Assembly (NCBI GenBank): GCA_903882645.1
Contig: CAIRXZ010000316.1
Location: 1 to 43,983, forward strand
Source: an uncultured Acidobacteriia bacterium
GTDB taxonomy: Bacteria > Acidobacteriota > Terriglobia > Bryobacterales > Bryobacteraceae
Direction of reading: 5' to 3'
DNA length: 43,983 bases
Shown here piece by piece: positions 1-43,983 of the stretch (position 1 is its first letter; each line of letters starts with the position of its first letter). A model generated the notes under the pieces. It was not told the origin of the DNA and did no database searches. It saw nothing but the letters and a program-made list of their open reading frames with translations. Both the position numbers and the translations under genes were made by a program.

Positions 1-205
1 GAACAGGCGACAGTCCCTCGTAACGCTGCCGAATACCCTGCGCTGCACCAACCGTGCCGGCCACAATTCGACCATAGCGCATTGCACAGCCGTTGTGAAG
101 CACTTATTGATGCACAGATCCTAAAGCAACGGTGAAGCGGGCGCTCATTCGCGATAGCCGCGGCATCATGGTTTTGGCTGACGGCTGACAGCTGAACGCC
201 GACAG

Positions 206-1576
206 CTACTTCCCCAGCCGTCCCGGCATGTCGGCCAGCACGTAGCCCATCACCGCCATGGCGGCCACGCTCTTGCGGAAGTCTTCGGGATTGACCTTGT
301 CGAGCGTGTCGGCTTCGGTGTGGTGCCAGTCGAAGTAATGCGTGCCGGCGGCGTGCTCGGCGACCCCCGGCACGCCGGCGGCCATGAGCGGGCGGATGTC
401 CTCGCCGCCTCCCAGGCCGTCGGTCTCTCCCGCGGTGATCGGATCGAGCAGCTTGCCGATCTGGCCGAGCAGTTCCATGCCTGCCGGCGAGATGCTGGCC
501 GCGCCGAAACCGCGGGGCGTCTCGGCCCCGCCGTCCATTTCGACGGCCGCCACGTGGTTCGCAATCTGGTCTCCCACCCAGGCGCGGTAGGCTTCTCCGC
601 CGCGGCTGCCGTTCTCTTCGTTGACCCAAAACGCCAGCCGGAGCGTGCGCCGCGGCGCCAGACCCAGTTTCTTCAACAGGGCCATGGCCTCGAGGCTCGC
701 CATGACGGCCGCGCCATCGTCCTGAGCGCCCTGGCCCACGTCCCAGGAGTCGATGTGCCCGCCCATCACCACGACCTCTTCGGGGCGCTCGCGGCCGGGA
801 ATCTCGCCGATGACGTCGCCGCTGTCGGCGTCCGGCTCCATGCGCGCGCCCATTTCGAGATGGACCTTGACCGGGACGCCGCCGGCGCACAGGCGCGCGA
901 TCATGCCCGCGTCCTCCGGGGAGACGGCGGCGGCGGGGATCTTCGGTTGGGCCTCGTCGTAGCGGAGCGTGCCGGTGTGCGGGATCTGCATGGCCAACGG
1001 GGTGACCGAGCGCACCAGCGCCGCCACGGCCCCCAGCGCCGCCGCCCGCGATGGACCGTTCGACCGGTAAGTCACGGTCGCGCCGTAACCGCGGTAGGCC
1101 TCGTTGAAGAGAACGATCTTGCCGCGCACCTGGTCCGGCGCGAGCCGCGCCAGCTCGTCGAAATCGGACACGGCCACGACATCCGCGGTGATGCCTCCCG
1201 GCGGAGTGCCGGTGCTCATGCCCAGCCCCAGCATGTGCAGCGGCTGGTCGCGCGGCTCGAGCATCCGCGCCGACTCGGCGCCGCGCACCCAATGGGGCAC
1301 CTTGACCGGGATGACGCGGACGTTGCTAAGCCCGGCGGCCTTCATCTGTTCGGCCGACCAGGCGATGGCGCGCTCAAGCGACGGCGAGCCGCTCAAGCGG
1401 TTGCCGATGCGGTAGCAGAGATACGCCAGGCGGTCGTAGCCTTCCGTGTCGGCCAGGGATGCCGCGATGAGCTTGTCCGCGGCCGCGCGGTACTGTTCGG
1501 TAAGGTTCGGGGCATCGGCCGCAACGCCGGGCGCGGCGGCCAGAAGCACGAGGGCGATCGGTTCAAGAAATCGCAT
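206..1576 (-). CDS. Exported M28-family zinc metallopeptidase with PA domain
   Basis: Predicted 456-residue secreted zinc aminopeptidase/carboxypeptidase-type enzyme. Residues 1-20 form a Sec signal peptide (MRFLEPIALVLLAAAPGVAA). A PA-like insert covers roughly residues 120-240, and the M28 catalytic core follows. The expected di-zinc ligands are visible: H274 (GGHID), D286 (AQDDG), E320/E321 (VNEEN), D348 (EMDGG) and H419 (HHTEAD). I chose the ATG at 1576 because it opens directly into the signal peptide. The frame runs upstream to 1807, but that part is translated repeat DNA. Ribosome binding is weak in front of this start. The gene stands alone, with repeats upstream. Family assignment is firm; substrate is unknown. 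Confidence 0.9.
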   Translation of the reverse strand: MRFLEPIALVLLAAAPGVAADAPNLTEQYRAAADKLIAASLADTEGYDRLAYLCYRIGNRLSGSPSLERAIAWSAEQMKAAGLSNVRVIPVKVPHWVRGAESARMLEPRDQPLHMLGLGMSTGTPPGGITADVVAVSDFDELARLAPDQVRGKIVLFNEAYRGYGATVTYRSNGPSRAAALGAVAALVRSVTPLAMQIPHTGTLRYDEAQPKIPAAAVSPEDAGMIARLCAGGVPVKVHLEMGARMEPDADSGDVIGEIPGRERPEEVVVMGGHIDSWDVGQGAQDDGAAVMASLEAMALLKKLGLAPRRTLRLAFWVNEENGSRGGEAYRAWVGDQIANHVAAVEMDGGAETPRGFGAASISPAGMELLGQIGKLLDPITAGETDGLGGGEDIRPLMAAGVPGVAEHAAGTHYFDWHHTEADTLDKVNPEDFRKSVAAMAVMGYVLADMPGRLGK

Positions 1577-1726
1577 GGATGAAACCCAATATCGCACGAT
1601 TGGCGCCGCCATGATTGGGTCCGCGCCGGCAAAGGAGGAGCGTTGGCGTACTCGAATCCTGAATTCCGAAGTCAATTTCGGCGGAGTCGAATTCACACAA
1701 AACAATTCGCTGAAGAAACGAGCTTT

Positions 1727-1893
1727 GTATCGGGGCACGGCTTGAGCCGTGCCGGACCGATTCGGAAAAGCTCTGGGCTTTAGCCCCTGTGGAAGCGCGA
1801 CCATCACGCAAGCCTCTCCGAAGAAGAAGACCAGGGGCTAAAGCCCTTCAACTCCTCAAACTTCGCGGCACGGCTCAAGCCGTGCCCTGATAC
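1727..1893. repeat. Nested palindromic repeat element (MITE/BIME-like)
   Basis: A 167-bp element bounded by 28-bp inverted arms (1727-1754 and 1866-1893) that match at 27 of 28 positions. Each arm holds its own palindrome: GGCACGGCTTGAGCCGTGCC at 1734-1753 and its CA-centred counterpart at 1867-1886. A second inverted pair is nested inside: GGGCTTTAGCCCCTG at 1775-1789 and its complement at 1832-1846. The core encodes nothing convincing. The symmetry is directly visible; mobility is inferred from its sharp junction with a truncated gene at 1893/1894. Confidence 0.8.
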
Positions 1894-2001
1894 AAGGATG
1901 CGGCCCAGCTTGTCCGCCAGCGCCTCCGCGATCTTCTCGACTCGCGCGCGGCGCTCTCCAGGAAACGAGAGCGCCACCCGAAACCGTTTCGTAGTGCTCA
2001 T
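1894..2001 (-). pseudogene. Truncated N-terminus of a TIR-domain-like gene
   Basis: From the ATG at 2001 the minus strand reads MSTTKRFRVALSFPGERRAR followed by VEKIAEALADKLGR. This resembles the first strand and helix of bacterial TIR/TIR-like domains (RVALSFPGE...VE.VAE.LA..LG). Resemblance stops after LGR, where the frame enters the palindromic element at 1893. The remaining residues to 1804 are only translated repeat. The rest of the TIR domain, including any catalytic Glu, is absent from the flanking sequence. It is a decayed fragment, possibly of a defence gene. The family call rests on about 35 residues. Confidence 0.5.
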
Positions 2002-2072
2002 CTGGGCCTTGATTCCGAGTCATGTTAGCACGGCGCTCGCGGACTACACGGAGCGTCATAAATGATCTCGGC

Positions 2073-2102
2073 AACCGCTCCCTTGCGGTCGCGGCTCTGA
2101 CC
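2073..2102 (+). repeat. REP copy 1
   Basis: A 30-bp copy of a REP-type repeat beginning AACCGCTCCCTTGCGGTCGC and ending in GGCTCTGACC. It can fold as a short hairpin (ACCGC/GCGGT). Copy 2 at 2151-2180 is its exact reverse complement, so the two form a BIME-like inverted pair upstream of the transposase. Confidence 0.85.
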
Positions 2103-2150
2103 ACCAGCCGTGCACCCCCGGGGGAATCGCCGTGTTGAACAAAATGCCCG

Positions 2151-2180
2151 GGTCAGAGCCGCGACCGCAAGGGAGCGGTT
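2151..2180 (-). repeat. REP copy 2 (inverted)
   Basis: Exact 30-bp reverse complement of copy 1, separated from it by 48 bp. Together they make a REP doublet of the kind that RAYT transposases are thought to mobilise. Confidence 0.85.
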
Positions 2181-2206
2181 CTTCAAGTGACGTCGAGAGT
2201 ACAGGC

Positions 2207-2235
2207 AACCGCTCCCTTGCGGTCGCGGCTCTGAC
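2207..2235 (+). repeat. REP copy 3, immediately upstream of the RAYT gene
   Basis: A 29-bp copy in the same orientation as copy 1 and identical across the AACCGCTCCCTTGCGGTCGC core. It ends 9 bp before the transposase start codon, so it probably lies in the 5' leader. Confidence 0.85.
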
Positions 2236-2244
2236 TCGGGGCGT

Positions 2245-2784
2245 ATGAGCTGCTTGGCGGTAGAATTGGGGTCACAACACGTGACTTATCTGATCACCTT
2301 TGCCTGCTACGGATGCCACCTGCACGGCGCCGAATCGGGCTCCGTCGACCGCACGCACAATGTGCATCGGACGCCGGTCCTGGAAGCGGACTTCCCCCGG
2401 GCCACCGCCGGGAGCGGGCTCATGGACCAGGCTCCCTATAACCTGGACGAAGTCCGTCGCGGCGTCGTGTTGGCGGCGATACAAGAGGAATGTACGCATC
2501 GTGGGTGGAGCTTGCTGGCGGCGCACGTGCGGAGTAATCATGTGCATGCGGTGGTTGGCGCGGAGGTTGCGCCGGAACGTATCATGGGCGACTTCAAGGT
2601 TTACGCCAGCCGGCGTCTGAATCGGATGAAGGTGGATGAACCAGGGCGGAAGCGATGGGCGCGTCACGGGAGCACAAGACGGCTGTGGAAACCACAGAAT
2701 GTGTCGGCGGCCATTAGGTATGTCGTTGACGACCAGGGCGAACCGATGGCGGTGTTTGAAGCCCTGGGGATTGAGGGCGTGTGA
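2245..2784 (+). CDS. REP-associated tyrosine transposase (RAYT, Y1_Tnp family)
   Basis: A 179-residue single-domain HUH transposase of the kind that cuts and joins single-stranded REP hairpins. The HUH histidines are in SNHVHAVV (H99, H101). The likely nucleophile is Y120 in DFKVYASRRLN. A basic C-terminal stretch (RKRWARHGSTRRLWKP) follows, typical of the acidobacterial branch. ATG 2245 opens in an HVTYLITFACYGCHLHG-type N-terminus. REP copies lie upstream in both orientations (2073-2235) and one lies right after the stop (2788-2816), as expected for a RAYT domesticated with its own repeats. The stop codon overlaps the possible GTG start of the next gene. Intact and possibly active. Confidence 0.85.
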   Translation: MSCLAVELGSQHVTYLITFACYGCHLHGAESGSVDRTHNVHRTPVLEADFPRATAGSGLMDQAPYNLDEVRRGVVLAAIQEECTHRGWSLLAAHVRSNHVHAVVGAEVAPERIMGDFKVYASRRLNRMKVDEPGRKRWARHGSTRRLWKPQNVSAAIRYVVDDQGEPMAVFEALGIEGV

Positions 2785-5105
2785 GGGAACCGCTCCCTCG
2801 CGGTCGCGGCTCTGACGAGGTCTCGGCTCTAACCGGGGCGGCGGTGGTCCTGATTGGCTTTACCGCGGCTACGGCGCAGATTGTCCTGCTGCGCGAGCTG
2901 ATGGCGGTTTTCGGCGGCAACGAGATGGCGGTTGGGCTGGCGCTTGCCAGTTGGCTGTTCTGGACCGCGGTCGGCAGCGCGCTCGCCGGACGGCTGGCCC
3001 GCCGGAGCGGAGACCCGCGGCGGTTGATGGCCGGGCTTGAGGTCCTGCTCGCGGCTGCGCTGCCGGCGACCATCCTGGCCGTGCGCGCTTCCAAAACAGC
3101 GCTGCAAAGCGTGCCGGGCGAGAGCCTCGGACCGGCTTCCGTGCTGCTGGTTTCGGCCGCCGCGCTCAGTTTTTGCTGCCTGCTTTCGGGAGCGCTGTTC
3201 CCGGCCGGCGCCAGGTTGCTGGGAGCGGAGCCTGGGGCGGCCACCAGCGCGGCGTACGTGCTCGAAGCGATTGGGTCGGTGGCCGGGGGCGCGCTGGCGG
3301 GGCTGGTGTTGGTCCGGTTTCTGGGCGCGCTTCAGATCGCCTGCATGCTGGGACTGCTGAATCTGCTGGCGGCCTCGATGCTCGCGGTTCGCGGCGCGCG
3401 GGTCCGCGGCGCGGCGGTTTGCGCGGTGGCGGCGGCGTTCGCGCTGGTGTGGCTGCCCTTCGGCGTTCCGCGGTTCGAAGCCGCGTCGCTCGCGCGGCTG
3501 TGGCCGGGCTACCACTTGGCGGCCACGCGGAACTCGGCCTACGGCAGCCTGGCGGTGGTGGAGGCGGAGGGCGTCCGCGGCCTGTACGACGATGGCTTGC
3601 TGCTGTTCCATGCGCCCGATCCGGAGAGCGCGGAGGAGGCCGTCCACTACGCGCTGCTCGAGCATCCCGCGCCGCGCACGCTGTTGCTGATCGGCGGCGG
3701 CGCCGGCGGGAGCCTGGTTCAAGCGCTTCAGCACCCGACGCTCGAAAGGGTCGATTACGTCGAACTCGACCCCGCCATCCTGGACCTCGCGCGCGACTAC
3801 TTCCCGCAATTCCGGGCGACCGACTCGCGCGTTCATGTGCACGTGACCGATGGACGCCTGTTCGTGAAAGAAACCGGCGCTGCCTTCGATGTGGTGATTG
3901 TGAACCTGCCGGAGCCGCGCACGGCGCAGTTGAACCGCTTTTACACGCTCGAGTTCTTCCGCGAAGCGGCGGCCAAAATGACGCCCGACGGGGTCCTCTC
4001 GTTCCACTTGGCGGCCTCGGAGAACTACATCAGCCCGGACCTGGCCGAGTTCCTGCGCTCCATCGACAAGACCCTGCGCATGGTGTTCCCGGAAGTCGTC
4101 GCGATGCCCGGCGAGACGGTCCACTTCTTCGCCGCCAAGCGCGCGGGTGTTCTGGCGCGCGATGCCGGAACATTGCTGGCCCGTATGCGCGAGCGGCGAT
4201 TGGCGACGAGCTACGTCCGCGAATACTACCTCCCGTTTCGCATGCCGCCCGACCGGATGGCCGCGCTCGAAGAGCGGATCCGCCCGCTGGCGGCGACGCG
4301 CGTGAACCGGGATTTCGAGCCCGCGGCTTATTACTTCGACGCGGTGCTCTGGAGCGCGCGCTTCAGCCAGGCTTATGCGCGGCTGTTGCGGGCGCTGGCA
4401 AGCGTGAGCTTCGCCGGCTTGGCGATGGGCGTGGGGCTGCTCTCGCTGGCGGCGCTGGCGGCGGGAAGGCTGTTGCCGCGTCCCGAGCAGCGCGCGCGCG
4501 TCGCGGCCGCGAGCTGCACGGCGGCCATGGGCTTTACGATGATCGGCCTCGAGGTGCTGGTGCTGCTGGCGTTCCAGGCGATTCACGGGTCGTTGTACCG
4601 GCAACTGGCGCTGTTGATCGGGGCGTTTATGGGGGGGATGGGCGCCGGCAGTTGGCTGGGCGCGAGATTGGGCGGCGCCGGGGGACCGCTTTCTTACGGT
4701 CGCGGCTCTGAACGGAGACTGGCTTACGCGCAGGCATGCGCCGTGCTGGCGCCTGCGGCGCTCTGCTTGCTAATTCCGATTCTCGCGCGGGCCGGGCAGA
4801 TCACGTTCTTTGGATTAGCGCTGCTGTGCGGGATGCTGGGCGGGTTCCAATTCCCCGCGGCCAGCCGCGTGTTCTGCCGGGCCGGCAAGCAGACCGGACT
4901 GGGGACTCTCTACGCGCTCGACCTGGGCGGCTCGTGCCTGGCGGCGGTGCTGGTGAGCGCATACCTGGTTCCGGTCTTCGGTATCGGCAGGACCGCCATT
5001 CTGGCCGCGGAGCTGAACATGGCTCCGGCCGCGCTGGCAGTGGCCGCGGCCTTCGGAGGGCGCGCGCTTATATCCCCTTCTGTTCCCCAAACACCACCGC
5101 GGTGA
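2781..5105 (+). CDS. Fused membrane / spermidine-synthase-like protein
   Basis: Up to 774 residues. Hydrophobic helices span about 18-225, a Rossmann-type polyamine-synthase domain spans about 245-490, and a second membrane block runs from about 530 to the end. The nucleotide loop is LLLIGGGAGG (301-310), followed by the acidic VELDPAILDLARDYFP motif and a DGR/DVVIVNLPEP segment. This architecture is known as fused MFS/spermidine synthase; its substrate is unproven. The start is doubtful. GTG 2781 overlaps the RAYT stop and would make the first 12 residues translated REP, whereas GTG 2842 opens directly into the first membrane helix. A second, degenerate REP is read in frame at about residues 634-645 (GPLSYGRGSE). 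The 3' end overlaps the convergent Memo-AMMECR1 gene by 38 bp. Confidence 0.85.
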   Translation: MREPLPRGRGSDEVSALTGAAVVLIGFTAATAQIVLLRELMAVFGGNEMAVGLALASWLFWTAVGSALAGRLARRSGDPRRLMAGLEVLLAAALPATILAVRASKTALQSVPGESLGPASVLLVSAAALSFCCLLSGALFPAGARLLGAEPGAATSAAYVLEAIGSVAGGALAGLVLVRFLGALQIACMLGLLNLLAASMLAVRGARVRGAAVCAVAAAFALVWLPFGVPRFEAASLARLWPGYHLAATRNSAYGSLAVVEAEGVRGLYDDGLLLFHAPDPESAEEAVHYALLEHPAPRTLLLIGGGAGGSLVQALQHPTLERVDYVELDPAILDLARDYFPQFRATDSRVHVHVTDGRLFVKETGAAFDVVIVNLPEPRTAQLNRFYTLEFFREAAAKMTPDGVLSFHLAASENYISPDLAEFLRSIDKTLRMVFPEVVAMPGETVHFFAAKRAGVLARDAGTLLARMRERRLATSYVREYYLPFRMPPDRMAALEERIRPLAATRVNRDFEPAAYYFDAVLWSARFSQAYARLLRALASVSFAGLAMGVGLLSLAALAAGRLLPRPEQRARVAAASCTAAMGFTMIGLEVLVLLAFQAIHGSLYRQLALLIGAFMGGMGAGSWLGARLGGAGGPLSYGRGSERRLAYAQACAVLAPAALCLLIPILARAGQITFFGLALLCGMLGGFQFPAASRVFCRAGKQTGLGTLYALDLGGSCLAAVLVSAYLVPVFGIGRTAILAAELNMAPAALAVAAAFGGRALISPSVPQTPPR
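2788..2816 (+). repeat. REP copy 4, at the 5' end of the spermidine-synthase-like gene
   Basis: A 29-bp copy with one change from the core (CCCTCGCGG instead of CCCTTGCGG), starting 3 bp after the RAYT stop. If the next gene starts at GTG 2781, this repeat encodes its residues 3-12 (EPLPRGRGSD). Confidence 0.85.
4685..4711 (+). repeat. Degenerate REP copy 5 inside a coding sequence
   Basis: ACCGCTTTCTTACGGTCGCG followed by GCTCTGA is a diverged copy of the local REP. It is in the same orientation as copies 1, 3 and 4 and is read in frame inside the C-terminal membrane block of the spermidine-synthase-like gene. It adds the loop-like residues GPLSYGRGSE without breaking the frame. Confidence 0.7.
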
Positions 5106-6573
5106 AGCGGAACAGGTCGGCCGCGGCATCCTGCCAGGAGTGCGGGGGCAAGCCGGCTTTGCCGCAGAGCTCTTCGAGATAGGTGGCGCGGTCCCATTTC
5201 TCCTCCACCGGAACCTGCGGCAGAAAGACGCCCTCGCGCTCGTCCTTGCGGAGCAGCAGGCCGTGCCGGCCGATCACGATCTCCTTGGTATCGAGCACGT
5301 GGCGCATGGGTGAGAGCACCGAAATCTCATATTCCAGGGACGGCAACTCGGCGGGGGCGACGGGGCGGAAACGCGAGTCCTGGAGAGCCGCGAAGCGCGC
5401 CACGTCCCGAACCGTAAGGTAGAGAGGCTTGATGGGTGAGACGTAGCCGATGCAGCCGCGAAGCTGGCCGCGCTCCTTCAAGGTGACGAACGCGCCGCGC
5501 TCCTGGTTGAGCGCATCGGAGACCGGCGCGGGCGGCTCGTAGTCCCGGCGGTCCCGCACGGCGGTCTCGACGGACTGGCGGGCGATTCGCAGCAGCTCGG
5601 CCTTTTCCTTGGGGTCCAGCGCGAACGCCGCCTCGCCCGCGCCGGCGCGCGGCTGCTTAAGGAAGGCGACGGCGCCATAGCCCACCACGCGGCTTCGGTC
5701 TCCGCCGGGGACGTCGCCCGAGTTCGCGTACTTCAGGATGCGGGCCTCGGAGGCGCCGAGCCGTTCGGCGGCGATCATGGCGGAGACGATCGGCCCGCCG
5801 CCGCACGCCTCCCAGATTCGCTGCTCGAAGTTGCGCGACAGGCTGAGGTAGTCGAACTCTTCGACGGCCTTCAGCGTCTTGCGGTCGAGCTTCACATCAT
5901 CGTCGTAGGTGTGATAGTGCGAGAGGTCGGAGCTGGCGAGGATCAGCGTGTTGGGCGAGTCCTGGACCAGCTTGGCGAGCGCGACCCCCAACTCGCGTTC
6001 CACCTCGTAGGTCTGGTTGCCCATGACCACCGGCACAATCTGGAACTGCCCGAGCACGCGCTGAAGATACGGCAACTGGACCTCGACCGAGTGCTCGGGC
6101 TTATCTGCGGAGGGCGTGTGACCCACCCCCGAGAGCTTGATGGTCTTGCCCCCGGAGGCCAGCTTGGCGGCGAAAGCGCGATCCACCGGAACCTGCCCCA
6201 GCGGCGTGGCGTAGGCCGCGCCATCGTAGACCGAGGAGAAGCCGAACGGCTCGTAGTGGGAAGGCGCGATGATCACCACGCGGTCCACCTTCCGGCCTTT
6301 GAGCGAGGCGTAGGTATAAGCCGCCACCGGCCCGGAATACTCGTAACCGGCGTGCGGCGCGACGAGGGCCACGGCATCGAGCGGGGCCTGCTTGGCGCCG
6401 GCCAGCAGATCGTCCACGGTTTTCGCCAGCACCTTCGGGTCGGCTGGATAGAACGCTCCCGCAACGGCGGCGGGTCTGACTTTTTGCGTCTGGCCGGTAC
6501 TGACATTGCCGCACTGAACCAACAGCAGGCATGCCAGCGCCGGGACCGCGATCATGGAAGGCCATATCCTCAT
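5068..6573 (-). CDS. amrB: AmmeMemoRadiSam proteins B and A fused (Memo + AMMECR1)
   Basis: A 501-residue fusion. Residues 1-22 are an export signal (MRIWPSMIAVPALACLLLVQ then C21). Residues 33-307 are a Memo-like domain (VRPAAVAGAFYPAD, PHAGYEYSG with H74, HSVEVQLPYL with H161, SSDLSHYH with H219, ACGGGP). Residues 318-500 are an AMMECR1 domain with the signature LRGCIGY (371-377). The AmmeMemoRadiSam set is conserved in bacteria and archaea with unknown biochemistry; A and B are often separate genes. The start at 6573 forms a 4-bp ATGA overlap with the upstream radical SAM gene, indicating translational coupling. C21 is not in a canonical lipobox (Q at -1), so lipidation is uncertain. The 3' end overlaps the convergent neighbour. 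Confidence 0.9.
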   Translation of the reverse strand: MRIWPSMIAVPALACLLLVQCGNVSTGQTQKVRPAAVAGAFYPADPKVLAKTVDDLLAGAKQAPLDAVALVAPHAGYEYSGPVAAYTYASLKGRKVDRVVIIAPSHYEPFGFSSVYDGAAYATPLGQVPVDRAFAAKLASGGKTIKLSGVGHTPSADKPEHSVEVQLPYLQRVLGQFQIVPVVMGNQTYEVERELGVALAKLVQDSPNTLILASSDLSHYHTYDDDVKLDRKTLKAVEEFDYLSLSRNFEQRIWEACGGGPIVSAMIAAERLGASEARILKYANSGDVPGGDRSRVVGYGAVAFLKQPRAGAGEAAFALDPKEKAELLRIARQSVETAVRDRRDYEPPAPVSDALNQERGAFVTLKERGQLRGCIGYVSPIKPLYLTVRDVARFAALQDSRFRPVAPAELPSLEYEISVLSPMRHVLDTKEIVIGRHGLLLRKDEREGVFLPQVPVEEKWDRATYLEELCGKAGLPPHSWQDAAADLFRFTAVVFGEQKGI

Positions 6574-7727
6574 ACGTGGAGCGCTCCTTCCCACACTCCG
6601 GGGATGGTGTTGTGACAGAACCGGCATTTGCCGTTGTCGAGGTTGATGGCGCGCACCGTGAAGCCGGCCCGCTCCACCACCACGCGGCGGCATTTGGGGC
6701 AGCGCGTGCTCTCGGCCGGATGGCCGGGAACATTGCCGACGTAGACGTAGTTGAGGCCTTCGGCGTCGCAGATGGCCTTGGCCCGTTCCAGCGTTTCGAC
6801 GGGGGTCGAAGGCAGGTTTTTCAGCAGGTATTCGGGATGGAACCGGGAAAAGTGCAGCGGCGCGTCGGGGCCGATCTCCGTCTTGATCCAGCGCGCGAGA
6901 GCGCGGAATTCCTGGTCGGAGTCGTTGAGAGTGGGAATCACCAGGTAGACGATCTCGTTCCAGACTCCCTGCTTGCGAATCGCCGCGATGGTTTCGAGCA
7001 CGGGCTTCAGCTCGCCGTTGACCACCTCTTTATAGAACTTTTCGGAGAACGCCTTGAGGTCCACCTTGATGGCGTCCACGCGCCGGCACAACTCCATCAG
7101 GGGTTCCCGCTGGATGTAGCCGCCGGAGATCACCACGCTCTTGATTCCCGCCGCGTGCCCGGCCGCGGCGGCGTCCAGGACGTATTCGCAGAAGACCACG
7201 GGCTCGCTGTAGGTGTAGGCGATGGAGTAGCAGTGGTTCCCGGAAGCCAGGCCGGCGAGCTTGGCGGGCGGAACGTAGTCGGCGCGGACCTGCTCCGGGC
7301 GGACCTGGGAGATTTCCCAGTTCTGGCACATCTTGCAGTTTACGTTGCAGCCCGCCGTGGCTACCGAGAAAGCCATGGTTCCCGGCGCGAAGTGAAACAG
7401 GGGCTTCTTCTCGATGGGGTCGATGTTGGCGGAGCAGACCCGCGAATAAACCAGCGAGTAGTAGGTCCCGCCGTGGTTTTCGCGAACGCCGCAGTAGCCG
7501 CGCTCGCGGTCGTCGATGACGCATTCCCGCGGGCACAGCTTGCACTTGATCTTCTTGTAAGGCAGCTTCTCGTAGAACTTGGCTTCCACGGTGAACTGGG
7601 CGTCGGCCGCAGCCGGGGCCGCCAAGGCCACGCCGGGGGCGAAACAGGGAAGCACGGCCGCTTGAAGGAACTGACGGCGTTTCAGAGCCGCGAACGCCGG
7701 AGAGCGGTCTTCAGGCTTTTTCGGCAT
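6570..7727 (-). CDS. amrS: AmmeMemoRadiSam system radical SAM enzyme with Tat-like signal
   Basis: 385 residues. The radical SAM cluster motif C127-x3-C131-x2-C134 is clear (TAGCNVNCKMCQNW). It is preceded by a Cys-rich segment (CKLCPRECVIDDRERGYCG, 62-79) and followed near the C-terminus by CPKCRR and CRFCHNTIPG. This layout matches the AmmeMemoRadiSam radical SAM family (PflA-related), whose reaction is not known. The N-terminus contains KRRQFLQAAVL (17-27) and an Ala-rich region, as in a twin-arginine signal; this is unexpected for an enzyme needing SAM and reductant. ATG 7727 lies 4 bp after the DUF362 stop, and the 3' end overlaps the Memo-AMMECR1 gene as ATGA. The frame extends further upstream but without resemblance. 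Confidence 0.92.
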   Translation of the reverse strand: MPKKPEDRSPAFAALKRRQFLQAAVLPCFAPGVALAAPAAADAQFTVEAKFYEKLPYKKIKCKLCPRECVIDDRERGYCGVRENHGGTYYSLVYSRVCSANIDPIEKKPLFHFAPGTMAFSVATAGCNVNCKMCQNWEISQVRPEQVRADYVPPAKLAGLASGNHCYSIAYTYSEPVVFCEYVLDAAAAGHAAGIKSVVISGGYIQREPLMELCRRVDAIKVDLKAFSEKFYKEVVNGELKPVLETIAAIRKQGVWNEIVYLVIPTLNDSDQEFRALARWIKTEIGPDAPLHFSRFHPEYLLKNLPSTPVETLERAKAICDAEGLNYVYVGNVPGHPAESTRCPKCRRVVVERAGFTVRAINLDNGKCRFCHNTIPGVWEGALHV

Positions 7728-7731
7728 CCCG

Positions 7732-8700
7732 TTAGACCTCCACCCGCTCGATGAGCGCGGGGTCGTTCGTGCCCAGGGCGTGTTGCGCGTCGGCGGCCCG
7801 GGCGATATAGGCCGGTTCGCGCTTGGCGGCCTTGAGGGACGGCAATCCCTTTTCGGCGCGCTGCCGCTCGATGATCTGCCAGCCGGTGTAATCGAGCGCG
7901 ACCGGGTCGCCGGAGACCAGGAGGCCGTTGAACGGCCACGACCAGTGCGGCATGTAGGACGGCCCGCCTTCGTACTGCGGCGCAATGGCGTCGCAGATGG
8001 CGATGCGCACCTTGCGCCGGATGGGCGGGAGCATGTAGACGTCGGCGACGTAGGGGTCGCCGCAATTGATGTGGTACTTGTTGGGATTGTGAATGGCCCC
8101 GAATAGGTTCTTCAGAGCCATGGTCACGCCGACGATGCCGTGGTCCTTCAACACCGGCAGGTTGATCACGGCGTCGCACTCCTCGGCGATGGTCTTGGAA
8201 ACGAGACTTCCGGCGGACCCGAAGACGGCCAGCTCGGATTGGTAGCCGCCGGCGTCGTTCCCGATGCAGCGGATGCGGTCGCGGCGCGAAGCGACCTGGA
8301 ATCCGGCGCGGTCCAGATCGTCATTGAGGCGGTCCCAAATCACGATGTCCTTGGCTGGAATCCCCGCCTGTTGGAGCCGCTCGCAGACCGCCTCGACCAG
8401 CGCGGGACTCGTCGAGGCGCCCCTTCCGGCGAGGCAATTCACCTTCAGGCCGACCACTTCGCCGGGGCGCGCCAGTTTCTTCCACCCTTCGAGCGGCGAA
8501 TCGCACCGGCACGCCGATTGGACAGCGCGGTCGAGGACTTTCAGCAGGCGCCCCGAATCCACGGCGCCTCCGGAGGGCCGCAAATCCGCGTCCCGCGCGA
8601 CGACCACTCGCGATTTATCACGTCCGCGGGCGCACCCGGCCAGCGCCCCCGCCAAGCCAAGGCGCAACAGACTGCGGCGGCTGGACCCGGAGGGTTGCAT
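7732..8700 (-). CDS. DUF362-domain protein with Tat/lipobox signal
   Basis: 322 residues, first gene of the AmmeMemoRadiSam operon. The N-terminus has SSRRSLLRLGLAGALAGC, a twin-arginine pair (8-9) and a lipobox LAGC with C23. It is therefore likely an exported lipoprotein. The body has DUF362 landmarks: VGLKVNCLAGRGASTSPALVEAV, a VIWDR strand, a central AVINLPVLKDHGIVGVTMALKN segment and a late SGDPVALDYTGWQIIE segment. No ferredoxin-type Cys cluster is present. The ATG at 8700 is preferred over the upstream ATG at 8781 because it directly starts the signal peptide. The three genes are 4 bp apart or overlapping, so they are almost certainly one transcript. Function of DUF362 is not established. 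Confidence 0.88.
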   Translation of the reverse strand: MQPSGSSRRSLLRLGLAGALAGCARGRDKSRVVVARDADLRPSGGAVDSGRLLKVLDRAVQSACRCDSPLEGWKKLARPGEVVGLKVNCLAGRGASTSPALVEAVCERLQQAGIPAKDIVIWDRLNDDLDRAGFQVASRRDRIRCIGNDAGGYQSELAVFGSAGSLVSKTIAEECDAVINLPVLKDHGIVGVTMALKNLFGAIHNPNKYHINCGDPYVADVYMLPPIRRKVRIAICDAIAPQYEGGPSYMPHWSWPFNGLLVSGDPVALDYTGWQIIERQRAEKGLPSLKAAKREPAYIARAADAQHALGTNDPALIERVEV

Positions 8701-8819
8701 ATCGGCTGTCCCGATTCCGTTATACCACTCGGCGCGGCGGAGGACTCGGCGCGACCCGTGCGGGAGCCTAGCGACGAGCACCCGGCGGGAGGCGTGATAG
8801 AATGATAAATCACGCCCGT

Positions 8820-8894
8820 GGCGCTATCGTCTAACGGTTAGGACAGAGCCCTCTCAAGGCTTAAATACGGGTTCGATTCCCGTTAGCGCTACCA
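8820..8894 (+). tRNA. tRNA-Glu (anticodon CUC)
   Basis: Full cloverleaf with encoded CCA. The acceptor GGCGCTA pairs with TAGCGCT (G1-U72 wobble). The D-arm is GTCT/GGAC, and the anticodon stem GAGCC/GGCTT holds the loop CTCTCAA, giving anticodon CTC. The variable loop is AAAT and the T-arm ACGGG/CCCGT has loop TTCGATT. It is transcribed away from the AmmeMemoRadiSam operon. Confidence 0.95.
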
Positions 8895-9403
8895 ATTCCT
8901 CATAGACTTACGGGCCTCGCAGTACGACGGAGTACGACGCGCAACGCCCCAGCCGAAGGCTTTACGCCGGTAACGACTCTCTCCCTCCCCCGTGTGCCCC
9001 CAAAGACGAAAGACGGAAGACCGTATAAGCCATTCGGCTGTTAACGGTAGGGTTGTAGCTTCGAGTCCTACCTGAGGGGCCAGATTAAGTCCTTTAGTTT
9101 CAACGTATCCCCTACTGAACACGACGGTTGCCGCACTGCGCCCAAGCCACGGCTGTTTTCGATCTTTACCCATCCTGACCCGAGTCTACCCGAGTTTCCC
9201 CGCCCAATCCCCCCAGTTTCCCCCCAGTGGGGGGCGAATTGACCGCAAGGAGCTGGCAAGAACGGCACGCGGCCTGCGACAGTCGCGGTGCGGCGCCGGA
9301 TCACCCGGCCCGGCGGCCATCGCACTCGGGAGCTAGAATAGCCAAGGATTGGTCGGAGATGTGAGAGACTGGTTTTACGGAGAGCGTCGCGAAGCGAGAC
9401 GGA
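8895..9403. other. Gene-free region after tRNA-Glu
   Basis: 509 bp without a convincing gene. It holds the tRNA-Asn-like remnant (9030-9082), a perfect C6-AGT-G6 hairpin at 9220-9234 and a short direct repeat (AGTACGACG twice near 8925-8940). No integrase is recognisable, although 3' of a tRNA is a usual integration site. Confidence 0.6.
9030..9082 (+). pseudogene. Decayed tRNA-Asn-like 3' half
   Basis: TTCGGCTGTTAACGG looks like a tRNA-Asn (GTT) anticodon arm, but the 3' side of the stem has lost a base. It is followed by GTAGCTTCGAGTCCTAC, a T-arm with one mismatch, and an acceptor-like end finishing in GGGGCCA. The sequence before it (9007-9030) does not form a matching acceptor or D-arm. 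It is therefore a truncated tRNA or integration scar, not a functional gene. Confidence 0.5.
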
Positions 9404-10126
9404 ATGCCAAACCGGTTGTCTGATTTTCGCGCTACAGATTTCGAGTTTCGCGCCCGCTTCTGGATCATCGGTGGGGTCTTCTATCTGGGGTTCGCTCTCT
9501 ATGCCGCCGGGGACAGGAACTTCTCTTTGTCTGTGGCGCGGTGGCTGGCGGGAGCAGGTTCAACCCACGTAAGCAGTTATTCTCGCGTGATTTTGGGCTT
9601 CGGCACGGCGCTGGCGGCCGCGGCGGCGCTGATCCGCTCGTGGGCGGAGGCGTACCTGCACAGCTCCGTCGTACACGATGCCAAAATGCACAGCGGCCGG
9701 CTTACAGCCGACGGCCCATATCGCTACGTCCGCAATCCGCTTTACCTCGGTACGGTCTTGCTCGCCCTTGGGCTTGGGACCATGGCCAGCCGCCTTGGTT
9801 TTGCGATCATCGTGGCGGGAATACCCGTCATCGTCTATCGCCTGATCTTGCGAGAGGAAGCGGGCCTGCTGGCGTCGCAGGGCGAGAGCTATCGCGAGTA
9901 CTTCAGAGCCGTCCCGCGCCTCATACCTGCTCTGCACCCGCGCGTGCCGGTCGGCGAGGCGCGCCCCGATTGGGTGGACGGCTTCACAGGCGAGGCGTTC
10001 ATGTGGGGCATAGCCTTCGGCATGGCAGCGTTCACCGTTACTCTGCGCCAGGCTTACTGGTATGTCATCGCCGGCGCCGGCTTCGCAGTCTACGCAGGCC
10101 AGACCGTGAGGCGGAGGGTCCGGTAG
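9404..10126 (+). CDS. Isoprenylcysteine carboxyl methyltransferase (ICMT/PEMT)-family membrane protein
   Basis: 240 residues with about five hydrophobic segments (21-40, 60-80, 112-130, 131-147, 200-232). The ICMT/PEMT signature is present: SGRLTADGPYRYVRNPLYLG around residues 97-116, then REEAGLLASQGESYREYFRAVPRLIP. These residues bind SAM at the membrane interface in the family. Bacterial members methylate varied small molecules or lipids; the substrate here cannot be told. ATG 9404 follows a purine-rich GAGACGGA. The gene is monocistronic and convergent with the GH30 gene. Confidence 0.85.
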   Translation: MPNRLSDFRATDFEFRARFWIIGGVFYLGFALYAAGDRNFSLSVARWLAGAGSTHVSSYSRVILGFGTALAAAAALIRSWAEAYLHSSVVHDAKMHSGRLTADGPYRYVRNPLYLGTVLLALGLGTMASRLGFAIIVAGIPVIVYRLILREEAGLLASQGESYREYFRAVPRLIPALHPRVPVGEARPDWVDGFTGEAFMWGIAFGMAAFTVTLRQAYWYVIAGAGFAVYAGQTVRRRVR

Positions 10127-10203
10127 CAACTTCCCGACGAACTCGTCCCACCCGCCAGCCGCGCCCGGCAATCCTCGCATGCCGGCAGGTGCTCCTCGGC
10201 CGG
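10127..10203 (-). pseudogene. Fragment of a small HxxxC-xx-C protein
   Basis: The minus strand directly after the TAG at 10204 reads PAEEHLPACEDCRARLAG. This H-x3-C-x2-C pattern resembles small zinc-finger/anti-sigma-like acidobacterial proteins (typically VEEHLLVCEECRARL). No start codon or complete frame is present. A related scrap lies after the GH2 gene at 12093-12293. Confidence 0.35.
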
Positions 10204-10407
10204 CTAACGTCCCCGACGGGATTGCCATAGATCCTCAGACCCGCAGAACGTGTCGGTCAACGCTCCTGCAACCTCCCCGCGCACCGCCGCCCGCATTGCC
10301 CCGACGTACGCATCCCCCTTCGCGAACCAGTCGATGATGTCGGCGTCCAGACGAAGAAACCCCCACGCTTGCGCCGTCCTCTCGAGCGCGAGGGTGGGGC
10401 GCGACCA
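10204..10407 (-). pseudogene. Start-less fragment resembling a BrnA-type antitoxin C-terminus
   Basis: In frame directly after the GH30 stop codon, the minus strand reads without a start codon to a TAG at 10204. The middle, GFLRLDADIIDWFAKGDAYV, resembles the RLDADVVDWF...GYQTRINAVLR C-terminal helix region of BrnA/CopG-like antitoxins. No toxin gene is adjacent and the conserved end is not preserved. It is most likely a remnant brought next to the glycosidase gene. The resemblance is short. Confidence 0.35.
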
Positions 10408-11934
10408 TTACGACCACTGCAACGTATGCACGGAATCGGCCGGTAAATCCACATCCAGAGCGCTCGTACCCATGAGCAACTGGACGCGCTTCTCCGGACC
10501 GGTATTGGAGAGCACCACCACATAGCTCCCATCCGGATTGCGGAACCCAACGTGAGAGATGGGGCTCTGGGAGGCCGGCGCCGCGCTGTTGGCGCCTATG
10601 CCATCGGTCTGGAAGACCTTGGCTCCATGCTTCACGTGCTTCGAGTAATGCGCCAGCGCCCAGAACCGCGCGCTGCGTGTTACCTTGTGGCTCGCGTTCT
10701 CCACCGTGACGACGCCGGCGCCCATCCTGGGCGTCCGCCGCTGCTCCGCTGACGAAGCGGCCATTCCCCCCGGCCCTTCCCGGATACCGATATACGGCGT
10801 GCCATACTCGTCGAGCGCGATATTCCACATGGTGATCGACCGGCACCAGTTTCTGCACACGTCGTTCGCCCATTGCGCCCACGGAGCCCAGGCCGTCATC
10901 TGGCTGTTGCCGGTTGCGGGGGCCTGTCCCGCAGCCCGCCGCGGTCCACCTTCGGTGAAGTAGGAGGACTTCTGCGGAAACGCGTTGTGTACCTGCGTCA
11001 TTGCGGAAGGCTCGCCCGCATACCCGTGCCACGCGATACCGTCGATGTACTCTTGGGCCCCCTGGTCGGCCAGTTCGGCGATCGCGCGGCCCCAGAGGGT
11101 GAAGTTGTGGTCCAGAACCCAGATCTTGGTTGGGATGTTGTTCTTGCGGAATAGGGGGCCCAGGTACCTGCCCACGAACAGGATCTCGTCTTCCTGCGCC
11201 CACAGGCAGGAGGCATACCGGCCGTCCACCGTAGTGTCGGTTTCGTTCTGCACCGTGATCGCATCGACCGGTACGCCTTCGGCCTTGTAGGCCTCAAGGA
11301 ACTTCAGAAAGTACCGCGAATACGGCTCCAGGGTGCTCTTCTTGATCGTCCCGCCCAGCATGGAACGGTTGAACTTCATCCATCCCGGAGGGCTCCACGG
11401 CGAGGAGAACAGGAACAGGTCCGGATTCTGCTTGCGCGCTTCCTTGAGCATGGGAAGAACGTAAGCCTTGTCGTGATCGATCGAGAACTTCCTCAGCTCC
11501 GGATCGTCCTGTTCGCCATCGTCGTAGCTGAAGAGTTCCTTCGAATAGTCGCTCGACCCGACGCACGTCCGGCAGACGTTCATCGCCATCTCTTCGGGAG
11601 CGAAAAGCTCGTGCATCAGGGCCGCCCGCTCCTCGGCGGGAATCTGGCTCAACACCCAACAAGAGGCGTCCGTCATCGCGGCGCCAAAGCCCAGCATCTC
11701 CTGCCGGGTTGTTCCCGGATCGAGGGCGATCGCATCGGAGGCCACCTCGGTCACGGGTTTCCATGCGAGCGCGTCGCCCGGCGCATGACGCCGGTCCCGG
11801 AACGTGCCCCAGATCCGCACCGGCCCTGAGGCCGCTGCGGCATTGGCCCAGGCCTGACCTTTGCTCGATACCGCCAATGCAGCCGCAGTCGCCGAAGCCG
11901 CCTTCAAGAATACTCTGCGTGAACTATCCGCCAT
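10408..11934 (-). CDS. Exported glycoside hydrolase family 30 enzyme
   Basis: 508 residues. The Tat-type signal is MADSSRRVFLKAASATAAAL (RR at 6-7). The (beta/alpha)8 barrel shows GH30 landmarks: QEMLGFGAAMTDA, SSPWSPPGWMKFN, acid/base E231 in VQNETD, nucleophile E328 in YFTEGG, and an AWHGYAG segment. The C-terminal beta-sandwich runs to ADSVHTLQWS. GH30 members cleave beta-glucosyl, beta-xylosyl or beta-1,6-glucan bonds; substrate is not decidable here. ATG 11934 has a strong Shine-Dalgarno (AAAGGAGAG) 5-6 bases upstream. The GH2 gene lies upstream in the same orientation, about 370 bp away, so the two may share regulation but probably not one transcript. Confidence 0.92.
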   Translation of the reverse strand: MADSSRRVFLKAASATAAALAVSSKGQAWANAAAASGPVRIWGTFRDRRHAPGDALAWKPVTEVASDAIALDPGTTRQEMLGFGAAMTDASCWVLSQIPAEERAALMHELFAPEEMAMNVCRTCVGSSDYSKELFSYDDGEQDDPELRKFSIDHDKAYVLPMLKEARKQNPDLFLFSSPWSPPGWMKFNRSMLGGTIKKSTLEPYSRYFLKFLEAYKAEGVPVDAITVQNETDTTVDGRYASCLWAQEDEILFVGRYLGPLFRKNNIPTKIWVLDHNFTLWGRAIAELADQGAQEYIDGIAWHGYAGEPSAMTQVHNAFPQKSSYFTEGGPRRAAGQAPATGNSQMTAWAPWAQWANDVCRNWCRSITMWNIALDEYGTPYIGIREGPGGMAASSAEQRRTPRMGAGVVTVENASHKVTRSARFWALAHYSKHVKHGAKVFQTDGIGANSAAPASQSPISHVGFRNPDGSYVVVLSNTGPEKRVQLLMGTSALDVDLPADSVHTLQWS

Positions 11935-12092
11935 CCTCTCTCCTTTTAGACACGCCACTGTTTCCTGGAGCGCTTAGGATACTCTGCAGCGACACAAAGT
12001 TCAAGGCCACCGGAGCCCACGAGAGACGGCGGGCCTGTGTATGCCGCGCTCGGCGGCAAAAGTAAGGCGGCGGCACGGGTCATCGAATATCG

Positions 12093-12293
12093 TCAGATTC
12101 CATTGCTGTTGTCCTCGATGGCGAACGCCGTTTCAAAGAAGCCGTCTGCGAAGGAAGTCGCGGTCGCGTAGTCTATGAGTTTCGAGGGCCGCCTACTTTC
12201 AACGGACTTCCGGGCAATCACCCCCGCGAGCCGCGCGCGGCGCTCCTCGCACACCAGCAGGTGCTCCTCGACCGGCGCGGCGTCGGCCTGACC
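12093..12293 (-). pseudogene. Fragment of a small EEHLLVCE-type protein
   Basis: A 66-codon open stretch without a start codon reads DAAPVEEHLLVCEERRARLAG and then continues to a TGA at 12093. VEEHLLVCE.CRARL is the recognisable core; the second Cys of the usual CxxC is replaced by Arg. It is related to the fragment at 10127-10203. Both sit directly downstream of an exported glycosidase gene, which suggests a duplicated gene tail. The rest of the 366-bp gap (11935-12300) holds nothing I can identify. Confidence 0.35.
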
Positions 12294-12300
12294 CTAACTC

Positions 12301-14106
12301 TCAATTCGCTTGCTTAGACCGGTAGAAGTCCTGCATTACGAAGAAGGCCTTCTTTCTCTCGCCGCGGACCGACACCAAGCCCTTACGGTTGAAGTAGTCC
12401 TGAATGCCCGGCAGGCTCCGGCGAGGGCTGCGGAAGTCCATCAGCACCCATGGCGTAGTCCCTCGAAGCGTCGGGATCCGGCTTAACATCTTCACCTGAT
12501 GCTGGAATACGTTCTCCTGGTACTCCTCCGTGAATCTGGCCATCGCGTCGCCGTGCAGGCCGTACAACGCGTCCGCGCCGAATTCGCTCATGATCAGCGG
12601 CTTTTCATAGGCGATTTTCCAGGTGGTGCGGTCGGCCTTGTCGGGCAGACCATCGTACCAGCCCAGGTACTCGTTGCACCCGAGCACGTCGACGGCCGCG
12701 CCCAGAGGGTCGTTGAGAATCACCGGGTTGGCTTCCTGCGTGGCGCCCTCCGAATGGTGCTCCATGGCGGCCGTCAGCAAGCGGGTCGGGTCCTGCGCCC
12801 GCACCTGATCCACGAGTTTCGTCAGGAACGCTGTGCGGGGCCCTCCGACAGGCGTCTCGTTCGCCACCGACCAGAGGATAATCGAAGCGCGGTTCTTGTC
12901 GCGCGCGACGCTTTCCGCAACCTGGTTACTGGCATTTGAGAATGTGTCCTTGTTTTCCCAGTCGATGGTCCAATAGACCGGCGATTCGGACCACACCAGC
13001 AAACCCATGCGGTCAGCCTCGCGAAGCATGTTTTCGTTATGAGGATAATGGGCGAGCCGCACGAAATTGCATCCCATCTCTCTTGCCCAGCCAAGCAGCG
13101 TCCGCGCATCCTCCACGCTGAAGGCTCGGCCGGCGCGGAACGGAGCCTCCTCATGCACCGACACGCCGCGCAGAAAAACCGATTTCCCGTTTAGCAGAAT
13201 CTCCGTCCCGCGCGTTTCGATTGTGCGGAAGCCGATCGGCTCATGTACGGCGTCGGTCTCCGCCGCGATCACCACGTCGTCCAACTTTGGCCGATCGGGC
13301 GACCAGAGCGTCAGGTTTGCTGGAAAACTTACCGCGGCATACCCGTTCGCATCCGTGTTGACCGTGACGGAGGCGCCTGCCTCGGGAATCCCGATGGAGA
13401 CCCGCTGTGCCGCACGGGGTCCGTCCAGCTTCACCCATCCCGCGACCGTATTCTGCGATCCCTTCCTCAACTGCACGAAGTAATCGTGAATATAGGTCTC
13501 CGGGACCTCGATGAGTGAAACGCCACGCGTCAGCCCGCCGTAATTCCACCAGTCGGTGTTGACCGTGGGGACGCCGTCTCGTCGCCGCTTGTTGTCCACT
13601 TTGACGATCACGAAATTATCTTTGGGCCTGACCTTCCCGGTGACCTCGAAGGCAAACGGCGTAAACCCGCCGGTATGCGATCCCAGTTTCTCCCCGTTGA
13701 GGTAGACAATGGCTTCGTAGTTCGCCGCGCCGAAGTAGAGGATCAGGCGCGTCCCGGGTCGAGCCTCGTAATCGAAGGAACGCTTGTACCAGATCGTTCC
13801 TTCATAGAAGAAGAGGTTCTCACGTTGCGAATTCCAATCGCCCGGAACGTCGAGCGTTGGGGAAGAATCGAAATCGTATTCGATGAGCTCGCTTTTGTCC
13901 TTGGGCTTCGCATTCCGGAAATAGCCGTCCGGGGAGGGCTGCAAGCGGTAATCGTAGTATCCGTTTTCGTAAGGGTCCACGATAGTGCGCCACTTCCCAT
14001 CGAGGCTGACGGTGTGGCGTGCGCCTGGACTAGCGATCGCAGTTGCCGGCGCGCCCTGCAACTGCAGACACACGGTCAGAACGGCCAGGGCCGGGAAGAT
14101 TCTCAT
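12301..14106 (-). CDS. Exported glycoside hydrolase family 2 (beta-glucuronidase/galactosidase-like)
   Basis: 601 residues. A Sec signal peptide (1-26) precedes a sugar-binding jelly roll (about 30-200, with DVPGDWNSQ and WYKRSF), an immunoglobulin-like domain (about 205-295) and a TIM barrel (from about 297, GFRTIETRGTEILLNGK). Catalytic residues are E417 in WSVANETP (acid/base) and E508 in IMSEFGAD (nucleophile). NxxLRGVSVHEEAP, FVRLAHYPHNE and TPWVLMDFRSP are typical of the beta-glucuronidase-like branch. I start at ATG 14106 because GGAG lies 8 bases upstream; a GTG at 14115 would overlap the ribosome binding site. It likely works with GH30 in oligosaccharide breakdown. Confidence 0.92.
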   Translation of the reverse strand: MRIFPALAVLTVCLQLQGAPATAIASPGARHTVSLDGKWRTIVDPYENGYYDYRLQPSPDGYFRNAKPKDKSELIEYDFDSSPTLDVPGDWNSQRENLFFYEGTIWYKRSFDYEARPGTRLILYFGAANYEAIVYLNGEKLGSHTGGFTPFAFEVTGKVRPKDNFVIVKVDNKRRRDGVPTVNTDWWNYGGLTRGVSLIEVPETYIHDYFVQLRKGSQNTVAGWVKLDGPRAAQRVSIGIPEAGASVTVNTDANGYAAVSFPANLTLWSPDRPKLDDVVIAAETDAVHEPIGFRTIETRGTEILLNGKSVFLRGVSVHEEAPFRAGRAFSVEDARTLLGWAREMGCNFVRLAHYPHNENMLREADRMGLLVWSESPVYWTIDWENKDTFSNASNQVAESVARDKNRASIILWSVANETPVGGPRTAFLTKLVDQVRAQDPTRLLTAAMEHHSEGATQEANPVILNDPLGAAVDVLGCNEYLGWYDGLPDKADRTTWKIAYEKPLIMSEFGADALYGLHGDAMARFTEEYQENVFQHQVKMLSRIPTLRGTTPWVLMDFRSPRRSLPGIQDYFNRKGLVSVRGERKKAFFVMQDFYRSKQAN

Positions 14107-14409
14107 GATTTTCACTCCAGAAGTTCATTACAGCAGAATGCTCCGCATTCGGGGTCTTGGAGCCGCCTCCCCGTCCGGGTCCAACGCTGTCCACACGGGG
14201 GCCGTGGAAGGCGCGTGAGGTGGTTGCCAATCGACTGCGTGGGAATCCGGATCGGGGAACCACGGCGGCAGGATTGCGGCAGAAGCAGTGGCATTGACCG
14301 GTCGGGCTGGCTGAAATGGTGGGTCAGCCGGCAGCGACCCTAGTACCGGTCGGCCGGTCAATTCCGCTGCGATACCTGGTATAAACGGCGGAGCGATAAT
14401 AAACCACAT

Positions 14410-14429
14410 GCCGCCGCGTGAGCGGCGGC
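14410..14429. repeat. Perfect 8-bp hairpin with GTGA tetraloop
   Basis: GCCGCCGCGTGAGCGGCGGC is a perfect inverted repeat closed by GTGA, a GNRA-type loop if transcribed. It lies one base before a second perfect hairpin (14431-14458) and about 90 bp before the cyclase fragment start. Confidence 0.6.
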
Positions 14430-14430
14430 T

Positions 14431-14458
14431 GGTGGCGGTCCAAAAGTGGACCGCCACC
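14431..14458. repeat. Perfect 11-bp hairpin
   Basis: GGTGGCGGTCC and its exact complement flank the 6-base loop AAAAGT. It is not followed by a T-run, so it is not a canonical intrinsic terminator on the plus strand. A role as operator, REP doublet or mRNA element is open. Confidence 0.6.
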
Positions 14459-14515
14459 GAGCAAGACCAATCCAACAAGAGAGGCATCGCACATCTCCGA
14501 ACAGAGGATTTCCGC

Positions 14516-14836
14516 ATGGAGCCAATCACAAGAAGAAGAATGCTGACGGCCGCCGGTTGCGCCGCCGTCGCCCGCCAGGCAGCCGCCGAAGGTGAGAGAT
14601 ATCCCCGGAATCTTACGAAGGAAGACGTGGACCGGTGGATGACCGAACTTTCCAACTGGGGAAAATGGGGGAAGGACGACCAGGCGGGGACGATCAACCT
14701 GATTACGCCCGCGAAGCGCAAGGCCGCGGCGGCGCAGGTGCGTGAAGGCGTCAGCGTATCGATGTCGCTCGATGCCGATCTGCCGAAGGAAGGTCCGGCC
14801 ACCGGTCCGCCCTATTCCGAGATTGCGCCGCCTTGA
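14516..14836 (+). pseudogene. Cyclase-family protein, N-terminal fragment
   Basis: 106 residues. A Tat-like start (MEPITRRRMLTAAGCAAVAR) leads into VDRWMTELSNWGKWGKDDQA and GTINLITPAKRKAAAAQVRE. These are the opening landmarks of the acidobacterial cyclase family (kynurenine formamidase-like fold). The frame ends at TGA after PPYSEIAPP, before the HxGTHxDxxxH metal site that this family needs. The missing C-terminal portion appears at 20690-21238. AGAGG lies 8 bases before ATG 14516, so the fragment may still be translated, but it cannot be a working enzyme. Confidence 0.8.
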
Positions 14837-14884
14837 CACTCCCCTGACACTCCGCTTACGGAATGCGCGTAGAATAAGATCCAC

Positions 14885-16771
14885 TTGTCCTGGACGATTC
14901 AGGGTCGCCTCCCCAAGCGGCAGGCTGTTCTGTTCCTGCTGGTCCTGGCGGCGCCCTGCCTGGTCTTGACAGGCCTCGGCCTGCAAGTGAGCCGGCAGGA
15001 GAGCCAACTCGCCGAGAGGCGCGCCGGGGAGGATCGGCAGCGGAGGCTGGCGCAGTTTCGCGGCGACCTGCTGGGGGCTTTGGAGCGTGTAAAGCACCAG
15101 GCCGCAGCCGGGCGCGAGAGCGGGGCGGCCGTCCTGGTGGCGGCTGTGCGCGATGGAAGGCTCGTGCTCCCTTTCGAGGACGATGCGCACGCCGTGCAGT
15201 TTCGCCAGTCGTTGCAATCAACCGCTTTCGGCGCGCGCATCCGGCAGGCCGAGCACGAGGAACTTGTCACACGGAATTTCGCGAAGGCAGCGGAGCAATG
15301 CCGGGCTGCCATCACGGAGTCGCGCCGTCCCTGGGAGCGGGCCTACGCGGGCCTCCTGCTTGCCCGCTCCCAGCAAAAAGCCGGTCGGCAAGACGAAGCC
15401 CTGGCGCAATACCGGGCGGTCCTGAACTCGCCGACCGATCTGACGGACGAGTACGGAATCCCGATCGCCTTGTATGCCTCGGCCCCTCTGCTGGAGTCCG
15501 GCGCGGACCGCGGGCAGGTCGCACAAGTTATTCGAACCATGGCGACCGATTTCGGCCGGATGCCGTCGCCCGCGCTCAGCATGATCCGGGAGATGGCTGA
15601 TAAAGCCGCGGCCCCCGAGTTGCTGCCGGAACTGAATCGGTTAGTTCGGGGGCGCGAGCAGGCCGAGGCGTTGCAGGCCGACTTCGCTCGCGTCCTCCCC
15701 AGACTCCAGGCGGACGACGCGGCTTGGATCCCTTACGGCGAGGCTCCCTGGCTGCTCAGTCTGGCGGCCGGCGCAAGCCGCGAACCAGCGCTGGTGGCGG
15801 TGAGCCTTGGTCGTCTGCCCGCGCTGCTTGGCCGTTCGGCCGAAGACGTGCGGATCGTGCAGAGCAAGGAAGGCGAATCGCTGGGCGACAACTTTCCCGG
15901 CCTCCGCGCCGTCGTCCAGGTTCGCGCACCGCAGAATAGCGCCCTGGGGCGGGCCTTTCTGACGCTGGCCATGACGTTCGTCGTCGTTTTGACGCTGATG
16001 GCGGGCGTCCTTCTTTGGAGGGACGTGCGGCGCGACGCGCGGCTGGCCGAGTTGCGGTCGCAATTCATCTCCAGCGTGTCGCACGAGCTGCGGACGCCGC
16101 TCACGTCCATCCGCATGTTCGCGGAAAGCATGCGGCTGGATGACGAGATGGACCCGGAAACGCGCGCGCAGTATCTGGATACCGTACTGCGCGAGAGCGA
16201 ACGGCTCAGCCGGCTGGTGGATAACGTTCTGGGCTTTGCCCGCATCGAGCAGGGCAGGACCGTGTACGACCTCCGGCCCGCGCCGCTTGCGGAGGTGGTG
16301 GCCGCCGCCGTCCGCGGCTTCCGCCGCCTGGCGGAAGAGGCCGGCTTTCGCCTGGAGGTGACCGTGGCGCCTAACCTTCCCCCTGTACTCGCCGATCGCG
16401 ACGCACTCGAACAGGCCATCCTGAACCTGCTGGGCAACGCCATGAAGTACTCCGGCGACTCGCGCGAAATCGGCTTGCGGGTAGAACGCGACGATGGCAG
16501 CGCCGCCATCCGCGTTATTGATCGCGGCATTGGAATCGCGCCCGAAGAGCGGGAACGCATCTTCGAGCGTTTCTACCGCGCAGGCACGCCCGAGAATCGC
16601 CGGATCCCCGGAAGCGGCCTTGGCCTGACGCTGGTCGACCACATCGCCAAGGCCCACGGCGGCTGCGTATTGGTTGAGAGCCTTCCGCAAGCCGGGTCCA
16701 CGTTTACGATCCGGATTCCGTTTGCGCCCGAGCGGATCGAAGCGCGCGCCGCCATTGAGGAACGGATATGA
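14885..16771 (+). CDS. Sensor histidine kinase with TPR-like periplasmic domain
   Basis: 628 residues from a TTG start; no better start is near and ribosome binding is weak, so the start is uncertain. TM1 is about 13-33. A long periplasmic region (34-352) contains TPR-like helices (FAKAAEQCRAAI...AYAGLLLARSQQKAGRQDEAL, 132-172). TM2 is about 356-378. A short linker without an obvious HAMP leads to HisKA with H400 (SSVSHELRTPLTSIR), followed by the N-box (ILNLLGNAMKYS), DRGIGIAPEE and GSGLGLTLV of the ATPase domain. The stop overlaps the start of the response regulator (ATGA). It forms a two-component pair with that gene. The gene sits inside the interrupted cyclase locus. Confidence 0.9.
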   Translation: MSWTIQGRLPKRQAVLFLLVLAAPCLVLTGLGLQVSRQESQLAERRAGEDRQRRLAQFRGDLLGALERVKHQAAAGRESGAAVLVAAVRDGRLVLPFEDDAHAVQFRQSLQSTAFGARIRQAEHEELVTRNFAKAAEQCRAAITESRRPWERAYAGLLLARSQQKAGRQDEALAQYRAVLNSPTDLTDEYGIPIALYASAPLLESGADRGQVAQVIRTMATDFGRMPSPALSMIREMADKAAAPELLPELNRLVRGREQAEALQADFARVLPRLQADDAAWIPYGEAPWLLSLAAGASREPALVAVSLGRLPALLGRSAEDVRIVQSKEGESLGDNFPGLRAVVQVRAPQNSALGRAFLTLAMTFVVVLTLMAGVLLWRDVRRDARLAELRSQFISSVSHELRTPLTSIRMFAESMRLDDEMDPETRAQYLDTVLRESERLSRLVDNVLGFARIEQGRTVYDLRPAPLAEVVAAAVRGFRRLAEEAGFRLEVTVAPNLPPVLADRDALEQAILNLLGNAMKYSGDSREIGLRVERDDGSAAIRVIDRGIGIAPEERERIFERFYRAGTPENRRIPGSGLGLTLVDHIAKAHGGCVLVESLPQAGSTFTIRIPFAPERIEARAAIEERI

Positions 16772-17448
16772 GCCGCATCCTGGTAATTGAAGACGATCCT
16801 GCGATTCTGCGCGGTCTGGCCGACAGCCTGCGGCGCGAGTCGCACGAGGCGCTGACCGCCGCCGACGGCGAAGCCGGCTACGGTCTGATTTCGCAGAAAC
16901 ATCCCGACTTGGTGATCCTCGACCTGATGCTCCCGAAGATGAGCGGCTATGAGCTCTGCCGGCGCGTGCGCGCCGAGGGTGTGACCACTCCGATTCTGAT
17001 GCTGACGGCCCGAGGCGAAGAAGGCGACCGCGTGCTGGGCCTCGATCTCGGCGCGGACGATTACGTCACCAAGCCGTTCTCCCTGCGCGAACTGCTGGCG
17101 CGGGTGCGGGCCCTGCTGCGGCGCGCGCAGCCGCCGCGGACGCTACTCGATGAGCTTCGCGTCAACGACGTCGCCATCGATTTCCGCAAATATCAAGCGA
17201 CCGCGGGAGGACGGCCCCTGGAACTGACTCGCCGGGAGTTCCAACTGCTGCGCGTCCTGGCGTCGCGGCCGGGAGAGGTTATCACGCGGCCGGAACTCCT
17301 CGATCAAGTCTGGGGCCTCGACGACTATCCGACGACGAGAACAGTGGACACGCACATCGCCAGCCTGCGCGCCAAAATCGAGCGCGACCCCGCCAACCCG
17401 GAGCGCCTGCTCACCATGCGGGGAGTGGGGTACAAATGGGTTCCCTAG
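16768..17448 (+). CDS. OmpR-family response regulator
   Basis: 226 residues. The receiver domain (1-118) has acidic pocket E8/D9/D10, phospho-acceptor D52 (LVILDLMLPKMSG), T80 and K102 (TKPF). The winged-helix DNA-binding domain (about 130-226) ends in TRTVDTHIASLRAKIE and MRGVGYKWVP, as in OmpR/PhoB proteins. It is translationally coupled to the kinase through a 4-bp overlap. Its targets are unknown. The adjacent TPR/beta-propeller gene, 220 bp downstream and beyond an inverted repeat, is a candidate but not proven. Confidence 0.95.
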   Translation: MSRILVIEDDPAILRGLADSLRRESHEALTAADGEAGYGLISQKHPDLVILDLMLPKMSGYELCRRVRAEGVTTPILMLTARGEEGDRVLGLDLGADDYVTKPFSLRELLARVRALLRRAQPPRTLLDELRVNDVAIDFRKYQATAGGRPLELTRREFQLLRVLASRPGEVITRPELLDQVWGLDDYPTTRTVDTHIASLRAKIERDPANPERLLTMRGVGYKWVP

Positions 17449-17477
17449 AGCAGATTTCGCGCCGCATCGGTTCTTGG

Positions 17478-17568
17478 GTGGCGCGGACCTCCCGGTCTGC
17501 GTTGGTTTTGCTGGATCCGCGTCCGAGGGCGGTTCGATGCGCAAGGCGGACCGGGAGGTCCGCCCCAC
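17478..17568. repeat. Inverted repeat of a GCGGACCTCCCGGTC-type element
   Basis: GTGGCGCGGACCTCCCGGTC (17478-17497) recurs as its reverse complement at 17549-17568 with 19 of 20 bases matching, separated by about 50 bp. It lies between the response regulator and the propeller gene and resembles dispersed intergenic palindromes of high-GC genomes. It could act as a terminator or be a short non-autonomous element. Confidence 0.65.
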
Positions 17569-17668
17569 AATCCCCTGACAAACTCTTCGGCGAGAGATTA
17601 CGTTGGAGGCGCCCGCGGATGACAATGGTCTCTCCTTTTGCCGTTACTGTTGGTGCTGGAGAATCGAA

Positions 17669-19696
17669 ATGAAGCTGATCTCAACGCTTTTTCTGGCGCT
17701 CTCAGTCCTCGCGATCGCCGCGCCCGCGCCCGCGGCCGACAAGCCTAACGACCTGTTCCAACAGGCGCTCGTCAAGGAACGCACGCAAGGCAATCTGCCC
17801 GAAGCCATCAAGCTCTACCAGCGTATCGTGGACAAGTACGCGAGCAACCACAAGGTGGCCGCCCAGGCGCTGCTGCAACTGGCCGGGTGCCAGAGCAAAC
17901 TGGGCGACGGGCAGGCCCGCAAGTCCCTGGAGCGGCTGGTGCGCGACTTCGCGGACCAGAAGGATGCCGTGGCCGCCGCCCGCGCGCGACTGAAGGAGAT
18001 GGGCGGCTCCGGTGGCGCCGGGGGGCTCGTCACACGCCGGCTTCTGGCAGATGCCTCCGGGGTCAATGGCATCCTGACCGCGGATGGCAAGTACATCAGC
18101 CGTATCGACAGGGACACAGGTGAAGTTGTCCAGTTCGAAGTTGCCAGCGGGCAGACAAGCCGAATTCCATATAAAGGACAGCCCTGGAACGCGGACGGCT
18201 GGAGCGAGGGGGCCGCCAGATACCTCCAACAACAAGTGTTCTCACACGACGGGAAGCAAATTGCTTACGAATCGATTACGAAGGACCGTGTTCCTGTACT
18301 GCGGATCAGGAATCTGGATGGTTCGAGCCTTCGCACACTTTACAGTGGGAAGAGCAATCTCGATTCTTACCCCGTACCCTTGGATTGGTCGTCCGATGGG
18401 GCGTCCATACTTGCGCTTCGCCTGAGTAACGGGGCGAAAGAACTGACGCTGATTTCAACAGCGGATGGCGCGGTGCGCGTCCTGAAGAACACCATTACCC
18501 CGGAGTGGCCTTTAATGAGAAGGGCCAAGCTCTCGCCCGATGGGCGATTTGTGGCGTTCAGTTTTATCCGTGAGGGCGGCATTCCACACAGTGATGTTTT
18601 TGTGATGACCGCCGACGGCCGGAACGAGGTAGCTATTGCCGGACATCCCGCGGAGGATTACGTGCTTCGATGGGCGCCGGACGGGGGAAGCCTTCTCTTC
18701 CTCAGCGACCGCTCGGGAACTTGGGACATCTGGACCGTCCGCATCGCCGAAGGGAAGCAGCAAGGAGAGCCGGAAGTGCTAAAAAGGGACTTCGGCTATG
18801 ATTCAGAGCTTTTCGGGTTTGCTCCCGACGGCTCCCTTTATTACACGACTGCCACCGCTTCAGGTGGTCTCTACATCGGTGAGGTCGATCTTGAAACCGG
18901 CAAGGTACTCGCGCCACCCGCGTTGGCTGCGACGCGGTATGCCGGCCCCGCCGTAGGGCCAAGATGGTCACGCGACGGCCGGAGCCTGGTCTATCTTTCC
19001 CATCCGGGCCCCATCGGTCCTGGAAACAACATCCTTACGATCCGGTCCGTTGCAACCGGGGAAGAACGCTTTCTGTCACCGCCTCTTCGTAGCATGGCCT
19101 GGCCCTCTTGGGCGCCGGACGGCCAATCAATCCTTACGACCGGGATTACGGTGAAGAATCAGTCGATTTTTCGAATTGACGCTGAGACTAGCGCGACTAC
19201 CATGTTGAGAGATCAGGGCTTGGCCCCCCAGCTCTGCCTGGATGGGAGGACCCTGGTGTTCGTGTGGGACGATGCGGTCAGGAAGCGTAGCCTCGACAGC
19301 GGTGAGGAGTCGGTAGTCGCCAAAACCGACTCGGAGAGATTCGACCTCTCGCCGGACGGCCGGGAGGTGGTGTTCCAACTGGAAGGCGCTGTAAAGATCG
19401 CGCCTCTCAACGGGGGGGAGCCGCGGGAGCTATTCCGCGGCTTGGCGAAGACTTACGACCTGAGGTGGACGAGGGATGGCCATTACATCACCGCCCGGTC
19501 AGGCACTAGAATCTGGCGCCTTCCGGTGCAGGGCGGGACGCCGCTGAAGCTGGACGTATCCGTTCCCAACATGGTCGACTTCGTGCTTAGCCCGGACAGC
19601 CGCCACTTCGCGTTCAACCTGCAAGAGGGCGCCAAGAGCGAGCTGTGGGTGATGGAGAATTTCCTGCCCGCGGTCAAAACGGCCGCCAAGAAGTAA
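17669..19696 (+). CDS. Exported TPR plus TolB/WD40-like beta-propeller protein
   Basis: 675 residues. The signal peptide is 1-22 (MKLISTLFLALSVLAIAAPA, cleavage after PAAA/APAA). A tetratricopeptide segment spans about 25-115 (FQQALVKERTQGNLPEAIKLY and AAQALLQLAGCQSKLG). Repeated propeller blades follow to the end, each with SPDGRF/APDGGSLLFLSDR/WSRDGRSLVYLS signatures. Such PD40/TolB-like proteins scaffold protein or polymer interactions in the periplasm; no enzyme motif is visible. ATG 17669 has GGAG 7 bases upstream; the frame upstream to 17603 lacks a signal peptide. It follows the two-component genes in the same direction. Confidence 0.85.
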   Translation: MKLISTLFLALSVLAIAAPAPAADKPNDLFQQALVKERTQGNLPEAIKLYQRIVDKYASNHKVAAQALLQLAGCQSKLGDGQARKSLERLVRDFADQKDAVAAARARLKEMGGSGGAGGLVTRRLLADASGVNGILTADGKYISRIDRDTGEVVQFEVASGQTSRIPYKGQPWNADGWSEGAARYLQQQVFSHDGKQIAYESITKDRVPVLRIRNLDGSSLRTLYSGKSNLDSYPVPLDWSSDGASILALRLSNGAKELTLISTADGAVRVLKNTITPEWPLMRRAKLSPDGRFVAFSFIREGGIPHSDVFVMTADGRNEVAIAGHPAEDYVLRWAPDGGSLLFLSDRSGTWDIWTVRIAEGKQQGEPEVLKRDFGYDSELFGFAPDGSLYYTTATASGGLYIGEVDLETGKVLAPPALAATRYAGPAVGPRWSRDGRSLVYLSHPGPIGPGNNILTIRSVATGEERFLSPPLRSMAWPSWAPDGQSILTTGITVKNQSIFRIDAETSATTMLRDQGLAPQLCLDGRTLVFVWDDAVRKRSLDSGEESVVAKTDSERFDLSPDGREVVFQLEGAVKIAPLNGGEPRELFRGLAKTYDLRWTRDGHYITARSGTRIWRLPVQGGTPLKLDVSVPNMVDFVLSPDSRHFAFNLQEGAKSELWVMENFLPAVKTAAKK

Positions 19697-19849
19697 GAGT
19701 GACCAGGAACAAGTAGACAACGTTCCTCGCTCGTAAACACCAGGGCGAACATCCGAAACCCCCGGGCATGACAGGACAGTAAGTCATCGCCCAGGGATCT
19801 TTCGGAAGCCCGAATTGTAACTACGTTCCGCCGAACAAGGAGAATATCT

Positions 19850-20653
19850 ATGCGTAACATCGCGTTGCTTACGTTTCTGGTCTGCTCGACCGCGTGGACC
19901 GCCACCGCGGCCGCCAAGCCAGCCCCCAAACCCGCCGTGGTTTCGCTCAAGGTCACCGTGAATGCGAACCAACAATACAGCACGCCGACCGGAATTCCTA
20001 CCAGTGTCACATCGGATACGGTCGGCCAGTATCCCTACCAGTACATCGATGGCCAAAACAATGTCTCGGCCAACCTGGACTCCAACGGCAATCTGGTGAT
20101 CAACCTAAGCAGTGCAGGAGGGAAAAAAGGTAACTCAACTTCTCGCCAGCTCGGATTGTATCTGGGCGCCGCTATTGCGCCCCCGACGGATGGGACCTAC
20201 TCTTGCACCCCTCCATCGACCATTTCGCCCTCCAATCCACCTGCCTACACGAACGCGATCTCGACTTGGCCGGTAGCGGACGCGGGGCGCCCCGCGGCGC
20301 CTGCATTTCAAGACATGGTTGTCGGCCAGACCTATTACGTCGGGTTGGAGATAGCGACTATGTTTTCCGATTCCGGCCAGACCATCTACTTCTTGATTTA
20401 TCACCGCACGGACTGCGACTGCTTTCCCGCCGACGCGGCGCTGACCTCCTACCCGCAGGTGCGGCGCACCTCGCAGTCGCCAGGACACTGGGTCGTCGAG
20501 CCGGTCGTACCGTCCGGGCTAAGTGGTGCTCCGCCCAACGTCGCGATGCTGATTCAGAACGCGGTTACCAGCACTGCCCACCAATCGATCCGCGTAAAAA
20601 CCGAATGCGGCTTTTACCAGGTGCCATTCAGCTTCACCCTCGACGAGCAGTAG
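19850..20653 (+). CDS. Secreted protein of unknown function
   Basis: 267 residues with a clear Sec signal peptide (MRNIALLTFLVCSTAWTATA). The mature part is Ser/Thr/Pro-rich with paired-cysteine candidates (YSCTPP, DCDCFPAD, TECGFY) and beta-rich predicted character. I recognise no family. AAGGAG sits 7 bases before ATG 19850, so it is well translated. It lies 153 bp downstream of the propeller gene and directly before the C-terminal cyclase fragment. Confidence 0.7.
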   Translation: MRNIALLTFLVCSTAWTATAAAKPAPKPAVVSLKVTVNANQQYSTPTGIPTSVTSDTVGQYPYQYIDGQNNVSANLDSNGNLVINLSSAGGKKGNSTSRQLGLYLGAAIAPPTDGTYSCTPPSTISPSNPPAYTNAISTWPVADAGRPAAPAFQDMVVGQTYYVGLEIATMFSDSGQTIYFLIYHRTDCDCFPADAALTSYPQVRRTSQSPGHWVVEPVVPSGLSGAPPNVAMLIQNAVTSTAHQSIRVKTECGFYQVPFSFTLDEQ

Positions 20654-20689
20654 CGCATTCTAGCCAAAACTGATGCAGCGGATGCGGCA

Positions 20690-21238
20690 GTGAAGCGGTT
20701 CGATCGGCGGAACACAGGGGCTACGCCTTTCAACCGACGCCTCGGGAACGATAAAGGCGTCCTGTTCGACATGCCGAAGCTGAAGGGCGTTTTCTATCTG
20801 GGAGACAGCGAGCCGATCTATGTGGAAGACCTGGAAGCTTGGGAAGAAATGGCCGGCTTCCGGGTGGAACCGGGCGACGCCGTGCTGGTCCGCACCGGGC
20901 GGTGGGTGCGCGTGCGGGAGAAAGGCCCGCTCGATCTCAACCAGGCCACGCCGGGGCTGTACGCTTCGTGCGTGAAATGGCTGAAAGAGCGCGGCGTGTC
21001 GGTACTCGGCAGCGACGTGGTGCAGGACGTGCGGCCCTCGCGCGTCGAGGGCGTGAACCAACCGATATACCAACTGGGGCTGATGGCTTTGGGAATGCCC
21101 CTAATCGACAACGCGGACCTGGAGGCGCTGAGCGAGGCGGCAGTTCAGCGACGCCGGTGGACCTATCTGTTGACCATGAACCCGCTGCGGGTGCCCGGCG
21201 CGACGGGCGGACCGGTGAACCCGATCGCAACGTTTTGA
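20690..21238 (+). pseudogene. Cyclase-family protein, C-terminal fragment
   Basis: Open frame of 182 codons with a GTG start; recognisable homology begins at about 20754 (KGVLFDMPKLKGVFYL). It continues through IYVEDLEAWEEMAG, GDAVLVRTGRWVR, VSVLGSDVVQDVRPS, VEGVNQPIYQL, IDNADLEALSEAA and the family's terminal GG.VNPIATF. It thus supplies the C-terminal half of the protein whose N-terminal part is at 14516-14836. The middle, with the metal-binding HxGTHxD region, is missing from both pieces. The codons before 20754 are unrelated sequence. Non-functional remnant. Confidence 0.8.
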
Positions 21239-21256
21239 GGGCCGGCGGCGGGGCCC

Positions 21257-21275
21257 GTGACCACACTGTAGTCAC
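21257..21275. promoter_or_regulatory. 19-bp palindrome, copy 1 (operator-like)
   Basis: GTGACCACACTGTAGTCAC is a near-perfect palindrome centred on one C. A second copy with the two variable bases exchanged lies at 21321-21339 (GTGACTACACTGTGGTCAC). The pair is 64 bp centre to centre. The TACAnTGT-like core is operator-like, but the position between convergent genes fits a terminator equally well. Confidence 0.5.
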
Positions 21276-21312
21276 AAGAAAAGTGACATTTATTGAGAAT
21301 AAAGAGTTTGCT

Positions 21313-21347
21313 GAAGCGCCGTGACTACACTGTGGTCACGGCGCTTC
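21313..21347. terminator. Long hairpin (17-bp stem) between convergent genes
   Basis: A 35-base inverted repeat. GAAGCGCCGTGAC pairs with its exact complement, and the stem continues through a T-G pair and ACA/TGT to a single central base. It sits 33 bp before the end of the minus-strand DapA-like gene and 75 bp after the cyclase fragment, so it could end transcription from both sides. There is no clear T-run. It contains the second copy of the 19-bp palindrome. Confidence 0.5.
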
Positions 21348-21379
21348 CGCCACTCAGCGATCTAAGCGAGCATTTGCCC

Positions 21380-22417
21380 CTACCCGCGGAGGTAGGGCTT
21401 CATGAACTGGTCCCAGGCGTCGCGGATTGACTGCTTGCCGGCTTCGTCGAGCGGGGCGGTTGCTTCCCGGGCGCCGCGGCCGGCGCCGCCGCCGGCCGGC
21501 GCCGCTCCGCCGCCACTCGCGCTCATGGGGCGCGATCTTGTGTTTTCCTTGAATATTCCGCGCATGACCATGAGGTAGCCGCCGGCGCCGGTGATGCTGT
21601 TGAACGCCTGGATACGGCCGAACATGTCGAACGCCTCCGGCCGCTTGCCGGCGTGCCAGAGATCGAATGCGGCGGCGTAGAAATCGGCGAGCACCGTGGT
21701 GGGGCAGTGGCCCGAGAAGCCCAGGCGCATCTCGTCGATCATGGTGCGGACGCCGTTTCCGGAGAACACCGCCAGCTTGTCGTTGGTGCGCCGGCGGATC
21801 TCCGTAATGCGGGTCAGGGGGTCGCCGACCTCGTCCTTGATGCACTTCATGGTGGGGATCTGCCGGGCCATCTCGACGATCAGGTCCACGCTCATATCGC
21901 CCCGGCTCTGCACGAACAGGGGCAGGTCCGTGGCCAGGCCAATGGTCTTGTAGTACTCGATCATGGCCTTGTCGTCGGCCTTCTCGGGAGGCAGCGAGAC
22001 GATGGCGTCGGCGCCGTTCCTGGCCGCGTGTTTGGCATACGCGACGGCCTTTTCGAGGTTGGCTTCCTTATCCTGCACGCCGATCACGAGCGCCGTCCGG
22101 CCGCGCTTGCCGGCGGCGAGGATGGCTTCGGCGCCATCCAGCCTCTCCTTGTCGGAGAGGGTCGTCCAGCCGCTGGCGATCTGCGGCCAGGCGAAGCCGT
22201 GGACCTTGTAACGGTTGCAAAACTTAACCTCGTTCTGAAGGCATTCCAGATCTAGCTTGTCGGATTCGGTGACGGGCGTCTGGCCGATGGGAAAGACGCC
22301 GCGCAGCGGTTTCGTCCCGGCGGAGCGGGCGCTGCCCGCCAGCGCCAGACCCAGCGCGCCGCCGCCCAATGTCCGCAGGAATTCCCGCCTGCCGGGAGCT
22401 TGCGAATAACTTTCCAT
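21380..22417 (-). CDS. Tat-exported DapA-family (DHDPS/NAL-like) protein, atypical active site
   Basis: 345 residues. The Tat signal is PGRREFLRTLGGGALGLALA (RR at 10-11). The body follows the DHDPS/N-acetylneuraminate lyase barrel: GVFPIGQTPVTESDKLDLE, AILAAGKRGRTALVIGVQD, and the Schiff-base lysine region MKCIKDEVGDPL. Two usual elements are absent. The GSTGE loop is replaced by WPQIASGW, and the YN(V/I)P tyrosine strand reads LFVQSRGDMS. Classical aldolase chemistry is therefore doubtful. A Gly/Ala-rich insert (SASGGGAAPAGGGAGRG) lies near residue 300. GGAAGGAGC precedes ATG 22417. The enolase-superfamily gene is 21 bp upstream, so the pair is one operon, suggestive of sugar-acid breakdown. 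Confidence 0.85.
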   Translation of the reverse strand: MESYSQAPGRREFLRTLGGGALGLALAGSARSAGTKPLRGVFPIGQTPVTESDKLDLECLQNEVKFCNRYKVHGFAWPQIASGWTTLSDKERLDGAEAILAAGKRGRTALVIGVQDKEANLEKAVAYAKHAARNGADAIVSLPPEKADDKAMIEYYKTIGLATDLPLFVQSRGDMSVDLIVEMARQIPTMKCIKDEVGDPLTRITEIRRRTNDKLAVFSGNGVRTMIDEMRLGFSGHCPTTVLADFYAAAFDLWHAGKRPEAFDMFGRIQAFNSITGAGGYLMVMRGIFKENTRSRPMSASGGGAAPAGGGAGRGAREATAPLDEAGKQSIRDAWDQFMKPYLRG

Positions 22418-22438
22418 CGATATCTGCTCCTTCCGAGC

Positions 22439-23764
22439 TTAACGGTCGATTCTCTTCATGATCTTGTCGAGCGCATTGCGATCGATCGGATACCCCAGTC
22501 CCGGCTCCGTCGGAGCGAGCACGTATCCGTCCTTATCGATTCGGAATTTCGCCTGGTAGGGCCGGTCCGCCGCGGTGGCGGGATGCGGCATCTCGAACCA
22601 GTAGGCGTTGGGCATGGCGAGCTCGAGGTGGAAATGCACCGCGAGATCGGTGGGATTGCCCCAGTTGTGCGGCGTACACTCCAGGTTGAAGGCATCGGCC
22701 AGCATGCCGACCCGCATGGAACCGCCGATGCCGCCCACGTTGTCGGCGATGAGCCGCGCCACGTCGAGCGCGCCGCGGCGGATGTATTCGGCGAAGTCGG
22801 AGATGGAGAACAGGAACTCGCCGACGTGGAGCGGAAGATCGAGCGCGCGGTTCAGCTCCACCAGGCCTTCGATATCGGTGGTGGGGATGGGGTCCTCGAA
22901 CCACGCGTAATCGAGATCGTCGAGCACGCGGCCGACTTTGAGGGCCTCGAAGAGGTTATAGCGCTGCACGGGATCGTGGGCCAGAACGAAATCGTCGCCC
23001 ACGGCTTTGCGGACGGTCTTGATCTCCTCGATGTGGCCGGCATAGGCGGGAATCGCCGCTCCGGTTTTCGGCTGCCCGCCGCCGGGGTGGATCTTGTAGC
23101 CCTTATAGCCCTGTTCCTTGGCGCTGAGCACGTCGGGGATGTAGTCCTCGATGTTGGCGAGGTGCTGTGAGCTGGCGTAGGCCATCACGCGGTCCTTCGC
23201 GCCGCCCAGAATCTTGTAGATGGGGCGGTTGACGGCCTTGCCCAGGATGTCCCACATGCAGATTTCGGCCGCGGCGGCGTAGTAGTTGGGCCACGCGCCG
23301 CCGCCGCGATTGGGGGCGCCGGCGCTCGCGGCGCCGCGGCCTCCCCCGGCGGCGGGGGCGGCGGAGCGGCCCCCGCTGAACCCGAACGTTTCCTTCGTGC
23401 CCGTGGTGGCAGTGATGGCGGGCAGCAGGTCGATGACGTTCTTACCCAGCAGGACCGGCTTGGCCCATTCCAGCCAGTTCGGCGTTAGCGAGCGGTTCCC
23501 GATGGTGTAGTTGCCCTCGTGGCCGCTATTGGTCACTACCGATAGGATCTCGCCAGTCTCGGTGGAGTTCAGGCGGCGAAAGTTGGAGACGTCCGCCACA
23601 TACACTTTCACCTCCTTGATGGTCAGGTCGGGAAGATCCGCCGGCTTGACTCCGGCCGACTGCGCCGCGGCGCGCGGCGGGTCGGCGACCGCCGAGGCGG
23701 CAGCCGCGGCGACGCCCGCGGAAGCCCCGAAAAACTCCCGGCGGGACTGCTTTCGATCGGACAT
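22439..23764 (-). CDS. Tat-exported enolase-superfamily (mandelate racemase-like) enzyme
   Basis: 441 residues. The Tat signal contains SRREFFGASAGVAAAAAS. The N-terminal capping domain is about 48-150, then the barrel. The metal ligands of the superfamily are seen in LAHDP (Asp), AWFEDP (Glu) and LHVGEF (Glu), with a candidate catalytic lysine pair in YKGYKIHPGGG. Members dehydrate sugar acids or racemise acids by abstracting an alpha-proton; the specific substrate is not readable. A Gly/Ala/Pro-rich insert (about residues 122-150, GRSAAPAAGGGRGAASAG) joins the two domains. ATG 23764 has GAGGAGAAG about 8 bases upstream. It is cotranscribed with the DapA-like gene. Export of both is unusual for this pathway type. 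Confidence 0.88.
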   Translation of the reverse strand: MSDRKQSRREFFGASAGVAAAAASAVADPPRAAAQSAGVKPADLPDLTIKEVKVYVADVSNFRRLNSTETGEILSVVTNSGHEGNYTIGNRSLTPNWLEWAKPVLLGKNVIDLLPAITATTGTKETFGFSGGRSAAPAAGGGRGAASAGAPNRGGGAWPNYYAAAAEICMWDILGKAVNRPIYKILGGAKDRVMAYASSQHLANIEDYIPDVLSAKEQGYKGYKIHPGGGQPKTGAAIPAYAGHIEEIKTVRKAVGDDFVLAHDPVQRYNLFEALKVGRVLDDLDYAWFEDPIPTTDIEGLVELNRALDLPLHVGEFLFSISDFAEYIRRGALDVARLIADNVGGIGGSMRVGMLADAFNLECTPHNWGNPTDLAVHFHLELAMPNAYWFEMPHPATAADRPYQAKFRIDKDGYVLAPTEPGLGYPIDRNALDKIMKRIDR

Positions 23765-23856
23765 CGTTGGTTCTTCTCCTCTCATTCAGACGCGTGAACC
23801 GGTTCGCGCAAGACTGTAACGAAAATCAAGGGCGCTCGCCAATCGCGCCGGCGCGC

Positions 23857-25323
23857 TCAGGCTTGGACGTTTCGCGCCTCTTTTGGCAGCACGACGGAAA
23901 CTGTCGTACCTCGTCCCACCTGGCTCGCAACCTGCACTTCGCCTCCGTGCAGGAGGACAATCTGGCGCACAATGGCGAGACCGAGGCCGGCCCCCCCGGA
24001 CTTTCGCGGCCGCGCCGGGTCGGCGCGATAAAAACGGTCGAAGACGCGGGGTAAAGCCTCGGCTGAGATCCCGGCGCCGGTATCGGCGATTTCGATGCGA
24101 ATCCGGCCCGCCTCTTCGCGGGCGTTCATCGCGATACTCCCGCCGGCCTGCGTGTGCGCCAGCGCGTTCGATACCAGGTTGCCGATCGCCCGTTGCAGCA
24201 AACCGCGGTCGACGTCGCCTGTGACGCCACCTCCTCCGCTCACAGTCAGCGCGACTCCCGCCTCCGCCGCCGCCGCTTCGTAATAGTCCCGAACGTCGGC
24301 AAGAAGCGCGCCAATATCCTCCGGCATGCGCTTCAAATGATCGCCCGGACTCTCCGACCGCGCCAGGAACAGCAGGGATTCAATCACCTCGGAGAGGCGC
24401 ACGGCTTCTTCCAGACAGGAGCCTAAAACGTCGCGGTATTCGTCCGCCGAACGCGCCCGGGCCAAGGCCACCTCCGCCTCTCCGCGAATGTTGTTGACGG
24501 GGGTCCGCAGCTCATGAGCGATATCGGCGGAAAACTGCGACAATCGCACGAACGATTCCTCGAGCCGCTGGAGCATCGCATTGAAGGTGTCCACCAGGTC
24601 GGCGATCTCGGTGGGCCGCCCCTCCGCCCGTATGCGCTCGCTGAGGGTGCTGGAACCGATGTGGCGGGCCGTCTCCGCGACGTCCCGCAGCGGCGCGGTC
24701 CCGCGGCGCGCGATTACAAATCCCACCCAGGGACAGAAGATGGCGCCGGCCGCCAGGACTGCCCAAACCCAGACCCTGTGCCGCGCGAGAACTTCCTGTT
24801 CCTGGGTCAGATCCACCGCCACCTGGAGCGTCCAGACTTGCGTTCCCCACGGGTCAAGCGGAACCCTCGCCACCAAGGCTCGATAAGGCGTGCCGCCAGG
24901 AGATTTCAACCAGAAGATGCCGCCGGGATAGCGAGCTTCCTCCCGCGCGATATGAGACGAGCTCAGTTCCTGGTCCATGCCGGGCGTGGTGGCAAGAGGC
25001 TTCCCGCTCTCATCGAGGACCCGGACGTAGAACTTTTCGTACTTCCGGATTGCGGAATCGATCTCGGCTTCTTCCCGCAACGCGTGGGCGTCTCCCGACC
25101 GCTCGCGAACCAGCGCGCGGCAGACGTCCAGCTCGTCGGCGAGCAACTGCTCGGAGAGTCTCCTCAAGCTGGCGGCAACACCGAAATAGAGCAACCCGGT
25201 GGTTGCGGACACGAGGAGGAACGCGGTCACCGAATACCAGGTGGTGAGCCGGAATGCGAGCGACAGGCCGCGAGAGGGGCCGCTTCGCAGATGGCGGATT
25301 TTACTCCGGACTTTCGAGAACAT
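23857..25323 (-). CDS. CusS/CopS-like sensor histidine kinase
   Basis: 488 residues. TM1 is about 31-51, followed by a periplasmic loop of about 130 residues. TM2 is about 184-205 and HAMP about 206-257 (RRGTAPLRDVAETARHI). HisKA carries H270 (FSADIAHELRTPVNNIR), and the ATPase has NLVSNALAHT, DTGAGIS and GGAGLGLAIV. The organisation and spacing fit the heavy-metal sensor kinase subgroup. The start at 25323 lies inside the response regulator gene (23-bp overlap), with GAGG 7 bases before it; the upstream frame has no resemblance. It pairs with the response regulator and, from position, probably controls the divergent receptor/CobN-like operon. The signal sensed is unknown. Confidence 0.9.
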   Translation of the reverse strand: MFSKVRSKIRHLRSGPSRGLSLAFRLTTWYSVTAFLLVSATTGLLYFGVAASLRRLSEQLLADELDVCRALVRERSGDAHALREEAEIDSAIRKYEKFYVRVLDESGKPLATTPGMDQELSSSHIAREEARYPGGIFWLKSPGGTPYRALVARVPLDPWGTQVWTLQVAVDLTQEQEVLARHRVWVWAVLAAGAIFCPWVGFVIARRGTAPLRDVAETARHIGSSTLSERIRAEGRPTEIADLVDTFNAMLQRLEESFVRLSQFSADIAHELRTPVNNIRGEAEVALARARSADEYRDVLGSCLEEAVRLSEVIESLLFLARSESPGDHLKRMPEDIGALLADVRDYYEAAAAEAGVALTVSGGGGVTGDVDRGLLQRAIGNLVSNALAHTQAGGSIAMNAREEAGRIRIEIADTGAGISAEALPRVFDRFYRADPARPRKSGGAGLGLAIVRQIVLLHGGEVQVASQVGRGTTVSVVLPKEARNVQA

Positions 25324-25975
25324 AGCCAACGCCTCGCACGGTGCGGAGCAGCTTCTGCGGGAAGGGGTCGTCCAGTTTGCCGCGGAGGCGGCGGACGCTG
25401 ACATCCACGACATTGGTGTCGCCGCTGAAATGCATATCCCACACCGACTGGGCGATCATCGTGCGCGTCAGGACTTCTCCGGCCTTTCGCACCAACAGAG
25501 AAAGCAGCGCGAACTCGCGCGTGGTGAGATCCAGCCGCTGTCCCGCGCGCGTCGCGCGGTGCGCGGCGAGGTCGAGTTCGAGATCGCCGACCCGCAGGGT
25601 GGCAGGCTCGCGAAGCGGAGGCCGGCGCAGGATGGTGCGCACGCGCGCCAACAGTTCCGCAAACGCGAACGGCTTCACCAGATAGTCGTCCGCCCCGAGC
25701 TCGAGCCCGGTCACCCGGTCCTCAACCGACTCGCGGGCCGTCAGGATCACGACCGGGGCCTGGAATCCCGACTCACGCAGCCAAGTGAGGACCCGCAATC
25801 CATCCATCCCGGGCAACATCAGGTCGAGCACGATCAAGTCGAACGGCCGCGCCTGGATCAGGCTCAGCGCCTCTACGCCATCGGGAGCGACGTCGGTCAC
25901 AAACCCGGCCTCGCTGAAACCTCGTTTCAGAAAGTTCGCCGTCTTCGGTTCGTCTTCGACCACCAACAGCTTCAT
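25301..25975 (-). CDS. CusR/CopR-like response regulator (OmpR family)
   Basis: 224 residues. The receiver has E8/D9, phospho-acceptor D51 (DLIVLDLMLPGMDG), a T in ILTARES and K in LVKPF. The winged-helix domain ends with TNVVDVSVRRLRGKLDD and LRTVRGVGYVLESPE, typical of the heavy-metal/CusR subgroup. It is the first gene of the pair, transcribed away from the TonB receptor operon across a 358-bp intergenic region. That region carries tandem 13-bp repeats next to a promoter, a plausible binding site for this protein. Confidence 0.92.
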   Translation of the reverse strand: MKLLVVEDEPKTANFLKRGFSEAGFVTDVAPDGVEALSLIQARPFDLIVLDLMLPGMDGLRVLTWLRESGFQAPVVILTARESVEDRVTGLELGADDYLVKPFAFAELLARVRTILRRPPLREPATLRVGDLELDLAAHRATRAGQRLDLTTREFALLSLLVRKAGEVLTRTMIAQSVWDMHFSGDTNVVDVSVRRLRGKLDDPFPQKLLRTVRGVGYVLESPE

Positions 25976-26219
25976 GGACGGATGCGCACCGCCTGGCCGA
26001 TGCCAGAGCAGCCCAGGGTACCAAACGCTGTATTGTACTGCCCGGCGGCCTGCCGAGTCATGTGCCTCTTTCCGCTTTCAGGCCCCCGCACGCGCGGGCG
26101 GCGCCATGCGCCGAAACCCCAGCTTGGCGATGGAAAGCTACTGAAAACAAGCCGGTTATTCTCCAAGTCGGTGAAGCGCTGCCGGCCTTGCCCTTCTGAA
26201 CCGAGGCGCGAGTACCAGG

Positions 26220-26245
26220 ATTACATTAGTACATTACATTAGTAC
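26220..26245 (+). promoter_or_regulatory. Two perfect 13-bp tandem repeats (likely response-regulator box)
   Basis: ATTACATTAGTAC occurs twice head to tail with no spacer (26220-26232 and 26233-26245). The second copy ends 9 bp before the -35 hexamer of the receptor promoter. OmpR-family regulators bind tandem direct repeats at such positions to activate transcription, and a gene for one is divergently adjacent. The repeat is seen directly; the binding protein is inferred. Confidence 0.65.
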
Positions 26246-26254
26246 TGCAATATA

Positions 26255-26283
26255 TTGACAGAATCTTAATCTTCCAGTAATCT
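26255..26283 (+). promoter_or_regulatory. Sigma70-type promoter for the TonB receptor operon
   Basis: TTGACA (26255-26260), a 17-bp spacer and TAATCT (26278-26283) sit in an unusually AT-rich stretch. Transcription would begin near 26290, giving a leader of about 44 nt before ATG 26334. This leaves no room for a cobalamin riboswitch. GGAGG at 26321-26325 is the ribosome binding site. Confidence 0.7.
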
Positions 26284-26333
26284 ACATGTGCGATTATCAT
26301 CACAATCCTGCGCCCTGACCGGAGGACGAGCGA

Positions 26334-28613
26334 ATGAAGAAAGGCGGTATTGCCAGGCTGGCCTTCTGTGTGCTGTGTTTCGGAGGGCTTTTCGGCGCGC
26401 GCGCGCAGAGTACGGACCAAGGCAAGGGCCAAGGTCCAAGCCAAGCGGGACCAGCCGCCACGGAGCCGGGCGGACCCGCCCAGACCGCGCCGGCCGACGA
26501 CAAATCGAAAGAACCGACCGTGCTCACCGTTCTCGAACGGACGGTCGTCACGGTGACGGCATCGAGGATTCCGGAGGAGATTGGCTATATTCCGCAGGCC
26601 GTCAACACGGTGAGCGAGGAAATGCTCGCCGAGCGCCAGCCGGTTACGCCCAACGCGTTGCTGCGCGAGGAACCGGGAATCTTCTCCCCCCAGGTCGGCA
26701 CGCAGGGATCGCCCATCATTCGGGGCCAGATCGGCAACCGCGTCCTCTATCTCTGGAACGGCCTGCGGATCAATAATGGCGCGCTCTTTGCCGGCCCGAA
26801 CGGGTACTTCAACGAGTTTCCGATGGGAGCGATCGGCCGCATGGAGGTGGTCCGCGGGCCGGGCGCGGTACAATACGGCAGCGACGCCATCGGCGGCGTG
26901 GTGAATATCATCAGCAAGCACCAGGACGATTTTTCCGATACGCGACATTGGGGCGGCGAAATCTACGGCCGCTATGGCTCCGTCAACACCGAGAAATCGG
27001 AAAATGGCGATATATGGGGGTCGTTTTCGCGCTTTAACTTCGCGGCCGGCGTCACCGGCCAGCACATCGGCGACTATGCGGCCCCGGGCATCGGCCACAT
27101 ACAGGACACGAGCCTCGCGGCCGAAGGCGGTTACTTCGATGGCGCCTGGCGTTTGCGCCGGAAGCAGGTACTACGGCTGAACTGGATCGAGAACCGCCGC
27201 GACGACGTGGTGAGCTACTCGCAATCGAAGCTGAATCCGAGCGGCGTTCCGCGCAATACCAACCCGTACGAAGAACGTGGAATCGGCCGGATCGCTTACG
27301 AAGCCCCGGACCTCGGGCGGTGGAGCCACGACTTGCGTTTGTATACCTACTTCGAGCACTTTCGCTCCCCGCGCGACACGGTGGTGGAAAGCGCGACCGC
27401 CTTCGCCAAGACGCACAGCGTGACCAGCCAGAGCGTAGCCGGCGGCGGCATCCAGAACGAAACCTCGGTATGGAAATCGATTCTGGTGTACGGCGGCGAT
27501 TACCGCGCCGAAGATCTTTTTTCGATGAAGCAACTTTACACCACGGCCAAGACGACCGGCGCCGTAACGATGACCATCCCCAACGGCAACGTTCCGCCGG
27601 GAAGCTATAACGTCTTCGACGCCTTTTTCCTTTCGCGCTGGCAGTTCGGGAAACTGACGGTCTCAGCCGGCGGGCGCGCGGAATCGACGCACTTGCAGTC
27701 GTATCCCCGGCCGCAGGATGCTCTGACGCCGTTTACCGTGCAGGATCTGACGATGAACAAGCGCTGGAATCCGCTCACCGGCAGCGCCGGAGCGGTCTAC
27801 GCGATCACCGGCGATCTCAGCCTCGTCGCCAATGTGGCGAGCGGCTTCCGCGCGCCGACGTTCTCGGACGCGCTCTCGACCGGCGTACCGGTATTCGCCA
27901 GCGGCATTGCCACCGTGCCCAGCCCGAACGTCCAGCCGGAGCGCAGTCTCACCTACGAAGGCGGCGCACGCTGGAATTCGCGGCGATTTTCGGCCACCGC
28001 CACGGTCTACTCGCTGCAACTGACCGACGTGGTCACCGCCGTCAGTACGGGGACCATCGACATTCCGGGCATCGGGGTGGTAACCGCCCGCTCAAACACA
28101 AACTCCGGCAGCGGGTACGTGCGGGGTTTTGAAACGGCTGCCGCCTTCCGCATCAATTCGCAGTGGACGCTGCTCGGGAACTTCACTACGACCCGCGGCC
28201 AGAATACCTCCCTCGCCGTTCCCCTGCGATTCATCCCTCCGGCCAATGGATTGCTGGCGCTGGTCTGGCAAAACGCCACGGGCCGGTTCCACGTGGAGGC
28301 GAACACAACGCTGGCCGATCGCCTGCGGCGGCACGCGCCCGACGACGAACTCGACGCCGGCTTCTCCCAGGACCCCGGCTACGGCTCGCCCAGCGCTACC
28401 AATCCGCCCTATCGTCCCGGCTACGAGATTCCAGGCTATGCGGTGGAAAACATCCGGATCAGCGTGAAACTGCTGGCGGAGGGCCGGCGCTCGGTGGATT
28501 TGCTGACGGATTTCAATAATATTCTCAATCAGCGCTACCGCGAGGCCTACGCGCAGCAGCAGCTACTCGCGCCCGGCTTCGGCGCGGTGGTTGGATGCCG
28601 CTGGCGTTTCTAG
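26334..28613 (+). CDS. TonB-dependent outer-membrane receptor (heme/cobalamin/metal-chelate type)
   Basis: 759 residues. The signal peptide is 1-24. A Pro/Gln-rich linker precedes a TonB-box-like VERTVVTVTASR region (about 68-80). The plug (about 80-205) has REEPGIFSPQVGTQGSPIIRG, LWNGLRINNG and VVRGPGAVQYGSDAIGGVVN. The 22-strand barrel ends in an aromatic residue (VVGCRWRF). It has FRAP and an NPNL-like SPNVQPE motif as in heme receptors, but no histidine between them, so heme use is only possible. GGAGG lies 8 bases before ATG. It is the first gene of an operon with the CobN-like, ExbB-like and DUF2149 genes, which points to uptake of a tetrapyrrole or metal complex. Confidence 0.9.
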   Translation: MKKGGIARLAFCVLCFGGLFGARAQSTDQGKGQGPSQAGPAATEPGGPAQTAPADDKSKEPTVLTVLERTVVTVTASRIPEEIGYIPQAVNTVSEEMLAERQPVTPNALLREEPGIFSPQVGTQGSPIIRGQIGNRVLYLWNGLRINNGALFAGPNGYFNEFPMGAIGRMEVVRGPGAVQYGSDAIGGVVNIISKHQDDFSDTRHWGGEIYGRYGSVNTEKSENGDIWGSFSRFNFAAGVTGQHIGDYAAPGIGHIQDTSLAAEGGYFDGAWRLRRKQVLRLNWIENRRDDVVSYSQSKLNPSGVPRNTNPYEERGIGRIAYEAPDLGRWSHDLRLYTYFEHFRSPRDTVVESATAFAKTHSVTSQSVAGGGIQNETSVWKSILVYGGDYRAEDLFSMKQLYTTAKTTGAVTMTIPNGNVPPGSYNVFDAFFLSRWQFGKLTVSAGGRAESTHLQSYPRPQDALTPFTVQDLTMNKRWNPLTGSAGAVYAITGDLSLVANVASGFRAPTFSDALSTGVPVFASGIATVPSPNVQPERSLTYEGGARWNSRRFSATATVYSLQLTDVVTAVSTGTIDIPGIGVVTARSNTNSGSGYVRGFETAAAFRINSQWTLLGNFTTTRGQNTSLAVPLRFIPPANGLLALVWQNATGRFHVEANTTLADRLRRHAPDDELDAGFSQDPGYGSPSATNPPYRPGYEIPGYAVENIRISVKLLAEGRRSVDLLTDFNNILNQRYREAYAQQQLLAPGFGAVVGCRWRF

Positions 28614-28618
28614 CCTCC

Positions 28619-31600
28619 ATGCGAATTCTCCGAACGGTTACGCTCCTGGCGGTTTCGGCTTCGGCGCTGTGCGCGCAGACGCCGGACCGCTGCATTGCCT
28701 ACATCGGGGGATGGGACCGGTCGGAAACCATGCTGACGGAAGCCACCGCCGCGCGCGGCTTCGGCACGGTCTATGCGCGCCCGGCCGAAATCGCCGGCGA
28801 TCCGGCGCCCAAGCGCGCCGCCGCGGAGCGGTGCGACCTGGTCTTTGTTCTCAACATGGACACCGCCGAAGCCGTCAGGCTGCGCGACTTCTTTCAGCAG
28901 ACCGCGCCGGCGCATCCCGCGCGGAAGATCTTCGCGCTCGATTCCCGCGCCAGCCAGCAGGACCTCAGCAAGGCCGGCCTGCTGACGCCCGACGAGGAGA
29001 TCCCGAAGTACTGGCGCGCCAACGGCACGATGAACATCCAGCGGCTGCTGGCTTATACGCTGATCAAGTACCGGGGCGAGACCGGCGAGATTCAGCCGCC
29101 CGTCGAGGTTCCGGATTCCGGTTACTACGATCCGGACAAAGAAGAAGATTACTTTCCCTCGTTTGCGGCCTACAAGGAATTCAAGGTCTCCCGCGGCCGG
29201 TGGAAAGACGGCGCGCCCATCGCGGCTCTGCTGACTCAGCAGTCTTTCTGGATCACGCACGACACCAAGGTTCTGGCCGCCGAAGTGCGCGCCCTGGAAC
29301 GCCACGGCATCAATCCGGTCGCAATATTCGGCGACCGCGAGGGCATGATCGCGAGCCTGATCGCCGAGACCCATCCCGACCTCCTGATCGAGGACCGGCA
29401 CGGCACGATGTGGGAATCCCGCGAGATGCTCGAGAAGCTCGATCTCCCTTACTTCCGTCCCATTTCGATGCTCGGCTACACGATTGACGAATGGAAGAAC
29501 GACCCGCGGGGTCTTTCCTCCCGCGACGTCGGGATGTTCATGACTCTGCAGGAATCCTGGGGCACGATCGAGCCGGTCGTGGTGGGCGGGCTCTCCGCCA
29601 GCATTCAGGGCCTCCACATGCACGATCCCGTGGATGCCGGAATCGAGCGCTTCGCGGCCCGCATCGAGCGGTGGGCCCGGCTGCGCGCAACCAAGGAAGC
29701 CGATAAGCGCGTCGCCATCGTCTATTACAACTCCGGACTGGGGAAAGACGATCTGATGCGCGGCAGCCCGACGGGCATGTTTCTGGACGCTCCGGCCAGC
29801 GCCGAGATCTTCCTGAAGGCGATGAAGCAGCGCGGGTATTCCGTAGATCCGCTGCCGCGCGACAAAGACGAGCTGATCGCCTGGATGCGCGACCGCGGGC
29901 GCAATATCGGACCCTGGGCGCAGCAGGATCTCGAAGAGCTGGCGGACAAAGGCGATCCCGCGCTGATTCCGCTCAGCCAGTACGAGCGCTGGTTCCACGA
30001 AAAGCTGAGTCCGGAGAACCAGGCGAAAATCATCGCCGCCTACGGTCCCCCGCCGGGCAAATTCATGGTGGTGGAGCGCAAAGGCGAAAAACTCATCGTG
30101 CTGCCCCGGATACAAATGGGCAACGTGACGATGATGCCGCAGCCGACGCGCGGCCAGCTTGAAGATTATACGCTGGTGCATTCGCGCGACGTCCCGCCGC
30201 CGCACAACTACCTCGCGTTCTACTGGTGGCTCGAGGAGGGTTTCCATGCCGACGCCGTCATGCACTGGGGAACCCATGGCACGCTGGAGATGCTGCCCGG
30301 CAAGGAAGCCGGCATGTCTCCGGACGACTGGAGCGACATCTGCATCGGCAACCTGCCGAACATCGATCTCTGGATCACGGACAATCTCGGCGAGGCGACC
30401 CTCGCGCGGCGGCGCAGTTACGCGGTGATCTCCGATCACTTGCCTCCGCCGGCGGTGAACGCGGGCCTGGGCGACCAGTTCAAACTGTTGCGCGAGGATA
30501 TCGACAAGTTCAAAGCCCTCGAGGGCGGCCTGGTCAGGGAGCGCTATCGCGCCCGCATCACGGAAGCCGCCCGCGAGAATCGGATTCTCGAGACTCTCAA
30601 GTTTCCCAGTCCTGTCCGCGCGCTCACCGACGACCAGATTGACGCGGTGGCGGATTACGTCGAGCAGCTTTCCGAAGCGCGCGAACCTCTGGACCTGCAC
30701 ACGCTGGGCGAGCCGCCGCAAAAGAAGTATCTGCCTTCGTATCTGACCGCGATCGCCGGGAAGAAGTTTCTGGACCACCTTGAAACCGCGCTGCCGCCGG
30801 CCGAGGACGCGACGGCGGACGCGCGCCGCGCCCGGCTCCGCGCCGAAGGCGAAAAACTCATCCAGGCCGCGGTTTTGGATGGGACCTCGCCAGCGGTCCG
30901 GCTAACCCCGGAACTCGAAAAAGATCTCGCCTTTGCGCGCGAGATGCTGGCAAAGCTGAACTCGGCGAATGAGGAGGTCGAAGGTCTCTTCCGCGCTCTC
31001 GGCGGGCGTTATATGCCGCCCGGGCCGGGACCGGATCCGATCCGCAATCCTTCTTCCGTCCCGGGCGGCCGGAACCTGTACGCGCTCAATCCCGAAGAGA
31101 TTCCAACCAGACCGGCTTGGGATGTGGCCGTCCAGCTCGTCGACGATTTTCTGCGGACCCACAAAGTGAAGAAAGCCGGCATGGACCTGAACGGCATGGA
31201 CACCATGCGCGACTTCGGCGTCATGGAGGGCCAGATCCTCTATCTGATGGGCGTCCGGCCGGTGTGGGACCGCAACAACCTGGCGATCGACGTGGAACTG
31301 ATTCCGCGCGCGGAACTCAAGCGCCCGCGCGTGGACGTCTTCATCGCCATGGGTGGCCTTTACAAAGAGAACTTCCCGACGCGCGTCCAAATGCTGGATA
31401 AGGCCGTCCGGTTAGTTTCGTCGCTGAAGGAAGAGGAAAACTACGTCCGCGAAGGAACACTCGCGAACGAAAAGAAGCTGCTCGAACAAGGCCTTTCCCC
31501 CGAGCAGGCGGCCTCGCTGGCCAATGCCCGCATTTTTGGGGCGAAACCGGGCGATATGTCGGGCACCAACATCCTCTATCTGATACCGAACTCGGGCGCG

Positions 31601-32611
31601 TGGGAAAAGAAACAGGACGTGACCGACGTCTACATCGACCACATGAGCTACGTCTACACAAATGGCGCGTGGGGGCAGAAGATCGACGGCGTTTACGAAC
31701 AGGCGATTCAGGGAACCGAAGCGCTCATCCGCGTCTGGGCGTCGAACATGTCGAGCCAGCTTTCCAACCATCACGCCTATGAGTATCTGGGCGGGCTGAC
31801 CATGGCCGTTACGAAGCTCACGGGACGGCAGCCGCAAGCCTATATCGCCGATGTGCGGGATCCGGACGGCGCGCGCATGCGCGATTTCGACGAAGTGCTC
31901 CAGACCGACTTCCGCACCCAGTTGCTGAACCCCAACTGGGTGAAGGGGATGAAGGAGCACGGCTATGCGGGGGCCGGGCAGGTGGCCGAATTGATGAAGA
32001 ACACGTTCGGGTGGACGACGACGCGGGAAGGCAGCGTCAGCGACGCCACCTGGAACGAGATGTATGCGGTGTATTTCGACGATAAGTATCATCTGGGGAC
32101 CCGCGAATGGATGGAGAAGGACAATCCTCACGCGCTCGAAGAGTCGGCGGCGGTCATGCTGGAAGCCGAGCGCAAGGGGTACTGGCACGCGGACGCGAAG
32201 ACCAAAGCGCAACTGGCGGCGACGTTTACCAGTCTGGTCGCGAAATACGGCAAGTCGGGCGGCGTGGTTTCCGACGGCAACCAGAAGCTGAAGCAGTACG
32301 TTTCGCGGCTCGCCAACGCGCCGGGCGGCCTGCCGGCGAGCGCGGCCGCCGCGCCGGGGCCCGCGAACGGCGCGCGCCCGGCCAATGCCGCAATGCGCGC
32401 GGATCCGCCGCCGGCGCCGGCTGTCCAAAAGCCCCGTCCGGCCCGCCAGGCCATGGTCTCCGGACAACATCTTGCCTTGAGCGCGAGCCCCAACAAGGGC
32501 CGCGCTACGGCTGCCGCGGTTCCGCTGAGCGCGGGCGCGGCCTCGTGGTGCGGCGCGCTGACGCTGCTGGCGATCGGAATGGGTTTCGCGACGCGGCGAG
32601 GCGCTTTCTAA
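28619..32611 (+). CDS. Exported CobN/HmuS-family chelatase-like protein with C-terminal membrane anchor
   Basis: 1330 residues. The signal peptide is MRILRTVTLLAVSASALCAQ. The CobN/BchH-type body has VAIVYYNSGLGKDDLMRGSP (about 365-385), the diagnostic HWGTHGTLEMLPGK (549-562), NLPNIDLWITDNLGEATLARRR, and a C-terminal part with MSGTNILYLIPNSG, SNHHAYEYLGG and GYAGAGQVAELMKNTFGW. After about residue 1240 comes a Pro/Ala-rich linker and a final helix followed by TRRGAF. The bulk is thus periplasmic and membrane-anchored, unlike cytoplasmic cobaltochelatase. No CobS/CobT or ChlI/ChlD partner is present. By family analogy it may insert or remove a metal in a tetrapyrrole. The start is ambiguous: ATG 28595, overlapping the receptor gene, has a GGTGG in front. 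Confidence 0.9.
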   Translation: MRILRTVTLLAVSASALCAQTPDRCIAYIGGWDRSETMLTEATAARGFGTVYARPAEIAGDPAPKRAAAERCDLVFVLNMDTAEAVRLRDFFQQTAPAHPARKIFALDSRASQQDLSKAGLLTPDEEIPKYWRANGTMNIQRLLAYTLIKYRGETGEIQPPVEVPDSGYYDPDKEEDYFPSFAAYKEFKVSRGRWKDGAPIAALLTQQSFWITHDTKVLAAEVRALERHGINPVAIFGDREGMIASLIAETHPDLLIEDRHGTMWESREMLEKLDLPYFRPISMLGYTIDEWKNDPRGLSSRDVGMFMTLQESWGTIEPVVVGGLSASIQGLHMHDPVDAGIERFAARIERWARLRATKEADKRVAIVYYNSGLGKDDLMRGSPTGMFLDAPASAEIFLKAMKQRGYSVDPLPRDKDELIAWMRDRGRNIGPWAQQDLEELADKGDPALIPLSQYERWFHEKLSPENQAKIIAAYGPPPGKFMVVERKGEKLIVLPRIQMGNVTMMPQPTRGQLEDYTLVHSRDVPPPHNYLAFYWWLEEGFHADAVMHWGTHGTLEMLPGKEAGMSPDDWSDICIGNLPNIDLWITDNLGEATLARRRSYAVISDHLPPPAVNAGLGDQFKLLREDIDKFKALEGGLVRERYRARITEAARENRILETLKFPSPVRALTDDQIDAVADYVEQLSEAREPLDLHTLGEPPQKKYLPSYLTAIAGKKFLDHLETALPPAEDATADARRARLRAEGEKLIQAAVLDGTSPAVRLTPELEKDLAFAREMLAKLNSANEEVEGLFRALGGRYMPPGPGPDPIRNPSSVPGGRNLYALNPEEIPTRPAWDVAVQLVDDFLRTHKVKKAGMDLNGMDTMRDFGVMEGQILYLMGVRPVWDRNNLAIDVELIPRAELKRPRVDVFIAMGGLYKENFPTRVQMLDKAVRLVSSLKEEENYVREGTLANEKKLLEQGLSPEQAASLANARIFGAKPGDMSGTNILYLIPNSGAWEKKQDVTDVYIDHMSYVYTNGAWGQKIDGVYEQAIQGTEALIRVWASNMSSQLSNHHAYEYLGGLTMAVTKLTGRQPQAYIADVRDPDGARMRDFDEVLQTDFRTQLLNPNWVKGMKEHGYAGAGQVAELMKNTFGWTTTREGSVSDATWNEMYAVYFDDKYHLGTREWMEKDNPHALEESAAVMLEAERKGYWHADAKTKAQLAATFTSLVAKYGKSGGVVSDGNQKLKQYVSRLANAPGGLPASAAAAPGPANGARPANAAMRADPPPAPAVQKPRPARQAMVSGQHLALSASPNKGRATAAAVPLSAGAASWCGALTLLAIGMGFATRRGAF

Positions 32612-32621
32612 TGGGGGACAC

Positions 32622-33236
32622 TTGCTCAATTTCCTGACTTCGACTCTCTATCACATATCCAACTCTCTACTGATTCCGGTGATCCTGACGATCCTCGGGA
32701 TGCTGGCGTGGACCGCGCTGCTGCTCGGCGGCTTTCTGCGCGAATGGTTCGAGCGCCGCAAACTGGCCCCGCCGATGGCGGCGGCCGTAGCGGCGGCCCG
32801 CGAGCGGCGGGATCCGGACGTCATATGGAAGCTGGTGGCCGCGGCGCCTTCCGGACTGCCCGCGCGGTTCGCCCGGTTTGTGGCGCTGGGCAGCGGCGAC
32901 GCGCAGATCATGGAACAGGGCCTCACCGTGATCGAGAACGACGTGGCTTCGTCCGTGGCGCGGCACTCGTTCATCACGCGCGTGGCGCCCATCCTGGGCC
33001 TGATGGGCACCCTGATCCCGCTGGGTCCGGCGCTCAGCGGTCTCGCCAACGGGAATATGCAGGCGCTGGCGGGCAACCTGATCGTAGCCTTCACCGCGAC
33101 CGTAGTCGGTCTTTTGATCAGCGGCGTGGCTTACGGGATGGGATTGGCCCGCCGCACCTGGTACTCGCGCGATCTGAGCAGCCTGGAGTTCATCGTGGAT
33201 GCAATCGCTGGAAGGGAAGGCTCCCGCGATGCGTAG
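32622..33236 (+). CDS. MotA/TolQ/ExbB-family proton channel protein
   Basis: 204 residues from a TTG start with GGGGG just upstream; no in-frame ATG is nearby. There are three membrane helices: about 14-36, 123-145 and 150-176. The family signature VAPILGLMGTLIPLGPALSG lies at 125-144 and FTATVVGLLISGVAYG at 155-170. ExbB/TolQ/MotA proteins form proton-driven stator pentamers with an ExbD/TolR/MotB partner. It starts 10 bp after the CobN-like gene and overlaps the DUF2149 gene, so channel and partner are translated together. Its likely job is to energise the receptor or chelatase of this locus. Confidence 0.9.
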   Translation: MLNFLTSTLYHISNSLLIPVILTILGMLAWTALLLGGFLREWFERRKLAPPMAAAVAAARERRDPDVIWKLVAAAPSGLPARFARFVALGSGDAQIMEQGLTVIENDVASSVARHSFITRVAPILGLMGTLIPLGPALSGLANGNMQALAGNLIVAFTATVVGLLISGVAYGMGLARRTWYSRDLSSLEFIVDAIAGREGSRDA

Positions 33237-33606
33237 CAGACGGGCGGCCAGGCATCGCTGGCAGGAGATCCTCGAAGACGATCCGGGAGCGGGGCTCCTG
33301 AATCTGTTCGACGTGTGGATCGCATTCGCGGTGGCGTTGCTGCTCGCCATGGTGAGCTACATGAAGCTGCCGGAGCTGATAAACGCGAATTCCAGCGTCA
33401 CGCTGATCGCGAATCCGGGCGGCATCGACATGGAGCTGATCCGCAAGGAAGGCACGAAGATCGAACGCTACCGGGCGACCTCGGAACAATTGACCGGCGA
33501 AGGGGAAAGACTTGGCACGGCCTACCGGCTGACAAACGGAGAAGTGGTCTACGTGCCGGAAAGACCACCCGCGCCAGGGCCCGCGAAGGCCCCGTTAAAG
33601 CGATAA
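33229..33606 (+). CDS. DUF2149 protein, ExbD-like partner
   Basis: 125 residues. A short basic/acidic cytoplasmic N-terminus (MRSRRAARHRWQEILEDDPG) is followed by one membrane helix with an aspartate at its start (NLFDVWIAFAVALLLAMV, about 25-42). A periplasmic domain of about 80 residues then ends in a Pro-rich tail. DUF2149 genes are known to travel with CobN-like and ExbB-like genes. The size, topology and TM aspartate recall ExbD/TolR (…IDVVLVLLIIFM), so I infer a stator partner role. I chose ATG 33229 (8-bp overlap with the ExbB-like gene) because GAAGGGAAGG lies 8 bases upstream; ATG 33199 is the alternative. Confidence 0.85.
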   Translation: MRSRRAARHRWQEILEDDPGAGLLNLFDVWIAFAVALLLAMVSYMKLPELINANSSVTLIANPGGIDMELIRKEGTKIERYRATSEQLTGEGERLGTAYRLTNGEVVYVPERPPAPGPAKAPLKR

Positions 33607-33650
33607 CCGGGCGGCCGGCTTGAGGCCATTGCCCCCGCTTTCTTGAAGGC

Positions 33651-34256
33651 CTACTTCGGCAATAGGGACAAGACGCCTTGGCTGGGGCTGGGGATGACGT
33701 GCGCGGCGACGAGGCGGCCGAGTCCTTCGACCTTCGCCTTGCCCGCGTCGACCGCCGCTCGGACCGCCGCTACGTCGCCCTTGATCAACACGGTGATGTA
33801 TCCGCCGCCCAGCTTTTCCCGGGCCAGCACCTCCACGGAGGCGGTTTTCAACGCGGTGTCGATCGCCTCGAAGACGGCGGTGAAACCCTGGGTCTCGATG
33901 AGCCCCACGGCAAAACTGGATTGATCGTTCATAACCTTCTCCGGCCTTTGGACGGTTGCCTGTTCGATGAGGGGACTGAATTCCGGCCGGGCCTGGTAGG
34001 CGGCGCGCGAAAGCTCCGACGGGCCGGGGATGACGTGCGCGAGGATTCGCGTCTGCATGGCGCCGGCGGTTTCCTCGGCGGCGCGCGCGGCGGACTGGAT
34101 GTCCCCGAGCCGCCCGTACAGCTTCATGCAGACGCCCGGACTGTCGTTGAGCTCGGTTTCCAGCACCCGCACGCCGGCGCATTTCTCCATGGCGTCGAGC
34201 ACGACCATGGCGGGCGACCAACCGCCGATCTCAATCAGGGCAAGCGCTTCGATCAA
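33651..34256 (-). CDS. Bacterial microcompartment shell protein, tandem BMC domains (BMC-T)
   Basis: 201 residues with two BMC (Pfam 00936-type) domains. Domain 1 is about 3-79 ([27 protein letters not shown]...[10 protein letters not shown]). Domain 2 is about 115-191 ([49 protein letters not shown]). Tandem BMC proteins form pseudohexameric trimers that tile microcompartment shells. The second domain is close to canonical BMC-H, with pore-loop region KLGGG. The start is TTG 34256: TTGA overlaps the TGA of the aldolase gene, a coupling junction. The frame upstream lies within the aldolase gene and lacks resemblance. No BMC-H, BMC-P or aldehyde dehydrogenase gene is in the window, so this is a satellite or minimal locus. 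Confidence 0.88.
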
Positions 34257-35266
34257 AGGGCGCCCCGTTTTTCGAGTTCGTGCAGCACTTCGAAAACCAG
34301 TTGTTCCACCTTGTCCGCGCCAATCTGCTGGATGCGCGGCGCGCACCCGGACGCGGGGCGGTCCACCAGCTCGAAATCGGCCAGGATGCACTGTAGAACG
34401 GAACTGAGGGCGGTGCGGTCGGAGAGTTGGGCGCTGGTTTGAGGCTGCCGTCCGTGGCCGAAACGAAAGCCGCGCAGCTCGGCCGCCGCCTTGAACCCGT
34501 CCGGAAACTCAAACGGGTAGAGCATCGCGTCGAACAGTTCGAGGAGCCGGTACTGCCACTTCATGGCTTCGCCGTAGTTGCCGGCGCGCGAGAGATCGTA
34601 CATCCGGCGGGTTATCTCCGGCGCCACGTTGCTGGTAGCGTGCGTGCCCCCGTCGCAGCCGATCATCAGCATGGGAACCAGCACGGCTTCCCAACCGGTA
34701 AGAAAAGTGAAGTCCGGCCGGTTGGGGCGCACGGCGCCGATCATCCGCATCATGAAAGCGAGGTCGCCCGACGAATCCTTGATGCCGATTACCCTCGGGA
34801 ATTCGCTGGCCAGCCGGCGGATGGTGGGCACGTCAATCGGGCTCGCGAACATCGGAATGTTGTACAGCGTCAGGTCTATCGGCGAGTGGCGCGCGATTTC
34901 GGCGAAGTAAGCGTACACCGATTCCGGAGTCAGCTTGTAGTAAAACGGCGCCACGATCGCGACGGCCCGCACCCCCATTTCCGCGTACGCTTCGCACGCG
35001 GCGAGGGTCTCCTTCACGTTCGCTTCCGCCGCCCCAGCCAGGACGGGAACGCGGCCGCCCGCCTCGCCAATCACAATCCGCACGATCCGGCGGCGCTCTT
35101 CCGGCGTGAAGCGCGTGAACTCTCCCGTCGAACCATTGGGGTACAGACCATGCACGCCGCGCTCGATCAGCCAGGAAACAAAACGGCGCAACTCCGGCTC
35201 GTCGATCTGGTCGCGCTCATCCAGGGGGACCAGCAGTGGCGTGAAGATACCTTCGAGCTTGGTCAA
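34253..35266 (-). CDS. DapA/KDG-aldolase-family enzyme with C-terminal encapsulation-peptide-like helix
   Basis: 337 residues from TTG 35266 ([15 protein letters not shown]). GTG 35290 and ATG 35365 are possible alternatives, none with an ideal ribosome binding site. The barrel has the canonical GSTGE loop (45-49), Y135 in LYNIP and Schiff-base K163 in GIKDSSGD. This indicates pyruvate-type class I aldolase or dehydratase chemistry. The family normally ends near residue 295-300. Here a Pro/Gly linker (about 301-316) leads to a terminal amphipathic helix, [16 protein letters not shown], with hydrophobics spaced i, i+3/4, i+7. Such tails target enzymes into microcompartments. The BMC-T gene follows with a TTGA overlap. 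There is no export signal, unlike the other DapA-like protein here. Confidence 0.88.
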
Positions 35267-35712
35267 ACCACAAGGATACACGGTTGTCACGGCGCCGCGC
35301 ACCGGATGCCGCTTGACTGTACGCGGTTCCGGGGCGTGGTCCTTTCCACAGCATGAAGGTTTCATTCCCCTTGAAGACGCTCGCGTGGTTTGCGATTGGC
35401 CTGAACGCTCTTGCCGCCGTTCCGAATCCTCTCCAGTTTCCGTAAACGCGGAGCTCCTGAACCAGATTCCAGCCCATTTCCGGCAACTCGTGGATAATAA
35501 TGAACTGCACAGCCGCTGCACTTTCAGCCGGGCGCCCAGTGGCCGTACAGCAACGAGGGCTTGGCGACGGCCGGGAGCCTGCACCACTGCATTGAGGTGT
35601 GCACCTCTTTCGGGTGGCTATATGGCCGTTTCGGCTCCGTTTATGCCAAAATGGTCCCTTGGACCGCATGTCAGGGTCTTGCCACGACCCTTTTGCCGGA
35701 GGTTCCTCCAGA
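35267..35712. other. Divergent intergenic region, aldolase/BMC-T versus porin
   Basis: 446 bp with no convincing gene; it must hold the promoters of both flanking units. A 6-2-6 palindrome GAGGTGTGCACCTC at 35594-35607 is operator-like. GGAGGTTCCTCC at 35699-35710 is a small palindrome that includes the porin's ribosome binding site. No clear -35/-10 pair could be assigned. Confidence 0.5.
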
Positions 35713-37308
35713 ATGAGACAGATTACACCAGCGATTTGTGTACGCCGCGTCCGAATCGTTGGCGCGCTTTTGCCGCTGGCATTGCTGCTTCCCGTCTTGT
35801 GTCTGGCGCAGGGATCCGCCCAGACGGACGACATCGCCAAGCTGCGCGAGCAGATCGCGGCCCAGCAGAAACAACTCGACGCACAGCGGCAAGCGCTCGA
35901 ATCCGCGCAGAAAGCGATCGATTCCCAGCAGAAGCTGCTGGACCGTCTGGCTGCCGCGCAGAGCGCGCCGGTGGCCGCTCCAGCGCAATCCGCGGCGCCG
36001 CCGCCCGCACAGCCGGCCGCTCCCGCCGCTGAAGCGGACGCCAAAGGGCGGGCTTTCTCGCCGCTTGCCTTTCACATCGGCGGCGCGGATTTCACCCCGA
36101 GCGGCTTCATGGATTTCTCCACGGTGTGGCGCTCCACCACCATCGGGAGCGGCGTCGCAACCTCCTTCGCCTCCGTTCCGTTCGGCAACACCGCGGCGGG
36201 CAGGATGGACGAGTTCCGGTCCAGCGCCGCGAACTCGCGCGTTGCCCTGACAATCACGGAGAACCCGACCAGGAACCTGACGGTCACGGGTTACCTCGAA
36301 GGGGACTTCTATGGAAACCAGCCGGCGAGCCTGTACGTGACCAGCAACAGCAACACTCTGCGCATGCGCCATTTCTGGGTGAACTTGCAGCAAGGAAAGT
36401 GGGAGGTGCTGGGTGGCCAGACCTGGACGCTCCTCACGCCTAACCGCGTGGGCGTCTCTCAGGTTTCGAGCAATGTTTTTGTCGGCCTCGGGGAGGATTC
36501 CAACTATATGCCGGGTCTGGTATGGGGACGGCCGGGGCAACTCCGGGTTGTCTATCACCCCAACAAGCATTGGTCGCTGGCAGCTTCGGTTGAGAACCCC
36601 GAGCAGTTCGTCACCACCGCGGTCACGCTGCCCGCTTTCGCCGCCACTCAGGTGGACAACGGGAGCGTCCCCGCGACGCCCAACGTGCGGCCGGACATCG
36701 TCGCCAAAGCCGCCTACGACACGCAGGTTTCCGGCAAGGCGCTGCACTTTGAGCTGGCCGGCTTTTCGCGCCAGTTCCGGATCTCACCCGCGCAGGACAA
36801 GTACTTCGACGCCCAAGGCGTGGGCGGATCGTTCGACGCCGTTTTGGAAGTGGCCAAGAACTTCCGCCTGATCGCCACCGGGTTTTACAGCAGCGGCGGC
36901 GGGCGTTTCTCGGTAGGGCTGGGTCCCGACATCGTCGTCGGTCCCGACGGCTCCATCTCGCCGGTGCATTCCATGGCCGGCGTCGCCGGCTTCGAGTATG
37001 CGGCCACGCCCAAATCGCAGCTCTTCGGTTATTACGGCGGCACGTATTTCGACCGGAATTACACAGTGGTTTCGCCGGGCAATTATCTGGGGTTCGGCTT
37101 CCCCGGTTCCTCGTCCGCCAACCGGCAGTTTCAGGAGCCGTCGTTCGGCTATTACTACACCTTCTGGAAGAACCCGAGATTCGGCGCGCTTCAGATCATT
37201 ACGGAGTATGCCTATCTGACGCGGGCGCCCTGGTACGTTGCGACTTCAACTCCGTCCACGGCGCACGCCCACATGGTTTTCGGCTCGCTGCGTTTCACGT
37301 TGCCGTAG
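35713..37308 (+). CDS. DcaP-like outer-membrane porin with N-terminal coiled coil
   Basis: 531 residues. The signal peptide is about 1-33. A coiled coil (about 38-78, AKLREQIAAQQKQLDAQRQA) and an Ala/Pro-rich linker (80-112) precede a beta-barrel with FTPSGFMDFSTVWRS, GYLEGDFYG, LRMRHFWVNL and GGQTWTLLTPN. It ends HMVFGSLRFTLP. This order matches the DcaP-like trimeric porins, which pass small carboxylates and similar solutes. ATG 35713 has GGAGG 9 bases upstream inside a palindrome. It is divergent from the aldolase/BMC-T pair and followed by the amidohydrolase in the same direction, so it may import their substrate (inference). Confidence 0.8.
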   Translation: MRQITPAICVRRVRIVGALLPLALLLPVLCLAQGSAQTDDIAKLREQIAAQQKQLDAQRQALESAQKAIDSQQKLLDRLAAAQSAPVAAPAQSAAPPPAQPAAPAAEADAKGRAFSPLAFHIGGADFTPSGFMDFSTVWRSTTIGSGVATSFASVPFGNTAAGRMDEFRSSAANSRVALTITENPTRNLTVTGYLEGDFYGNQPASLYVTSNSNTLRMRHFWVNLQQGKWEVLGGQTWTLLTPNRVGVSQVSSNVFVGLGEDSNYMPGLVWGRPGQLRVVYHPNKHWSLAASVENPEQFVTTAVTLPAFAATQVDNGSVPATPNVRPDIVAKAAYDTQVSGKALHFELAGFSRQFRISPAQDKYFDAQGVGGSFDAVLEVAKNFRLIATGFYSSGGGRFSVGLGPDIVVGPDGSISPVHSMAGVAGFEYAATPKSQLFGYYGGTYFDRNYTVVSPGNYLGFGFPGSSSANRQFQEPSFGYYYTFWKNPRFGALQIITEYAYLTRAPWYVATSTPSTAHAHMVFGSLRFTLP

Positions 37309-37358
37309 GCGTTGCAAGCGGGAGGCGCGGCCTGCGTGCGGTGTTACAGTTGACGGAC

Positions 37359-38372
37359 ATGAGCGAACTTCATCGAAGAGCGTTCCTGGGCGCCACTGCG
37401 GGCGCCGCCCTCGCCGGCGCGACAAGAACCGTCGAAGCTCAGCCGGCGCCGGTTCCCATCATCGACTGCCACATCCACTTGTTCGATCAAACGCGCCCGC
37501 AAGGCGCACCCTATTCGGGCGGCCGGGGAAACACGGAGCCCGCCTTACCGGCGCGCTACCGCAAGCTGGCGTCGCCGCTCGGAATAGTCGGAGCCATTGA
37601 GATCGAGGCCAGCCCGTGGATCGAGGACAACCTTTGGGTGCTCGAAGTCGAGGAGAACGACCGGATGATGGTCGGCGCGATCGGCAATCTTCAGCCCGAC
37701 AAACCCGAGTTCAAGGAATACCTGGATCGTTATCGCAAGAACAAGCTCTTCCTTGGCATTCGGTATGGCAATCTCTGGGGTTACAACCTGGTGGACCAGG
37801 TTGCCAACCCATCCTTCATCGAAGGACTCAAGCTGATGCAGCAGGCCGATCTGACTCTGGACACGGCGAATCCCAGGCCGGATCTAATCGAGGCGGTCAT
37901 CCGCGTCAGCGACAAGGCGCCGGGGCTGCGGATCGTTGTCGATCACCTCCCCTCCATGATGGCGCGGCTCGATGCCAATGCGCAGGCGGCCGCGGAAGGG
38001 AACCTGCGCGAATTGGCCAAGCGGCCTTCGATTTACATCAAGATTTCCGAACTGATGCGCATCGCGGACGGCAAGCCCTCAACCGATCCGGTTCTCTATA
38101 AGCCGCTTCTCGACCGTCTCTTCGACACATTCGGCGAGGACAAGTTGATCTTCGGAAGCGACTGGCCGAATGGACAGGCGGTGGATAATCTGCCGGTGAT
38201 CGTCCAAATCGTGCGCGACTATTTCTACGCCAAGGGCCGGGCGGCCGCCGAGAAGTACTTCTGGAAGAACTCGTTGGCGGCGTACAAATGGGCCCGGCGC
38301 GACCCCGGCCAGCCGCAACTCGCCACTCGCGCGCTGGATCGCCGCTTTCCGCCGGGCGGCCGCGCCGCGTGA
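37359..38372 (+). CDS. Exported amidohydrolase 2-family protein
   Basis: 337 residues. The Tat-like signal is HRRAFLGATAGAALAGA (RR at 6-7). The amidohydrolase barrel shows the metal-binding HIH (38-40, IIDCHIHLFDQ), VVDHLPS, and the late Asp in IFGSDWPNG, as in the amidohydrolase-related (PF04909-type) lactonase/decarboxylase group. Members open sugar lactones or decarboxylate aromatic acids. It is 50 bp after the porin and 48 bp before the GH28-like gene, all co-directional, so an operon is likely. The start at 37359 places the twin arginines correctly; ribosome binding is weak. Confidence 0.85.
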   Translation: MSELHRRAFLGATAGAALAGATRTVEAQPAPVPIIDCHIHLFDQTRPQGAPYSGGRGNTEPALPARYRKLASPLGIVGAIEIEASPWIEDNLWVLEVEENDRMMVGAIGNLQPDKPEFKEYLDRYRKNKLFLGIRYGNLWGYNLVDQVANPSFIEGLKLMQQADLTLDTANPRPDLIEAVIRVSDKAPGLRIVVDHLPSMMARLDANAQAAAEGNLRELAKRPSIYIKISELMRIADGKPSTDPVLYKPLLDRLFDTFGEDKLIFGSDWPNGQAVDNLPVIVQIVRDYFYAKGRAAAEKYFWKNSLAAYKWARRDPGQPQLATRALDRRFPPGGRAA

Positions 38373-38420
38373 TACGGTAACTCTGAAACGGTTGCGATCT
38401 TTTTTCCTGGAGATAATCCT

Positions 38421-40229
38421 ATGCCGAGTGAAACCAATCTGCGCAGGGACTTCCTGCGGCTTGCCGGCGCCGGCGTTGCCGGCGGCGCCCTGACCGTCGA
38501 GGCAAACCAAGTCGCGGCGCGCCCCGCCCTAAGCTCCCCCTCCGCCGGAAGCTTTGACGTAAGGACTTTCGGCGCAACGGGCGACGGAAGGACTCTCGAC
38601 ACCGCCGCCATCAACAAGGCCATCGATGCGTGCGCGGCCGCGGGCGGCGGGACCGTGCTCTTTTCCGCCGGCGATTATCTTTCGTATTCCATCCATATGA
38701 AGAGCAACGTTGCGCTGCAACTGGAAGCGGGCGCGACGATCGTCGCGGCCGACCCGCCCGCGGACGGCGCCGGCGGATTCGATCCTCCCGAGTCTAATCA
38801 GTGGAACATGTACCAGGATTTCGGCCACAGCCATTTCCGGAACAGCCTGATCTGGGGCGAGGCGATCGAGAATATCGCCATTGTCGGAACGGGCCGTATC
38901 TGGGGCAAAGGTCTGAGCCGCGGTGAAGGGTCGGGTCCCAACGCCATGACTTCGGGCGTGGGCAACAAGTCCATCAGCCTGAAGAACTGCCACAACGTGT
39001 TGCTGCGCGATTTTTCGATTCTCCACGGGGGCCACTTCGGCATTCTGGCGACGGGGGTGGATAATCTCACGATCGACAACCTGAAGATCGATACCAACCG
39101 CGACGGCATGGACGTGGATTGCTGCCGCAACGTCCGCATTTCGAATTGCTACGTGAATTCGCCCTGGGACGACGGCATTTGTCTGAAGTCCGATTACTCG
39201 CTGGGCCGCGCCAAGCAGACCGAATACGTCACCATCACCAACTGCTACGTCAGCGGATGCTGGGAAGAGGGGAGCTTGCTGGACGGCTCCTACAAGAAGT
39301 TCGGTCCCGACGCCCGGGTCTCGCGCACCGGACGCATCAAGTTCGGCACCGAATCGAACGGCGGGTTCCGCAACATCACGATCTCCAATTGCGTTTTCGA
39401 AGGCTGCCAGGGGCTGGCGCTGGAGACGGTGGACGGGGCCCTCCTCGAAGACGTGACCATCACGAACATCTCGATGCGCGACATCGTCGGCGCTCCGATC
39501 TTTATGCGGTTAGGAAGCCGCATGCGCGGCCCCGACGACACGCCGGTGGGAACCCTGAGACGGGTGATCGTAAGCAACCTGGTGTGTTCGAATTGCGAAG
39601 CGGGGCTGGGCTCGATTATCAGCGGGATTCCGGGCCACTACATCGAAGATGTGAAAATCGGCAGTATCCAGGTTCTGCACAAGGGCGGCGGGACCAAAGA
39701 AGATGCCGCCTATCGACCGCCGGAGTACGAGGACATGTATCCCGAACCCACCATGTTCATCGGCGGCCCCCGGCCCAGCGGGCGCGGTCCGGACGGGCGC
39801 TGGATTCCCGAGGGACAAGGCCCTGCACGGCCGGGAAGAGGCCCGGGAGCGCCCGCGGCGCCGGGCGGCGGGGGCGGAGCCGCGTCTGGACAGCCCGGGG
39901 CCGTGGCTGCACCCGGCGCGCCGGGGCAGGGAAATGGAAGGGGTTCCGGCGCCCCGCCCGTCCGCCACAACATGCCTTCGCACGGATTCTACGTGCGGCA
40001 CGTGAAGGGCATTCAGTTCGACAACATCGAGATCCGAACCCAAAAGGACGACCTCCGGCCGGCTTTCGTCCTGGACGACGTCCAGGATGCCGACTTCTTC
40101 CGGATCAAAGCGCCGCAGGCCGCCGGGGCGCCGGCGTTCGCGCTCCACAATGTGTCGGATCTCGCGGTCCACATGTGCAGCGGCGTGCCGGATACGCAAC
40201 TGAAAACCGTCGAAAACAAGACCCTGTAG
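38421..40229 (+). CDS. Exported GH28-like (polygalacturonase-type) beta-helix protein
   Basis: 602 residues. The Tat-like signal is NLRRDFLRLAGAGVAGGALT (RR at 8-9). The start of a right-handed beta-helix is FDVRTFGATGDGRTLDTAAI. The GH28-type active-site strands are DTNRDGMDVDCCRN (D231) and NSPWDDGICLKSD (D250/D251). Such enzymes hydrolyse galacturonans or related pectin chains. A Gly/Pro/Ala/Arg-rich insert of about 65 residues (447-515) interrupts the late helix turns before the fold resumes (HGFYVRHVKGIQFDNIEI). GGAG lies 9 bases before ATG 38421. It is probably cotranscribed with the porin and amidohydrolase, a polysaccharide-uptake style set. Confidence 0.88.
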   Translation: MPSETNLRRDFLRLAGAGVAGGALTVEANQVAARPALSSPSAGSFDVRTFGATGDGRTLDTAAINKAIDACAAAGGGTVLFSAGDYLSYSIHMKSNVALQLEAGATIVAADPPADGAGGFDPPESNQWNMYQDFGHSHFRNSLIWGEAIENIAIVGTGRIWGKGLSRGEGSGPNAMTSGVGNKSISLKNCHNVLLRDFSILHGGHFGILATGVDNLTIDNLKIDTNRDGMDVDCCRNVRISNCYVNSPWDDGICLKSDYSLGRAKQTEYVTITNCYVSGCWEEGSLLDGSYKKFGPDARVSRTGRIKFGTESNGGFRNITISNCVFEGCQGLALETVDGALLEDVTITNISMRDIVGAPIFMRLGSRMRGPDDTPVGTLRRVIVSNLVCSNCEAGLGSIISGIPGHYIEDVKIGSIQVLHKGGGTKEDAAYRPPEYEDMYPEPTMFIGGPRPSGRGPDGRWIPEGQGPARPGRGPGAPAAPGGGGGAASGQPGAVAAPGAPGQGNGRGSGAPPVRHNMPSHGFYVRHVKGIQFDNIEIRTQKDDLRPAFVLDDVQDADFFRIKAPQAAGAPAFALHNVSDLAVHMCSGVPDTQLKTVENKTL

Positions 40230-40449
40230 GACAAGGGTCGAGGCGGCGACAGGACGGACGGTCCCGGGCCTCGTGGTACATCGAACGCGCAGCCCCCCGG
40301 ACGTTCCGCGGCTGTTCCCAAGTCGAATTGAGGTTCGCGCCATTGCCGCGCTCCCGCTGGTAAAGGACACGGCCGGTTCTCTCATGACCTCTACGCGGCG
40401 CCGATCGAGGTCACGCCTATTGGAAAGCGAGCAGGAGGGATTTCCAGAG

Positions 40450-40455
40450 TATAAT
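40450..40455 (+). promoter_or_regulatory. Perfect -10 hexamer before the small membrane protein gene
   Basis: TATAAT lies 37 bp before ATG 40492. No good -35 is found at 16-18 bp; TTGGAA at 40420 is too far (24 bp). If used, it gives a leader of about 30 nt. Confidence 0.4.
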
Positions 40456-40491
40456 GATTCAACTCCGGCTCCAAGACCACCGGGAGGATCC

Positions 40492-40965
40492 ATGAAGAAG
40501 ACACTTCTGTTGCTTGTTTGCGGCTCGACGCTTTTCGGCGCGCAGTTTTCCGTCACCGTATTTCCCAAACTGCTGAAGGCCGGTATTAGAGAAAAGAGCA
40601 GGCTCCACAAGTTCGTGTACATAGCCGAGGGGTTGGCCGCGGCCGCCTCGCTCGGCGCGGATGGCTACTCGACCGAACACGGGATCGACATACCCGGCGT
40701 TCAGGAGGTCAACCCGTTGTTCGTCGGCCGGGGGACGAATTCGTTCTCGCAGGTCAAGTTCTGGGCGTATAAGTCCGCTGGCGCGGCCCTTCCGATCGTC
40801 GCCACCTACGTCCTCCACAAGACGCGCGACGATAACGCCGCTACGGACATTGCCAGCATCGCTACCGCCGGCGCGATCACCGCCGGCTTCACCTGGGTCG
40901 CGATTCACAACTTCACTATCGTGAATCGGATCGAAAAGGAACAGGCCGCCGCGAACGCCCGGTAG
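40492..40965 (+). CDS. Small exported/membrane protein of unknown function
   Basis: 157 residues. There is a signal-like N-terminus (MKKTLLLLVCGSTLFGAQFS) and about two further hydrophobic segments (about 45-57 and 95-145, KSAGAALPIVATYVLHK and IASIATAGAITAGFTWVAIH). An EVNPLF motif lies in a GIDIPGVQEVNPLFVGRG loop. I do not recognise the family. GGGAGGAT precedes ATG 40492 and a TATAAT lies upstream, so it is likely a real, separately transcribed gene. The frame extends upstream without a start signal or resemblance. Confidence 0.7.
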   Translation: MKKTLLLLVCGSTLFGAQFSVTVFPKLLKAGIREKSRLHKFVYIAEGLAAAASLGADGYSTEHGIDIPGVQEVNPLFVGRGTNSFSQVKFWAYKSAGAALPIVATYVLHKTRDDNAATDIASIATAGAITAGFTWVAIHNFTIVNRIEKEQAAANAR

Positions 40966-41068
40966 CCGGCGCGCAGCTCGCAACGGTTGCGCTATCGGAG
41001 GAGGCGCCGGGCTTGCCACCCAACGCAAAATCAGCCATAGCCTATCGATACGCCGGCAACCAAGCGGG

Positions 41069-42478
41069 CTAAGCTCCGGCGATCAGTTCGATGCCTTCTT
41101 TGCGGCCCAAGTTGCGCGAGTACTTTCGGGCGTCGTCGTCGTTCCAGTGCTCATGCGCGCCGAGGCTGGCCAGCGCGCCGCCGCCATCGGGGTTGTAGAC
41201 CGTCCCGGACGGGGGCTTCGCCGCTTGCGCCGCTTCGTGGAGGTAGTTGTCCGCGTTGCCGCGGACCTGGGTAGCGCGCGGCTCGCTCCTGAGCAGGTCC
41301 AACGCCACGGAATCGATCGCCACCGGGTCCTGCGACATCAAAATGCTGGAAGCCCAATGGTCGCCGAAGGAGGCCCACCTGAAGACGCTGCCTTCATTGT
41401 GCTCGGCGGTGTACAGACCGTCCAGGATGTAAAGCATCGTCTTGCCGCCGAGGTGGCGGTGCCCCATCAGGTCCACGAGGGCGTTGTAGGAACCCATGGG
41501 CTGAGTCCGCAAGACGCTGTTGTGCAGGATGCGCGGGGACCAACCGCCATCGTTCGGAAAGTGGACGGAACCGAAGTGGTTCTTTCCGATCAACGTGACG
41601 CCGGCCATTCCGTGCGGCCGCAGCAGCGCCATGTTGATCATGTACTTCGCCTCGGTCACCTGGCGCGCAAGATAGCCTGTCGGCACTTCGGTCTTGGAGA
41701 ACCGGATCGGGTTCGCCATGTCCGGCGCGGGGGACATGCGGTCGCCCAGGTTGTAGTCGGCGCCGACCAGAAACTTCACGGCCTGGAATTCACGATTGGA
41801 ATTCGCCCGGATCCGGTTGTGGATCGGTTGACCGACGTTGCGAGCGCCCGTGACATCGTAGACCATGATGTCTTCGCCCCGTACGCCGGCCATTTCGATC
41901 AGTTCCGCGACCAGGGCCACGACGGCGTGAGGGCTGGGCAAGCCATTCTGGGCCGCCATGGGAGGCCCTCCGCCGCGAGCCGCCCCGGAAGGCGCGCCGC
42001 CCGGGGAAGATGCCAGCGCGCCCCACTCCGGGGACCGGTCCTGGTTGCAGTTGATTTTGATCGCGATTCTTTCCCCTGGGCGATATCCGGAACCCCCGAG
42101 CTTGCGGGCATCGTTGAAACTCCGGAACAGCGCGTCCCATGCCTGCTTCTCGTTCCTTCTTCCAGTCAAATTCCGGAGAAGCTGGGAGGTCATGCCATCG
42201 ACCACTTTCTGGTTGGTGTTCGCGTCGTCCCACCAATGGCCCGTGGCGCCGTCCCAACTGGTGGCGTTCGCGTCGCGCACCCATACCACTCTGCCTGGGT
42301 AGATCCCCTTCCCGGCGCCGATCGGATTGTTGGCCGGCTCGCTGGGCTTGAAGGGGTCGGACGGAGCCATCCCGCCCCGTTGTTGCGCGACCGCCTTCCA
42401 TGGCAATGCGAGAGGGACATGAACGAGGCCGGCAGCCGGAGCTGCGGCGAGCGACTTCAAGAAGCACCTTCTGCGCAT
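41069..42478 (-). CDS. DUF362-domain protein with Tat signal
   Basis: 469 residues. The Tat-like signal is MRRRCFLKSLAAAPAAGLVH. The DUF362 body has ERIAIKINCNQDRSPEWG, SPHAVVALVAELIEMAGV, EDIMVYDVTGARN, YMINMALLRPHGMAGVTLIGKNHFGSVHF and SILMSQDPVAIDSVALDLL. It is longer than the 322-residue DUF362 protein at 7732-8700 and carries a Gly/Ala/Pro-rich insert (ASSPGGAPSGAARGGGPPM, about 160-178). AAGGAG lies 9 bases before ATG 42478. The PKD-domain gene is 33 bp upstream in the same direction, so the two are probably one transcript. Function is unknown. Confidence 0.85.
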   Translation of the reverse strand: MRRRCFLKSLAAAPAAGLVHVPLALPWKAVAQQRGGMAPSDPFKPSEPANNPIGAGKGIYPGRVVWVRDANATSWDGATGHWWDDANTNQKVVDGMTSQLLRNLTGRRNEKQAWDALFRSFNDARKLGGSGYRPGERIAIKINCNQDRSPEWGALASSPGGAPSGAARGGGPPMAAQNGLPSPHAVVALVAELIEMAGVRGEDIMVYDVTGARNVGQPIHNRIRANSNREFQAVKFLVGADYNLGDRMSPAPDMANPIRFSKTEVPTGYLARQVTEAKYMINMALLRPHGMAGVTLIGKNHFGSVHFPNDGGWSPRILHNSVLRTQPMGSYNALVDLMGHRHLGGKTMLYILDGLYTAEHNEGSVFRWASFGDHWASSILMSQDPVAIDSVALDLLRSEPRATQVRGNADNYLHEAAQAAKPPSGTVYNPDGGGALASLGAHEHWNDDDARKYSRNLGRKEGIELIAGA

Positions 42479-42511
42479 GGGACTGCTCCTTTCAGATTCC
42501 TCGTCAGAGGT

Positions 42512-43642
42512 CTATTTTACCGAGACGCCCCAGACGTTCGCGAGCCGCGACTTGCCGGCGGGACCTTCCACCTCGAGGATGGCGGTGTAGTCCCGTCCGG
42601 CTTTGTACTGGTGAACGGGGTTCTGCTCGGTGGAGGTGGAGCCGTCCCCGAAGTCCCATTTCCAGGATGTGATCCTGCCCTCGGACTCGTCCTTGAAGGC
42701 CACCAGGCGGCGATCCATGTCCGCGACCTTGTACGACCATTTCGCCTGGATGGCTTTCTGCAACTGCGGCTCGAGCGGCATGAGCCGGAAGCCGACCAGG
42801 TCGCTGGCGTCGCCGAAAAAGGTTTGTTTGTGGGAGAGATTCCAGAAGCCCACGCGATCGCGCGCGTTGACGTCGTCGTAATCGATCACAGCCCAGGACA
42901 GGCCGATCAGCTTGTTCTCGGTGAGCACGGATTCCACGGCGCGCTGCGGGCCGTCGCAGGGAGAGTAGTCGAAGGGTGTGATCCAGAATTCCAGGACCAG
43001 CTTGCCGCTCTCGCCAGGTTTGAAATTGTACTTGTAGGCGGCGTTGGCGTAGGGCAGCCGCTTGATATACTGCGCGCAGCCCCAGGCCATGGCCCAGTCT
43101 TTGTCGCCGGGCGGCGTGAAGATGTGGTAGTTCTGCGCATGGACCCCGTGCGTGGCCCAATGCGCCTCTCGCTCGCTGATGCGCGGATCAATCACCGAGC
43201 GCGACTTGCCCACCGCGTCGGGGGTCCAGACGTCGCGGTGATAGATATCGATCAACGGCCCGCCGGAGAGGTCGCCATCGACCACCACTTCGAAAATGTC
43301 GTTGTGCAGGTCGGTGCGCGAGAAGTCCCAGTAATTGTCGTAAGCCTCGTAGAGAAAGTAGAGGCGGTTGAGACCCTTGACCCAGCCCACCTTGACCTTG
43401 ACGTCCATGTTCTTGGGATCGTGGTTCATGCCATGGCCCTGCTCGGTGTCCATGAGCTGATCCATGCCGATCGCGTAGCTGTCGGGAACCATGGCCCAAT
43501 CCTCGGTGTCGCCGTCGATGCGGGGGATCTTGTCGGGCGGGAACTGAAAGATCTTGAACGTGACATCGGGGCGTTCCAGACCGTACTGCGAAGGCAAGAA
43601 CAGCGCGGCCAAAAAGGCGCAGGCAATCCATCGTTTAAGCAT
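42512..43642 (-). CDS. Secreted protein with carbohydrate-binding-like domain and PKD domain
   Basis: 376 residues. The signal peptide is MLKRWIACAFLAALFLPSQY. A large N-terminal beta-rich domain starts KIPRIDGDTEDWAMVPDSY, the opening typical of CBM9/DOMON-like sugar-binding domains. A C-terminal PKD domain covers about the last 65 residues (WDFGDGSTSTEQNPVHQYKA, then AILEVEGPAGKSRLANVWG). No catalytic motif is recognised. It probably binds glycan or another surface-exposed ligand outside the cell. ATG 43642 has GGAG 8 bases upstream; the frame upstream has no signal peptide. It precedes the DUF362 gene in an apparent two-gene operon. Confidence 0.8.
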   Translation of the reverse strand: MLKRWIACAFLAALFLPSQYGLERPDVTFKIFQFPPDKIPRIDGDTEDWAMVPDSYAIGMDQLMDTEQGHGMNHDPKNMDVKVKVGWVKGLNRLYFLYEAYDNYWDFSRTDLHNDIFEVVVDGDLSGGPLIDIYHRDVWTPDAVGKSRSVIDPRISEREAHWATHGVHAQNYHIFTPPGDKDWAMAWGCAQYIKRLPYANAAYKYNFKPGESGKLVLEFWITPFDYSPCDGPQRAVESVLTENKLIGLSWAVIDYDDVNARDRVGFWNLSHKQTFFGDASDLVGFRLMPLEPQLQKAIQAKWSYKVADMDRRLVAFKDESEGRITSWKWDFGDGSTSTEQNPVHQYKAGRDYTAILEVEGPAGKSRLANVWGVSVK

Positions 43643-43983
43643 AAGTATTGCTCCGCGGCCGGCGCCGGCAAAAGAGCGGCGGCCGGCTTCTTCATGCGAT
43701 TCCAACCAATAGTTTATGGCATGCTCGCGCCGCCAGCCACCTCAGATTCGTGGCTTCAGATTCGTGGCTCCGATGCGATTGCCGGGCCGCGAACGTAAGA
43801 GAGTGCCCGTGAGTGAAGCGGTTATTCCCCGGCAGACCCTTAATATTACTACGTTAAGTGCTAGGGACTCCGTGAATGGCCCACGGCGGCTCCGCAGTAG
43901 GCGCAGGCGCCCGTCCACGTGAAGAGCAGGTATTGGATTTCACGCCGCGTCCTCGGCAGGGTCCACCCAGAAGTTTTTTTTAC
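43643..43983. other. Window-end intergenic region
   Basis: 341 bp with no gene I can support. It contains a perfect 14-bp tandem duplication (TCAGATTCGTGGCT at 43742-43755 and 43756-43769) and an AT-rich stretch at 43840-43862 that could hold a promoter. The flanking gene to the right is outside the window. Confidence 0.5.

Follow-up and report, generated by a model that had tools for sequence, protein, structure and literature searches.

Can a radical SAM enzyme be destined for the outer side of the cytoplasmic membrane? SAM and low-potential reductant are cytoplasmic, and to our knowledge all characterised radical SAM enzymes work in the cytoplasm or in the interior of an organelle. The question is raised by an operon on a stretch of 43,983 nucleotides from an uncultured Acidobacteriia bacterium (contig CAIRXZ010000316.1; the whole stretch is termed the window in the following), for which a preliminary description had claimed that all members of an AmmeMemoRadiSam gene set carry export signals. 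A literature search that had most subscription papers outside its coverage yielded no paper on a periplasmic radical SAM enzyme and none on DUF362 together with radical SAM, and among articles on radical SAM and twin-arginine none dealt with an exported radical SAM enzyme according to title or abstract.

The operon and its export signals

DUF362, Memo, AMMECR1 and Radical_SAM domains were detected by Pfam on the minus strand at 5068-8700 (Table 1). Four nucleotides separate the stop codon of the DUF362 gene from the start of the radical SAM enzyme gene, which overlaps the gene for the Memo-AMMECR1 fusion by 4 nt, and the 3' end of the latter is in turn overlapped by a convergent gene for a membrane protein, SPD. 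The radical SAM enzyme reaches 380 bits with TIGR04337 (curated cut-off 220) and the fusion, which adjoins it, 260.9 bits with TIGR04336 (cut-off 26) and 176.7 bits with TIGR04335 (cut-off 99), such that both qualify as members of these families.

Table 1. Features of the operon and the convergent gene in the window
Feature	Position	Strand	Size or residues	Characteristics
DUF362 protein	7732..8700	-	322 aa	Tat motif SRRSLL and lipobox LAGC; Pfam PF04015, E 2.3e-23
AmmeMemoRadiSam radical SAM enzyme (amrS type)	6570..7727	-	385 aa	twin-arginine signal; TIGR04337, 380 bits
KRRQFL twin-arginine core of the radical SAM enzyme	7665..7682	-	residues 16-21	followed by AAVLPCFAPGVALAAPAAA; conserved among relatives
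CKLCPREC, N-terminal cysteine cluster of the radical SAM enzyme	7521..7544	-	residues 62-69	cysteines in 94/94 and 50/50 homologues
CNVNCKMC, radical SAM CxxxCxxC	7326..7349	-	residues 127-134	cysteines in 94/94 and 50/50 homologues
Memo-AMMECR1 fusion	5068..6573	-	501 aa	Sec-like signal; TIGR04336 and TIGR04335
SPD, MFS membrane protein with inserted spermidine-synthase-like domain	2781..5105	+	774 aa	domain at about residues 245-514, predicted extracytoplasmic

Translated from ATG 7727, the enzyme starts with MPKKPEDRSPAFAALKRRQFLQAAVLPCFAPGVALAAPAAADAQ, which precedes CKLCPREC and CNVNCKMC and contains the motif of Tat substrates, i.e., RRx plus a hydrophobic residue, with a hydrophobic stretch after it. 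The twin-arginine sequence described earlier ahead of the radical SAM cluster is therefore real at this locus, and it is conserved among homologues. The DUF362 protein begins with MQPSGSSRRSLLRLGLAGALAGC, in which the proposed Tat motif and a lipoprotein-type lipobox are visible by eye, and the fusion begins with MRIWPSMIAVPALACLLLVQCGN, a Sec-like start as had been suggested; its LVQC we take to be a poor lipobox. TatC is encoded in the genome (179 bits, cut-off 132.7), as expected for a Tat substrate.

Conservation of the signals and a signal-less paralogue

The search for homologues started from the exported protein, and of 564 hits the best 80 were retained, so that the frequencies given here describe the sample and not the whole family; rows L001 and L083-L104 were left out since each either matched another row exactly or had been fetched again under a different one. 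A Tat signal was assigned by rule to 82 of 150 homologues, the rule having been loosened after visible motifs, e.g., that of L004, had failed its first version. Six more with a visible motif (L112, L033, L021, L054 and L015, all 'none' by the rule, and L080, Sec/TM by the rule) were relabelled by hand as 'Tat?' and counted as signal-bearing in the tree, neighbour, cysteine and start-codon tallies. When exported-type enzymes are defined by a limit of 480 bits on a purpose-built profile, 74 out of 92 pass the Tat rule, compared with a mean of 2.9 and a maximum of 8 in 200 shuffles. Nine of the 150 radical SAM enzymes have Sec or membrane starts. The export-tagged enzyme recurs in many bacterial phyla, and TatC was present in 42 of 50 searched genomes with an exported copy: in 36/41 with Tat-type or unclear enzymes versus 5/8 with Sec-type enzymes (Fisher p 0.11; TatC-positive L080 set aside), a difference that does not establish a replacement of Tat by Sec-type starts in genomes without TatC. 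TatC was not found in five genomes with Tat-type enzymes, mostly drafts (L021, L022, L039, L048, titled chromosome, and L056).

On a tree of the 150 proteins, the distribution of signal-bearing and signal-less enzymes requires 4 changes versus 44 with shuffled tips. Homologues starting just before CxxCPxxC, which had been named as potential evidence against export, do exist; most of them form a paralogous clade of their own that lacks signals and is represented once in this very genome, where the second enzyme and a second Memo-AMMECR1 fusion, both without signal, reside on a different contig. Among 40 further copies from genomes that have an exported copy, 34 lack a signal. The exported clade itself includes signal-less enzymes, namely L017, L019 and L122, to which the neighbour tallies add L066; the first neighbour tally lumped these four in with the 54 signal-less rows and the recount omits them. 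Eleven cysteines are conserved in 98-100% of 94 signal-bearing and in 100% of 50 signal-less homologues.

The fusion follows the same pattern. Of 60 signal-bearing loci that include a Memo gene, 54 encode Memo with a signal, which is absent from all nine fusions next to enzymes of the signal-less clade (9/9). The signal check across orthologues that had been called for thus revealed conserved export signals on the enzyme as well as on Memo-AMMECR1. In 55 exported-clade fusions the H/H/C positions of Memo and LRGC.G of AMMECR1 are kept, except for a single gap where the first histidine is expected. The sequences themselves show the signals, the split between the paralogues, the conservation of active-site residues and the partners described below.

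Could the signals be vestigial or misread, with the true start at an internal codon near the catalytic domain and the protein cytoplasmic like its paralogue? An internal start codon between signal and CxxC is present in 61 of 96 signal-bearing genes, 12 of them with a Shine-Dalgarno-like stretch, and GTG 7589 in the window aligns by eye with the start of the signal-less paralogue. No Shine-Dalgarno-like stretch is seen by eye ahead of this GTG, however, and an open frame of less than 40 residues before CxxC occurs in none of the 96 signal-bearing genes versus 34 of 50 in the signal-less clade. Furthermore, Memo and many DUF362 proteins are signal-bearing too, and pairwise differences among 14 relatives amount to 533/303/801 at codon positions 1/2/3 of the signal region, i.e., the third-position excess extends across the signal, as is typical of translated sequence. 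Codon-position differences and open-frame lengths render a cytoplasmic start highly improbable.

Genetic neighbours and possible access to SAM and electrons

DUF362 had been suggested as a partner whose recurrence should be checked, and indeed 69 of the 96 signal-bearing rows have a DUF362 gene no more than 2.5 kb away, versus 0/50 in the signal-less clade. The claim that every member carries an export signal holds at the window locus and fails as a general rule: 21 of the 66 loci that could be judged encode a DUF362 protein without twin-arginine start, including 11/11 from Zixibacteria, where the DUF362 gene is usually located directly upstream of that for the Tat-tagged enzyme. A LAGC-type lipobox is not visible in most DUF362 relatives listed. 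The set of DUF362 proteins assembled for comparison includes repeats and a few false motifs. The DUF362 model (pLDDT 92.5) has the fold of LarA/malate racemase, specifically that of the LarA N-terminal domain (Z 16.6, rmsd 3.2, 208 aligned; first unrelated chain 5.5).

The Zixibacteria arrangement fits a scenario in which the enzyme performs its chemistry on a partner or on itself in the cytoplasm, where SAM and reductant are available, and is then translocated folded, spent or complexed; signal-less DUF362 would then either assist maturation in the cytoplasm or be carried along as a hitch-hiker, Tat being a transporter of folded complexes. Against this, the start of Memo-AMMECR1 is of Sec type in 48 of the 60 loci and of Tat type in 6, and the fusion should therefore cross unfolded in most, and the nine enzymes with Sec or membrane starts also speak against it. 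We consider export after use unlikely.

Among the 96 signal-bearing rows, 58 encode a homologue of SPD no more than 5 kb away, versus 1/50 in the signal-less clade. Its model (pLDDT 91.9) matches the SpeE and MFS folds, the match to VMAT2 (8wvg; Z 25.7, rmsd 3.6, 353 aligned) spanning the whole protein. In a 14-helix reading, adopted with knowledge of an earlier topology result and obtained by dividing one long helix of the model, loops predicted inside carry 12.9 Lys+Arg versus 1.5 outside, with the same direction in 45/45. The inserted SpeE-like domain is thus predicted to face outside, although the residues flanking it are themselves positive. Two positions attributed to nucleoside binding are largely preserved: the TDGR loop retains its Asp in 58/59, and YVELDP has Glu or Asp as its acid in 53/59; this and the MFS fold would suit handling of SAM. 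On the other hand, the exact GxG(D/E)G is absent in 59/59, on which grounds spermidine synthase was rejected as identity (the relevant position is acidic in 16/59), the Asp two places past the conserved YVELDP acid is Arg in 17/59, and 36/59 have Asn where the aligned enzyme of T. thermophilus has Asp, reminiscent of fungal NHMT as far as described in an excerpt of PMC10349129. The chances appear even that SPD is unrelated to SAM supply and acts in the same pathway as a membrane methyltransferase-like enzyme or transporter of another solute, which is compatible with export of the radical SAM enzyme.

Within 5 kb, a NapGH-like polyferredoxin is encoded in 15 of 54 well-flanked signal-bearing rows versus 0/28 in the signal-less clade. 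In the genome studied here it is not next to the operon and occurs on contig C121 together with DUF6599 and a second DUF362. We know of no quinol-linked NapGH-type carrier that reaches the potential needed by a radical SAM cluster.

A phylogeny-corrected test of partner association found 2-3 independent pairs on the tree, and with so few independent transitions the association is inseparable from common descent. As judged from the tree, signal and partners go back together to essentially one split, and their co-occurrence does not count as separate evidence for a function.

A putative extracytoplasmic pathway in relation to known systems

Taken together, we regard it as reasonably likely that the window encodes an exported AmmeMemoRadiSam paralogue, probably extracytoplasmic, with SAM and electrons potentially provided by membrane partners. 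Actual export, catalysis beyond the cytoplasm and the functions assigned to the membrane partners are inferred. The radical SAM enzyme would be folded and loaded with Fe-S in the cytoplasm and leave via Tat, or in some phyla by means of a Sec-type or anchor start; Memo-AMMECR1 would leave via Sec, and DUF362 would use a Tat signal of its own, except in Zixibacteria, where it would stay inside or ride along. Once on the outer face of the inner membrane, the enzyme would work together with Memo-AMMECR1 and DUF362. The MFS protein with its outward SpeE-type domain is a candidate supplier of SAM or of a nucleoside derived from it, and membrane ferredoxins of the NapGH type are candidate electron suppliers. 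The complete scheme, an extracytoplasmic radical pathway in many phyla with SAM exported by the MFS protein and bound by its outward domain, NapGH-type electrons and a core of Memo-AMMECR1 and LarA-fold DUF362, is a tentative and rather doubtful proposal. AMMECR1 LRGCIG might conceivably be a glycyl-radical loop activated by the radical SAM enzyme.

An export-tagged enzyme with its cysteines kept and signal-less copies in the same genomes provides a natural control and makes the question directly testable. For AMMECR1, which has a human relative, we know of no reaction. The same applies to Memo and its human relative MEMO1 according to an excerpt of PMC11081632, and both gain a genetic neighbourhood as a starting point. 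Signal-less paralogue, MFS/SpeE-like partner and NapGH-like polyferredoxin are new compared with the preliminary description. Parts of the present finding may already be contained in the work of Burroughs et al. (2019), to which an excerpt of PMC7159879 refers on Memo-Ammecr1 systems.

Compared with AmmeMemoRadiSam systems (amrS/amrB/amrA, TIGR04335-04337; the names appear in a figure legend of PMC9062700), all three families exceed their curated cut-offs, Memo-AMMECR1 adjoins the enzyme and the cysteine pattern is the same. Export signals and a clade of its own set the present system apart, as do its neighbours, i.e., DUF362, the MFS/SpeE-like protein and sometimes the polyferredoxin. The sole solved relative of the radical SAM protein by sequence belongs to the pyruvate formate-lyase activating enzyme family (3c8f, E 1.2e-5). 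Identity with this activase was rejected (TIGR02493, 55.7 versus a cut-off of 231.75), and extra conserved cysteines at both ends and the signal peptide are further differences. The DUF362 model resembles LarA/malate racemase (DUF2088) in fold, but a sequence search of solved structures at E 0.1 gave no hit; an excerpt of PMC11770544 places DUF362 and DUF2088 in Pfam clan CL0471, and PMC12423673, as excerpted, mentions DUF3623, not DUF362. NapH- and NapG-like cluster domains, as in the quinol dehydrogenase ferredoxins, are fused in one membrane protein, the polyferredoxin, which differs by accompanying DUF362/DUF6599 and, for the L003 and L030 polyferredoxins, by scores below the NapG (95 and 110 bits versus 269) and NapH (63-78 bits versus 213-234) cut-offs. 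Finally, SPD shares with fused MFS/spermidine synthases and fungal NHMT, an ER methyltransferase with 7TM plus a SpeE-like methyltransferase domain, the combination of membrane protein and SpeE-fold domain lacking the exact GxG(D/E)G, as far as excerpted from PMC10349129, and differs from them in its modelled MFS fold and two extra helices that would turn the inserted domain outward.

Export signals on the three operon proteins

The window is an entire contig, and the closest named relatives of its genome are Acidobacteriota, several with Bryobacterales in their titles. The genes for the DUF362 protein, the AmmeMemoRadiSam radical SAM enzyme (TIGR04337) and the Memo-AMMECR1 fusion form a tight run in the window, with a gap of 4 nt between the first two and an overlap of 4 nt between the last two, and all three family assignments lie above the curated profile cut-offs.

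Features of the window discussed in the text
Feature	Position	Strand	Remarks
DUF362 protein	7732-8700	minus	Tat motif and LAGC lipobox
TIGR04337 radical SAM enzyme	6570-7727	minus	Twin-arginine motif, then hydrophobic stretch with Ala-rich end
Hydrophobic part of enzyme Tat signal	7605-7664	minus	
Memo-AMMECR1 fusion	5068-6573	minus	Sec-like start; LVQC is a poor lipobox
MFS/SpeE-like protein	2781-5105	plus	Convergent to operon
IS200-like transposase (Y1_Tnp)	2245-2784	plus	E 1.2e-6; immediately upstream of MFS/SpeE-like gene
Two glycoside hydrolases	10408-14115	minus	GH30 (Tat-like start) and GH2
Further DUF362 protein	41072-42511	minus	Diverged

The preliminary description held that all members of the operon carry export signals. 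This applies to all three window proteins and to most Memo proteins of signal-bearing loci (54/60, with 48 Sec-type and six Tat-type starts; of the six that failed, L027 is a masked sequence), but not to DUF362 throughout. Four of the 70 DUF362 genes adjoining an enzyme gene are cut by contig ends; among the 66 judgeable ones, an RR motif is present in 45, including locus L040, where it looks spurious by eye, and absent from 21, including all 11 judgeable Zixibacteria. Most of the Zixibacteria proteins without RR read MSKVVVV right at the start of the domain, the Zixibacteria gene at L047 is a broken frame, and another of the 21, at L063, opens with a Sec- or lipoprotein-like sequence instead.

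Signal scoring of orthologues, proposed in the preliminary description, bore out conservation of the enzyme signal: in 150 radical SAM homologues gathered with the exported protein as query, our rule assigned 82 Tat signals, nine Sec or membrane starts and 59 without signal, and six non-Tat rows were relabelled for a Tat-like motif seen by eye. The Tat rule was passed by 74 of 92 exported-type rows, compared with a mean of 2.9 and a maximum of 8 in 200 shuffles of the N-termini. On named contigs, signals were seen in all 12 named phyla, as Tat or Tat-like signals in Acidobacteriota, Zixibacteriota, Planctomycetota, Armatimonadota, Calditrichota, Bdellovibrionota, Myxococcota and one Woesearchaeota, and as Sec or membrane starts in Elusimicrobiota, Omnitrophota, Goldiibacteriota and Cloacimonadota, a tally that is a list and not a frequency, the exported protein having been the query.

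Orthologues starting near the catalytic domain, which the preliminary description would have counted against export, do exist, but they are mainly split from the signal-bearing ones on the tree. Among further copies from genomes with an exported one, 34 of a subset of 40 are signal-less, and in many of these the catalytic domain follows within a few residues of the start. The maximum-likelihood tree requires four changes between signal-bearing and signal-less, versus 44 with shuffled tips, although support is weak for many of its inner branches (below 80 in 53 of 147). Three members of the exported clade (L017, L019, L122) lack a signal, and L066 is truncated. The remaining six further copies bear Tat signals, all in genomes titled Armatimonadota or Zipacnadia; four of them, extra TIGR04337 paralogues, have an adjacent DUF362 gene (L148, L157, L165, L168), which gives some genomes several exported sets.

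Since pairwise differences among 14 related genes number 533, 303 and 801 at codon positions 1, 2 and 3, the signal region reads as a translated, selected stretch. The hydrophobic part of the enzyme Tat signals contains a cysteine in 74/82 cases and CxxC in 29 (window and L003-L082); the cysteine occurs in 18/19 Acidobacteriota, 15/15 Zixibacteria, 9/9 Planctomycetes and 4/6 Armatimonadota, as LPC in the Bryobacterales type, CxGC in Zixibacteria and CxxC forms in Planctomycetes. DUF362 Tat-like starts have one in 21/69, partly lipobox cysteines. The near-complete occurrence in the first three groups is striking, even though the sequences are related and thus not independent and the DUF362 set is rough.

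The signal-less copy and the partner genes

Another contig of the source genome, C27, encodes a second TIGR04337 protein (267 bits) with its own Memo-AMMECR1 fusion, and neither N-terminus scores as a signal by rule. In the source genome and 150 genomes of the same family, TIGR04337 matches above the cut-off form two bands, at 361-390 and 244-305 bits. The upper band occurs in 23/151 genomes, the source genome among them. A lower-band copy is present at full length in 22 of the 23 and in pieces in the remaining one (G037); the exported copy is thus an addition to the ordinary copy, not a substitute for it. Of the 23 upper-band proteins, 21 have a twin-arginine motif (in L092/L015 the hydrophobic stretch is weak) and two have none (L091/L017, L100/L122). 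All 16 lower-band N-termini scored from this family (L002, L105-L111, L124-L131) lack a signal by rule, as do all nine Memo-AMMECR1 fusions of the signal-less clade.

The preliminary description asked whether DUF362 is a recurrent partner, and this is supported: its gene is no more than 2.5 kb from that of the enzyme in 69/96 signal-bearing rows versus 0/50 of the signal-less clade (39/54 versus 0/28 where 2.5 kb of sequence is present on both sides). The same contrast is seen for the MFS/SpeE-like protein within 5 kb (58/96, well-flanked 35/54, versus 1/50, well-flanked 1/28, at L175), for a NapGH-like polyferredoxin (21/96, well-flanked 15/54, versus 0/50) and for DUF6599 within 6 kb (20/96, well-flanked 16/54, versus 0/50). 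Memo is found within 5 kb in 60/96 versus only 9/50 rows; signal-less enzymes outside the source family are therefore mostly not beside Memo in the fetched stretches. With only two to three independent transitions, the partner association goes back to essentially one deep split.

On contig C121 of the source genome (L138, 2460-5694), DUF6599, a second DUF362 with a Tat-like start and a NapGH-like polyferredoxin form a single run. Zixibacteria and Bryobacterales-type loci have comparable runs close to their exported AmmeMemoRadiSam genes, and at L003 and L113 the polyferredoxin is upstream of DUF362. As the C121 genes lie outside the window, a link to its operon is suggested by analogy with relatives such as these two loci.

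Catalytic residues and the possible supply of SAM and electrons

Of the enzyme's eleven cysteines, four are N-terminal, three belong to the radical SAM motif and four are C-terminal; their retention is 98-100% among the 94 signal-bearing sequences and 100% among the 50 signal-less ones. For human MEMO1, the excerpt of PMC11081632 names H49, H81 and C244 as metal ligands; the presumed equivalents, the PHAGY, SH and CG positions, which were assigned from motifs without a MEMO1 alignment, are retained in 55 fusions of the exported clade except for a single gap at the first position. In the AMMECR1 motif LRGCIG, L, R, G, C and the last G are present in 55/55 of these fusions (I in 53, V in two), and the R is gone in 8/9 signal-less fusions of the source family (L002, 61-1452; L109, L111, L125-L130). 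The DUF362 model (pLDDT 92.5) has the LarA/malate racemase fold (Z 16.6 over 208 residues; next unrelated fold 5.5), in agreement with Pfam clan CL0471, shared with the LarA side according to the excerpt of PMC11770544; the model makes a nickel-pincer or related cofactor site possible.

We consider the enzyme very probably exported. Most likely it would cross the membrane folded, with its clusters already in place, Memo-AMMECR1 would leave via Sec, and the two would come together outside; catalysis there we rate at even odds or slightly above. The main rival is that the enzyme is used before export. Internal start codons 3' of the signal in 61/96 signal-bearing genes (32 ATG, 12 Shine-Dalgarno-like) mean that a second, cytoplasmic form may also be made. 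Catalysis outside would need SAM and electrons, for which the best candidate suppliers would be the MFS protein with its predicted outward SpeE-type domain and the NapGH-type ferredoxin; the full SAM-supply reading is rather unlikely.

The MFS/SpeE-like protein, of which the source genome has two distant homologues elsewhere, is modelled with confidence (window copy, pLDDT 91.9), with a SpeE-fold domain placed between seven helices and a further six or seven. The model matches both spermidine synthases, with Z up to 30.1, and MFS transporters (VMAT2, Z 25.7 over 353 residues). Thirteen helices taken directly from the model leave 17.1 Lys+Arg in loops on one side and 4.3 on the other; twelve MFS helices plus two flanking the domain give means of 12.9 inside and 1.5 outside, in the same direction in 45/45 homologues. 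Under both readings the SpeE-like domain is predicted to face outside; its own fairly positive flanks (3.6, 3.2) argue mildly against this. Identity as a spermidine synthase was rejected, the exact GxG(D/E)G motif in the excerpt of PMC10349129 occurring in 0/59 proteins; the acid position is acidic in 16/59, Asn stands in 36/59 where the T. thermophilus enzyme has Asp, and the TDGR loop Asp is retained in 58/59. According to the same excerpt, the fungal, ER-resident NHMT combines seven helices with a domain of this kind and has secreted proteins as its methylation substrates; by analogy it may be a precedent for the use of SAM beyond a membrane.
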